Source of the DNA: Castor canadensis | Lineage: Eukaryota; Chordata; Mammalia; Rodentia; Castoridae | DNA length: 64,000 nt | NCBI RefSeq assembly: GCF_047511655.1 | Contig: NC_133390.1 | Coordinates: 168,722,083 to 168,786,082, forward strand | Direction: 5' to 3' | In this document: positions 1-64,000 of the stretch, in pieces | Layout: each line of letters opens with the position of its first letter | Numbering within the stretch: the stretch's first letter is position 1 | Position numbers and translations under genes: made by a program | Notes under the pieces: generated by a model | Seen by the model: only the letters and a program-made list of their open reading frames with translations | Told to the model about the DNA's origin: nothing | The model's database searches: none

Positions 1-2620
1 GACACAGTAGAATACCTGTTGTCTACAACAGTGACCTCCACAACACACTTTTATGCTGGCCCTGCTCTGTTCTCTCCTTTTCTCTTGTCCCTCCTTCCTG
101 CTTTCTGGAATCTTCTTCCAAATTCTTTGTCCCAGGAACTGTAGCATCTTTACCTAACATGATAGGATGATATTGTACACTGTGCCCTGTCTTCTCATCC
201 TAGCATTTCATTTTCAACCAGAAGAAGCAAATGAAAATTTGAATTGAAGATTTCAGACTTGAAGTTACCTGCGTTCATTCTCTTTGGATGAAGACTACAG
301 AGTTAATGTCTCAGTCCTGACATTCTGACACTAAATAGATGCTGTGTTTATCTGCTGAACACTGAAAAGGAAGGTTCCAGTCAGGATTCTGGAATGAATT
401 CTTTCAGGATTCTCTACATTCTCAAAGGTCCGCCTCCTTCTGCTCCCAGGATGAGCAATGGTGGGGACCGTGAAGCCAAACCTTTTGAGAGTTAATGCAG
501 GATAGAAGTGGCACTGAATAGACTGGGTCAGAGTGGGTCGTGGCCCCTATAGGACAAGCAGAGCAAGGGCTGGATGGGAAATGATAGGCATCGTGAGTGC
601 AGAGAAGGCTGTCCACCCTGGACAGTAGGTTGGTTCAAGAACACTTCCAGGAGGGGCAGAGGCATCTCAGTGACCCAGGTGTTAGCACCTGGTGGCGCAG
701 GAGAGGAGGATTCTCTGGCCAGAAGGAGCGACATGTGCAGGGGCAGAGGATGGCACATCTGTCATGCCAGAGCTGAGATAGCCAGGCCTGCAAAGGACAT
801 GGCCACCAGATGGTGTCTGGTTTGAGATAGTAGAGCAAATTGTATTTTCCAAAGAGGTCACTCCATCATCAAAAGGGAGACTCCATGTCCCCTCCCCCTT
901 GAACTTGGATGGAGCTCTCCATCCATCCAGCTTTCTGTTCTGGGGCACTCGCTCTGAGACCCCAGCTGTTACCTGGAAACACAAGCTCCATGGAAGCCAC
1001 ATGTAGGTGTGGCTAAAGCCCCAGCTAAGCTTCTAGCTAACAGTCAACAGGGATCACCAGACAGGAGTAAGATGGGCCCAGCCCCAGCCCCATCTGCCTG
1101 ACCCTCCATGAAGACCCCCAATGTAGACCACTTGCCTATAAACCAACATTCTGAACTCTGAGAGAGTGTCATAATAAATGATACTGCTTATGTCACTAAG
1201 CTTGGGGGTGGCTCATTACCCTGCAAATGGCCAAATAATGACCAAAGATGGAAATGCCAGGCCAGAGAGAGGTGTGGGTGGAGTTTGATACCAGACTGGA
1301 ATAACGAGGAGCCCAGGACCTAGAGGAGGAGAAAAAACAGAAATAGAGAAGGGGAGGGAAGGGAAAAGGAAGAGATCAAAAGAAGAGGCAGGGGAAAGGA
1401 GGGAGGAGGAGAAAAGGGGCATCGGAGGGAACGCAAGCTGTGGAGCTGTGGAGGAGAAAGAAAAGAAAAGGCAGACTGGGAGCAGACTTTGGAACCTGCA
1501 GTTTCTGTGGTGGCCACTAGATGGAAGCAGGACCACGGGTCAGCTGCCCTTAGACTCCCGGCATGAAGTGGTTGTTCCCAGAACACCTCGCTGGGAAGGC
1601 TGTGTCTGAGGCTGCAAAAAGGGAAGTCTGGCGGACAGCAAGCACTGAGAAAGGCCTTGAAGGCCTAGATCTTGCTGATACATCAAATGATGTCAGTTCT
1701 CCTGCTGTTGTTAGCTTGGGTCAATTCATTTGTGGGGGATGTGTTTTTTTTTTTCTTGGTCCTCTTGACACACATCCTTTTTGTTGTTGTGATAATGAAC
1801 ACCTTCCTTTAGAGAACCATTCCATTCCAACTCAGGTCTGCCTCATACTCGCATAGGCTGTGCAATGTACAACTTCAGAGGACCCACTGGAGCAGTGCCC
1901 AACCTACACAGTTGTCAAGGGCAGCCATGCATTGAGGATCCAACAAGTTGGCCATCTTACTCCCAGTCAAGGTGCAGGCACATGATACAAACTGAGTGTA
2001 TCATGAACTTGAATTTGAACCCCAAGCAGAATGTGAAGCTGATTCATTCCGATGCGGAATGCTGCAAGCTTTACTTCTAGCTACATAGATCTCCAGAGTC
2101 ACCTGGTTCTGGTTGTTTCCAACTCCCGAAACTTCCTTTTGACTTAGAGATGCTTCCTGTTGCTAGCAAGCGAAGAACTCCAATGAGTCACAGTCTATAC
2201 CTCAAACCTTCCTCGAACTGGGAGCCAGAGCTCTGTGAAGGTCTTGAGTATTAGACTAAGGTCAGTCTTTGTCATCTGTTCACTTATTCATGCAACAAAT
2301 ACTTGAGTACCTACTATGTGCCAGCCCTCCTCTAGACCCTGAGTGTGTCTGAAGAAGCCACATATGGTCCCTGCCTATGTGGGAACTGCCTATGTCACCT
2401 CTGGTGAGGAAGGTCCCAATCCATGGACACTCACAGAAGTGTTCCAGATGTGAGCATCACTGAGAAGGAAAAGCACGGATGCCTCATGGAAGATATTTAG
2501 AGCAGGCACTTTCCATGCTTTAATGTTACTCCTTAGGATGGTTCCATGGGGTAAGCACTTCTAGAGGCCTTCTTTTCTAGGTGTGAAAACGCTCACTTCC
2601 GATGCCAACACTGGTGCAGT
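1..2620. other. Intergenic sequence without a recognisable gene
   Basis: No open frame here resembles a protein family I know; the longest are about 100 codons and read as chance translations of low-complexity DNA. A purine-rich stretch at about 1320-1470 is low complexity. The stretch at about 2270-2530, with the phrase tacctactatgtgccag, resembles an ancient mammal-wide interspersed repeat. Two weak CTCF-like cores (about 800 and 1513) are noted but not called. Nothing else is supported. Confidence 0.6.
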
Positions 2621-2635
2621 CCTGTAACATGGCGG

Positions 2636-3130
2636 GTAGTTCAGGCAGGGAATTAGGAAACCCAGTGGCTGAAATCGATGGCTTGGATGTTGATAAACAA
2701 ATCACATCCTGGCCCACTGACATTAACATTAACGGAATAGTGACATACAGCAGGGTCTTGTTGACCCCAGCCCTCAGAAAATGACAGTCGGGTCTGACCA
2801 TCTAAGGGAAAAACTTCCTCTGCCCAATGTGTGGGAGGAGTTAATGAAACTTAACTCGGTCTGAAGACTTGATGCCACATAACCCAGTTTTCCAGGAATG
2901 ATTGCCGCCTTGCCCACAGATCCACATAAAAACTTGAGGTCTTGGGATCCTCCACTCATCTGCTCCTTCTTGAGTCCACCTACTTTCCTTTCACATTTTC
3001 ACTTTGCTTTGCATTAATAAGCCTGCTTCTGCTTAAGTCTCCTTGTGTCTGTCCTTGAATTCTTTCTCCAGTGAGACCTTCTGGCACCTACTTGATGGCC
3101 TGAATTTGGTGACACTGATCACAGGGAGAA
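2636..3130 (+). mobile_element. Solo LTR-like relic (family A, copy 1)
   Basis: This stretch shares its architecture and many phrases with two other segments in the window, at about 6551-7016 and 51484-51975. Shared parts are a ggatgttgataa-like box, a gacatacagcagggtct-like box, a TATA-like ataaaaacttgaggtc box near 2927 and an attaataa-type polyadenylation region near 3015. That layout is what a retroviral LTR read on the plus strand shows. I could not fix its ends or find target duplications. It abuts the left LTR of the provirus at 3144. It is a fossil with no coding content, and the family name is not known to me. Confidence 0.5.
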
Positions 3131-3143
3131 GTGGTCACTGTAA

Positions 3144-3518
3144 TGCTTTGGGAGTTTGCTAGCTGAGATACGGGACTCAGAGGCAGATTAGCAGGAAGCA
3201 ACATTTTATTGTGCCAGCACAGACTCAGAGGACTCGTGTCCAAAGGTTGAGCCCCAAGAACAAAAGGGGTCTCACCTTATGTACCCTTGCAAGCAGGTTA
3301 CAGAAGCAAAAAGCAAGGTCTAATCCATCTATGGTTATATTTAATTTTATTGGCTACTTTACCCTAGTGCTATGACTTTCCCCTCCCTGTTGCTATGTGA
3401 TCTTCCTCATGTTCAGATTTCTCAGGTTTTATCTCTCTGCTGTGCCATCCCTACCTCCCTGCTACTTTCTCAGGACTCAGGCCTAGACTGTTTTCTTCTG
3501 ATCCTCCTCCCTGCTACA
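3144..3518 (-). repeat. 3' LTR of the ERV1 fossil
   Basis: This is the left copy of the LTR pair. It starts tgctttgggag and ends cctccctgctaca on the plus strand, which gives TG...CA ends. The plus-strand cattttattg near 3202 is an AATAAA polyadenylation signal on the element's own (minus) strand. A purine-rich tract lies immediately inside the element at about 3519-3535. Confidence 0.85.
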
Positions 3519-5329
3519 TTATTTCTCCCTCTGATGCTCAGACCCACTTAGGGTCAAAGAGCATCATGTTTATTTAGGGGTTTGTATTTTTATAGCATTG
3601 TTACATGTGTAGCCGTTTTTCTTTTATAATAGTTTTGATAGATTGCAGCACCAGGGGAACCAGGCAGGGCAATATTAAGCGTGGTTTTAGAATTAGGCCT
3701 ATTGCCCTTATCAGGGTTTTGAGTCCACCTAAGGCAGAAAGCCATCTTTTAAACAGGTCATTGGGATCCCATCCTCTCCAAGTCTGGACAGGGATATGGG
3801 CAAGTTTTTTTTTATTTTGTCATGAGTCCCTTTTATAACCTTTTGTTTTTATCATTAATTTGTAAGTAGCAGTTGTTTAGGTTTGATTTTTTACAAACTT
3901 TTTCCTCAGAAGCAAGCAAATAGTCTAAAACCAAGCGGTTCTGATAGATGGCATTGCGCATCTTAGTGCTTTGTTTTGCCAGCAATTTGAGGGCTCTGGC
4001 TTTCATTAGTTATAATTTCAACAACAGCCTGCAGCCTGATGAGGTGGTTGAGCATATATAGAGGGGTGCGATAGCCCCAGGGCCCGTCTTCTGCGCAGGT
4101 GACCATAGTACTGGCTGATTTACTCAGGAGGCCATTTGTCATCTTTTTAATTGCCAATTTGTAAGGCACCCCGTTTTTGTCTACTTAATCCTTTATAAAT
4201 ATATGGGGACTCTCATGGGTAACAGTTACTAATCTGAGGTGTATCAGACTCTCAGGGTTAAGACCCTTTTAATCTATTTTTATACTAATTACTTTTTCCT
4301 GAGTTTAATGAGATGGCTTAAGTGCAGTGAACTTTACAGGGTTACAGGTGCCACGGGTGCAGTTAGGGGCAGCTTTCCCCTTGTGAAGGAGAGCTGTGTA
4401 TTTTGTCCTTTGTTAACCCAAATCAGTAACCATAAATAGTAAATATGCATCCTGCTCAAAAGGATAGAAAAGAGCAAATAAAAACCTTTCACAGTGAGAT
4501 CAATCAGCGGGGTGGTTTCTGCCAAGCCTATGGCGAAGACTAGGGTGAGAACTACAGCAACAGATACAGGCAAGGGGTGACAATGCATTACAGTGATATA
4601 ACTGGTGTGAAAAACAGCCCATTCGTCCTGTTGGAGAGTTGACTCCTCAAGCTTCTGCCATGTGTAGACTAGTCAGCTTCCAGTGGGTGACTGGAGCAGG
4701 GCTGTTGACCCACTGTTCTTGGTCCCCTGTTGTTTCCTGGGAAGCGGAGTCCTGCTGAGGGAGGGTGCTCAGGTTCTGGAGGGTGATCCAGCATGGTGAA
4801 GCTGGATCAGGGATGCACTCCCACTCGAGAGAAGCTGCCTTGACTCGTCTGTGGTGGATCCAAGGAGCAATCACTGTTACTTTAACTGCAATGGGAGTAC
4901 TAGACAAGATAACAACAAAAGGGCCCCTCCAGTGGGGTTTTCATGGGTGGATATGTTATTTACTTATTTATTTTTAACTGAGTAGAATTACCATGGCAAC
5001 AATATATTATCAGTATATATGTCCAAGAAAATGTTTTTTTTTAAAAAGTTAAAACCACCATCTTTAAGTATCAAAGGACATGTTTAGAGTCAGTAAAAAT
5101 AGTTATTTTGTCTCTATTTAAGTAGAAGACCCTGTTAAAAAAATATGAGTTTGTGTCTGGAAGGGCTTTAATGCCAGATAGCCACACATGCATAAGAACC
5201 ATTTCTTTAATCCTCTTGGCATTGGTTATTTTTGAGAGGTCTGGCACCAGTGACTCCATTTGAACTTTGATGGCATTCCCCCACTTGCCTCCAAACTGCT
5301 TCTCTCTGAGCAGTCTCTTTTGAAGATCT

Positions 5330-5420
5330 GTCTTCCATCCAAGTACTAACCAGGCCCAACCCTGCTTAACTTCCAAGATCAGATGAGATTGGGCACATTC
5401 AGGGTGGTATGGCTGTAGAC
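5330..5420 (-). pseudogene. Truncated 5S rRNA retropseudogene (tail-less)
   Basis: Read on the minus strand from 5420, the sequence begins GTCTACAGCCATACCACC and follows mammalian 5S rRNA for roughly its first 90 nucleotides, including the internal promoter part TTAAGCAGGGTTGGGCCTGG. It then stops short of the 5S 3' end. The insert is flanked by identical 9-bp copies of tgaagatct (5321-5329 and 5421-5429). There is no A tail at the truncated 3' side. A target duplication plus 3' truncation without a tail fits the tail-less retropseudogene class described in mammals. It is not a functional 5S gene. Confidence 0.85.
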
Positions 5421-6550
5421 TGAAGATCTTTCTTGATTGGTCATTCTTTCCTGGATTTTGTTTATTTGGTTGGTTTGGGTCCCATATTAGGGGGGCAATA
5501 ACAAACAGATCAGGTGGGAGTCAATGCCAAATGGACCCTTTTGGCCAAATTTAAGCAACAAAGGGGCTTAGAAGGAGTGGCTCTTAGGTAGTGGGCTTCT
5601 AAACAAGGACAATACAAAATAAAATCTAACAAAGACAGACATCTAAAAAACTAACCTGGTTGACCCATAAGTACTCATTAGAGTCATTTTTTATGGACTT
5701 GATTGTAAATGCCCCAGAAGGATCAGAACTGTAATGACAAAAACTTAAGAGTCATAGTTAAAATTCTGATGGACAATTTAGCAACTAACAGAACAGTATA
5801 TCAGTACCATTAGCCTTTTGTTACTGTGTTTATCTAAATTTTGTATTTTAGAAGGCTTGTTATACTTGAAAAACATAAATATATTTAATATACAGGAACC
5901 AGCAGCAGCATCACAGCTCTATAGAGGTTATATATACATATTAGTTTAGTGTTCTTGAAGTAAAACCTTAGATTTTTATCAGTTGTAGGGGGAAAGAACA
6001 GTTTTAGTAAACCCAAATAGCCCAGTCACAGATACATATAGGGTACCAACTGTATAGAATCACCCAAGACAACAGTTGTTTAACCATGAGGTCATCTAGA
6101 AAGTTTTATATAAACTGTTAGAAAATAAGAGGTATAGAAGAGGCAGACAGACAGTTCAAACACCAGAACAGGGTTTACTGTTTAGGCAGGAGCCCTGTGG
6201 AGGGAGACCCCAACAAGAGAGCTAGAGCCCATTGTCATACACAGGCTTGAGCTAGATAGAGTGGGCTAGTGGAAAAGTACCAGGAAGGTCACTAAGGGAT
6301 ATTGTTGCCAGGCAACCAAGAAAGATAAGTTGTAGTTAGGTCACTGTCTGTCCAACTGTCCTTGGCATCTATCCAAGGAGATAAAGGTAAACTGTCTGCA
6401 AGGGGAAGGGAGTCTAGTCCTAACATGGCTGTCTTCATTGTTAACCCCAACATAAACCAACTCTTAAATAAACATGACTCAGTTAACTTAGTAGTTAAAA
6501 CCCTGACAAAAATCACCAGAGAACACAGGTAAATATTTATGGGGACTAAG

Positions 6551-7016
6551 TGTGGAGTTAGGAAACATAGTGGCCAAGAATCATGGCTCAAATTTAATAA
6601 GGGATCACATCCCAGATTGTTGACATTTACATATAACTCATGACATACAGCAGGATCCCACCAACCTGTCATCAATGGAGCCCCCCTAAAATAACAGGCC
6701 CAATCTGACCATCCCAGGGCAAAAATTCCCTCCATCCAACATGTGGAAGGAGCAAGACTAGCATCTCCACTCTGTTGAGTCCAATAAAAACTGGAGGTCT
6801 TGACTTCCAGTGTAGTGCTCCTTTTTGATTTTTTTAATCCTATCTGGAGGGTGCATTTTGGCTTTGTTTTACATAAGTAAATCTGTTTTAACTCTCACAT
6901 CAGTGCAGCAGTTCTCCCCGTGCTCAGCTGCTCTTGTTTTCCTGTGTTTTAATAAACTCTTGTTGTCTTGCCAAATTTGTGGATTAACCTATAGCACCAA
7001 AAATTCCTGACAGTTA
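6551..7016 (+). mobile_element. Solo LTR-like relic (family A, copy 2)
   Basis: This is similar to the segments at 2636-3130 and 51484-51975. It has the gttaggaaac start region, a catgacatacagcagg box, a TATA-like box followed by aactggaggtcttga near 6785 and a polyadenylation-like aataaact near 6951. It ends near caccaaaaattcctgaca. It lies inside the ERV1 fossil in the opposite orientation, so it probably landed there later. Ends are approximate and no target duplication was found. Confidence 0.5.
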
Positions 7017-7976
7017 TCTTGACAAAACAAAAACCATTTTAAGACAATTTTTTGTAAATGTTATTAAGAACAATACAATATTTTAAAGATAGCCTTGTTG
7101 CTATGAGCTTAGAGAATTAGATTTTTAGTTTAACATTAATACATTAAATTTTGACCTTATAAAATCTTTAATGTAACTCTTAGATTTTGGTCAACTTAAT
7201 CACTTTCATAAGCATTTATCTCTTTATGACAACTTAATATGTACCCTCTGGGGTTGCTTGTCATTATCCTTTCTTTTTTTTTATTTTGACAATTTTGAGG
7301 ACAAACCTTTTTATTATTTTTTGTATAATCCTTTTTTATCTAAAAGTATTTTTTTACCTTTTATTTTTTAAAAACCATATCCTTAATACTTTTTTATATA
7401 TTTTTGTTACTTGTTGAAAATTACTCATAAAATCTTTTAACTTTGAGACTTACATTTGCATGAAAAAACAAGAAAGAAAGCAACCTTGAAATTATTTTTG
7501 TATAAAAGCAATTTATAAAAAGCCCATTTGTTAATAGATCCATGTATTATAAGAGAGAATTAAATTCCAGATTGTATTTATGGCAGAACGAAACATGTGA
7601 AAGTCATTTCTTTAACTACCCAAATTCCAAGATTTCTGCTGCAGGCTGTGCCCCCCAACCCTGCTTTTCTTCTTCTTTTTTTTATTCTCCTCTGGTCTGA
7701 GCTGGAGTGTTAACCCCTGAATGCATGCATCTTAGTGAGACCTGATTGAAATGAGTTTGATAATGTGTGTTTTTAAAAAAGTAGCAGCAGAACAGAATAA
7801 TATTTTTTACATTGATTCTATAATAAGAACTGTTCTCAAGATGTTTACATATTTATGGTAAGAAGCCTAAGCAGTTTATAACAGAGATCTTTGGAACAAA
7901 TATCTTGGGTTTTTTTGTTACCTTGAGTGTTATATTAACCTTATAGCAGCAGTTTAAGAACCATTTTGAAAATGCT

Positions 7977-7982
<6 letters not shown>

Positions 7983-8026
<44 letters not shown>
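7983..8026. repeat. (CA)n microsatellite
   Basis: About 20 uninterrupted CA units preceded by an imperfect catacaca stretch. Confidence 0.95.
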
Positions 8027-8027
<1 letters not shown>

Positions 8028-9508
8028 TGAGCACACCATTAGATAGATGCATAATCTGACAGCCATTAGCAAGGGAAACATAAGCATCTCATGACTGTCT
8101 CAATATCAGACCAAGCTTACTGCACCAAGCTTACAGTTTTTGTTGTTGTTGTTGGTTTTTTTTACCAGCAACAGCCAAAGTTGCTCCTTTTCCCACCCTT
8201 TTAGGTAGGTTCTCCCTGTTTATGCTCCCTAGAAGTAAAGGTGTCAGCAAGTTCAGTATTTCTGGCATATTTTAATAATCCTAAATTATTTTTTATTTAC
8301 TCTTTATTTTTAAAACATAAAAAGCTCAACTGAAGGAGTGTATTAAACCTCTTGTCCTTTTCTGTCTCCAAACATTTTATGACATTTTACTTTTTTTCTC
8401 TCTCTTCCCTTTCTTGCTTTCTCCTCTCTCTTTCTCTGTCCCCTCACTTCATTTATGAAGACCTCATCCTAATTTTGTTTCCATTCCTCCACTTCCCTCT
8501 CTCTACATTCACAACCCTTCTGCAACATTCCTTTTCTTTCAAGTCAGACCAGATCTTATGTATCAGTGCAATTCCATCCTTCATGTGCTAATTTTGTAAG
8601 AGCTCAGTTAGTGCTGTGCCTCAGTCTCCTTCAGGGTGCCCATTTGGGTGAAGATGTGCAAACTGGGGCACCAAAGCTACCCATCAAGACTGAAAGACTC
8701 TGATTTCTCCTCAGTCTGCCCAATGAATTGCTGCCTGCATTTAAATAAACAACAGAGTCTGGTTTTTTAAGACCAGTGTTAGCCTCTTGGCTTTTTCCAT
8801 TCTCCTGGGTGTTAGGGTATTTTTTAAAAACATAATTACTCTGTAAACTCCATTAATCTAGTGACCCTTCTGGGAGCCATCCTACACCAAAAGCAGGCCA
8901 ATCTACTTCACAAAGGACCTTTAGCTTGTTAGGAGTTAATTTAACTCCATAGTCTCCATTAAATCTCTTTTTAAAGTTATTAATCATACACTCCAAGGGA
9001 GTGTTTTTACTCTGATTTCCACCTATCTCCTCCCATTACCAGATTGCCAGACAGAGACAGAGCGGGAGGGAACTCCTCACTCACTTTGCAGCTGGGCTGC
9101 GTTCAGCTCACATTTTCATATACTCTCACACAGCACAGTACTTCCATACTGCTCCCCAAAACTGAGAGACATGGTTCACCCTAAAAAAGGGGGTTACTAG
9201 GGTGTCTCACTGGGAGGTGATCAATCTCCCCTTCTGCCTCCTGGGGCAGGCCTGACTATGAACCCTGGTTCTTATGAGTCTGATTATCGGTGCTCCCCTC
9301 CCCTTGCTGGTTCCTGCACCTCACTGGGTTCCGTTGTGCATCCGAGGCCTTCACCCCAACTCACCAGAAGGATGAATCCCACTCTGGATGAAGGTGTCCA
9401 TTGGCACCTGGTGTCATCTCCTCCTAGCGATCTGAGGAGGTGTACCCTGGTGACAAGGGAGGTGATAACTCATCATCTCTGCAGTCTGGATAATGAGCCC
9501 CCAAGAAA

Positions 9509-9884
9509 TGTTTCAGGAGTTTGCTAGCTGAAATATGTGACTCTGAGGCAGATTAGCAGGAAGCAACATTTTATTGTGCCAGCACAGACTCAGTGGACTC
9601 ATGTCCAAAGGCTGAGCCCTGAGAACAAAGGGGTCTCACCTCATATACCCTTGTAAGCAGGTTACAGAAGCAAAAAGCAAGGTCTAATCCATGTATGGTT
9701 ATATTTAATTTTATTGGCTACTTTATCCTAATGCTAAGTGGCTTTCCTCTCCCTGGTGCTACATGACCTTCCTCATGTTCAGATTTCTTAGGTTCTATCT
9801 CTCTGCTATGCCATCCCTACCTCCCTGCTACCTTCTCAGGACTCAGGCCTAGACTGTTTTCTTCTGATCCTCCTCCCTGCTACA
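9509..9884 (-). repeat. 5' LTR of the ERV1 fossil
   Basis: This is the right copy of the LTR pair, co-linear with 3144-3518 over its full length. On the element's strand the next bases inside the element read ttcttgggggctc. That matches the first part of the proline-tRNA primer binding site known from gammaretroviruses and supports the ERV1 assignment. Confidence 0.85.
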
Positions 9885-9888
9885 GTAA

Positions 9889-12800
9889 TAAATACCGGAA
9901 TACAGTCATACAGTTTGGGAATGGTGTGAGCGTTTTGACTTTGGATCTGGCTTCACCTTTAATCTCATGGTCACAAGGACACCTGGCAAGTGCCCTCAGA
10001 TGATATGGTCAGTCTATGGAGAAATGGAGAAGAGCAGGAGATGCTGGAGGAAGGGAGGTCAGAGGGGAGGCTGAGGCAAGGATCCAGGGAATGGAGAAGG
10101 AAAGATGGTTCCCTGCCCCCAGTAACTGATAGACTATGAAGGGTAAAGGGGGCAGGAAGCTGCCATGGTTTGAGAGCCAGGGGTAGGGGTGGGTGGAAGA
10201 GGTCTCTGGGGAAGAGGAGCAATTCAGATTGGTCACCCATGTCGAAGTACTAGTAGGCAGTTGGAAAAGAGTCTCAGCATTAGAGGATCCTTGTGACTTA
10301 ACTTGTCAGAGCCCAGAACCATGTTGGGGGTTACTGTCTCAGACACATCCAGGGATTGTTGTTGCAATCAATGGACCCTAACTCTGCTTACACAAGAAGA
10401 AAAGAGGACTTTTGAACAAGGGTATTATGAAATCTAGGCACCTAATTAGGAAGTTCCCAGAACCATGTTAAATTGCAGGTAGAAATCAAGACAGGCTAGG
10501 TGGCAGGACTCAGCCCTGGGGCCATCTGAGGAGGATGCCAGCTCCACTGCTGCCCCTGGAGAGTGGTGCCATGCAGCTGCCACTGCCTCCATGGTCACTG
10601 TGTGACAGGCACCACTGCTGCTGTCACCAGCATAAATAGAATTTTCCTTGTGTGTGCAACAGCTGTTGAAGAGTCAGGTCCTGGGCAGAGGCACCTGACT
10701 GAGTCCAGTCACATGGTCCATGCTCAGGTGCCAGGGGCAGAGAGAGGGAGTAGCTGGCTCTTCAAGTTTCCTTAGTGAGAAGACACCTGCCTGCTAGCAA
10801 GACTTACACAGTGATGGTTTGCCTATGTAAAGGAATGTTTAGGAGTCAGTAACCAAAATGAAGGAGTGAATGAATGAATGGTGAAAATAAAATGTCTAAG
10901 GCTAGTTCTTGAATACAGCTGTTGAATGCACCTGTCACATTTTACAAATGGCGCACAAAGAACAATTTAGTGTTTCTGCTGGTTCTCCTGGGGCTGCCTG
11001 GACATGGAGTCCAGCAACAGACTGAAGGTTTGTGCACCCCAAATTCATATACTGAAATCCTAACTCCCAATAGTATTAGGAGGTGAGGCCTTTGGAAGTT
11101 CATGGGGTCTTATGAGTGGGGTAGTGTCCATGTAAGAGGGGCCCTGGGAGCTCTCTTGCCCTCTTTCTACCATCCTGATCACGTAAGAGTGCAGCAAGAA
11201 GTTGTCAGCCTGAAACCAGTACTCAAGCAGACCTGACCACACTGACTCCCACCCTCCAGACCTACAAGGCATACATTTTAGTTGTTTAAGCCCTAGTCTA
11301 TTTTGTTACAGCAGCAGGGACAGACCAAGACACTCAGGGAAAGTGATCCCCCTTAGCAGGGTTCTCTTCCCCCAGCAGAGGGGCTGGGCCTCCCTATGGG
11401 CTCAGCATTCCCAGCTGTGATGGGAGCTCCTAATTCCTGTGACCATGGACATCCCCCATCCATTCAGCCTGGTGCCTTCACCAATGCAGTTGCTGTTGTA
11501 TACCCCCAAAAGAAGGGAGAACAAAGAAGATGGGGCCCCTCCATGGGGACCCAGCCCTCCATTGTGAGCCAGCGGGGCACCAGGCCCCTCTCTCCTCTCT
11601 GTGGGAAGTTGGTAGGAAAGGGACCCATGCATTTTCCTCTTTCTGACCCTCAATTTGAAGTGTGCTATTTTCATGATACATCCTCTTACCGTAATCCATT
11701 CTGAGAGAAATCTCTGAATTTTTCCTGAGCTCTAAAGAATGGTAAGTGAAGACCCCAAAGGGACCCACCTTGACTCACAGTGCTTTGCCCAAGTCACACA
11801 GCAATCAGGGTCACCAAGACAACCTCCTCCCTGCCCCTTCCTAGTTTTCCTTTCTGCCCCATCTTCACACCTATCAATGCTTCCATCTTGTGCTGGGTCT
11901 TTTGGTCCCCAAATCCCTCTTTTTAGGGGAAGAACATCATCTCCCTGAAGATCAGAGCTTAGTTACTTGCTTCTCCACTGGCAAAGTGTCTGTCTGGACA
12001 AGGCGATGCTCACTGCTTCAGAAAAAGCACAGGTCATGAATTAGTGCGACTGTGAATTCACTTATGGAGAATGAGCCTGGGAAGATGATGGGAAGTGGGG
12101 AGCTTCTCAAGTTCCTTTCTCCACACTGCCAAGTTGAGCCAGGGGACTCGCTTCAAGCTAGACCAGGCAGGTGGCTCCAGGTCCCACCTGCACCAGGCTG
12201 AAAGCAAATGCCTTTGTGTAAGGGGAGAGAGGCTGGTGGAAGAGAACAGAAGCCCTAATGCCATCTGACTCATCTGGGCTGGAGCTGCAGCCAGGGCCAT
12301 GTGACCTTGTGAATTGCTTATGACACTCCTCTGAGAGCTGGGCACATTTGCTAGGGTTGAAGCCATTAAGACAAACAGATCTAAAGAGAGGAGGGCGAGG
12401 CAATGTGGGGCTGGCTGGACTCAGTGAACCTGTGCTGATGGCTGCACCCCATCCCCTAGACAAAGAGAGGGGGAAAAGAGAGTGGTTGCTCCCTGTATCC
12501 AGAAGCACGCCCAGCACATAGTAGGTGCTCAGTGAATGTGAGCTGAATGAGTGGATTGGATGAGTGAACCCGACCCACGTTTTCCTTTCAGAGTCTTGTT
12601 CAGAATCCCACCCTGCCCATGAACATTTGCCCCTCCTATCCAGGCCATAAGGGGAGGTGTGACCCACTCATCTAGTTGCAGGTTTGGGCATCTTAATGCC
12701 AGACCTCACACATCACAGACCGGCAGACGCAAACTATTTATTTACTTTGAATTTTTTTCTTGTTTTTAAGAGTCAACATTTTAAAGAAAAATTGTACAAC

Positions 12801-12955
12801 AAAATCCATTTCCTGGCTTCTGTAGAAAAGAAAGGAGCAGGCCATTCTGGGTCTGCACTCCCACCACAGCGAGTGGTACCTTGCCCCTCCCCCACTGCCT
12901 GGGTAGGTCTTCCCAGCAGTCAGAAGTCTTCCCTAGACTTTATTCACCTTTTTGG
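9889..12955. other. Intergenic sequence, mostly ancient repeat debris
   Basis: No protein-coding gene is supported. Around 9900-10270 the sequence resembles a widespread ancient mammalian repeat (gagggaggctgaggcaagg, aagtactagtaggcagttgg-like wording), but I cannot name it. An LTR-like relic at 11020-11334 is listed separately. The open frames of 100-170 codons at 11400-12670 have no family resemblance and mixed low-complexity content. Confidence 0.6.
11020..11334 (+). mobile_element. MaLR/ERVL-type LTR relic
   Basis: The wording aaattcatatactgaaatcc, a central aggaggtgaggcctttgg and a terminal gttgtttaagcc followed by gacagaccaagaca are typical of old mammalian MaLR-type LTRs read on the plus strand. 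It is solo, strongly diverged and has no coding content. Exact subfamily not determined. Confidence 0.6.
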
Positions 12956-13034
12956 TTACTTGTGGTGCTGTGGATTGAACCCCACGGCCTTACATACACC
13001 AGGCAAGCACTCTACCACTGAGATGCATCCTCAG
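12956..13034 (-). mobile_element. ID-type SINE, minus strand
   Basis: Read on the minus strand it has the tRNA-derived body with a box-A-like start (agtggtagagtgcttgcctg) and the box-B region with ggttcaatcc-like wording seen in all ID copies of this window. Confidence 0.75.
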
Positions 13035-13671
13035 ACTTTATTTGATGGGAAATAAGGCCTGGGAAACTGGGGGCGGGGGGTCTTGCTGAGTGCTCCTGGT
13101 TGGCCTGCACTCCCACTGGTTTTGGACATTTCCACAGCACTGCCTCTTTGCTGTGGTAAGCAGACAGATGGCTGCCATCTTCATGACTTTACCGAGGACG
13201 TGCTACATGCAGAGCAGCCTGCTGGCCATGGCAAGCACTAAAAAGGTGACTCCATGAAGGTCCCTGCTCTCAGGAGCTCCCAGTCTAGCAGAGGAAGAGG
13301 AGGACAGGTGCAGATGCTCAGAGCACCTGAGCTCTGTGCTCAGGAGAGGGGTCATCACGAAGTGGAAGTGGGGAAGACAGAAGTAATCAGAAGAGCAGGT
13401 GGTTCCTGCAGGCTCCCAGAGTGAGCTCAGCCCTTCTCCCCACTGGTCCCAGGCTTGCTGGAGCTGAGCACGTGAAACTCTTCCTCTAGGGTTGCTCCTC
13501 AAAAGAGAGAACAGTGTAGCCCAGGCTGGCCTTAAACTCTTGATATTACAGGTGTGCGCCCAGAAGCATCTCTTGAGAAGGGCAGATTGAAAATTGTTTT
13601 CACACTGACAGGATGTGAAAGATATTTCATATTCACACTTGCTGGTCCATTCTGGACCCTTGGGCCCTGGC

Positions 13672-13862
13672 TGTCTTTTTTGTTGTTTTTGTTTTTAATT
13701 TTTATTTTTTGGCAGTTCTGGGGTTTGAACTCAGGACCTCATGCTTATTAGGCAAGCACTCTACCATCTCATAAGGGATGAGCCATGTCCTCATCCCTTT
13801 TTGCTATAGTTATTTTTCAGGCAGTCTCGAGTTTTTTGCCTAGGCCAGCCTGGACCTCACAC
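13672..13862 (-). mobile_element. B1-dID type dimeric SINE, minus strand
   Basis: An ID monomer (plus-strand phrase ggggtttgaactcaggacct, then gcaagcactctaccat) is followed by B1-like sequence (cctaggccagcctggacctc). On the minus strand the order is B1 then ID, as in the full copy at 19373-19577. The B1 head is truncated. A T-rich tract at 13676-13712 is the A tail of the minus-strand copy. Confidence 0.75.
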
Positions 13863-13869
13863 GGCCCTG

Positions 13870-15100
13870 GCTGCTCCTGTCTGCCTTCATCTTGATTGGC
13901 TTTAGGCCTCAAGTCTGCTCCTGACACATCTGGGGACCCACAGGGATGAAGTGGGGTGGGAAATAACACAGTCTTCAAAGTAAATGATCTCAAACTCAGC
14001 CCCCTCCACCCCACACTTGGGCAGAGATTTAGCACTCAGCTCAGCTGGACACCTTCAAATGACCTTGGGGATTTTCCACATCCTTTGACATGTGGTGGTT
14101 TCTGAAGTGTCTGGCAGCTTGAAGAAAGGGATGATTCCCACTGTGGGTTGTTCACCTAGGAGTCCAGCCAGATGCTACCATTGGGCAAGTAGTCATGGGT
14201 CTGCTGCCCTACTACTGGGGGCAAACAGACAGAAGAGGTAACTTGTTCTCTGGTTTCATGCACACTGAGTGGAAGACAATGCTAGTACTCAAATCCCACC
14301 CAAATCCAGTTCCTGCTATCTTTTGGGATTCCCAAGATGCCCTGTTGCTCAACAATTAGCTGAAGTGACAGGTGTCACTTACTGGCTGAAGCATTCAGCC
14401 ACCAGTTTGAGACCTGTTCAGACTCTCTTCCTTTACTTTGGGGACCAAGGAATCAAGTATTGAGAAGTTGGTTCCATAAGACTGAAGTGCCCTGGCTTGT
14501 GCGGGGTCACATAATGGAAGAAGCTACACTCTCTCTTCCATTGATGTTGTGGGAGCAAGTGATACAGTTTTGTGTGCTGATTTGCTACTGCTTGGGCCTC
14601 ATTTGTTATTGCACCAAAACCTGGCCTATCCTGACTAATAATGTGGTTTTTCACCATTGTCTAAGAAGTCACCTCTGGATAGTAGCTTTCAATGTTTTTA
14701 AAGATGACATTTTTGAAGGATGTGTTCTCCAACCAAGTCATGTTTCTGGCTTTTCCCTCCATGCCCTGGGCAGGAAGAGTGGCCCACAGCGTCCTACTGC
14801 AATTTGCACCTCCATAGTGGCTGCTAGAGAAGTTTCTATTGCCAGCACCGGATCCCCAGCCAGCTGTTAGAGGCAGCACTTGTCACCATCCAGGGAGAGG
14901 TAGCACTTGGTATTTACCCTGGCAAACAGAAGCTCCTGAGTTTCCCAGGAAGAGGATCTATAGATTCCCAGAGATCTCTGACAAGTCCTCCTACCTTCTC
15001 AATTTCTGCAAATTGAAGATCTTACTCAAATCCCACCCAGGCTTCTATTAAGCCACCTAGTGCTTTTGTGTAAATAATAAAAAGTTGTCACTCTCTTGGA
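13870..15100. other. Downstream flank of the TRHR-like locus
   Basis: No gene is seen. The stretch at about 14250-14645 (ggcctatcctgactaataat at its end) resembles an old LTR terminus, but I cannot assign a family. The rest is unremarkable. Confidence 0.5.
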
Positions 15101-15108
15101 TTTATATA

Positions 15109-15114
15109 TTTATT
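15109..15114 (-). promoter_or_regulatory. Candidate polyadenylation signal of the TRHR-like locus
   Basis: The plus strand reads tttatt, which is AATAAA on the minus strand, about 245 bp downstream of the stop codon of the second coding exon. Its spacing suits a short 3' UTR. Position is the only evidence. Confidence 0.35.
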
Positions 15115-15358
15115 GAGCTGGGAAACCTCTTTGCTAAATATGCAATCTAGGCTTTATGTAAGAATAGCGACCCCTAGGCTTATGCAGTGCACCATATCTG
15201 CACCTCTATCAACCAGATGCAGACACCACTCCCTCCTCCAGCTGTGCTCTCCCCAAGAGCATAGAGACCCTTTTGTTTCAGGAGGGGTATGGTGGTGGGC
15301 CTTCCCCTGGGGTGCCAGGATCCCCTCTCCAACTGGACTGCATGCTCCCAGGTTCCTT

Positions 15359-15673
15359 CTAGGAGCCCAGCCCATGCTGGGAACAATCTCTGGGGACACT
15401 GCAGTAAACGAGGGTGTCCTCCTGGGGTGGAAGCTTGGGCTTGGCCAGCCTGCACTGACACAACCCATGGAAAGCCTCGCGGAAGCACTGAGACATGAGG
15501 GTGTAGACGATGGGGTTGACAGCACTGTTCAGGTAGATGCAAAGGTGGCAGAAGAGAAAGAAGCTGAGGTTGAGGTAGGGTGGGCTCAGGAAGGAATTCA
15601 CCACCACCAGGGTGAGGTAGGGCAGCCACAGCAGAGCAAAAAGGATCACCACCACAGCCAGCATCTTGGTGAC
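15359..15673 (-). pseudogene. TRHR-like exon 2 (TM6, TM7 and C tail)
   Basis: The acceptor is a pyrimidine-rich tract ending ctggcag, directly before [19 protein letters not shown] (TM6). TM7 contains [14 protein letters not shown], and helix 8 and the tail continue to a TAG at 15361-15359, giving 104 residues. This exon is fully open and well preserved. Two positions that in human TRHR are arginines important for TRH (R283 after the TM6 WxPY and R306 in TM7, from memory) read leucine (PYLTL) and histidine (FCHLC). This exon would have to be read together with exon 1 to make a receptor. Confidence 0.85.
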
Positions 15674-16611
15674 CTGCCAGGAAAGATGGGAAAAGAAGAA
15701 TACGTGGGTGTCAGGGCAGAACCCTGAGCTCCAGACTTCTCTGTGAGCTTGCCAATGGAGCATCTGACCTTTGTCAAGCTGTGACTCATGCAAACCCTCC
15801 CTCCAACTCTGTCTCCACCTAGAAAACTCCTATGCATCCTTCCATGCCCTGTTCAGGTTATTTATCACAGGGAAACCTCCTCAGCTCCAATCCACCCCCA
15901 AAGCCTTGGATGGCCTTTCACTTCCTAGAAGCAAGTTCACTAACACACTCTTCCCCTGTTAGATGGAGACATAGCACTGCCTTCTGTGCAGGTGGTGTAA
16001 GGATTAGGAGAGTCAGTGCAGGTAAAGCACTCAGAACAGAGGCAGGCAGGTCCTAAGGACCACAGGGGTGATAGCTGCTGCCACTGTCACTTCTACTGCT
16101 ACTTCTACTACAGTTGCATGGGCTTTAGCAGTAGCCAGCTGCCAGTCCTTGGCACGCCCCCACCCCTCCACCCAACAGTCCCTTTCCCCCAACATTCCCA
16201 GCAACAAGCTCACTTCTGCACTCTCCTTAATCCTGCCTCTTCTCTCCTAAGCCTTCTGCTAATTCCACCTGGGCTTCCTGTATGCCCTGCCTCCCGACTC
16301 TGCAGATCTCAGCCATCAGAGCCATACAGCCCCAGACAACATAAACCCTCCCAGAGGTGGCACGCATCAAAAGCATGTTTTCTAAATTTCAAAATGAAAG
16401 TGCCAGAAAGCAGGTCTCTGTCAAGAGGATCTGGGAGACATCTCTAACACTGGGGAGGGCATCAGGGAACCCCAACTAAGTCAATGAACTTCAGCACTGA
16501 CACACCATCCAGAAACCGTGAAATCCCAGGAATTTCCTATTAGTCATAACTCCACATTTTGCCAAATTCAGATTCAGTTCCTTGCATTTAAGTCTTGTTT
16601 GGTGAATACTG

Positions 16612-16815
16612 AAGAGCAGTGTATGGGCTCTGGAACCAGGTTGCCAGGGTTCAAATCTAGGCTCTGGCACTTACCAACTCTGTAACCTCACTTTCCCATC
16701 TGTCAAACCAGGATGATAACAGTGCACACATTGTCATGTAAAAATGCAACATACTAACTTGAGTTAAGCGCTTAGGCCAGTGCCTGGCTCTTAGCAAATA
16801 CCCAGAAAATATAAA
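16612..16815 (+). mobile_element. MIR SINE, plus strand, inside the TRHR-like intron
   Basis: It has the classic MIR order: ggctctggaaccaggttgcc, then ggcacttaccaactctgtaa, then cccatctgtcaaa, and the tail phrase agcgcttaggccagtgcctgg. Confidence 0.85.
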
Positions 16816-16964
16816 ATGCTGTTCTTCTTGTCTACTCTGAATTTTTTAATGTTCTGGTTTTATTTAATGCCTCTTCTCTGTTGCAACTGTGCACTGCATG
16901 TTAGAGGGCTCTCTTAGGCATCAAAGAAGGCTCAATTCACACATAGCCCTCTTATTAAAAAAGA

Positions 16965-17130
16965 CAATAATAGGTACCATATATTGAGCACTTACTATGG
17001 ACCAGTCATAAGTTTCACTATTATCCATTTTACAGAGGAGGAAAACAAAGCTCAGATTGATGAAGCGACTTACCTAAAGTCACACAGCAAAGCTAGGCCT
17101 AGAACCCAGCTCTGGAATCCTCTTTTTACC
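16965..17130 (-). mobile_element. MIR SINE, minus strand
   Basis: The plus strand shows the reverse MIR pattern: attgagcacttactatgg, then attttacagaggaggaaaac, then aaagtcacacagcaaagc. It lies in the intron of the TRHR-like locus. Confidence 0.8.
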
Positions 17131-17934
17131 AGCAGTAGTTTCTCCTCTAAAGCACAGGCCCCGCCAGGCTGAGCTGAGGTAAGCAGAGTAGCCAACAGGC
17201 GAGAGGGAGGGAGAAAGGGGCATTTGTTCTGGGTGTATGGTGGCAATGGACCAACAGCCTAAGATTAATATTTCAAATCTGGTCAGCCTGCGTCCCACCC
17301 CATCCTGGTAAACCTGGCTGAGCAGAGGTGCCTGAAAGCAGAATGAGCAGGAGGGGCTGTTGGGAGCAGCTGGAAGGAGCCCCCATAGTAGGCCGACAGG
17401 GAGGCAGCATGGAGGTTTCTCACCAGCTCTGCAAGGTGTCCAGCCCCTTCCCCAGAAGCTGCAGTGAGGCAGGAGGCTTGAGGATAAAGACCAGTTGAGC
17501 CCAGAGAACTGTCCTTCCACCCACAGTGCTGAAAACCTGGAGCAGCCAGACTGCTGGAATGGGGGGCGGGGAACAACACCTAAGCAGTCCTGACAGTGGT
17601 GAATTTCCTACCCAGTCACCTTGTTGTGTCACGGTCATCACTCCTCATCCCCTAGGAGCCTATCTCCTTGTCTATACAAATAGATATTAAATCTTTCTTC
17701 AAGGATAACAATGGGCACAATCACAGAATCTAACACACAGTAAGTGCTCACTAAATGCTGGTTCTCTCCCCACCTCACTCAGACCCCTCCCTGTTAGCCT
17801 GTCCAGGTCCACTGAGAGAGCTTTAGTGCCAGATGGAGTAAAGTACTTGGGAAAATCACTTCACCTCTTTGAGCTTCAGTTCCCCTATTAGTAGAAGAAA
17901 GAGAATAATAGCTGCCTAGGTTCACTAGGCATGG

Positions 17935-18115
17935 AAATTTAATAATAGTAACCAGCATTAATTGAGCGTTTATTTGTGACATCCTTAAGACTTCAGATGT
18001 GTTAGCTCATTTCTCTGGACACTCCAATGCCATAGGCTCTGACAACATAACAGTGGAAACTGAGGTGCAGGAAGGTAGAGGCCATGCCTGCAAACATACA
18101 AGCTTACTAAGCGGA
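17935..18115 (-). mobile_element. MIR-like SINE, minus strand
   Basis: Reverse MIR wording (attgagcgtttatttgtgac, then gtggaaactgaggtgcagga) ends just before the donor of TRHR-like exon 1. It is more diverged than its neighbours. Confidence 0.6.
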
Positions 18116-18209
18116 ACAACAGAAATTTGAACTTTGAGACATCTGACTCCAGAAGAGCCCTGCATGCACCCACCACTCAGCTGGATCCAGGTGAGGATGG
18201 AGATCCTAC

Positions 18210-18941
18210 CTGCTTCCTGGAACTGAGGGTACCCTTCCTGCTCTTGGAGAAGCTTGCTTGGCGGGCATGATCGCCCTGGTTCACAGAGCTGGAGCAACTA
18301 GGAGGGAGCGGCCTGAGGAAGAGGACACGCGCAATGAGTGCGTAGAGCACAGTGGCCAAGCCCGGGGGGGCAGCGCGTAGAAGAGCGCGAAGTCCAGGAA
18401 GTACACTGGCAGGTAGAGAGATCGTGACACCGGTAGTCGCACATTGCCTCGCGCGTGTCCACCAAGAAGAGCCAGAGCCTGCAATAGGCGCCAGTGCCCA
18501 GCCACACCATTGCCGCGATGCGCTTGGCGCACGCCAAGGTGCACAATGCCTGGGCGCACAGAGGGTGGCAGATGGCGAGGTAGCGCTCCACAGTGAATGC
18601 GTGATGGAGCCGGTGGAGGTGTTGATGCCCAGGTACTGCAGGTAGGTGATGCCCAGGCAGCCTGCGTGGCCGAAGATCCAAACTCGGGCAGACGTCGCCT
18701 CAGTCACAGTGGGCACTGCGGCTGCCAGAAGTACGAGTAGGTCTGCAGCTGCCAGGCTCACCAGATAACAGTTGGTAGGTGTGACCACGTGGCGGCTCCG
18801 GACCACCACCAGGACCACCATGGTGTTGCTCACGACGCACACAAGGGGCACCAGGGTCAGCGTCACAGTCAGCGGAGGCCGCGGCATGGTGCCCAGGTCA
18901 GACGCGTTCGCGCGTTCAGGGGTCCGGGTGGGGTTCTCCAT
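18210..18941 (-). pseudogene. TRHR-like exon 1 (N terminus to TM5 and third loop)
   Basis: The start is ATG at 18941-18939; the N-terminal tail is about 25 residues with one NAS sequon at residue 12. TM1 spans about residues 26-48 and TM2 about 57-79; the conserved TM3 cysteine is at residue 95. The frame of similarity shifts after residue 114, again after MCDYR and again after FYALPP. Each shift equals one missing base, so exon length stays a multiple of three (732 nt) and the straight frame has no stop. The third-loop end reads GTLSSRKQ, followed by a donor gtagga. The exon is CpG-rich. Read straight through, both exons would give 348 residues, but TM3-end to TM5 would not form normal helices. 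Confidence 0.8.
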
Positions 18942-19372
18942 GCGCCCCTGCCTGCGCTGCGCCTTAAGGCAGCGATGAGTTGAGAAATAACCCCGGGCTG
19001 CAAAGGACGCTCTCAGTGCCGAGAGCTGGGGTCTCCTCGCTTTCTCCCGGGCCGGGCTGAACTGGTTTCTCCAGTCGGTGCAGCGTCTTATTTTCGCGCA
19101 GGACGCTGGGAATTCGGGGGAACCGGAGCTGGGTCAAAGGAATGGGTGTAGCTCTGTGCTCTGCATAATGATAGCTCAACGAAGCAAAGAAGGAGTGAGT
19201 GCTTTTCTGCACTAGGGGAGGTGTGGTCTGGAAGGCAGGACCACACCAAGCTGCATAAAGGAATGGCGGTGCCTTTTGTGGAGCCTGGCTCTCTATCCAA
19301 ACATAGAAGGTGCTGAAAAATTGTTTGCTGTTGCTAATCCAGCAATTGTGCTCTATAAAATTACTTCTTGCT

Positions 19373-19577
19373 GGCCAGGCATCCGTGGCTCACACCTGTA
19401 ATCCCAGTTACTCTGGAGGCAGAGATCAGGAGGATTCAAAGCCAGCAGTTCAAAGCCAGCACAGGCAAATAGTTCACAAGACCCTCTGTTAAGAAAAACC
19501 ATCACAAAAAAAGGGCTGGTGCAGTGGTTCAAGGTGAAGGCCCTGAGTTCAAACCCCAGCCCCCCCCACAAACCCCA
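19373..19577 (+). mobile_element. B1-dID dimeric SINE with target duplication
   Basis: A B1 monomer (ggctcacacctgtaatccca) is joined through a caaatagttcacaagaccct linker to an ID monomer (agggctggtgcagtggttca ... gagttcaaaccccag). The phrase acttcttgctg occurs on both sides (19362-19372 and 19578-19588) as an 11-bp target duplication. This is the clearest complete dimer in the window and the reference for the other copies. Confidence 0.9.
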
Positions 19578-19583
19578 ACTTCT

Positions 19584-19706
19584 TGCTGAACATAATGGCA
19601 CACACCTGTAATCCCAGCACTTGGGGAATTGGGACAGGAAAATCATGAGTTCAAGGCCAATCTGGGTTGCATAGTGAGATTCAGTCTCACAAAACAAAAC
19701 AAAAAA
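19584..19706 (+). mobile_element. B1 SINE monomer
   Basis: It is 7SL-derived, with cacacctgtaatcccagcac and an A-rich tail ending in aaaacaaaacaaaa. Its first bases overlap the target duplication of the dimer just upstream, so the dimer inserted at the head of this older B1. Confidence 0.85.
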
Positions 19707-19987
19707 TTCTTGTGTGACATGGGAATTATGATAGAACTCATGTCCCTTCTGAGGAGGCTTCCAGGATGACCTGAATAAAATCCATGTAAGATGTGTAGAA
19801 CTGATTACAAGGGGTGAATACATTGGTGACTGCAGTTATTAATATGTATCACTTTCTCCCCACACCTTAATGGTTCTGTACACCACCTGCAGGTCCTATA
19901 TATGAACAAGAAGTGAATGAGAGGGAACTTAGTAAGGGAGTATTTTGGGGAGCACTAACCAGAGTTCAGGACATCCTCAATCTATCT

Positions 19988-20060
19988 TCCTTTCTTCCTT
20001 CCTTCCTTCCTTCCCTCTCCCCTCCTCCGCCTCCTTCTTCTTCTTCTCTCTCTCTGTCTG

Positions 20061-20090
<30 letters not shown>
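19988..20090. repeat. CCTT/TTC-rich tract and (CA)n microsatellite
   Basis: A run of ttcc units and pyrimidine triplets (about 19988-20061) is followed by about 15 CA units (20062-20090). It directly abuts the tail side of a minus-strand B1, so it probably grew from that SINE's tail. Confidence 0.9.
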
Positions 20091-20093
<3 letters not shown>

Positions 20094-20195
20094 CTCATTA
20101 TGCAGCCCAGGCTGGCCCAGAATTCACCATCCTCCTGCCTCCACCTCCTGAATGCTGGGATTACAGGTACTAACTACCATGTCTTGCTTTTCATT
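20091..20195 (-). mobile_element. B1 SINE, minus strand
   Basis: The plus strand reads agcccaggctggcccagaat and then tgctgggattacaggt, the reverse of the B1 body. Confidence 0.85.
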
Positions 20196-20224
20196 GTTAG
20201 TCTTTATAAAAATGGTGGCTAGTG

Positions 20225-20400
20225 TATGTGAAGAAACTGTTATTGTCTGGCGATGCTCTCCGTCCTTTACACATATTAATTTATTTTATATACACAGCAC
20301 CCTTACAGGAGGATATTATTAGCATCCCCATTTTATGGACAAAGAAACCAAGGTCCAGACCAGTTAAATAATTGGCTCAAGGATACAAAGGTAGTAAGGA
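20225..20400 (-). mobile_element. MIR SINE, minus strand
   Basis: Reverse MIR wording: ctttacacatattaattta, then ccccattttatggacaaaga, then ggctcaaggatacaaagg. Confidence 0.75.
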
Positions 20401-20419
20401 AGAGAGAAGTGTGCGCTAG

Positions 20420-21355
20420 GGATTGAATGCAGTGGCCTGGCTGTGGAGGCCCATTTTTCCCCCACACACTGGGCAGTACACTATCTGCTGGGATCTTCAG
20501 TAATAACAGTAAAGAAGCCTTTACTCTACTTCAGACAAATTACATTTGCTGTCTTTTCCCCATAGCTCTGGCTGGGCACGTGTTCTTGTTCTTATCTTAT
20601 AGATGAGGATATTGATGTCCAGAGAGGAGTGACCACCAGTGTCACACAGCAGAAAGCAGAACCCCAGATTCTGAATGCTGTGCTCCCTATTTCCACCCAT
20701 CCGCACTCAACTCTTCCCAAAATAGCAGGTGCTAGTGATGCTCAGGGTGCCGTCTTCCCTCCTAAGATGTGCCATCCTCCTGAAGTGTGATTCAGAGCAA
20801 CTTTAACCCATATTAATGGTAAGTAGCTACTTGGGCTTCTGCCAGCCCTCTCTCTGAGGTCTCATTGAGCTGTTCAGTTGGCAGCGGTAAATGGCAGAAC
20901 CTGGCAATGAATTAAGTATGTCTGAAGTGGAACTCCTTATTTTCCCATACCTAAGCATCCATCTTTAGTCTGCCCTGTCATTCACCTGGGAATGGTTATT
21001 TCTCCGTCTCTCTCTTCATTGACATCCAACACTTTAGAAGATCCTCATCTAAAATTAATCCACTTTTAACCACCATGCTCATTTCACTCATAACTTCTTG
21101 TTTGGACAACTGAAATTCTTTACCAGTGCATCTCTTGAACACATTCTGGATCCTCACTCTATACTCCATTCTCCATACAGTACCAATTCAAGCCTCTCTC
21201 CTGCCCTTCAATGTCATCTTTTTGTACCTAAAATGAACCTCAACTCTTGAACAGAAGCCCTAGAGACCCTGCATGCTGTAGCTCTTCCCTCCCTCTTCCT
21301 CCTGATCATGATGCTTCAGTCCTAGTTCCCATGTTGGCACATAACTTACATGGCA
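20420..21355. other. Intergenic sequence, nothing identified
   Basis: I see no gene. A reverse MIR-like fragment may lie near 20590-20700 (gatgaggatattgatgtcca). The remainder is unique-looking, moderately AT-rich DNA. Confidence 0.5.
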
Positions 21356-21359
21356 TCCT

Positions 21360-21778
21360 GGGTTGACCTGTGTCCCCCCAAACTTCAGAATGGACTTAGT
21401 TGGAAATAAGGTCTTTGCAGGTGGACATCAATTAGTTAAGATGAAGTTATACTGAGTTAGAGTGGGTCTAAATCCAATGACTGGTGTCTTTATAAGAAGG
21501 AGAGAGAGGGATTCAGATACAGAGACACAGAAGAGACATTCACAGGGAAGGCTGAATTAAAACAGAGGCAGAGACTGGAGGAATACACCAAAGAAACACC
21601 AAAGATTGCCAGCAAACACCAGAAATTAGGAAAAGGAAAGAAAGGATTCTTCTCTAGTCTTCACAGGGAGCATGGTCCTTGATTAGAGTATGCAGACTCC
21701 AGGACTGTAGAATAAACTTCTATTGTTTAAACCATTTGGTTTATATTAATTTGTTGTGGCAGCATTAGGAAACACAGG
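21360..21778 (+). mobile_element. MaLR/ERVL-type LTR relic
   Basis: The wording ctaaatccaatgactggtgt followed by ctttataagaaggagagaga, and a terminal aataaacttctattgtttaa, then ttgttgtggcagcattagg, matches a very common old mammalian LTR type read on the plus strand. It is solo and strongly diverged. I leave the subfamily open. Confidence 0.6.
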
Positions 21779-21779
21779 A

Positions 21780-24430
21780 GAAGCTCTTTTTTGTCTCGGT
21801 CTCTTTGCCTTTGTAGCTGTTGTTCCCTGTATCAGGAACTCTGTTCTTCTGCTGGTTCTATCTCATCCCTTCAAATTGCCATTCAAATCTTGTCTTCTTA
21901 GAGATGCCATCCCCAAGCTGCTTAGTAAAAGTCCCTCTCCTGAATTACTCTGGATCATAATGTCTTGTTTGATTTTCTTTATAGGACTTCTAAGTATGGA
22001 CTTATTTTATGGATTTCTTTGAAGTATGTTTACATTATATGTCTTCCAAAGAGAATCCAGGTTACATAAGAATCACAAATGTGTACACAATTCCCAGACC
22101 AATGGCTTATATGTAGGAGGAACTCAGTAAATATTTGTTAAATGAATCCATCAAACAATGGCTCAGAGTGGTCAAAAAAGGAAACTTGTCCAGGGACACA
22201 TCACCAGGAGGTCAGAGTTTTTATTTGAATACAGGTGCTCTGATTCTTGAACCCAAGCTCATACCAACATTATACTAACTTTGATGCAATGGAGAATACT
22301 GGTCATATGAGGTAGGAGACAGACAAGAGAATAATTTTTCTTTAGTTGTTAATGTTAGGGTGTGACAGCATCAGTTGGAAGAAAAGGTTGAGTTTATGGA
22401 GAAGGTCTGACCTGGAATATCATCAGCCTTAATTTAAGGCCCAAAGAAATCCTCTCTTAGGGGAACCCTGGGGAGCTGTCCAGAGTTTTCTGGTGCTGAA
22501 TTCTAGGTTGGAGACTGATGGAGCTACCTAGTGGCTTTTGTGTTCAAGGTCATAAATCATGGGGCCTAGCTCTTCAGATCCACCCCATTGCCCCACCTGT
22601 CCCTAATTACTTTATGTAATCCTGAACTGGATTATTTGTTCCACAAGTCCATTGAGATTTCTCCTCACAGAATATCTACAAATAAACTCAAAAGAGATTT
22701 GAGTGAACTGGAACATGATAGGATTCAGTATGCCAAGGTGTTAGAGAAAAATGTTCACACCTTTGGGCATCAGTAATTGTTGAGGTTCTGCCCAAGAGAT
22801 GCATAGCAATTGCTTTCAGAAAAGTTCAACATATTCTCCTGCTGACAGCTCTCCCACTTCAGCACTGGCAGTTGCTTCAGGTGCCCTGAGGTCTGGTGAG
22901 GACTCCTGCTCCATCTCTGTTTGAGTAGTCCATACTGGATGCCTTAGGTACCAGATCCCTTCACCTCTCTCTGCATGAGGCTCCTGCTAAGGTGTCTCTC
23001 AACCACCCATTTGCCCCCAATTATTCCAAAGGGCTAGGGAGCCCTTCTGGATCCCACATATACCAGTAATGAGGCAAAAGACAGTTGATGGTATTACCTT
23101 GGGCCATCTACAAAGACATTTAATCAGCTTCTCTTGTTCTACTCCTGAGACATATTGTTCACAACACTTGCTTAGATATTTCTGAAAAATCAGTTACAAA
23201 GTTCTTAGCCACAAGTAACCAAATGTCTGATTTAAAGTGGTTTAAAAATAGGGACCTCCTCAACAACAATGATCATAGCTAACAACCATACCTTGGTTTC
23301 TGATGGCATTCTTCAATAAAATGAGTCAGGAATTCTTGGAGAAATGACTGAACCCCAGAGCAGGAAGAGATAAGACGAGTGTTTTGTACTGACAGATATA
23401 AGATTTAAAAAAAAAAAAACCCACACTGATGGGACTATATTTAAGAGATGCAGGAATCAACCTTCATCTTCCCAGAAGACTTCCTGTCAGGCTCTATTAG
23501 TCAGGATTGGGTCACATACACAAACCCTAGCTGCAAGGGAAGCTGGGAGAGTTAGTATGAGGGATTTCCTACCCCCACCATGGGAAGCCAGTAAGAAATA
23601 AATGTGTGGGGCCAGTGGGTAGTGTTGAGTAGGCAACCATTGGAGGACACCACACATGGGTTCTCCTCAGGGTGCCTGAGTTTTCCATTGGAATGTGTAT
23701 TATTGCCTTCTATCTGTACTGTACTGAGTCATCGGGGATAAAGACGCTGGTCTCTTCTCAAGGACTCAGACACCTTCTTTTTCTAGTCCGTTCTCTTCAG
23801 GTCGTTCTCTCACACTTATTTGCTTTCCTGTGCTTCTCTTCACCATTTAAAGAGCTTTCCACTCTCCTCCCTATCTGCCTGTGTAATATCCAAAGTTTCC
23901 ACACTCCAGCCCCTGAAATTAGTCTTCATGTCAGGAGTCTGTCAGCAAACAAAATTCAAATTTCCAAGATGGGAAAGCAGATTAGAATGCATTTGGAAAA
24001 CATGCAATCATCCTGCTGTGTGTGCATTATCTTATTTAATTCTCACAACGATTCTGTGAGTTAGGTTTATTACTTAGGATTCTTTGGTTGTAAGTGACAG
24101 AAACACAACTCAGATTACATAAAACAAATGCACTTGTGTAACTGGGGCAGGAGTGGGGGAGTGGGGGTGCGGTAGGGGTAGTACTGCCCCTGAGAAAGAC
24201 TGGATCCAAGAACTCAAGCACTGTTGTGTCAGAATTCCCTTTGTCATCTCTGTCTGGCTTTATTCTCTTCTTTGCAAGCTTTTTACAAAGGAGACCCAGC
24301 TTCTAGAACTGCTAGGATTGCAGCCTTAAAAAGGAATAAATTCTCTATCCCCAAACCCATCAAAACAGGAAGGAAACCCATTGAATAACTTAGCACATGG
24401 GCACCTATTTTTTTTTTTTTTACTGCATTA
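21780..24430. other. Intergenic sequence with faint repeat remnants
   Basis: No coding gene is supported. Faint interspersed-repeat wording occurs near 22100-22160 (aggaactcagtaaatatttg), 23490-23540 and 24070-24290 (gtaagtgacagaaacacaac, a DNA-transposon-like phrase), but none is secure enough to name. Confidence 0.45.
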
Positions 24431-24595
24431 AGGACTCTGAGTCGGGGAGTGGGTATGATTGTGCTCATCTTACAGATGAGAAAACGGAGGTTGGAAAAGG
24501 TGAAAGATCTACTTGGTGCCATAGGGATGAGAAGTGGTAAAGTCAGCATTGGAACCAAATTTGCCTGGCTCCAAACCTTCCATCAAGTAGTGTGC
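24430..24595 (-). mobile_element. MIR SINE, minus strand
   Basis: Reverse MIR wording: ctcatcttacagatgagaaa, acggaggttggaaaaggtg, then tgcctggctccaaaccttcc. Confidence 0.8.
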
Positions 24596-24899
24596 TCTTG
24601 AAGGCATGTCAGCTTGGAGGCCCCTGTGGCCACAGGTGACTTGGTCCCTGGCCTCCCAGCACTTAGGGAGGAAGGAAGCCTTTGACTTGAGAGGAAGGCA
24701 GCAAATAAGTAGATAGTTAGACTTATCCTAAGAGTCATTACTATGTGCAATGGAGAACCATGACCAGTCTGGAATTCCAGGAACACATCCCCAAGAAAGG
24801 AACATTTAAACATGGTGGCTGGAGTGGTCAACTGTTTATCATCCACTCCATCCCCAACAATTAAGTTGCAAGTTTTCAGTCTTGTTGCCCAGTACCCAC

Positions 24900-24985
24900 A
24901 AAATACATTTATATCATGTCCCAGTACACACATGTGCACAGACACACATGCACACATATACACCGTGCACACACGTCCACACACC
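24900..24985. repeat. Imperfect CA/TG-rich low-complexity tract
   Basis: Interrupted CACA runs (acacacatgtgcacagacac and similar). Translation of this tract produces the cysteine- and valine-rich open frame on the minus strand, which I do not regard as a gene. Confidence 0.8.
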
Positions 24986-25739
24986 ATGAAGAGCTGAAAC
25001 AAGTTTGACATTATGCTTGTGCTTTCTATGAGCCATGCAGGCTGTGTTTTCTGCCTTATTTCATTTTTTACCCAGAAAATCAGTTGCAAAATGTGGCTTC
25101 TGATCCCTGCTGGTGACCCACTATTGGAACAGCATTTCAGCCACCGTGGTGAGTCCACACCCCTTATTAGTGCTTGGACTGGGGAGAAGCAAGAAACTTA
25201 GGCTCATTAGAGAGTCATGATGGGTGTTGCTGGGGGACTTCTGGGAAGGTTATGTCCTTATACAACCAGAGCCAAGGAGGGAGGGAGAGAAAGGAAGAGA
25301 GAAGGAGAGGGGGAGGAGCGAGGGGGAGAGGGAGTTCCTATACATATACCATCCTCCCTCTCTCCGGGCACCTCACCTGTCTCACTCCTGACCCTGGGTG
25401 ACAGAGGAGAAGAGCCCCCATCCACACAGCCCTGTGATTTTGCAGGTAGCTATTGCCTCCTCAGCTTCCTTTAGATAAACAAGGAGGAAACAGAGTCCCT
25501 GAGAAGTGATGTGTCACCTCAGAGCCACCCAATTCTCAAGGAGCAAGCTAGAATTTGAATCCAGCTCAGGCTGACTTAAAATAACACCACCATGCCCTAC
25601 AGTGTCATCTCCACTACTCCCTTCTTCCTTCCTGGAGTGGCTTCTGGAGACAGTGATATGCACACAGGCTTTTCCCAACTCAGTGTAGAAAGGCTCCTGA
25701 TCCCGGATAGCCAAAGGCTTCCTGTGGCTTCTCCTGCTT

Positions 25740-26225
25740 TACTGTGGCAGATTGAATTTTCCCAGCCAGGCGGTGATAAAGGATGCATCCCACCTGCCCC
25801 TTGCAATGTAACCTTGCTACTGCCAGTCCAGAGATCTAGATGGGCCCTGTGACTCCTCTAGTCACAGATATGGATGCTGTGCCAGTTCCAGGTATAGCCC
25901 TTACCTGGCCTGGCAGCTCTGCTTCCTGTCTCCCAGGGCCCTGATCTGCCACCGAAGAAGTTCATGGTACTCTGTTCAGGCCACATGCAGGATTCCTGGG
26001 GTCCCAGACACTATGAATGGAGAAGCCATGTGGCTGGTGTACCCAGCCAAGATTTCAAATGGGTCCAGCCCCTGCCATGCTTTTCTTGTGCCCACATGAG
26101 AAACCCCAAGCAAGAATCAGTCAAGCCCAGTTAAGCCCCAGAATTATGAAAGACCATAATCAATTATTGCCTGACGTTTTGGGGGCAGCGTGTAACAGCA
26201 ATAGATAGCCCAGAACACCTGCCCT
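25740..26225 (+). mobile_element. MLT/MaLR-type LTR relic
   Basis: It begins tgtggcagattgaattttcc, then ccttgcaatgtaaccttgct, and ends gtgtaacagcaatagatagc. This order is characteristic of a common ancient MaLR-type LTR. It is solo, non-coding and old. Confidence 0.65.
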
Positions 26226-26993
26226 ACAATAGGTGAGTCTGTAGGGGAGAAGAGATTAGAACTCATGGGTTCTAATCTTTAGGAATATCTTGGTTTCACT
26301 TTCCTTCCTTTTAATGGAGCTGAGACAAGTCAGATGTGGAGAGAGGAAATATCAACACAGCTTAGAAGGCCAAATGGGAACTCAGGGTGCAGAATTGCTC
26401 TTTGAGGCCCAGAGGATGCTATTTTTGGCAGAAAAGTCACAGAGTTTGGAGTTTCAGCATTTCCCTGTGCTCAAATGTAGCTCCTCCATAGAATATGAGT
26501 TCCGAGGGAGCACTGGGTGGTCTGTCTTTCTCAGTAAGACAGGCAATAAAACACCTGACTGGAAGCTGCTTTTGCATTAAGTTACTTCATTGTCTCACAC
26601 AGTATGAGGTTGGAAGGCAGGTGATTTTGAGAGAAAAACAATAGTCACTGTCTTTATCAAGGGCCTTGTGATTCCCCCTCTTTCCACTCTGATATTCCAG
26701 TATGTTGGCTTTTCATTCTTAGGCTCATCACAAAATGGCTGCCACAGCCAAAGGTGATGTCCTGTACATAATTCGTGTGTGAGGCAGGAAGGAGCAAGGG
26801 GCAGATGGTAGACAGAGCACTTTCCCCATCTATCTCTTTGTCAGCCAGCAACCTAGTTCCCAGAATCCCCCTCCCCAAGACCATGCTTGAATCTCATTGG
26901 TCAGAACTGCATCACATGACAATCCCATGTGCAAAGGAGCCTGGGAAAATGAGTATCTAACAAAAGGCATTGAGATACCTCCATTGTACTAGA

Positions 26994-27200
26994 TCAGCAT
27001 TCCTCAATTAGTCTAAGCTGTGTATTAGAATCACCTGAGGAGTCTGTAAATAATATAAATGCCGGGGCTCACTCTGGACCAACTAAGTAAGAATCACTAG
27101 GGGTAAGCGTGGGATTCCTGCCCCCTTCACTTGAGTTTTTTTTTTTTTTAAGTACTCCAGATTATTTTAGGAAGTACTAGGGTTGAGAAGCACTGTTTTA
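26994..27200 (+). mobile_element. MER20 DNA transposon relic (hAT-Charlie)
   Basis: The wording gtattagaatcacctgagga, then ggggctcactctggacc, and a terminal ggttgagaagcactg match the MER20 consensus order on the plus strand. A T run at 27137-27151 interrupts it. Confidence 0.75.
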
Positions 27201-27699
27201 AACCACACATGCATCAGCTTCTGGACTTCCTGAACAAGTTACTGCCTCCATATACTTGAGCAAAAACTGGAGTGTAGTTAGCAAGGAGGCAGAGAGGAAA
27301 TGGCTTCTGTGTGCTATATAGTCTACCCTTCTTGTGATATAGATAGGGAAACTGAGGCTAAGAGAGGAGAGGGATCTGCTTAATGTCACACAGCCAAGGA
27401 ATATAGGGCTCTGTGACCTTAAACAGCTGCTCCCCGTACCTGGGAAATTTTTTCCACACTGTGGGAGAAAGACCCAATGCAGGAAAAGTCATTTGGCCTT
27501 GCCAAGGAGCTGATTGAGAAGGGGCTGTCCCCTGCCTGGCCTCTACCTCAGGCTGCAGGCTGGTCCCTGCAGGAGGTTCCTGGGGAAACCAGTCAGTGCC
27601 TTCAGCCCAACACACGTGTTGCTGTTAACACTCTGAACAGGGATCAAAAGTCCAGAAGCAACTTGAATATCTGTCACTTGGAACTGACTCCCTGTGTCC

Positions 27700-28078
27700 G
27701 TCAGTTTCCATCACTATAACAGATACCTGAGACAATCAACATACAAAGAGAAAAGGTTTATTTTCTCACTGTTGGAGGGGTTTCAGTCCATCATCAATTA
27801 GCGCCTTTACTTTGGGCCTGTGGTGGCACATCATGGCAGGAGCACATGGCAGAGCAAAACCACTCACTTTGTGTCCAGGAAGCAAAAGAGAGAAAGTAGA
27901 AAGGGTTGGGGGGAGTCCCATTGTCCTCTCCAAGGCACACCCCTAATGACCTTAAGACCTCCCACTATGTCCCACCTCTTTAAGTTCCCGGTCCCCCAGT
28001 AGTGCCAGCCTGGGGACCAGGCCTGTACACATGAACCTCTGTGGGATACTTAAGATCTAAACTATAGCAGTCCCCAGT
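27700..28078 (-). mobile_element. MaLR LTR relic (MLT1/MTD-like), minus strand
   Basis: The plus strand shows the reverse order of this LTR: ccatcactataacagatacc, aggtttattttctcactg (polyadenylation region), gtttcagtccatcatcaatt, catcatggcaggagcacatg, then cagcctggggaccaggcctg. It is solo and non-coding, and matches a widespread MaLR type. Confidence 0.8.
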
Positions 28079-28369
28079 CCTGACTCCCAGTTCCATCCCC
28101 AGCCCTAGCCATCACTCCCCCTCCCCAGAGCTAAAATCTCCCAAATTTGGGGATTTTAACTCCCACACACTTTTGGTACCCTTTTACTATGTATATTTGT
28201 ATCCAGAAAAACATGTGTATATGTCATAAATTTCATGCTCTTAAATTTTATATAAAAGCCATTATGCTGCATATATTCTTTGGCAACTTGCTTTTTCCTT
28301 CTGGCACTGTGTGTTTAAGATCTATGTGTGTTGGTACACATGACCCTGGCTGTGTCACACAGCTCTCCT

Positions 28370-28550
28370 GTAGTCCTGCTTCTCAATCCTGGCTGCAGGC
28401 AGAATCACAAGCTTTAACTGCCTGGGCTGCACCCCAGGCCAGTTACACCGAAATCCTGGGTCAGGGCAGCCGGAATTGCATTCAGTGTGGGTTTTGTTTT
28501 CTTTGAACTTTGTAGGTGACTTGGATGTGCAGTCAAGGTCGACAATAAAT
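28370..28550 (+). mobile_element. MER20-like DNA transposon relic
   Basis: The wording gcaggcagaatcacaagctt, then gggctgcaccccaggccagt and aggtgacttggatgtgc follow MER20 order on the plus strand. Confidence 0.6.
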
Positions 28551-28869
28551 GAAAACTGTTGATCTATCTTCCTAGTATTGCCTACTTAAGTTCATATGAT
28601 AAAAAAAATAAAGAATAATAAACACTCACATATTTACCATTTAGCCTTTTAAATAAAATGGGGAAACTCACCTCCCATTCCTGACCTTCCTCCTTCCTTT
28701 CTTCCTTAACCCAAGTTTAGTGTTCACTGTTCTCAACTCTTTTTTATACTTTAATGACATCCATGTATTTCCCTAAACTGTATAATTATATGTATGGCAT
28801 TGCTAATAATTATTATGAACTTGTGTAAATGGAATCATACTGTCTGTATTTTTTATTAAACTTGCTTCA

Positions 28870-28978
28870 AAAACACATTTGTAGTGCCTGCCTAGCAAGC
28901 TCAAAGCTCCTGAGTTCAAACCCCAGTACCACCAAAAAACAAAAAAAGAACAATAAACAAACAAACAAAAAAAAACAA
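28870..28978 (+). mobile_element. ID-type SINE, plus strand
   Basis: It has tgcctgcctagcaagctcaa, then gagttcaaaccccagtacca, and a long A-rich tail. Confidence 0.75.
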
Positions 28979-29247
28979 TGCACTTGTGAAATCATCCATG
29001 GTGATGATGTAGATCTATTCATGACTATTTTCTCTTGCTATTTATTTTCATTTCACTGAATTAAAAACAAACAATTTAACTTAAATTTACTCTTGGATAC
29101 TGGCAGTTTGAAAATGTTTTCTTTTAATTGTCTTGCAGTGGCTGTGTAGGTTGGCGGTGATCACATCAGATTCAATAGTTTGTCATGCCATTCTCTCTCT
29201 GTCTCTGTCGTTTGAAAATTTCCAAAGGAGTGAAGTAATAACATTCT

Positions 29248-29348
29248 TTTATTTTTGTTTTGTTTTGGCAGAACTGGGGTTTGAACTCAGGGCCTCACAT
29301 CTCACCCTGGCTAGGCAGGCGCTCTACCACTTGAGCCTCTCCCCCAGC
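29248..29348 (-). mobile_element. ID-type SINE, minus strand
   Basis: The plus strand reads ctggggtttgaactcagggc, then ggctaggcaggcgctctacc and acttgagcctctcccccag. A short tandem copy of cctctcccccag follows it. Confidence 0.85.
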
Positions 29349-29818
29349 CTCTCCCCCAGCAGGAGTAAAAACATTCTTGATTCCTTCCTCTTCCTAGCAA
29401 GACAGTGAGGTGTGGAGTCATGGGATAACAATGGGTTCCACCACTCCAAGCTCTGTGTGCACATAACCCTGGCCAAGAACGTAGCACAGAGCCTGGCGCA
29501 CAGAACGGCCTCAGCCCATGTTTGTGGAACAAACGCTTGACCTGCCTGGACGTTTGCTCTGAAGTCCCATCAGGTGCTTCTGATCCTGGGAGTCCTATGT
29601 GAGGACTCTGTGCCTTACTGCAGGGGTGGGGCTGGGAAAGTATGTGTCATTCTCAGCTTTTCTAGTGGGAAATGGTCTCAGCCTCACAAAGGAGGAGGGG
29701 TTCAGCTGGTGGGCCGCAGAAAGGAAAGGTGAAAGGCCACTTTGTTGACCTTAGCCCGGACATCTCCTGCTTCCTGAATTGAATCTCAGTTTGCTCATCT
29801 GAAAAATGGAAGAAATAG

Positions 29819-29915
29819 GGCTGGCAGAGTGGCTCAAGCAGTAGAGCACTTCAGGGCTTAGCAAGCGTGAGCCCCTGAGTTTAAACTTCAGTACCACCAA
29901 AAAAAAAAAAAAAAG
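29819..29915 (+). mobile_element. ID-type SINE, plus strand
   Basis: It has gctggcagagtggctcaagc, a box-B-like gagtttaaacttcagtacc, and a pure A tail. Confidence 0.85.
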
Positions 29916-30106
29916 TTATGAATTAGTGAAAATGGAAGAATAATAGTGATTGTTTTCATGAGACTGAAAGTAAATGAAATAACATTCCTCTACAAGGGGT
30001 AGAATCCGTTGTTATTCCCGTCTTAAAGTAGGAAGTGAGGTGCAGAGAAGCAAAGTAACTCACGTTCACAGCACTAATAAAATGCTTTAACTAAAGTTAC
30101 AGCAGT

Positions 30107-30326
30107 TAGGTGTGGCGGTGCACACCTGTAATCCCTGCTACCTGGGAGGTGAAGGTGGGAGAATCAAGGTCTGAGGCTGCCAGGACAAAAGTGCAAGACC
30201 CTTATCTGAAAAAAAAAAAAGATGATTAAAGTCTAAAAAGATGGGGACGTGGCTCAAATGGTAGTGTGCTTGCCTAGCTAGCACAAGGCCCTGAGTTCAA
30301 ATCCTAGTATCCCTCCTGCCAAAAAA
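30107..30326 (+). mobile_element. B1-dID dimeric SINE, plus strand
   Basis: A B1 head (gtgcacacctgtaatccctg) with an A-rich linker joins an ID unit (gtggctcaaatggtagtgtg ... gagttcaaatcctagtat). Confidence 0.85.
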
Positions 30327-30339
30327 CACCTAGAGCAAT

Positions 30340-31740
30340 CACCACAGTGTGATATTGACTTAGGGATGGAGAATAGGGTCCAGAAATAAATCCTGATGTC
30401 TATGATTAATTTATTTGTGACAAATATGCAAATTGCAAAGCCAATGTAATGAGGTCTTTCAACAAAATGTCTGGAGAATCAATAGTTGCATATAAAACAA
30501 AACAACAGAATCCTAGACTCTTATTCTATCATTCACAATAACTAACTCACAACAGAGCTGGCTAGAAATCTAAGATAATATAAAATATAAAACTCATGGA
30601 AGAAAATGCCCATCCCCTTTGGTTAGGCAAGGGCCTCTTAGATATGACATCAAAGCAAGAATCTAAAAAGAAAAAAACAAAATTAAGAACTTCTGCTCCA
30701 AAGGCACCACTATGAAACCAGCACGACAAGATTGGGAGAAAATAATTGTAAAGCATATATTTAATGAAGGACTTGTAGCTAGAATAAGAAAAGAATATTT
30801 ATGGTTCAAAAATAAGGCAAATGTTCCAAATAGAAACCGGGCAATTGTTGAGGTAGCTATTTCACCAAAGAAGCCACGTTAAGTGCATGAAAAGATGTTC
30901 ACCGCATTAGTCACTCGGAAATGCATATCAAAACGTTCACTAGAACAACTAAAATCCAAAAGAGGGACCACACCAAGCATTGCCAGGGATTTAGAGAAAC
31001 AGGACCCTCACACGCTGCTGGTGAGCACATAAAATGGAACAGCCTCTTTGGAAAACAGTTTGACAGTGTTTTTTAAAAACAGTCAGGTGCCAGTGGCTCA
31101 TACCTGTAATCCTAGCTATTTGGGCGGCTGAGATCAGGAAGATCATAGTTCAAGGCCAGCCCAGGCAAATAGTTCATGAGACTCCCATCTCCAAAACAAC
31201 CAGAGCAAAATGGACTTCAGGTGTGGCTCAAGTGGTGCAGCACCTGCTTTGCAAGTGAAGCCCTGAGTTCGAACCCCAGTCCCACCAAAAAAAAAAAAAA
31301 AAAAAAGTTAAGCACACATTTTCTATACCATGCTGAGATTTCACTCCTTGGTATCTACCCAGGAGAAAGAAGAGGTAAGTCCACACAAAGACCTGTTTGC
31401 AAATATTCACAGCAGCATTTTCATAAAAGCCCCAAACTGAACATAATTCAAATGTGCAACACCTGGCTGGATAAACACACTCAGTGGAATACTATGTAGC
31501 ACTAAAAAGGAAAAATCTGTTGATGCATGCTGTAACGTGAAGAGAGCTCAAAATTCCTGTGCTGAGAATCCAGACACCATTTATTCTATGATTTCACGAT
31601 TATGGACTGTCCAGCAGGAAAGGGCAAGTCCGTGGAGGTAGAAACAGATGAGAGTAGAGACTGAATGAAAAACAAGAATGGCGACCCTTTTTAGGGGGAT
31701 GTGGGGATGGTGCACAGCACTGTCATTAAAAAATAAAATT
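30340..31740 (+). mobile_element. Old L1 (L1M type) 3' part, split by a SINE
   Basis: Phrases follow the 3' end of L1 ORF2 and its UTR on the plus strand: gcatgaaaagatgttcaccg, aaatgcatatcaaaacgttc, ctcacacgctgctggtgagc, then after the inserted dimer ctccttggtatctacccagg, atattcacagcagcatttt and gaatactatgtagcac. It is decayed beyond coding. The B1-dID at 31080-31306 sits inside it and is therefore younger. Confidence 0.8.
31080..31306 (+). mobile_element. B1-dID dimeric SINE inserted in L1
   Basis: A B1 head (gtggctcatacctgtaatcc), the caaatagttcatgagactcc linker, an ID unit (tggctcaagtggtgcagcac) and a 20-base A tail. Confidence 0.9.
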
Positions 31741-31949
31741 ATCAGACTGTCTACTTACGGTGGTGGGCTTTATTGCATTTAAGTTATTCTTCCGGCACGC
31801 TGTTTTTAAATGCTCACAAAATATCTCACTGACCGAGTGCTTCTCTGGCTCGCTCGCTCTCCCCGGGGACTGGCGTGGCAGCCCTCGGACTGAACCCCTA
31901 GTTCACACTGGAAAAGCAGAGCCCCAGCTAGGCCTGGAATGAGGTGCAA

Positions 31950-32350
31950 GCCCAGCGTGTGCTGAGCTCATACCAGGTGGGGACGCAGGTGGGACCGCCC
32001 TCAGGGACCTCTCCCCACCGACCGGGTCCCTTTCCCTCTTGGCGCTAGTTGCTAGGCAGCCAGCAGGGGGCGCCCGATGCCGCCACGTGTCTGAAGTCCT
32101 GCCCCGGTTCCATGAGCCATTCCCGAAAGTGACGGGGCCCAAGTTGCGGACTCTGGGTACCCTGATTTATATCCGGTCAGCCGGAATTATAGGGGGCAGT
32201 TTACTATTCGTGACTGGCACCTGCAACCGGGCAGTCTCGTGGGGCTGAGCCCCGGCCTGGGTTGGAACTGGCCGAAATTCCGGGCGGAGGCATCAGAGCT
32301 GAATGGAGTTCAAGGACACCGGGCAGTGGCTCTGTGTGGTCACGGTCAAC
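31950..32350. promoter_or_regulatory. CpG-rich block with no associated gene
   Basis: CpG dinucleotides are clearly denser than in the flanks (accgaccgggtcc, gatgccgccacgtgtc, ggccgaaattccgggcgg). It includes the CTCF-like motif at 32060-32074. No open frame across it resembles a known protein and no coding exon is evident nearby. It may be an orphan CpG island, a distal element or the promoter of an unseen non-coding RNA. Confidence 0.45.
32060..32074 (+). promoter_or_regulatory. CTCF-like binding motif, forward
   Basis: The sequence ccagcagggggcgcc is a near-perfect match to the well-known CTCF core (CCASYAGRKGGC type). It lies in the CpG-rich block and points rightward, towards the reverse-facing motif at 59681-59695. 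Confidence 0.75.
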
Positions 32351-33540
32351 GTTTTGATCACAGAAGGTTCCACGTCGAGGGTGGAGAGCCATGGAGGAGC
32401 AAGCAGTCTGCTTTTCCAGCCATTCACAGTGAGGACTGAGACTCAGGAAAGGAAGACCTGGAAGCTGTTCTCCATTTCCCGGAACGCATCCTGCACAGGC
32501 TCTTCTTCTTCCTTGCTCACTTCCCTCCTCCCCTCCAGTGCTTTCTGGAATCGCCTCCCAAATAAACCACCTTTGTGGAGACCCTTGTCTCAGACAGGCT
32601 TTCTGGGGACCCCGGCTGTGCTAGTTCCCTATGTGAATGACCAAGAAAGTAGTGGTGACAGTCACATGTTTCTTATCTCAGTTTCTGTGATCTGAGGTCA
32701 GGAGTGGCAGCTCTCACAGGCGCCTATCAAGGTGCCACCTAGGTCTTGTGTCTCAACCCAAGGGGAAGGATCCACCTCCAAGCTCACTTAGAAGGCATTG
32801 AAGACTGTAATTCCTTGCAGGCTGTAGGACTGGGCTTCTGTTCATAGCTGGCACTTGCTAGAGGTCACCCTCAGTTTCTTCTGGGTGAGCCACCAACCTG
32901 GCAGCTTACTTTCATCCAAGCACATAAGCCAAGAAGAAAGCAATGGAGAGAGTACAGTGGAAGTACAATTTCATGTGACCCTCCCACAGAGGTGGCACCC
33001 TGTCACTTTGTTACTGGAGCTGGCAACACTCCAGGGAGGAGGTCTCCAAAATGGGAGGAGGCCTCAGCCTGACCCTTGGGTACCAAGTTCATGATGTTGT
33101 CAGAAAAAAAATTTTTAGGGCACATGGAGGTAGAGACCAAGAAGGCTTAGTAGTAAAGGAAAGCAAATATAGAAAGGCAGAACTCAACCCAGACATGGCT
33201 GCGGGCACATCTGACAGTAGGTGCAATGAGTGCTCTAACGCCACAGGTATTTCTGATAGAAAAGCAGATTGGGGATTGACCTTAATTCACCCAGGAATGA
33301 GTTCTCCTCTTTGTTCTGGTATATTCTGTCATTCTTGTTGTCACACTGCCTTATCATTTGGGCCCAGAGATTTTCAAGGTTAGCCTGTTTTCTAACTTTT
33401 GGGACACAATGATGTGGGGGTTTGGGAAGGAGGGGGTCCTGCCAGACGCTCCCTTCATGACAAGTGGCATTTGTGATACTCTGTGATAAGTACTTTCCTT
33501 TGTAAATACTTTTTGTACTTAGAGAATTCATTTGCCCAGG
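32350..33540. other. Intergenic sequence, nothing identified
   Basis: No coding gene is supported; several frames of about 100 codons on both strands lack family resemblance. An aataaacc at 32561 could be a polyadenylation signal of an unknown plus-strand transcript starting in the CpG block, but there is no direct evidence. Confidence 0.4.
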
Positions 33541-33559
33541 ATAAGTGTCTTAGGGTTTT

Positions 33560-33665
33560 TGTTGTTGTTTGTTTGTTTGGGTTTTTTTGGTGGTACTGAG
33601 GTTTGAACTCAGGTCTTCATGCTTGCTAGGCAGGCGCTGTACACTTGAGCCGCTCCACCAGTGTC
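33560..33665 (-). mobile_element. ID-type SINE, minus strand
   Basis: The plus strand shows a T- and GTTT-rich tract, ggtactgaggtttgaactca, then cttgctaggcaggcgctgta. Confidence 0.85.
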
Positions 33666-33730
33666 TTTCTGCAAGGTCCCTTCATTCATTCTCCAAGAGT
33701 GTAATCTTTTGGACAGGTATTCAAGGTCAG

Positions 33731-33787
33731 AGAAAGAGAGAGAGAGAGAGGGAGAGAGAGAGAGAGACAGAGACAGAGAGAGAGAGC
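33731..33787. repeat. (GA)n microsatellite
   Basis: An AG-rich run with a few gggaga and gacaga interruptions. Confidence 0.9.
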
Positions 33788-33789
33788 TG

Positions 33790-35020
33790 CGCCCTCCACC
33801 CCCTTTACTAGATAGTGCAGCTTGTTGAGTGGGTATAAAGCTTAAATCAAAGAAAACAGTGGCTGTGTGCTTTTACGCAAGCCATTTATTAACACAGTGT
33901 TCATCTCCAAATTCCTGTGCGCTGTTTCCCATGCTTCATCTCCCTGATCTATTCTGCCTCAGTGTCACATTTGATTAGCTAGAGGCAAGTCTGCCTGTGT
34001 TCAAGAGGAGGGAATCGACAAGGGTACGGGAGCCAGGAGGGAGAGGTGACTGTAACAGGGACTTAAAAGCTGCTCTTGCTGAGGAGCAATGATGCCATAC
34101 TTGTGCCCGTGAATTCACTAAAGGCAGCAAACAGTGAGATGACTGCAGTGCCTCTTTTCCATAGGAATGGAAGGAATAAATTGACAGTGGGGAAAATGTA
34201 ACTGGAATTACAAAAGCAAAAAAAAACCCAAAATTTTTTGTACAGCCAGCTTGCCTGCTGGCCACTTTACTGTGTCGATTAGGCTAACTTTCTTCCCCTC
34301 TTCGTCTAACTGCTGGAGATCCAGTAATGAATCTTTCTCTCCAATAACACCAGGCAGCTCTCTACCCCTTATCTCTCTCTGTCCACCAGAGGAGTAAACC
34401 TGCAGCCAGGACATACAGCTTCAGAGAAGTGGTGCTGGACACCTGCAGAATGAAGGCCAGGTGAACATGCATCAGGTCACTCAGTCAGGCTGAGTCCCGG
34501 AACTCGCCTTTAAAAGGAGACGCCATCTTTCAGAAGTGGGACCACAGAGCATCCAGGGCTTGACTCTCCCTGCCCTCCCTGTTTTCTTTTCCTCAAAACC
34601 CTGCTCTCATTATATGTAAATTGTCAACGAGGCCAGGGGACTGGTTTCCCGGTAACAACTGGGGACCATCTTCAATGTCCATCTGCCCATATAACTAGCC
34701 CACATCTAAAACCTAAAACCCATGGAATTCAGGAAGTTCCAGTCTCTCCTGAGGATCACTGATTTGTTCAAGGAGGCAAAGATGTCTGCTACAGCATTGT
34801 TTCCAGCAAATCCTAGACACCACCTAACCCTCTACCCTCAGGCTTGCTGCTGAATGACTAATGGCACATTGATGCTCTTCAATGATGAAAATGACAAAAC
34901 ATGTTGTTCAGTGAAAAAACAAGCTGCAGAACCATCACGCATAGCATCATGTTATTTAAAACACAACAAATACTCTGTACTTCTATATTATGTTTCCATA
35001 CATGTTTATGATTAGAAAAA
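33790..35020. other. Intergenic sequence, nothing identified
   Basis: I see no gene, RNA or clear repeat here. Confidence 0.5.
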
Positions 35021-35026
35021 AACGTC

Positions 35027-35335
35027 CAAGGCCAGGCACAGTGGCTCACACCTGTAATCCCAGTGTCTGGAAAGACAGAGATAGGGAGGATTTCAGTTCA
35101 AGGCCAGCCCAGACAAAAAGTTAGTGAGACCCCATTTCAATAAACAAGCTGGATATCTGTAATCCCAGCTATGTGGGAGCCATGGGTCAGAGCACCCCTA
35201 CCTGAGGCCAGCCCTGGGAAAAAAAATGAAACCTTGTCTTTAAACTAACTAAAAAAAGCAAAAAGGGCTGGGGGTGTGGCAAGTGCAAGGCCCTGAGTTC
35301 AAACCCCAGTATTGTGTCCACACACAAAAAAGAAG
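35027..35335 (+). mobile_element. Trimeric SINE (B1-B1-ID), plus strand
   Basis: A first B1 unit (gtggctcacacctgtaatcc) is followed by a second B1-like unit (tctgtaatcccagctatgtg, gaggccagccctgggaaaaa) and then an ID unit (gggctgggggtgtggc, gagttcaaaccccagtattg). It is longer than the ordinary dimers in this window. Confidence 0.75.
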
Positions 35336-35645
35336 AGGAGGAGGAGGACATCTGAAAGGTACCCATCCGAGTGATGACTGTGGTTATGTCTGGGGGATAA
35401 AGGACCCAAGAGATTTGAGTGTGACCATCAAAAAGGGAACTGTACTCTTATTGGAGAGACTGTGCATTCTGGCAGGCAGACTACTTGGGTTTAAATCCTG
35501 GCTCAGCTGTGGGCAAAACACTTAATGTGTCTGTATCATAAAGTCTACCTCCAAAGGAAGGATGACAAGAGCCCAGCTTCCTCAGATACTTTGATGATGT
35601 GCACACAGCTTTAGTGGAGCGTCAGGCACTGTATTATGCTGGGAT

Positions 35646-36100
35646 TGTTACGAGCCAGAATGAGATATGACCACCCAAGAAAGACTTTAAAGGAGAGTCT
35701 TTATTAGCCAGCTGGCGACTGCCCTGACCAACAGGTCGTTGGATCTCAGAGTAGCCCCTCTCTAAACTTTTGCAGGTTTTATAAAGGCAAAAACTACATC
35801 CTGTCTGGCAATCTTTGCAAAGCAAGCTAGCCTAGGTACAGAAGCGAGACAATAGCTGTTAGCTAAGGTGCAGAAGTGAGACAATGGCTGCTATCTATAA
35901 ACATGAGTGGACACAATCAACACAATCCACACAATCATTTGACCATATCCTAGTTTGGTTCCTTCTGTTCTTCTAATTTTATGGGAACCAGACCTCATGA
36001 ACCTCCTTCAGCTTTGAAGCTAACATGGCACCTGATTAAGGGCTTCTCTCTGGACACCTGATTAATGGCTTCTCTCTGGCTAAGTCTTTTAACCATTTCA
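35646..36100 (-). mobile_element. Solo LTR with GGAT target duplication
   Basis: The segment starts tgttacgagccag, ends accatttca (TG...CA), and is flanked by ggat at 35642-35645 and 36101-36104. The plus-strand gtctttattagccagc near 35697 is an AATAAA-type signal on the minus strand. A tandem copy of about 26 bp (cacctgattaagggcttctc and cacctgattaatggcttctc, 36028-36080) lies in what would be the U3 part. The 4-bp duplication fits an ERV1-type element. No internal region remains. Confidence 0.8.
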
Positions 36101-36823
36101 GGATCAGTCCGCCCCAGTCCCTGGAGCCAGTCATAAGCACGTCCTCCCCGCTCTGCTTCCAGGAGTGAACATCCAGTGAAGAATCTGAAATCCCCCAGTG
36201 GAACAGTTTACACTATGGGGTCAGTGAATGCTGCAAATGAGGGCTTAAAAACAAGGTACTTATCATTTTCTAACTCACCATAAGTACGCACTACACACGA
36301 GCTATTATTACATGTAATGCTCTGAGTTTTTATAAGAAGGACTTAGGTATTATTTGTGTAGTTAAAAAAAAAGAAAGAAAAGAAAAAGCTGAGGCTGAGT
36401 CACTGAGCAGGGCAGTTTTGCTGGGAAGGGAGTCAGAGCTGGGCGTTGGGTGTCATGGGTGGTCACTAATACCCCTGGAGAGGAGCACATTTGAGAAATG
36501 GGAGGAAAAGTGACTGGAGCTCTGCTCCCACAGGTGGTGACTCACACCCTAAAAATACCTCCAAGCTCGGGGTGTGGGGTGGAGGGCTGGATTGCAGATT
36601 TCTCTTCTCCATCCTCTTAAAAACCCGTGGCCTAGATGTGTCTCAGGATGTCAGTTTCAAGAAAAGGGTCTGGATGGGAAGTCCTGGGTGGAGCACCATC
36701 TGTGATCACTGAGCCATGTGCAGCAGCCCCCCTGCCCTGGCACTGGTCCTTCATTCAGATAAGCCTTTGGCAACAGCACAGAGCAAAAGGGAAGATCATT
36801 TTAGTTTTACTAAAATGAGAGAG

Positions 36824-36878
36824 AAAACTCTCTCTCTCTCTTTCTCTCTGTCTGTCTTTCGCTCTGTCTCTCTCTCTG
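36824..36878. repeat. (CT)n pyrimidine microsatellite
   Basis: Interrupted CT repeat adjoining the tail side of the following minus-strand SINE. Confidence 0.85.
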
Positions 36879-36879
36879 G

Positions 36880-37070
36880 CAGTGCTGGGGTTCGAATTCA
36901 GGGCCTCATATATGCTAGTCAGTGCTCTGTCACTTAAGCCCTGCCCCCAGCCCTTATTTTCTTTGGATTATTTTTCAGATAAGGTCTTGAGCTTTTGCCA
37001 GTGATCCTTCTATCTCTACCTCCCAAGTGCCTAGGATTACAGATATGAACCACCACACTCGGCCCTTACC
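36880..37070 (-). mobile_element. B1-dID dimeric SINE, minus strand
   Basis: The plus strand reads gctggggttcgaattcaggg, then ttatttttcagataaggtct and cctaggattacagatatgaa, which is ID then B1 in reverse. Confidence 0.85.
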
Positions 37071-37079
37071 AGTAATCTT

Positions 37080-38300
37080 CTTAATGAAGAAGAATAAAAC
37101 AGCAGGACAAAATAGAATTGTATCTGATTAATAGAGTAGACTAGAATAGGACAGAATTTAATAGAATAGAAAATATCTAGTGCATTCCATTAAATAAGTG
37201 TCTTTAATTAAACTTTTACTTCAGTTGGGTGTGGAGGGGTGATTGGCAGTCAAAAAGTTTGAAAGTTTGGAAACTAAAAAGTAATTTCCCAGACTCTTGC
37301 AGCTAGGGTTCCAGTGTAATTTAGGTTCCACTGATCAGATGCACTCATGTGACCTCTGGAGCCTGAAATGGAGGCTTGATTTCCACTGCTATTCCACTGC
37401 AAGGCCTGACAACCAAGGTGTTGTGTATGGTCATGCAGACTGTAGGGCATCCACAGACCAGGGATAGTGTCACTTGGACAATGGGTCACATACAGTGTGA
37501 TGTGGACAGCATAGCCCCCAGAAGTGTGCAATGCAGCAGCCCTGCTGGAGGTGCTGTGTGGCCAGAGATCTCAGCACCTGAGCACCGGCTTTGTGGAAGT
37601 TGGGGGTAGAGGGGCCTGGTTTCCCTGTTTTGCTGGTCAGCTCTCAGGTGTGCAGCATGGTTCTGGTTGTAATGGTGTCTTCCGGATGCACAGACATGGC
37701 TAAGACAGTGCACTCTTAGGGCTGATTCCTTGACTGGTTGCTTCCTGGTTTCTTATCCGTCTGAGCAGGGGTGAGCTCCCTTACTTAAAATTTCTACTCC
37801 AATTTCTTTTACCTGTAATTAAGCTTTGAGTGACAGGACATCCAATTGGCCCACACCAGTTCGCTTCACATTAGACTAACTTAAAGCTTCCCGACTTTTC
37901 ATTTCCTGTTTACTCCTCACTCAGATTCTGCTCTAGGAAAGGTCTAGAAGCTGACCTAGCTGACCTCTTCTGCAAGGTAGAATCTTTTTCTCTTTGTTCC
38001 TTCCTTTGGCCCTTTTCTATCTATAAAGCCAGACTCCTTTGCCAGCCCATCGGGACACTCCCTCTGTTCTGTGGAATGCATTGTTGCCAATTCTTCTATC
38101 CCAAATAAAATCCAAACAATAATTTTAAGTTTGTTGTCATTGTGGGGTTTTTTTGTTTTTTGTTTTTTTTTTTGACAGCAGAGAACTCAAGGTCACACAG
38201 TGGGTTACCTGGGTGGTTGACCCAGGGACTGAGGGCACACCAGAGGTCAAGGAATACTAAGCAATTATTCACTGTGTATCTGAAATTCAAACTGATCTAG
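37080..38300. other. Downstream flank of OCSTAMP, possible LTR-like segment
   Basis: No gene is evident. About 37980-38115 has a TATA-like tctataaagccag and, some 75 bp on, cccaaataaaatcc, an arrangement seen in retroviral LTRs. I could not find a second copy or ends, so this remains a suspicion. Confidence 0.35.
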
Positions 38301-38312
38301 GCACCCGACATT

Positions 38313-38318
38313 TTTATT
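38313..38318 (-). promoter_or_regulatory. OCSTAMP: Candidate polyadenylation signal of OCSTAMP
   Basis: The plus-strand tttatt is AATAAA on the minus strand, about 380 bp past the stop codon at 38698. It is the first such hexamer downstream with reasonable spacing. Position is the only evidence. Confidence 0.4.
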
Positions 38319-38697
38319 TGTTAAACCTGGCTATCCTAGATGGAAAGCCCCAGGGCAGTTCAAAGCAAATAAATAACATTTAATCTAAGATTTAATAAAT
38401 AGGTTCATTTATAAAATCACAAATTCAGATTACTATAAATAAGTTCAGAGGATTCAGAGGCATGCAAACAAGTTCCAGACGAATTAATTTGAATTAATTT
38501 GAATTAATTCGTCTCTACCTGACAGGTAAAGGCAGCAGCTGCGGATGGGGCCTAGAGGATCGTGGGTGTCCCAGTGCTTACTCCACCTGCGCCCACCCCC
38601 TCCGCCATGCCCACTGGCTCCTTGCTCATTCCCACGTGGAAAGCAGATCCCAACAATTTTCATCACACAGTCATCATGCAGATGGAGAAACTGAGGC

Positions 38698-39177
38698 TCA
38701 GAGAGGTGCAGTGGCCAACCTACGGCCACTACCTAGGGAGGCAGCAGGAGGTGCGTGGGACCCCAGAGCTCTTGTTCCGCTCTGGGTCTGTCCACCCAGG
38801 CCGGGGCCCGGGGCCCGGGCGTGGAAGGGCGCCCCGGGGGACCGCGGTTGGCCGCAACGCCGGCTGTGCCTTCGCCGCAGGCGGGCGAGCAGGTGTCGGG
38901 CGCGCCTGGCCTCCTGCGCGGAGAAGAAGGAGGCGGCGATGGCGTGCCGCAGGCGCCGGGCGTAGGTCTGCAGCAGCACCGTGGCGCCGGCCAGGAGCTG
39001 CAGGGCGCCCGCGGCCAGCGGGGCCGCGGCGCGGGGACGCAGCGCGGGCAGCAGCGGGCAGCCGCGGGACGCCAGGCGCAGCTCCCACCGGTAGGAGCGC
39101 TGCGAGGACACCCACGGGCTCTCTGGCGGAGGCTGGTTGAAGAGGAAGGGGACGAAGCCCAGGACTGTGTAAGATGC
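38698..39177 (-). CDS. OCSTAMP: OCSTAMP coding exon 3 (C-terminal part)
   Basis: The acceptor (cctttttgaag) precedes ASYTVLGFVPFLFNQ. The exon codes for residues 350-508 of the joined protein and ends at a TGA (38700-38698). It includes the last membrane-like segment (about residues 399-418, AAAPLAAGALQLLAGATVLL), followed by a basic helix with AASFFSAQEARR. This region carries the DC-STAMP-like domain end. After about residue 458 similarity to human OCSTAMP, as I remember it, fades. A human-like tail, LHLSEPQFLHLH, is present just past the stop in the other frame (38640-38690). So the tail here differs from human, either as a rodent feature or through a frame shift at about 38705-38735. The exon is strongly CpG-rich. 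Confidence 0.9.
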   Translation of the reverse strand, partial: ASYTVLGFVPFLFNQPPPESPWVSSQRSYRWELRLASRGCPLLPALRPRAAAPLAAGALQLLAGATVLLQTYARRLRHAIAASFFSAQEARRARHLLARLRRRHSRRCGQPRSPGAPFHARAPGPGLGGQTQSGTRALGSHAPPAASLGSGRRLATAPL

Positions 39178-40784
39178 CTTCAAAAAGGAGAAAAAGGCAG
39201 AGTCAACAGAGAGCCAAAGGGTCACCGCCAGTCCCCGGCCACTTGCAAGGTGCAGGGACCCATGGGTCCACCATTCCCTGCTCTCACCTGCAAAATGGGT
39301 GCAGAAATAACTTTGCTTCCAAGAGTTTGGGGAGGACCAAATCCGACTGAGGCGGACACCAGCTCTTTTGTCAAATAAAAAGTGCCCGACAAGTGTCCCT
39401 ATTGTCGTTCTTACTGTCTTTGAGCAGAATATTTTGGAGTAAGTCAACTAATGCTTATGGTCGTTGACTGTTAGTGAGCGCTTACTGCATACCTCACATG
39501 TGCCATTCCATCAAACCAGCACTAGTCTGTGAGGTTGGGGTCCCATGGCAGACTGATTTAAAGGACCAGGAACCCAAAGTCTCACAGTGAACTAAATGTG
39601 ACTGCCTCAGGGCTTAGTTCCCCCAACGTGGGTTGCAGTGTCCTGCTTGTAAGCATGAGGCTCTGCAGTTTGCACAGGTGGTCCCAGAGAGGCAGGAGGT
39701 CAGAGGTGAACCAGGGGCACTTTGGCTCCCGATTTTGGGTTGGATTTTGGTTCTATCCAGAGCTGATTTCTCCATGAGGCCTCACAGGATAATACTTTTA
39801 GGGGCTCACAAAAACATTTTCATTTTGTTTAAACTCAGAAGTAAAAAATGTAAGTTATATCTCTGTGTATAACATTAATATATTTGCTTTTATAGCAATG
39901 TGGTCATTGGTTTTCTTTCTTTTTTTTTTAATGGAGGGGATCCGTGAAAGTTACAGTGCATTCTGGTTCTGCCACTGCTGGGCTGGATGAGTTTGGGAAA
40001 TTCCCTAACTCTTAAGCCCCCATCTTCATCTGTAATAGGCATGGTGGTAATAATTCCTATCTCATGGAATCACGCCCTATTTCATCAGCTCTGAGATGTG
40101 TATTTCTTCACCTTTTACCATCTCTGAAGTCAGGAGGACTTGGAAGTGCTGCCAGCAGTCACTCAGCCAACACAGCAGCCACGCTGTAGAAACTTGGCCT
40201 GTTTGTTTGGGCCATCATTTCAGCAGAGCTATACACATTGGGCTGTGTGCAAGCTGGTCATCATTCCAAAATGTCCAAGAAAATTCTGCTTGAGAAGCAG
40301 ATGGTTCTGGTGTCTCTACTGAAATTGAGGACAGAGAAGGCGGGCATGCATGTAGCATTAGTGAAGCAAACAGTCATTTTTGAGGAGTGACTGTTAGCTC
40401 ATATTTTCCCGCCAAGCCACAGGTTATGAAAGGGGGTTCATGTGAGTAGATGGGGCTGGGGAATATTGAGTCACTAGCCCATGTGCAAAAGACAGCCTGT
40501 TATACCCAAAAGGGTTCAGCTGAAAGTAGGAGAAACTCCACAGCCCTGGAGAAAGAAGAAAGAATGCCAAGCAGCGAGGAGGGGTTGGCTAATTCATGCT
40601 CTCCCAGAGGATCAGAGCACAGCATCAACCCTTGCAGACACAGTTGTCCCAAGCTGAAGGAAAATGCTGGGGACAATGGAGGGGCGTCCCCAACCCTCGG
40701 AAGACAGTGAGGTTAGTGAGAAGCTTTAGGACCCTAACAACTTGGCCAGAGTCATTGAGAAGAGCTGGACTTGGCTACTTCCCT

Positions 40785-41002
40785 GCCAGGGACTGGTGGC
40801 TCACTCTTGTAATCCTAGCTACTCAGGAGGCAGAGATGAGGAGGATCAAGGTTCAAAGCCAGCGTAGGCAAATAGTTCACCAAGATCCTTTCTCAAAAGT
40901 ACTCAACATAAACAGGGCTGGTGAAGCGGCTCAAGTGGTAGAGCACCAGGCTAGCAAGCATGAGGTTCTGAGTTCAAACCCTAGTGCCCCCCCAAAAAAA
41001 GC
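40785..41002 (+). mobile_element. B1-dID dimeric SINE, plus strand
   Basis: A B1 head (ggtggctcactcttgtaatc), the caaatagttcaccaagatcc linker and an ID unit (gcggctcaagtggtagagca). It lies in OCSTAMP intron 2, antisense to the gene. Confidence 0.9.
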
Positions 41003-41266
41003 CAAAAATTAGTTCCTTATTTTGAGATCATCAAAATGATCATGATAAGGCAATGACTTTATATGACTGCAGTTGAAATGCTACATTATAAGAACACATC
41101 CCATCAAGGATGACTCAGCAGCACTTTCTCTTAATGTCACATAAAATAATAGTGGATTTGGAACTCATGTCAGCTTACATTTGATAACATAGAGAAAATC
41201 AGGGGACATGCTGAGAACATCCCCTGACACATTTCCTTCTTGTGGCCTACAGTAAGAAGTGCATTT

Positions 41267-41352
41267 TAGGGCTGGCATAGTGGGGTAAGAGCACCTAGCC
41301 AGTATGAGACCCTGAGTTCAAACCCAGTGAATGACACAAAAAAAAAAAAAGA
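41267..41352 (+). mobile_element. ID-type SINE, plus strand
   Basis: It has agggctggcatagtggggta, gagttcaaacccagtg and an A tail. Confidence 0.75.
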
Positions 41353-41779
41353 ATGTGCTTTATAGAAACTTCCAAGCACACATTGTATTCTAATTGAAGA
41401 GAAATTTCCAAAATAATAACACCCATATCATCTACAACATACTCTCTATTTCCTAGTCTAGCTTATTTCACTAAAACAGAAGCTGGTCATGCCACCTAAA
41501 TTGATTTCCTATCGTTTGAAAAAATAATTTTCTAGCACAGAGTAAGTGCTTAATAAGTGTAAGTTATTATTAGCTCAGGGTCTGACACTTTGGTATGTTT
41601 CATGTGATGAACTTTTGTGTGAGATCTCACTACTAAAAATGACAAGACTGTAGCAAAGAAAAGATTGAGTAACAAATCTTGATCCAATAGTAAAGTATCT
41701 ACTCTAAGAGAGTATTTTGTATATTACTGTTAGGCAGAGGCTCGGCCACTTGAGCAGACCCTCAGCCCTATATCTTACT

Positions 41780-41962
41780 ATTAAATTTTAGGCTTTGTGG
41801 GCCTTCCAGTTCCTGTTAGGGTTACCGAACTGTGCCTTTGTAGAGTAGCCTGGACAGTATATAAACAGATGGAAGGCCGTGTTCCAATAAACTTTATAAA
41901 ATCAGGAAGCCATTTGGATTTGCTCTGAGAGTCATAGATGGTCAACTCCTGTTCTAGATTGT
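41780..41962 (+). mobile_element. hAT-type DNA transposon relic
   Basis: The wording ttttaggctttgtgggcctt, then aactgtgcctttgtagagta and gtgttccaataaactttata follows a common hAT-Charlie-type MER element. Exact family not fixed. Confidence 0.6.
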
Positions 41963-41994
41963 CCCTAAGCCTTACATCCAGTCTGAAATATCAA

Positions 41995-42160
41995 AATGTG
42001 AGCTGTTGGTCATAACCACTATTTATCGAACACCTCTTGTGTGGCATGGACCTTGCTAAGTACTTTTAGAGACATCGTCACATTTTCAGACTCAAGATAA
42101 CCTCATAGGTTAAGGAAGATTGATCTAATTTATATGATGAAGAACATGAAACTAGGAAAT
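41995..42160 (-). mobile_element. MIR-like SINE, minus strand
   Basis: Reverse MIR order: actatttatcgaacacctct, cttgctaagtacttttagag, then gatgaagaacatgaaac. It is diverged. Confidence 0.6.
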
Positions 42161-42437
42161 TCTGCAACTCAAGAAGACCTTGACCTTGACCTTGGGCAAA
42201 GTTACTTTAAGGTCCCTGGGTCCCAATATCCTCATCTGAAATAGGAATAAAAAGAGAACCCACTTCACAGCTGTTGTTGGATCAAGTAAGCTTATCTACA
42301 GATGCCCAGGACCCCACGGTTGACCCAAGAGTTGACACTCCGAGGCAAATTACATTTAGCTGTAAGGCAAGGGTCAAATGTCTTGCCCCCTCCCTCCAGT
42401 AAATGACCCAATGCCATCCTCCCATGGTCCCACTTAC

Positions 42438-43440
42438 ATCGTACTTGACTGTGAGCGTGATGGGCACAGCAGGCAACTTCTGAGCCCAGTCCACAGCTGC
42501 CTGAGCCAGGAGGAAGGCCACGTGGTCTGTGGCCACCGTCACAGCTGTGGCCACCAGGAGCAGTGCCAGCAGCCCCAGCTTCAGCACACAGCTCAGCAGC
42601 TCGTCCTGGGACAGCTTCGGCTGCACCACCTGCAGGAGCCAGGAGGGGGGAGGAGCGACCAGATGTGTGGCCTGAGCCTCTGCCAACTGCTGAGCCAGCT
42701 GCCGTGTCATGTAGACATTGTCGAACCGCAGGTCAGTCAGGTAGTGATGGAGGTACCAGGCCGACTCCACCAGGAGGCCCAGCATAAATAGCCCTGTGGC
42801 CACCCATTGGGTCCCCAGCGCTGCTGCCCGGGCCAGGGACTCCAGGCCAGAGAAGTCTTCCAGGACATGCTGAGTGACCCTGAGAATATGAAGCTGGAAG
42901 ACAGAGCCATTTCCCTGGGCCTCAAATGTCAGGCCCCTGCCATCTGCTTGGCCTGCGGGGCCCAGCACTCTGGACATGGCTTGCAGCTGGTGAGTGGTGT
43001 TGAGTAGACTCTCCAGGGAGCCCTCAGTGACACACCTCAGCACCTGCCCCACTGCACCCACGTTGGCTAAGACGTTTGGAACCACTGCAACAACCAGAGT
43101 GGCAGCACTGTAGGACAGGAGCAGCCGGCGGCCCTGCTCTGTGCCCAGGGTGAGCACACTGAGGGCAAACAGGCAGCGGACTGGGGGCATGAGGCCCAGG
43201 CTGAGGAAGATCAGGCAGCCACAGGCAGTGGTCACCCCAGCTGAGGGTCCCAGAGGATAAAGCTGAGAAGAGATCAGCCAATGGCGAAGGAGATCTGTGG
43301 CAGTGACAGCCAGGAAACCACACAGGAGGAGCTGGGTCAGCAACTGGCCACAACTGGTTGGGACAGGCTGGGCAAAGGCATCCCAGGCGGCCTGCAGGGG
43401 GACAAGTACTTTGCGGATCCCCAAGTACCAGAACTTCCAC
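42438..43440 (-). CDS. OCSTAMP: OCSTAMP coding exon 2 (main membrane region)
   Basis: This 1003-nt exon codes for residues 16-349. It opens after the acceptor ccttgtgcag with WKFWYLGIRKVLVPLQAAWD and ends ITLTVKYD before the donor gtaagtg. Hydrophobic segments lie at about residues 47-66, 83-101, 119-140, 227-248 and 299-325. Sequons are at N162 (NTT) and N192 (NGS). The frame is intact and matches human OCSTAMP, as I remember it, over its whole length. OCSTAMP is a plasma-membrane multi-pass protein of the DC-STAMP-like family, induced by RANKL and required with DC-STAMP for fusion of mononuclear precursors into osteoclasts. The open frame extends upstream of 43440 to 43592, but that part is intron read-through. 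Confidence 0.95.
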
Positions 43441-43768
43441 CTGCACAAGGAAACAGGGGGACCCTCTATTAGGAAGGCCAGGTCTATTAGGAAGGAGGGG
43501 TCTGCCTTTGTCCCTGCCCCATGAGCCCCTAGCCTGCTAGCAGGCTCCACCCTTTTAGCCACAGAAGCAGGCACACTTTCTAGATGGACCAATCAGAGAC
43601 AGCCCCTCTTACCCACGTGACACAAGCTGAAGTAATCACAGCCTGCCCCAGGGTTATTCGTCCAGGGGTGTCAGTGCTCACAAAATCCCTGAAGATGTGG
43701 AGAAGGGTGTTTGGGCTGCTGGAATCCATGATTATAGTCTTGTGAGAGCAATGGAAAGATTCATGGTG

Positions 43769-43776
43769 AGAGAGAG

Positions 43777-43839
<63 letters not shown>

Positions 43840-43842
43840 CAG
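43769..43842. repeat. (GA)n / (GACAGA)n microsatellite
   Basis: An AG run of about 50 bases passes into four gacaga units. It lies in OCSTAMP intron 1. Confidence 0.95.
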
Positions 43843-44444
43843 AGGACGAGATTTCGGAATATGGTGCTGTGAGATGACAGGGAGTCAGCAATAGAGCCTG
43901 AGAAACAGGTGGCGCTTGGGAGGCCAAGTATACAGCTTGTTTCAGAGCAGGGAGGAAGTGATCAGAGTGTCAGATGCCTCCCATGGGTGGAGAGGGGGCA
44001 CTGAGCCAGGGCTCTTGCATTTTGCCACGTGGGAGTCACTGGTGACCTCAGTAGGGGCAGCTTGGTGGCATGTTTGATTAAAACCTAACCATAGTGGGTC
44101 CAGGGGAGACTGAAGGAGAATTGGAGACATGAACACAGACTTGTCTTGCAGTGAAGAGCTAGAAACAGGGCAGGAGCAGGTAGGGGAAGTGAGTTCCAGG
44201 GTCTTCATTTCAGGTGGGAGAAACTCCACGTTTGCAGATGGAAAGCTCAGTGGAGAAGGGGACACTGGGAAAGGGTCTCACTGGAGAGATGTCCTTTGAT
44301 GGGGGCAGTGGGTGAGATTGAGGGCAAGCAGGTGGGGCTGGTTTTAAAAAGGAGCAGAGGCTATTTATCCTCAATATCAGGAGAAGGCCAAGGAAATGGG
44401 TAAAGATGATGTTGAACGTCTAGACAAGCAAACTGTACACTTGT

Positions 44445-44640
44445 GAAAAGTGTAAGGCCATGATCTCTGGCCTGCTTAGGTTCAAATACCCACTCTACCA
44501 CTCACTAGCTGTGTGACCTTGGGCAAGTTCCTCAGCCTCTCTGTGCCTCAGTTTTCTCACCTGTAGAGTGGTACGATAAAAGTATGTGCCTTCTGGGGTC
44601 ATCTAGTGTGTGGCACATGAAAAGCACCATGCTATCTACC
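44445..44640 (+). mobile_element. MIR SINE, plus strand
   Basis: The wording gtgtgaccttgggcaagttc, ctcagcctctctgtgcctca and a gtgtggcacatgaaaagcac tail follow the MIR order. Confidence 0.9.
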
Positions 44641-45569
44641 ATCTATCCTTAGAGTGTCAACTCCTTCAGGACAGGGAACTGCTTAGAACATGTCTCCCTG
44701 TAGCAGGTGCTCATGAATAATCATGGAGTGTGGCGTCATTGCTTGTTTGCTCTGGCTAGCAGGAGGCAGTCAGTGCTGGAGGGGGTTATGGATGTTCGAA
44801 GATGTAGGAGAGGGTATTAAGTCACCTGCAGTACACCAAGGAAGTTTACAGTCAAGTAAGGGAGATTTAAACCAGACCGTTAAAAGGTAAATCCATACAA
44901 AAAGAATCAAGAACTCAGAATGGTGTACCTGGGCCTGGATGGGAGGGGGGAGGTAGGTGGAGGCACTAATTTTCACCTGGGAGAGTCAGGAAGGCTTCCT
45001 GGAGGAGGTAGCCTTTGAGCTGGGGCTGGAAGTTCTTAGGTGGGTGAAGGAGGCTGGGCATCTCTGACAGAAGGGTAGAGGTCCTGAACTCTGACTGCAT
45101 GACTAGCAAATGGTTTGGGGGCTCTTGAACTCGGGGAGCTGTGATGCATAAGGCCTGGGGGACTGGCACAGAGGTCACAATCCTGCAGCCCCAAGAGCTG
45201 ACTCTTATGCGCAGGTGTGTGAGTGTTGGCTGACGTCATCATTCCCCCATTAAAATCCAGATTTCCTGCTTTTCTGGAGAAGCGAGGAATGTGCATTAGG
45301 GTGGTTGCTTTGCACAGAGCTTCCCTGGCTGTCTTTTAGAGCGCGCCACCTACAGGCTGCTCAGCGCAGTGCAGGCCTGTGCACCACAGTGCTGACGGGC
45401 CCTTGACTGCATTTGGGATCAAACGCCCTCCACCCACTGAATAATTAGTATTTGGAACAGGCCACTGTCGAAATAATAGCTACAAATATAAATGATGTGA
45501 GAACTAAAGGCGGTGCCATGTCACATCGGGTGCTAAATTCTATGCTGGGTATCGCACATGACAGAGCCG

Positions 45570-45745
45570 CTACCTGCCATTTGTTGAGTGCTTACTCTAA
45601 ACCAAGCCCTCTCACAACAATTTCACAGTCATTATTGTTATTCCCATTTCACAGAGGGGGAAACTGAGGCTCTGAGAGGGGAGGATTTACCCAAGGTCAC
45701 ACAGCCAGGAATGGCAGAACTTGAGCTGCAGGCAGCAGACTGCTT
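45570..45745 (-). mobile_element. MIR SINE, minus strand
   Basis: Reverse MIR order: gttgagtgcttactctaaac, atttcacagagggggaaact, then caaggtcacacagccaggaa. It ends shortly before the donor of OCSTAMP exon 1. Confidence 0.9.
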
Positions 45746-45789
45746 GACTTTCTTACTGTGACTCTCAGTGCCCAAGTCCCCAGACCTAC

Positions 45790-45833
45790 CCAGTCCTGAT
45801 GAGGTGCTCAGCGGCTCCATGGAGGCCCCTCAT
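45790..45833 (-). CDS. OCSTAMP: OCSTAMP coding exon 1 (start codon exon)
   Basis: This 44-nt coding part reads MRGLHGAAEHLIRTG, splitting the last glycine codon, then a donor gtaggtctg. It aligns with the human start MPGHPGAAEQLVKTG (from memory), and the split G joins exon 2 at TGG (W16). This gives a 508-residue protein over three exons (44 + 1003 + 480 nt), all in phase. I chose this ATG, not the one inside exon 2's extension at 43592, because only this one has a donor and a matching N terminus. Confidence 0.85.
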
Positions 45834-48575
45834 GTCCCTGAAGAACGGCAGTGTCTGGCGGGCAGTCTCCAGTAGCCTTGGCAGGTGGAGAGGAAGTGGG
45901 GGGATGGCTAGGTCTTGGGAAACCCATTGCTTCTGCTTTTCTACACTTTAGTTAACCCTCCTGCCTGCCTTGCCCCGCCCTGCCTGAGGCCCACCTCCCA
46001 GAGGGGTGGGCCAGCTGCCTCATCTTCTCCCGGAAGGTGTGGGAGAGAGAAGTTTTCCAAGAAGTATCTGTGATCCTGATAGCAGGAAGGTGGGATTAAC
46101 CCATTATACAGAGGAGAAAACTGAGGCTCAGAGAGACCACACAGAGTGGGAGAAAGAACTTTGCTTCCCCATCCCTCTCCCTCCATAGTTATGTGCCCAA
46201 GGAGGAGACTCATCTCTGACTCTTGGGGTTTGAGAACCTACAGGAGGTCATGGAATCCCTGCTAAGACCAGAGTTTTTTAACGTTATGTACTCTGCTTTG
46301 GGGACAATAATTCACAGACCCGTGACAACTTCAGAATGCCCTTGACACTGCAAATAGTAGGTGCTCAATAAATGTAAAGTTCCTTCTGTCCCTGCCCAGG
46401 CTGTCCCACAGCCCACTCCCACCAGGAATGTAGAGACGCCTCCCTCAGCACCTCTGTCCCCACCACTGCCAGCAGGACTTTGTCCCCTGGAGGCCTCTCC
46501 TGAATCCCCGCTAAGCAGTATTCCAACTGCCTGTCACTCTCCCTCATAAGAACAGGTTGCCTCGCCTGAAGCTGGTCATCCTTCTGTGGCCTGGAGAGGG
46601 CCACGGGTCCCTGCAGGAAGCCAGGGGCCTCCACAGCAGCAAGGACCAGGCACAGAGTGACCCTATGTGTGTGAGTCACACAGGAACACACAGAGAAGGT
46701 CTAAGGGCATCAGGTGATGGCCTGGTTCACACTCCAGACCCCTCAGTGAGGGCAGCTGCTCCCCTGCAGCTGAGGAGACCTGAGATTTTCTACAAAGACC
46801 AATCAGTCTCCTTTTACATAAAAATGTCCAAGTTTTTCAAGTCAGAATAAAAATTAAAAAAAAAAAAAAGAAAGAAAGAGAAAAGAAACACTCTTGCTGG
46901 CCAGTCTTATTGGGACTGTTAGCCAAAGCCTTCCCACAGGGGCCACCAGTTTGCACTCTCTACAGGAGGCCTGGCTGGGGCCTTCTGTGGCACTGTCTAG
47001 TGACAGGGAGCTTCTGGTTGTTCCCCTCAATCACAGGACCCAGGGCTGCAGATAACAGACCTGAACTCCAATGCCAGCTTTGCCAGTTATTGTGCTGTGT
47101 GACCCTTGAGCAGGACACTGTCCCTCTCTGAACCTGTGTACCCGTGCCATAGCAGGAGAACATGGTAGCTACTTCTTAGGCTCTTTCCAAAGTCGGTGAG
47201 GAAGAACACGGAGTGTCCAGTAGGTCCTAGTTAGACGCTCCTGCCCTGCTCCCTCGCACCTGGGCTGCCAGCTATACCTGAGAGAGCCCCAGCCCTGCAG
47301 ATGTCCTCCCCTCCCCAGCCTAGGTCCCATCGCGCTGGAAATGTCATGACATCGTGCTGGTCAGAAAGGAAAGCCTCAGAAGACACTGGAGACATTTGCC
47401 CAGCTTCTGCACGGGCACCATGCCAGTGCCATGCCAGTGTCTGCACAGGCACCAGGAGCTGATTGCTTAGCGGTCACATGGGCGTTTCCAGAAGGCCTCT
47501 GGTGGACGCGGAAGATTTGGAACCATGGAGGTCTGGGAGGGGAAGGTTGGAAGATATTTTTGGCTTTTCTTGGTGCACATGGGCAGTCATTCTTCCATAC
47601 AGGCTGGCATGACCTCAAGGCCCACAACATCCGGTGTGTATGGGGGTGGGGGGCCCTTCTGAGTCATCAGAAATAGAACCTGCCTCATTGAGGGGACTTT
47701 TGAGGTGAAGGATTCAGAGCCATAAGACAGAAGAGGAAGTGGTGGCCTTCAGCTCAGTCTGAGATCAGAGTCAGAGGCCCATCAAATATTGGTGTCACTG
47801 GGGGTTTAGCCTGGGGATAAGCCACTGTCCAGCCACTGTCCAGCCATGCAGGGCTGGCTAAAATCTTACCACGCAGACAGTGCTACCCAAGAGAAACAGA
47901 GTAATGACAACATAAAAGATGGATCAATTTCAGTAAAATATTTTATTCAATCTAGTATAGTCAGAAATTATTCTTCCAATGTAAACAATATACAATATTA
48001 TTAATAGGATATTTGATGTTTGCTTTCTCGTGCTAAGTGTGAAAAGTCCAGTGTGTTATACTGTGATACCTCTCAATTCGGGCGGGTGGGTCCCATATTG
48101 GACAGGGCAGATGGGGACCACTTCTGCCATTACAGAAAGTTCTGTGGGCTGTGTTGCATCTGGATCTGAGATATGACTTCTGGATCAAGTAGTGTAGGAA
48201 CCACAGGGCAGGGAGGGGGCAGAGGGGAAAGAAGGGAGCCATGTAAGGCAATAAGGAGTGGTGGGGACTGTGACAAGTGAGAGTTCCTGCTCCAACTTAA
48301 CCGTGCCTCCCCCCACCAGCTACTGGGGGAGTTCCCTGGGGGAAGAGCAAACAAAATCCTGCCTGAGTGCTAGAGGTGGGGCTGGGGACCCACCAGACAG
48401 CCAGCTCTCACGGGGTCCAAGCCTCATGTGCCATGTATATGCCAATGCTATGTTGCAAGTGTGTCTTCTTCCTTCTCTCACCCCTCCTCCCTGCCCTGTG
48501 CCTGGGAGGTGACCTGGACGGGCCATATGGAAGCCTCCTGTGTTCTGGCTTCTGCTGGCGCCCCACATAAGGTTT
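45834..48575. other. OCSTAMP upstream flank and intergenic sequence
   Basis: This holds the region where the OCSTAMP promoter should lie. I see no TATA box or CpG island directly upstream of 45833. A reverse MIR fragment is visible near 46090-46145 (tatacagaggagaaaactga) and MIR wording near 47060-47160. An A-rich run is at 46855-46885. A 12-bp tandem (gccactgtccagcc) is at about 47820-47845. No gene is supported. Confidence 0.5.
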
Positions 48576-48582
48576 TATGTGT

Positions 48583-48925
48583 CAATTGGATTGAACCATG
48601 GTGCCTGGACATATGGTCCAACATTATTCTGGATGTTGCTGTGAGGATATTTTTGATGAGATTAATGTTTAAATAAACGGACTTAGAAAAAAGCAGACTG
48701 CACTCCAGAATGGGGGTGGGCCTCAACCAATCAGTGGAAGGCCAGAATGGAACAAAAGACTGACCTTCTCGGACTTGGGGAACCCATGGCCTTCAGGTTC
48801 CAACAGCCACTGTTTCCTGAGTCTCAGCCTGCAGTCCCCACACCTCCATCAGACGTGGGCTCCCCAAGACTGCACGGCTGTGACCCAGTCCCTCAAATAA
48901 ATCTCTCTCTCTCTCTCCCTCTGTG
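48583..48925 (+). mobile_element. MaLR/ERVL-type LTR relic
   Basis: The wording ttgatgagattaatgtttaa, gggtgggcctcaaccaatca, gaacaaaagactgacctt and terminal caaataaatctctctct matches a very common ancient mammalian LTR on the plus strand. It is solo and non-coding. Confidence 0.65.
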
Positions 48926-48930
48926 AGATG

Positions 48931-49219
48931 CAGCAGCCCCCCCTTATGCATGGTGTCACTTTCCATGGTTTCTGTCACTTATGGTCAACCACAGCCCAAA
49001 AATAGTCAACAAGACGTCTCAGAACAATTTATAAGTTTTACTGTTTTATTCGAGCAGGTTATTGTCAGTGGTGTTAATCGTGTCTAATTTATAGATTAAG
49101 CTTCATCCTAGGCACATCTGTGGGGAAAACTTAGTGATGTGGGGTTCAGCACTACCATGGCTTCATGCACACATTGGGGGTCTTGGAGGATCCCCTGAAG
49201 GTAAGGGGGTGAGATACTG
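48931..49219 (+). mobile_element. MER2 (Tigger-type) DNA transposon relic
   Basis: It starts cagcagccccccctta and ends gtaagggggtgagatactg, imperfect inverted termini of the MER2 type. Internally, ttatggtcaaccacagccca, agaacaatttataagtttt and cacacattgggggtcttgga follow MER2 order. It is a non-autonomous TcMar-Tigger element, long dead. Confidence 0.85.
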
Positions 49220-51480
49220 TGCGTGCATATGGGGGGGAGGAGACCCCAGGCTGCTCCCTCCCTGCTCGGCCATCTTGAGCTCCAGGTGTCCACTGACTGG
49301 CTCTTTCTCTTAAGGAGAGCAGTAGAAGGTGCTCCACCCCCAGCACTGCCTTCCCACCCCGGGCCCTGCACTTTCCCATGAATTCTTCCTGTTCTCTCTC
49401 ACACGGTGGAACTAGGTCCTTACAAGCTGTCCTCAAATTAGCCAGTCAGTGAGCTGTTTTCTGTTGCGTCCAGACTGTGTTCCTATTGCTCCGATGAGAA
49501 CACCAAGCTCCAGAACCTGCTCAAGGAGTCAGGAGTCCAACAGGGCTTCTGAACTCCTTGTTTAATGACTTTTCTTTTCTTCTTCTTCTTTTTTCGGTGT
49601 GTGTGTGTGTATGTGTGTGGGGTACTGGGAACTGAACTCAGGCCCTCCTGCTTGCTAGGCAGGTGCTCTACCACTTGAGACGTGCCCCAGTTCTTTTGCT
49701 ATTTTGTTTGTTTTTTTTCCAGATAGGGTCTCGTGCTTCTGCCAGCCTGGCCTTGGGTCTCAGTCCTCCTACCTTAGCTAGGGTTAAGGGCATGTACCAC
49801 TATGCCCAGCCTCATTTCACCCTTTTTCTTCATTCCTCTGCCTACCTGGCTCTACATTTATCTGTTCTACTGAACACTAGGACATGTCTGTGTCTGCCCT
49901 GTCACTTTGGGCACCTGCAGTTCTGCGTGCCTGTGTGTTCGTGTGACTTCCATAGTACACTTCGCCTGGATTTTCTTTAGATGTTCCCCAGCGATGGCCA
50001 CCTGGGTAGCCTTGACACTCAGTGCCTCCAAGCATCCTCATCCTCCAACATTGTCACTTTAGGGACCTTGGGGCAGCTTGCTGGGGTACAAACCTGGGAG
50101 GAGGTTAACTAGGCTATAGGGAACACAGATAATGGAGTCCCCAATAATTGCAAACCCTTTGCAGGGTTGACTGGCACACTTGTCTCCCCAGCAAAACACG
50201 GGGACTGGTTTCCTCATCTCCCTCTACTGTCCACCTGTCTAGGGTTTGCAGGTCGGTCACCTGTGTTGACCTCATTTTCATTTGTATGTCCCTGATTATA
50301 AGCAAATGGGGGGCATCTCTTTATAACTCTGCCATTAGATGTCCTTTTCTGGAATGACATTTCATGTCTCTTGCTCATTTTCCTCCTGAGGGCCATGGTA
50401 GGTGGCTTCCAAACATTGTTGCTGGCCCCTCGGCCTGCCCGTGCCTCCTGCTCTTCTCACCAAACGGGGAGTCCATCTCCTTCTCTTGAGGCCGGCCTTG
50501 GCCCATGGAATGTGGCAGAGCTGGTGTTCTTGGACGTCCCTGTCCAGGCTATAAGAGGCCTTCTAGCCTCAGCTTCTGTCCTGCTTCTGGACCCAAGGTC
50601 CAGGCTGGATCCTGGAGAAGCTACCTGAAGAGGGGCCCTGGAGGATCAGTGGCTGCCATGGACATTCTAGCCTCAGCTGGTCTCCCAGCTCAGTGATCCT
50701 GGCCACGCCACACAGAACCAGGACCTGGCCACCTCTGCAGGGCTCTGGCCAAAAGCAGAACTGGGAGCCAGTGAATCTGTGTCAAAGGCCAAAGGTTTGA
50801 AGGAGTGCTATACAGTCCAACAAAAACAGATTTGGGGTTGTTTTTTGTCCTTTCTGACCTGGGCACTCTTTGTGTGATCCCGACGAGCCCCTGATGTGTC
50901 CCAGTGACCTGCACACTGCCACATCCCTCACTTCTGGCCAATACCAGCAGTTCGTGTCAGTGGGCGCTCACTGAGAACACCAGCCTGCCAGCCTCAGGGA
51001 CAAGCCACATGAAGAGGGAACAGCCCTGGGGCAGGTGGAGAGGCTGTCGCCAGCCAATAGTGATGGAGGCTGGGCATCCCAAATCTGCAGAGGCCCAGCC
51101 ACCTGACCATCCTCCCTCAGCTCGGGGGGCCCCAAGATCTCCACCATTCCTGCCTTCTCTCCTCCCACGTTGCTAGGGGCATCCAGCTATTTCCAGCCCC
51201 AGCCCAGTGCCACCTCCTCAGAAAAGTCCTCCTGGCCACCCTGGCCTCTGAATCAGTTCACCATCTTGCCCGGATCCATGACTCCATAATTTTAGCATTT
51301 TACCTTCCCATGGTGGCCTCCTCTGTGGAGAAAAAGGGGCGGAGGCGGTGACCCAGCCCAGACATGGTCTCAACCAATGTTTGTTGAATGAACAAATGGG
51401 AGAACGAGTGAACAAAGATGTGGACTGGACAGACCTGGGTCACTTTTTCATAAACTTAGTGTATATTCAGGTAGCAAATA
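49220..51480. other. Intergenic sequence with one dimeric SINE
   Basis: Apart from the SINE at 49600-49812, I see no gene or strong repeat. Frames of 60-94 codons on both strands look like chance. Confidence 0.5.
49600..49812 (-). mobile_element. B1-dID dimeric SINE, minus strand
   Basis: The plus strand reads gaactgaactcaggccctcc, gctaggcaggtgctctacca, then ccagatagggtctcgtgct and a reversed B1 end with atgtaccactatgcccagcc. A GT-rich run precedes it. Confidence 0.9.
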
Positions 51481-51483
51481 GCA

Positions 51484-51975
51484 TGTGGGGGCTGGGAGGG
51501 ACTGAGGAAAGCTGATGACTGAGAACCGTGGTTTGGATGTTGATAAGGACATTAACAGAATGGCTTGTGACACACAGCAGGGTCTTGCTGACCTGCAGCT
51601 CCTGAAGCCCACAGAAAATAACAGCCTCAGTCTGACCATCCACACCCCAAACTCCTTCCGCTGGACACGTGGGAGGAGAGGCTGACACATAGCCAGTCTC
51701 TGAGAGCTAATGACACACAACCAGTTTCCCAAGCCTGACCACCCCCATCTCCGCAGACCCTAATAAAAGCTTGAGGTTTTGGGACCCCCACTCAGCGCTC
51801 CTTCCCTAGAGGGTGCATTTTTGCTCTGCACTAATAAACTTGCCCCAGAAGCAGCAGCAACACCCACTGTGCCCAGCTGCCCTCACTTCTCTTAGCAGTG
51901 CCTCATAAACTTCGTGCTTCTACTTGCTCGACTTGGTAAATTCTTTTACTGACTCATGACACCAAAATCCTTGAT
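51484..51975 (+). mobile_element. Solo LTR-like relic (family A, copy 3)
   Basis: This is similar to 2636-3130 and 6551-7016: gtttggatgttgataagg, gacacacagcagggtcttgc, a TATA-like taataaaagcttgaggttt box near 51764 and cactaataaacttgcc near 51830. It is the GC-richest of the three copies. Ends approximate; no target duplication found. Confidence 0.55.
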
Positions 51976-52415
51976 GGGATAGTTCCTTGCTATGTGCCAG
52001 AAACTGGCCCAGGGCTGGAGTGACAGCAACAAGCCATGTACGTTTGTACATGTGCTGGAGGGAGACAAAACTAATAACCAAGAAAATAAATGACACAGAG
52101 TCCTACATGCTGGGAACAACGGCACATGAGGGCGGAGAGTACTGGGGCCATATTTTAACAGGATGGGGCAATGACATCTGAAAAGGGACTTGAATAAAGT
52201 GAGGGTGGGAGCCAGGCATGTATTTGGGAGCAGAATGTTCCAGGCAGCAGGAATAGAACATGCAAAGTCCCTGAGGCAGGAGAGTTTGCACAAGTGGAAT
52301 AGAGAGGGGAGAGAGGTAGGAGGTGAACTCAGAGAGTCAGAGCCCAGGAATTCGGGCTTTGAAGCTGTGCTGTTCAGAAAGCCAAGATTCCCCACTCCAG
52401 TGCTAATTAACATTG

Positions 52416-52421
52416 TTTATT
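52416..52421 (-). promoter_or_regulatory. SLC13A3: Candidate polyadenylation signal of SLC13A3
   Basis: The plus-strand tttatt is AATAAA on the minus strand, about 1.5 kb beyond the stop codon at 53949, which would give a 3' UTR of ordinary length. Position is the only evidence. Confidence 0.4.
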
Positions 52422-52926
52422 TTTCAGCATTTTTGATCAGAAGTGTTTGAAATCATGACTGGTCACAAATCTATGGGCTTCTGTGTGCATGACCCTCTCC
52501 CTGCCCCATGCAGGACACCAGTGTCCAGCCACGGTGGGATGAACTTGTGATTCAATACTGATGTCCCGTGGGGAGGAGGCAGAGCTCCACCTCCAGCTCA
52601 GGGCCCTGCCCCTGCTCTCAGGGAAACACCCTGACTCATTGGTACAGTGGCAGAGCCCAGTCAGTCCCTGGGGGCGGGGTGGGAGAAGTGTGAGGCTCTG
52701 CCCCTTGTGGTGCCAGCCTCTGCTCCCTGTGTGCAGCGTGCCTGCGGCCCCAACCCTGTGCCATTCACAGGCAGCCCAGCTGCTTCTGCCAGGAAAGAGG
52801 AAGTGGAGTCCCCAGCTCCCCCAAGTCTGGCTACGAGCTTGCTGGAATAGCCTAGTGTTCCCCAAATGTAGAAAAGGATTACCATATTTTGCCTGCTACA
52901 CACATTTTACTCTGGCTCCAACTGAT

Positions 52927-53020
52927 CTTTTTTTTTTGGGTGGGACTGGGTTTTGAACTCAGGGCTTTGCACTTGCAAATCAGGCACTCTACTGCTGGAG
53001 CCACACCTCCAGTCCTCCAA
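52927..53020 (-). mobile_element. ID-type SINE, minus strand
   Basis: The plus strand has a T tract, actgggttttgaactcaggg, then aatcaggcactctactgctg. It lies within the inferred SLC13A3 3' UTR. Confidence 0.8.
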
Positions 53021-53948
53021 TTGATCTTGTGACTTTTCTCTCGCCTCTGAAGTGTGGCCTTAGCTAACTAAACATGGTTGCTACTGGGGGTGGGGGTGGG
53101 GAGGTAGTCACCAGCTGCTGGGATAAGAAACAGACATGACTGACTCCTGGCAACAGAGGCCCCATGAGGGCCACATGCAGGAGGCCCCAGGCTGGAGGGA
53201 CTATGGGTTACCTGCGAGAGGATGGGACCCAGGCTTGGCCAGACACCAGAATTATTGCCAAACTGAATCAGATTAAAGAGGAAAATCCAAAATCCCTTGG
53301 GCTCCCTAACTCCCTGGTGAGCCTGGCAGTCCAGAGAGACAGTAAGGAGGCTCTGTACTCCCCCATGCCCGACCAAGTCACCTCTCCTCATCCCTTGTCC
53401 CCTGGGGATCTGCAGAGGTCAAAACCAATCAGGGCACCAGGGGAGCAGGTCCCACTGGGTTGTGAACAGGGACAAGAGCTGGCCCAGGCTTTGCAGCTGA
53501 AAAGCCTCTAAGCAAACCGGTTGGTCCTTAGAGACACCTTAGAGACACACTTAGGTCTCTTTCCAGAGAAACCTCAAGTAGTGGGGAAGAGAATTACTGG
53601 ACCCATGGGGACAGACAGCTTCCTATTCCAAGTGTGCAAGACAAACGCCATCCAGATTTGCACAGTGAGGCGTAATGGGTCTCTCTTACATCCTAACTAC
53701 AGAACAGCCCACAGGGAGAGGAGCCAATTTCTCAAACAGCAGATCTGGGAGATATCTGGGCATGGGAGAGAAAGAGAACGTGTCACAGACAATGAGCCTG
53801 TGGGCCTGAGTGGGCCACTGGAGGTCATCCTCGCTTGCTGTATATTAGATTCCACAAGAGAACTGCTTGATCACCCTGCATGGTCCCAGCAGTGATGGCC
53901 ACAGCCGCCCAGGAGGACCCAGCCCCAAGAGAATCCCCCAGGGGGTGC

Positions 53949-54125
53949 TCAGAGGGTCCGAAATGTGTCATTGGCCAAGGTGGGTGGCAGTGCTGTGACG
54001 TTGGCTGAATGGACATTGGCCCAGTCCGGGAAGGTGCCCAGCTGGAAGATGGTCTGTGCCCAGGTGTTCATGGCCAGGCTGAGCAGCAGGACACCCATCA
54101 GATTCATCAGGAAGCCTGTCCGCAC
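53949..54125 (-). CDS. SLC13A3: SLC13A3 last coding exon
   Basis: This 177-nt exon codes for the last 58 residues of the sodium/dicarboxylate cotransporter NaDC3, from VRTGFLMNLMGVLLLSLAMN (final membrane helix) to NDTFRTL and a TGA at 53951-53949. The acceptor is ccccgttgcag. The extracellular end keeps two sequons, NVT and NDT, which are glycosylation sites in the family. The transporter carries succinate, alpha-ketoglutarate and similar dicarboxylates with three sodium ions across the basolateral membrane of kidney proximal tubule and in other tissues. The frame is intact and highly conserved. Confidence 0.95.
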   Translation of the reverse strand: MRTGFLMNLMGVLLLSLAMNTWAQTIFQLGTFPDWANVHSANVTALPPTLANDTFRTL

Positions 54126-56273
54126 CTGCAACGGGGCCCCCATGCAGATGGCAAAACAACATACTTACGCACACGCACATCTACACCTATAAACACACAC
54201 GTGCATGCCCACACATGGTGGTGCAGGCCAGTTAAGGCTACACTTGCCTGTTGGGAAGAATTTTTCGTTTGGAAGTTTCTCTCTAAGTAGGTAGAAAACT
54301 CTTGGCCAATTCCTCCTCTCTGGAGGCTCTCACAGGGATCAGTCCACCTGGGGCTGAAAATCTCCGGTTCCTGGTTGCTTCACCTTAGTGTTACCCAGCG
54401 TGCATTGCACGGAGAGAAAGCAAGTCCTTGTTCAATGCTGTCTCCAGTGTGTGACTCCCCTGGGGGCTGTCGTGGCCTTAGTCTGCTCTCTACCTTACCC
54501 ACCACCCTTTGCAACAAGCACAGAGAGGCTTAGAACCTTCTCCAGGCAACTGTTATCAGGAGAATCTAATTATTTTACTTTTATTGCTTTGCACTTATTT
54601 GTGTGTGTGTGTGACTAGAGTTTGAACTTGGACTTTGTGCTTGCAAAGCAGGTAGGTGCTCTACCCCTTGAACCACGCCCCCAGCCAGAAACTTTTCTTT
54701 TTCAATACTCTTAAGTTTTAAAAAATATGCAAAGCTGATTTAGTGAAAAGGCATACGTGGTGAAGGCAAGAAGCCAAATGTAAGGCTACGGAAACACTGT
54801 ACTGTGTGGCCATCTCTGTTCTGGGGCCTGAAAGCCCCTGGCTTTGGAGAAGGAAAAGGACAAAGTGTGGGAAACTGGGGGGGGGGTGGGGAGTCCGTTT
54901 TCCAGAGTCCTGGAGCCAGGCTGGAGGTTCCTACACGTCCCACATTAGTTACCCTAATTAGCAACTAAATCATGACTCCTGGGAGCAAACCCTGCAGGCC
55001 AGGTGGGCCACACACTGGCTGCTTATGGGGTCCCTTGGACCTTTCCACATCTCAGCAAGTCTCTGCCTTTGAAGGTGTCACCATTTCTCTCCTCTCTCTC
55101 TTTGTTCTCTAAACCTGCCCCTCACCACCTTTTCTCTAAATAGCCTCCCTGCTTCCACACTGGTCCCTCTGCCCACTCCAGTCAGCTGCAAAGTGCGCAT
55201 GTGAGAGGCTAAGTCACACCATCGCCCTGCCTGATACCCCACTGGAACCTCTCACTGAGTCTGAATGAGGCCCCATATCTGAGCCCTCCACTCCGCTCCC
55301 TCTACACAGGGCCCTCTCCAGTTCCACTCCTGACCCTGCTCCCCACCTCTGGGCCTTTGCACTTGCTGTGCCTTCTGCTCACACAGCCCTTGTCCGTTTC
55401 CTGTGCAAGCCTGGCTGCTTTTCAAGACCAGGTCTCAGCTCAAAGTCACCTGGTAGGAAAGGCCTCCTTCCCAATCCATCTGAAGTATCTCCCATTGTCC
55501 TCTTCCACTCCCTCATGTCCTGTATCTTATTTCCTTCTTTACACTTAGCAATGCTAAATTAACATCATGTTTTAAAAATCGTCTTGGAGGCAGCGCTGAG
55601 CCACTCCCACTGCTGCCCCCCCCAGTGGCTAGAATGCAGAATGCACTCAGCAAGCTCATGGAAGGAATGAGTGAACCAAGAAGGGACCATCTGTCTCCCT
55701 TCCTCTCTTCTCCTCTCTCCTCAGAAGTGTATCACTTCCTGCCTCTCTCCACTCTTGCTGGTTCTGTCTCCATTGATCCTGCTGGGGTCTCGTGCCCAAT
55801 TAAGTCAATCTCCCTTTTTGGCTGTGTCAACTCAGGACACTGTGCAAGGGCCCCAGATAGCCAGGGGCAAAGGGAGGAGAGGCAGAAGGTAATCGGGAGG
55901 AGGACTCAGCAGGGAGACCCATTCTTTGGGGAACTGCCAAAGGTTGGTCCAGGTAAAACCTTGGGGACTCCCCACACTGCCACCACCCTGGACTTCTGTC
56001 CATCTCACTCCCCAGCTGACCAGACCCGGGATCCCACCCCCAAGTCCCAGGGTATGTCCAGAAAGTCCCAGAGAGGGCACTGCTATGGGAAGCAGTGGCC
56101 AGGCAGTGTTTCTGGATCTTGTCTAGCATGAGGATTGTCCCAGAGCGTTTGCTAACTCAGCCTCTGAGTGCTACTCAGAATTGGAGGGCGGGGCAGGAGT
56201 GCAGAGATCCTGTCCAGATGCCTGGCCCACTGCCTGGTGCCCCCCAGTGAGACCATGAAATGCCCGGACTCAC
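54126..56273 (-). other. SLC13A3: SLC13A3 last intron
   Basis: It runs from donor gtgagtccg (next to 56274) to the acceptor next to 54125. It contains an ID SINE at 54612-54686 and otherwise unique-looking sequence. The plus-strand open frame of 168 codons at 55625-56131 is treated as chance. Confidence 0.9.
54612..54686 (-). mobile_element. ID-type SINE, minus strand
   Basis: The plus strand reads ctagagtttgaacttggact, then ggtaggtgctctaccccttg and aaccacgcccccagcc, preceded by a short GT run. Confidence 0.85.
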
Positions 56274-56411
56274 CATGTCTTTAACCAGCAAGTGTCCAGA
56301 GGCGAAGGCAATTGAGTTGGGGGGCGTAGAGACAGGCAGCATGAAGGCATAGGAACAGCCAACTGTGCCGGGTATCATCAGATACAGTGGATGCACTCTC
56401 AGGCGGATGGC
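56274..56411 (-). CDS. SLC13A3: SLC13A3 penultimate coding exon
   Basis: This 138-nt, 46-codon exon begins AIRLRVHPLYLMIPGTVG after acceptor gatggacatcctggcag-type sequence and ends LLVKDM at donor gtgagt. It contains CSYAFMLPVSTPPNSIAFA. This matches the sodium:sulfate symporter family signature (small residue-S-x2-F-x2-P-V-S-x3-N) except for its last position. Both borders are phase 0. Confidence 0.95.
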
Positions 56412-56784
56412 CTGCCAGGATGGACACCAAGGCACAGACAGAAGGATATACAGAAACCACAGCAAGAGGTAGAGACAGTTGGAACGGGAGTGACGCAAAG
56501 AGATTGGCAGAGGGGCAGAGGCAATAGGGACACACAATAAGAGAGTGAGAGAGACATGTGGCCAGAAATACAGACATAAAGGCAGAAAGAGACAAGCAGA
56601 CGGGAGTGGGGGGCGGGGAGGAGTAGACAAAGAAAAAGGACGGAGAGACATTCCCAAGGTCAGTAACACTGCAGTTTCATCTGGAAGCAGCTGGGGAGAT
56701 TTATCTAGAACCTTCTTTCTCAAGGAAAACCCAGCCAGCTGGCCCCAAGTCACCCAGTGTAGGTAGGTGATCCAGCAGGCCCGA

Positions 56785-56872
56785 GGGGGACTCAAGACTT
56801 TGCATTTCTCACAAGTTCCCAGGTGGTGCTGGGGCTGGTGGTACAGGGACCGCGGACTGAGAAGAACCAGGG
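56785..56872 (+). mobile_element. MER20 fragment
   Basis: It reads ctttgcatttctcacaagtt, cccaggtggtgctggggctg, then gagaagaaccagg, the 3' half of MER20. Confidence 0.75.
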
Positions 56873-58021
56873 CTCTAACACAGCAACTCGGACCTGGCCC
56901 TTCCTTCAGCCAAACCGTCTCAGCAGCTGGTCACACCTCCCACATTTTACTTGACAGGAGGCCATTTGGGCCTCTCTAAGGAATGTCTGCAACCCAAAAC
57001 ATAGGTATTTTCTCAAATCCCTAAAATCATCCCCTTCTGCATAAGAGTTTTTATGTTAGTAACAAGCAAAATTTAAGAGACTGTGTCCTCTGTGAGTGCC
57101 TTTTCCAGAAAACGGTGCGCCTTACAAAGGTATTGGGCGCTCTGTGCTCCCTCCCCTTCCTCATGCCACCTCATAGCATGCCCCATTTCCCTCTGTTGTC
57201 AGGTCTCTCAGAACCAGTCTGATTGAGCCAATCCCACTCATCGAGGGTACAAAGACTCACACCCACACTGCTGGTGGGAGGACACATGGGAGGCCACCTC
57301 GAACAGCAGTTCACTCATAGGGAACACAATTGGAAAGAAACCTGCTCTTCCACCTGGGGATCTCAGTTACCGGAATTTTTCTAGCTGTAACCCCAGGTGC
57401 ACAGGCAAGGCCAGGGCCAGGCAGAGAGGCCGGATGACAGCAGTCTGGAATTACCTATGTGTCCTTTAGCAGACTGCTAAACAAATCAGCTATCTACTTA
57501 CAGTGGAATATTTACATTACTGACAAGGAATTCAGTGCAATTCACTACAAACAAACACAGAAAACCGGCCAAGCAAAACTCAAAGCAACAAGTGAACCGG
57601 CCATCGCTGCCTGCATACGCCTGTACAGTACTGGGATTTTATCTGTTTGAGATTACGTTAAGGTTTGAGCTTCTCTAATCTGTCTAAATATGGAACTACA
57701 TTGATCGTTTCCTAATATCGGTCATTTGGTCTGCCTAAGGGTGATTCATGGCTTCTTGCACACACCTGGGTGCATTTGTTTCAGGACTTGTGTCTTTGTG
57801 GGGAAGCTGGAATTAAGGCCTTTTCCTGCTTTGCCCCTTATCTGGTTTGGACACAGGGTTTGGCTGACATCACACCCAGCTTGCATGAAGGTCTCTATCT
57901 TTCTGGGCTCTGGACCACTGCAGTGAGATGGGAACTCTGTTCCCTCAAGGTTGGTAGCTCTTACCTAGCAAAGAAGGTTCTGCCTCCTGCTAAAACTGGC
58001 TGGGACTGGTGATTTTTGGAG

Positions 58022-58180
58022 CAAGGTTCTCAACTAGGCATGATTTGTCCCTTCCCCAAGGAGACACTGGGCAATATCTGGAGACATTTGTCGAAATTTA
58101 GCGGGGAGCTGCTGGTCTCAGGTGCTGGTTATTCCCAGGCCCAAATGGTCAATGATGCCGAAACCCCACTGGCGTGGTGG
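58022..58180 (+). mobile_element. MER5A DNA transposon relic (hAT-Charlie)
   Basis: The wording aaggttctcaactaggcatg, gggcaatatctggagacatt, and aaatggtcaatgatgccgaa follows MER5A order. Confidence 0.85.
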
Positions 58181-58477
58181 GGGGAACCCTAGCTTCGCCT
58201 GCCACTACAATTTCTCCTGCAGTTTCTGTCTACTCTGACTTTCTACCTAGCCCCAATTGATCTTCCTAGAAAACTCCACATGACCATGGGTTAATTTCCC
58301 TCAGCGAGGGAACTTGTTGCACTTTGAAAATACTCTGTTTAAATGACGAATAGTGTTAGGTTCTGACAGTTGCGCGGGTTTTGGAAGTGCTCAGTGTGGG
58401 TGGAGCCCCATTCCTGGGAGGTTTCTGACCCTGACTGGGGGAGTGATGCCCTCACCCTGCCCCAGAAGGACCCTCAC

Positions 58478-58639
58478 CAGCTCCGCCAGGACGGGCAGGA
58501 AGATGATGATGGTGGCCGTGTTGCTGGCGAACTCCGTGAAGAAGGCGATGACGATGGTAATGAGCAGGACAGCCAGCACAGGGGGCACATGCTCCAGGGG
58601 GTGTAGCCGCCCACCGATCCATGCCGACAGCCCGGACTC
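58478..58639 (-). CDS. SLC13A3: SLC13A3 third-last coding exon
   Basis: This 162-nt, 54-codon exon begins ESGLSAWIGGRLHPLEHVPP after acceptor cctgtcctcag and ends FLPVLAEL at donor gtgagg, both in phase 0. It carries the EFASNTATIII stretch with the SNT motif that in the SLC13/DASS family contributes to sodium and substrate binding in the C-terminal half. The frame is intact. Upstream exons are not found between here and 64000, so they lie beyond the right edge. Confidence 0.95.
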
Positions 58640-59259
58640 CTGAGGACAGGGGCAGCCTTCACTCCATGCCCACCTCCGCCACCTCCGCGGGGGTGGCCCA
58701 GGGCGCCCACCCAACCACAGCACTGCCCTTCCTTCCCAGGCGGGGCGAGTCAGGTGCAAAGAGGGGCAGAGAAATGTCACCCATCCAGCCAGGAGCCTCT
58801 CTGCTTTGAACTTCACTCCATACTCCACAGGCCGGGGACCCAAAACGCTGGGTCCCTGATAATTCACTTGGTTAGAAGCAGAGGTTCATTTCCATTTGGA
58901 TCCACCATCCGTAAACACCAACATGAGTGGGAGAGGGGGGTTGGACCCTTTAGGTGAATTTCATTCCCCCAAGGACAGTTATTAACAAGGAATTAGTTAT
59001 CACGTATATAAAATATCCATTATTATCATATAAGAAATTGATGCTACATGAATTTATATATCAGATATATGAGGCATAGCTGATGTCTCATATATAGCGT
59101 AAAGCAAGTATTGGGTGTATCTCAAATGCAATACCATCAACGTGGTATCAGTACGTGGGAAATTGAGATTGATGACCCATTCTTAGGACGTTTATCACAA
59201 TGGTATTCAGACACCTATTAACATTAACATCGCAGTACTAGTCACTGTCATAAGGATCG

Positions 59260-59450
59260 CCATTATGGAGGTTTTAAGGGGTCAGGCACCTGCTGCATTA
59301 CCTGTTGGTCCTGCCCAACCATCCTGTAAGGTAGCTATTATTGTCCCTGTTTAACCAAGGAGGGAAAGGTTTTGTGACTTGCCTAAGGTCCTCAAAAGCA
59401 GTGACTGAGATGCACATCTGAATCCATAAGCTCATGTGGGTCTGCAGAGC
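59260..59450 (-). mobile_element. MIR-like SINE, minus strand
   Basis: Reverse MIR order: gtaaggtagctattattgtc, ctgtttaaccaaggagggaa, then ttgcctaaggtcctcaa. Confidence 0.65.
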
Positions 59451-59680
59451 CCCCTCCCCTTCTCTGTACACTGTACCTCTTAGTTAAGAGCAATGTCCAC
59501 AGTGAGCACAGTCCTCCAGGCAGGGTGGACCCCAGACTCCACTCTCTCACCAAAGGTGCAGAATTATGGGGTGCTCTGTCTGCTGGCTTCTTCAGGAATC
59601 ACACTAGAGTTGCTCCCCGCTCCCACCACCAAAAGTATTCATCCTAGTGTGTCCAGCACAGCCTCATTATGACCTGGCCT

Positions 59681-59695
59681 GCTGCCCCCTGGTGG
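59681..59695 (-). promoter_or_regulatory. CTCF-like binding motif, reverse
   Basis: The plus strand reads gctgccccctggtgg, i.e. CCACCAGGGGGCAGC on the minus strand, which is essentially the CTCF consensus core. It lies in an SLC13A3 intron and faces the forward motif at 32060-32074. Confidence 0.8.
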
Positions 59696-60524
59696 TTCCA
59701 CATGGCAATAACGCTGCAAGGGGGTCCTAGAGTTCGTTTTTTGAACCAAGTAAGAGCTGTAGGTTCAGAAACTGGTGAAGGGCACCATTGAATCCATCCC
59801 CCACAACTTAGATGTCTGCCTACCCTAGTCCTGGTATCAGCCTAATACCCGCTGTTCCAACACATTTTACCAAAAAAGCTTTATATTTTTTTTGTGTTTA
59901 GTAGAAAATCCATTGCTTATTCAGAACTTAAAATTCCATAACAGATTCTACAGTACAATATACAGCTTTTGCCAAGTTAAAATAGTACATGTGTCCCTAC
60001 AAGTTGACTTAAAAATTATCTTCAATGCACAAATAATAAATGCTTAAAATATTTCACTCCAGAAAAGTCCTTGTAAAATTAAAGTGTTTCTTGTACGGCT
60101 GCAGGATTTGTCTGAGACCACCACAGGCCCTACCTTGGCCCTGGAAAAAAAATGGGGCCACTGGCTTTTCCCTAGGCCACAGATCTGGCAAAGTGCGTGC
60201 AATTTAACAGAGGGGCTAGTGATAGGGAGCGTTAGGGACTTGGGGGACAGAGAGCCAGGAGCATCCTGTAGCTTGGCCCCTGAGCGAGGGGCTTCCTGCT
60301 GAGGTCCCAGCAGCTCAACTTCCTCACTGGAGGGAGGTCTGACAGCCTGTGAGACAGGATCTCCCTCCCCAGCAGCCTGGGGTTCTGCTGGGGACACTAA
60401 AGGGACATCACCTGCATTCTCCAATCCCCTTAGGAATCAGATGCTCTGTTTCTTTGGAAACCCACAGCTCCACAGAGGTCCCAGGGATGCCAGGGACCAG
60501 CAACAGCTAAGGTCAGAGGCAGCA

Positions 60525-60648
60525 TGGCCAGAGAGTCAGACTAAGTTTGCATCTCAGCTTCATCCTTTCTAGCTGTGTCACCCTGGGAAAGTAACTAACC
60601 TCTCTGTGCCTCAGTTTCCTTATCTGTAAACCTGAGATGATGACAGTG
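60525..60648 (+). mobile_element. MIR SINE, plus strand
   Basis: The wording tctagctgtgtcaccctggg, taacctctctgtgcctcagt and ttccttatctgtaaacctg follows MIR. Confidence 0.9.
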
Positions 60649-60924
60649 CCTCTCCAGAAGTGCCTCTCTCTCTATTGGGAGAAAAGAGCTGAGTGTACGA
60701 CAGAAGAAAAGGTCTGGGTACCTGGTCAGCGCCAGTGTGCATCAGGTCAGAGTGGGGACTCACAAACTCCCAGTGCAATGGTTGTCAAATGGGGTTACTT
60801 AGGGACCCCAAAGGTGACCAGAAGACTGGAGCCACCTTGCAGGAGGAGAGGCAGCAAGTCTGAGCTGCCTCTCCCTTTTCCTTTCCTACTTCAACTTGAC
60901 CTCTTTTTCTTAATTTCTCCCTCC

Positions 60925-61110
60925 CTGCCCCCAAACGAACTTAGGGCCTCCTGCTTGCTAGGCAACCGCTCTGCCTCTTGAACCATGTCCCCGGCCATCT
61001 TACTTCTTTAGTTTGTTTTTTTAGATGGCTCTGCTCAGATAGCATCTTGCACTAACTTTTGCCCAGGCTGGCTTAGAACTGTGACCCTCCTGATCACAGC
61101 CCTCCTGATC
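60925..61110 (-). mobile_element. B1-dID dimeric SINE, minus strand
   Basis: The plus strand reads cgaacttagggcctcctgct, tgctaggcaaccgctctgcc, then cccaggctggcttagaact, ID then B1 in reverse. Confidence 0.8.
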
Positions 61111-61489
61111 TCTTTTCTAGAAGAATCACATCTTAGAAGGAGAGTGTTAAAGGAGGGCTAAAGTTCAATGTTTGAAAACAAAATCTCCTGGGATCCTTGG
61201 AAAAATCTCTAAAAAGGCTCAGAAAACTGTGGCTTCAGCTTTATGTATACAACCTTGTATAAATTCTTAGGTAGAGAGACCAGCAGATCTGAATAAAGAA
61301 AAGATAAAAAGAGAAGGTTTTACACACATGTGTGAACATTTACAAGCTGTGTGATCTTAGGTAAGTTCCTTAACATCTCTGTCTCTGTTTCTTGATTTCT
61401 TTAACAGTCCCTATGCATCATAAGCACTGAATTTGATTCCTATTATTTATGTAATTTAATGATACAGTGCTTAGTCAGAACTGCATAGT

Positions 61490-61655
61490 CTTCCAAGTAC
61501 TTTGCTAATATTAATTTACGTAATCATTGTAACAGTGCCATGAAACAGACGATTCAGTTAGCCCGACTTTAAGGTTGAAGAAAATGAGGTGTGAGGTGGC
61601 TAAAGTGAGTTCCCAAATAAGTGAAGAAACTTGCCCTGGTGGATTTTAGCCATTT
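61490..61655 (-). mobile_element. MIR-like SINE, minus strand
   Basis: Reverse MIR order: actttgctaatattaattta, cagtgccatgaaacagacga, aaggttgaagaaaatgaggt. It is diverged. Confidence 0.6.
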
Positions 61656-61676
61656 CATTAGGCTACCTATCCAATA

Positions 61677-61735
61677 TCACCACCATCACCATCACCATCT
61701 CACCATCACCATTACTACCATCCCCATCATGGTCA
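61677..61735. repeat. CAC/CAT trinucleotide repeat
   Basis: About 18 imperfect triplets (caccatcaccatcaccatc). Confidence 0.9.
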
Positions 61736-62939
61736 CCATAAAAGATAACTCTGAGATTCCCAGCAGGTGAGGAGGACACACCTTTCCGTGACTGCACATG
61801 AAGCATTTGTAACTGTGACGTGTTTATAAGTTTGCTGATTTCAGACCTATGAAGGCAACAGAGATGCATCTTTCTATTAACAGCAAACAGCGTGCGCCTG
61901 GCTTTAGCGCCTGGCACGTCTCGTTTCTCTTCTGCCTACTTCGCCTGCACTGTGTTGTCAGTTTTCAAAGTAGCTCCCCTGTCAGTTTTTGTTGAGAGTC
62001 TTCTGGATGCCTGGATCAGAGGTGGATGAACAGTGTCCCCATCCTCACTGAGCTTCCATCAAAAAAACTAACAAGACAGGCCATCTGGAAGTAGATGTGA
62101 TGTAAAAAAAAAAAAAATGAGCAGGGTGGTGAGAGTGAGAGGGACAGAATGGGGGCTACTCTAGATAAAGTGACCATTCCTGAGAAGCTGAAACCCAGAG
62201 ATCTGAGGGTGAATATTCAAGAGAGAAAGGCAGATGCAAAGTTCCTGGGATGTTATTGAGTCAGTTTGGCTGCGGGGGACTAGAGGGGTGTAAAGAAGGG
62301 GGAGAGGTCATTGTCAGTGAGCTAGGCAGGGCTGAGCCATGTGTGGCCTGTGTGTAGGCCCAGCAGAGCCCTGTCACTTGAGCTGCTGTGTCATGAGCAC
62401 AAGGTTTTGCAGCAGGGCACTACAGACAGGCCAGAAAGGTGACCCAAGCTCTGAGGGGGCACCAGGTCTGCTTCCAGCTGGAGGAGGAAGCCCTCATGTC
62501 CAGGCCACAGGTGGCCTCACTGTGGCCTGATGAAGAACCTGGCCAGGGGCCAGGAGATGCTATAAGCACTCTGGGCCCAGGCTGTGCTGCCTGGGAACAC
62601 ATGGCACTGGCAGAGCCTGGGGGCCAGGGGCAGCCACCAGACAAAGGCCCTGTTGAATGGAAACCCCGGCTGGCTGCCCAGGGCTGGGCCAAGAGCCAGC
62701 CTGGCCTCCCAGAAGCACAGCAGCTCTGCAGCCCAGCCCCCAGAGAGCAGAGTCTCTTCCTCCTCTCCCCATCCCTCTGGGACACAGGGTCACCTTGTCC
62801 TTCAGAACCAGCTGGGCTCAGTCATTGGGGCAGATGCTCCATGCCACCCACCTGCTCAGGCTGTTATCCTCCATTCTGACTGTCCAATCATAGCAACCAA
62901 CCTGATTGGGCTGTGTTCTGAGTTCTCCACACACACCGA

Positions 62940-63039
62940 CTCATGTAATAATTACAAGGCTACTGGTAGGTACCATTGCTATTCCCATTTTACAGATGAG
63001 GAAACTGAGGCCTAGGGAAGGTTAGTAACTAGGCAAAGA

Positions 63040-63040
<1 letters not shown>
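62940..63040 (-). mobile_element. MIR-like SINE, minus strand
   Basis: The wording attcccattttacagatgag, gaaactgaggcctagggaag and a cacac run where the MIR would continue with cacacagc. Confidence 0.7.

Positions 63041-63042
<2 letters not shown>

Positions 63043-63090
<48 letters not shown>
63043..63090. repeat. (CA)n microsatellite
   Basis: About 24 uninterrupted CA units. It probably expanded from the cacacag phrase of the adjoining reverse MIR. Confidence 0.95.
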
Positions 63091-63091
<1 letters not shown>

Positions 63092-64000
63092 GGTTGAATA
63101 TCTTTGATTGCAACCCAGATAGATGATCCAGTCCCATTGGATTGCATGACTTCTTCAAGGCCTTGGTAGCATGTCACTTATTCCAGGAAGTCTTCCCTTA
63201 TATACCCCTCATAGGAAGCAATAGCATGAAAAGTGAAACAGACTTAAGTTCAAATGCCAGCTCTGCTACTAATGAGCTGTGCTACATAGGATCAGTCTGG
63301 ACCTTGTAATTGCTAAAATGGAGACCAAAAAAGTACTTTTGTTCTTTGAATTCTGTACAATTTTACATGTGGTCTTTTTTTAAAAGAATTAGAAAAAAAA
63401 TTTCATAAAACATCCCTGTGAAGAACCTGACTGTGCCATCCCTATCCCCTTCAGCAGGGACTCCTTGCCCCTAGGGCAGCGCAAGACCACAGATACAGAG
63501 TGGACACCAGGGTATAAAGGCTCCACCACCTCTGATCAATCAACCCAACAGCACTGAAGGGTCAGCTCAGCCTCAGCGCTCCCTGTGGGGAGGGGTCTGC
63601 CTTGCAGCCCCACTTCCCCCTTGGCCCGCTCCTGCTTCCTTCTGCAGGTAGTGACCCCAAGGCACCAGCTGGTGACACATACACCTCCTGCCCCCTCATC
63701 ATCTCAGATTCTTCCTCTTGGAAGCCTGTCTTCACTTTGGATGAGGGAGTAGTAGGACCAGGCACTTGGGGTCCCAGCCAAGTGTGGGGTCAGTATCTTC
63801 TTCACCCCTACAATCCAAGAGTAAGAACTTTCACCTGCAATTGACATTGCCCAGAGAGGGGAGGGAGCCTGCCCGAGAGCCCAGCAAGAGCTCAGATTTG
63901 AATGCAGGCTCAGGCGTGCAGTGCCCAAGCCTGAATTCTGGCCATCAGCAGGTGTCCTGTACCGTGACCTTGTTGGAAACTGAAAATGAACATTGAATTA

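Follow-up and report, generated by a model that had tools for sequence, protein, structure and literature searches.

A probable unitary pseudogene of the TRH receptor TRHR3 beside OCSTAMP and SLC13A3 in a rodent genome

The occurrence of a gene resembling a TRH receptor next to OCSTAMP, in a stretch of 64,000 nucleotides of a rodent genome (referred to here as the window), raises the question of which member of the receptor family it represents, and whether it can still encode a working receptor. The original prediction was that of a separate third paralogue, lost in the human and the mouse, and now decaying at this locus, and the literature provides a background for this reading. A survey of the GPCRs of the dog lists TRHR3 as present in this species and missing in the human, the rat, and the mouse, which agrees with the predicted loss, and describes the dog receptor as being closest (59%) to the TRHR3 of Xenopus (PMC2651185). 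A review published in 2022 refers to TRHR3 in birds and fish, and gives two TRH receptors for rodents and a single one for humans (PMC9485831).

The gene is located on the minus strand, and its two TRH-receptor-like exons extend from an ATG at 18941 to a stop at 15361-15359, exactly the limits first given for it (Table 1). The description of a two-exon class A GPCR with the wording of a TRHR also proved to be sound, given that all three of the motifs quoted in its support were found, including the one that spans the exon junction. Three of the four translations reached the Pfam cut-off for the 7tm_1 domain (two readings of exon 1, with E ~6.6e-15, and exon 2, with E 5.5e-10), while the part of exon 1 in frame -2 fell just below it, with 29.6 vs. 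30.5 bits. Human TRHR was the top PDB match of both exon 1 (E 1.2e-32) and exon 2 (E 1.8e-33), and the runner-up receptors were far weaker (E 1.7e-10 and 2.1e-11, respectively). The 7tm_1 domain, together with TRHR as the closest of the solved GPCRs, places the gene in the TRH receptor family of the class A GPCRs. With human TRHR1 as the tblastn query, exon 1 was recovered in frames -3, -2, and -1 (joint E 5e-44) and exon 2 in frame -1 (E 3e-31), and no other match in the window was better than E 0.5. The end of exon 1, which is once again in frame -3 and terminates in SSRKQ at the splice site, yielded a weak phmmer match only (i-Evalue 0.008). A chance match is rejected by the PDB and tblastn E-values.

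Table 1. Position of the TRHR3-like gene, its frame breaks, and the neighboring exons in the window.
Feature	Positions	Strand	Description
TRHR3 exon 1	18210..18941	-	ATG, TM1 to third intracellular loop; 732 nt; donor CAG/GTAGGA; holds all three frame breaks
Frame break 1 (net -1)	18599..18602	-	End of TM3, ahead of the ERY motif; from the tblastn frames
Frame break 2 (net -1)	18430..18434	-	Second extracellular loop, directly after the Tyr matching human Y181
Frame break 3 (net +2 vs. human TRHR1 length)	18360..18370	-	TM5, past the conserved Pro; C7/G3 run; ATG frame restored
Single coding intron, GT-AG	15674..18209	-	Junction SSRKQ/VTKML
TRHR3 exon 2	15359..15673	-	TM6, TM7, short tail; acceptor CCTGGCAG/GTCACC; stop 15361-15359
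OCSTAMP last exon	38595..39174	-	89/124 in-frame residues identical; weakly conserved tail beyond, in which the frame changes and a stop occurs
OCSTAMP large exon	42414..43439	-	272/342 identities to the assumed human sequence; frame unbroken
SLC13A3 last exon	53952..54125	-	Match to human SLC13A3
SLC13A3 exon	56259..56411	-	Match to human SLC13A3
SLC13A3 exon	58478..58672	-	First few codons of the match probably intron

The identity of the gene was approached through the other TRH receptors of the same genome. The best five of the 112 matches to human TRHR1 correspond to three loci, at 168.59 Mb of contig C3, at 1.19 Mb of C15, and in the window itself, at 168.74 Mb of C5. The C3 locus is TRHR1, with 97% identity to the human receptor (151 of the 156 residues in the visible parts, with 118/120 in the first visible stretch and 31/34 in the last), and the unread gap in its first coding exon is as long as would be predicted from human TRHR1. 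So far as it is visible, this gene appears to be whole. The C15 locus is TRHR2, which is interrupted by an intron at the ERY motif, and is 73.5% identical to a rodent TRHR2 sequence that we take to be a valid reference. The identity of the window gene is 54% with human TRHR1, and 55% with this TRHR2 reference. It shares with TRHR1 most of the residues of the ligand pocket, and the position of the coding intron, the GT donor of the TRHR1 of this genome lying after the same KQ codons, but differs in its sequence identity and in the chromosome on which it is found. Its likeness to TRHR2 lies in the level of identity, and in the fact that the TRHR2 of this genome is likewise broken, whereas the extra intron of TRHR2 and its location on another chromosome set the two apart. 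An intron at the DRY/ERY motif is described as a trait of the TRHR2 of rodents and fishes (PMC3151243), and is absent from the window gene, in which exon 1 runs straight through this point.

A tree of six sequences and 310 columns (JTT+G4, with the TRHR1 of this genome filling 109 of the 310 columns, and its partial GHSR left out) recovered the window gene on a separate branch. All four placements that nest it within either the TRHR1 or the TRHR2 pair were rejected (AU p <=0.0005, SH p <=0.031), as expected of the separate paralogue originally proposed, while the three possible orders of the subtypes were all compatible with the data (AU 0.83, 0.18, and 0.18). Identity with TRHR1 or TRHR2 is thus ruled out by the rejection of nesting and by the 54-55% identity. 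The tree covers the TRHR1 and TRHR2 pairs, and the probable orthology of the gene to TRHR3 is derived from exclusion, from its place in the genome, and from the literature.

The same evidence bears on the idea that the locus arose from TRHR1 or TRHR2, as a duplicate or retrocopy that has since degraded, which would account for its alignment to both at a similar level. The rejected nesting and the missing ERY intron argue against such an origin, and the proper GT-AG intron rules out a retrocopy. In addition, the whole-genome DNA search with the gene yielded, apart from the gene itself, two stretches of TRHR2 (74% and 70%), and 11 short matches to parts of the intron, whereas a recent duplicate should have a far closer relative, which makes this origin scarcely credible. 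The best candidates of the genome-wide protein and DNA searches, which were the ones scored, included no other close copy of TRHR3. In this one assembly, then, disabling changes are found in an unprocessed gene with no intact copy found elsewhere, which is the pattern of a unitary pseudogene.

The surroundings of the gene provide further information on its origin. In the block of SLC13A3, it is flanked by OCSTAMP on one side and a zinc-finger gene on the other, and the predicted contiguity with OCSTAMP therefore holds; TRHR3, OCSTAMP, and SLC13A3 are all on the minus strand. On the opposite side, beyond the window, there is a C2H2 gene whose 14 fingers occupy a single frame of 618 codons (C5 168.709-168.711 Mb), which is presumably ZNF334, followed by exons of ELMO2 at approximately 168.646-168.648 Mb of C5. 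The human OCSTAMP and ELMO2 sequences used as queries are assumed to be correct. The human order on 20q13 is, we assume, ELMO2-ZNF334-OCSTAMP-SLC13A3, and the block that contains TRHR3 thus looks conserved. The SINE head GGCTGGTGGAGTGGCTCAAG gave six matches, with <=3 mismatches, where 0.01 would be expected, and this word of 20 bases, also assumed to be correct, may point to the beaver and kangaroo-rat group, the placement of the host among the rodents being based on it.

Members of the DC_STAMP family were represented by nine matches at three places, that is, the window, C3 at 164.47 Mb (4.1 Mb from TRHR1), and C11. The association of both TRHR1 and TRHR3 with a DC-STAMP relative is what would be expected of a pair derived from the early vertebrate genome duplications. 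None of the paralogon papers among the matches listed has a title on TRH receptors. In four ray-finned fishes, TRHR3 is reported to lie in a block with SLC13A3, and the history of the fish locus is described as complex, involving loss, duplication, or translocation (PMC3151243). The expectation that the TRHR3 of other vertebrates would be found in the same block is thus matched by the fish data, at least with respect to SLC13A3.

The decay of the gene, the other part of the prediction, is borne out by three frame breaks in exon 1, which fall inside approximately 240 bases. The frame set by the ATG is lost through the ERY motif, TM4, the second extracellular loop, and half of TM5. Despite this, there are no in-frame stops in the 345 codons of the homologous frames, and the spliced frame is still open for 348 codons, because the three net shifts cancel one another. 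As it stands, the predicted product consists of TM1-3, 77 to 80 foreign residues, and the rest of TM5 through TM7. An annotation that relied on stops alone could mistake such a gene for an intact one.

This open frame leads to the possibility that the frame-shifted gene is expressed in a role other than that of a receptor, for example, as a truncated partner that alters the trafficking of TRHR1. The 348 open codons, the intact start and splice sites, and the CpG content of the start region (observed/expected ratio of 0.70 for exon 1 and 0.82 for the sequence upstream, vs. 0.19 for the window) are compatible with a role of this type. However, the wrong frames of the exon contain stops in 11 of 486 codons, so a wrong frame of around 77 codons would stay open by chance with a probability of ~0.17, which means that the openness of the frame is a weak argument and no evidence of use. 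Given also the loss of TM4 and half of TM5, a non-receptor role is considered to be highly unlikely. A scan of the start region for promoters of the bacterial type found nothing, which means little in a mammal.

The residues that are critical in the human receptor were also read in the homologous frames. Seventeen positions of the ligand pocket and the nearby structural residues of human TRHR, taken mostly from PMC9437008 and PMC9592576, were compared, and 14 of these were identical to human TRHR1, the differences being S113T, R283L, and R306H, the last two of which are located in exon 2. According to the structural literature, R306 touches TRH, and its replacement by Ala impairs the signaling of TRHR (PMC9437008), while R283 and S113 are structural neighbors (PMC9592576), and C98 and C179 form the loop disulphide (PMC9485831). 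In the zebrafish, Trh-r3 is reported to have an Arg at the place that matches R306 (PMC13072134). R283 does not figure in the lists of TRH contacts that were consulted. The replacement of R306 and R283 fits a relaxation of constraint, and may predate or postdate the frame breaks. In a broader comparison, the window gene differs from human TRHR1 at 39 of the 183 positions that are identical between this receptor and the TRHR2 reference.

The retention of 14 of the 17 key residues, together with the start and both splice sites, indicates either that the loss was recent or that the breaks may be assembly errors. In the latter case, the gene would be intact in the living animal, and the three breaks would be artifacts of a GC-rich exon, a reading which is also consistent with the lack of in-frame stops, with the position of break 3 at a C7/G3 run, and with the frame change in the tail of OCSTAMP. 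This tail, with its frame change and stop in the same window, counts against the reading of a pseudogene. On the other hand, neither break 1 nor break 2 coincides with a homopolymer of at least six bases, and the OCSTAMP and SLC13A3 alignments, of some 640 codons in all (the OCSTAMP tail being outside this count), are free of breaks, vs. three breaks in 345 codons of TRHR3 and four in 344 of TRHR2. The assembly is on the scale of whole chromosomes, with 2.81 Gb in 181 contigs of up to 210 Mb, and internal stops were found in only one of the 149 7tm_1 matches listed, most of which covered the domain in one frame, in a set that is biased by its scores toward intact genes. The substitutions at R306 and R283 are also left unexplained by indel errors. 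Overall, an intact gene obscured by assembly errors is unlikely.

The fate of TRHR2 in the same genome provides a parallel to that of TRHR3. This gene has four frame breaks as read, of which two are found in TM1, which spans all three frames (LLVCT, GIVG, and AMVVLVV). In addition, the SRKQ that precedes the second splice site does not share the frame of the loop in front of it, and a further frame change separates TM6 from the third extracellular loop. At the positions of human Y282 and R283, this gene has N and C, respectively, and a Thr codon occupies the start position expected from the TRHR2 reference, an in-frame ATG being located a few codons upstream. As in TRHR3, no in-frame stop was found in the frames read, which cover 344 codons.

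At three breaks per gene, and using assumed indel-to-substitution ratios of 0.10-0.15, the neutral divergence is estimated at near 2-3%, within a range of 0.4-8.5%; the TRHR2 pieces include a few out-of-frame residues, and the fourth break raises the value of this gene by a third. The losses of TRHR2 and TRHR3 thus look recent and similar in age, with a wide error, and both of the extra TRH receptors have apparently been lost in this species. It is proposed tentatively, and with rather more doubt than conviction, that the two genes were lost in the same recent interval, and that the one-receptor state was reached independently of humans. The loss of TRHR2 has been reported in primates, chicken, and fugu (PMC2117022), which represents a similar process, that is, the repeated loss of an extra TRH receptor with the retention of TRHR1. 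The present case differs in that TRHR2 and TRHR3 are both visible wrecks in a single genome.

Given this, the locus is best explained as a unitary pseudogene of TRHR3, still at its old place by OCSTAMP and SLC13A3. By homology, the ancestral product would have been a class A GPCR activated by TRH. The three indels of exon 1 would then have put the region between the ERY motif and the middle of TM5 out of frame with the ATG, and any transcript should be translated into a protein of 348 residues with no premature stop, which would not be expected to form a working receptor. As TRHR2 is also broken, TRHR1 is very probably the sole receptor through which TRH acts in this animal. The account as a whole, including this last step, is regarded as highly probable.

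A mammalian TRHR3 is already in print, and the additions made here are the remnant in a rodent and the broken TRHR2. The locus resembles the known TRHR3 in its family membership, apart from TRHR1 and TRHR2, and in the presence of SLC13A3, which also accompanies the fish copy (PMC3151243). It differs in its three indels and in the replacement of R283 and R306, whereas the TRHR3 of the dog is described as a present gene (PMC2651185). Among the open-license papers found, none had a title referring to a TRHR3 in a mammalian genome other than that of the dog, and none of the open-license matches listed reported a remnant of TRHR3 in a rodent, or the joint loss of TRHR2 and TRHR3 in rodents.

These findings extend the record of TRHR3 in the placental mammals, for which the earlier report, among the papers found, is that of the dog. 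With two TRH receptors in rodents and one in humans, the effects of TRH observed in mice and rats do not necessarily apply to people, and if both of the extra receptors have been lost in the present species, it would be a closer natural model of the human condition. If this double loss is true, the animal would also represent a natural double knock-out, showing what TRH signaling needs. The persistence of the wrecks at fixed places in the genome would allow the timing of each loss to be dated across the rodents.

The genome that carries the broken TRHR3 also carries a broken TRHR2. Its reading frame is disrupted twice within TM1, once in the third intracellular loop and once between TM6 and ECL3, and the positions equivalent to Y282 and R283 of the human TRHR are occupied by N and C.

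Features in the window and elsewhere in the host genome assembly (G000; C5, the window's contig; L023, the TRHR2 region of contig C15)
Feature	Coordinates	Strand	Basis
TRHR2, broken gene	G000:C15:1192501-1199500 (L023)		Frame breaks read against TRHR2 homology
7tm_1 match with internal stops	G000:C5:182183482-182184288		Pfam 7tm_1 match
OCSTAMP C-terminal tail, poorly conserved	38595-38843	minus	Comparison with human protein
Direct repeat pair	3142-3521 and 9507-9887 (window)		Repeat comparison

The 7tm_1 match, near the end of the window's own chromosome, contains one TGA and three TAG codons, and is perhaps another broken peptide receptor, with NPBWR2 as a speculative name for it. The OCSTAMP tail has, in a CCCCGGG-rich stretch, an in-frame stop and a frame change relative to the human protein, which may reflect either a naturally shorter tail or an assembly slip. 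The direct repeats, 90-95% alike and spaced 6.4 kb apart, resemble the paired terminal repeats of an LTR element.

In the TRHR3 start region (18210-19200), the CpG observed/expected ratio is 0.70 in exon 1 and 0.82 upstream, whereas that of the whole window is 0.19. CpG is thus retained here, as would be expected of a region that still escapes germ-line methylation.
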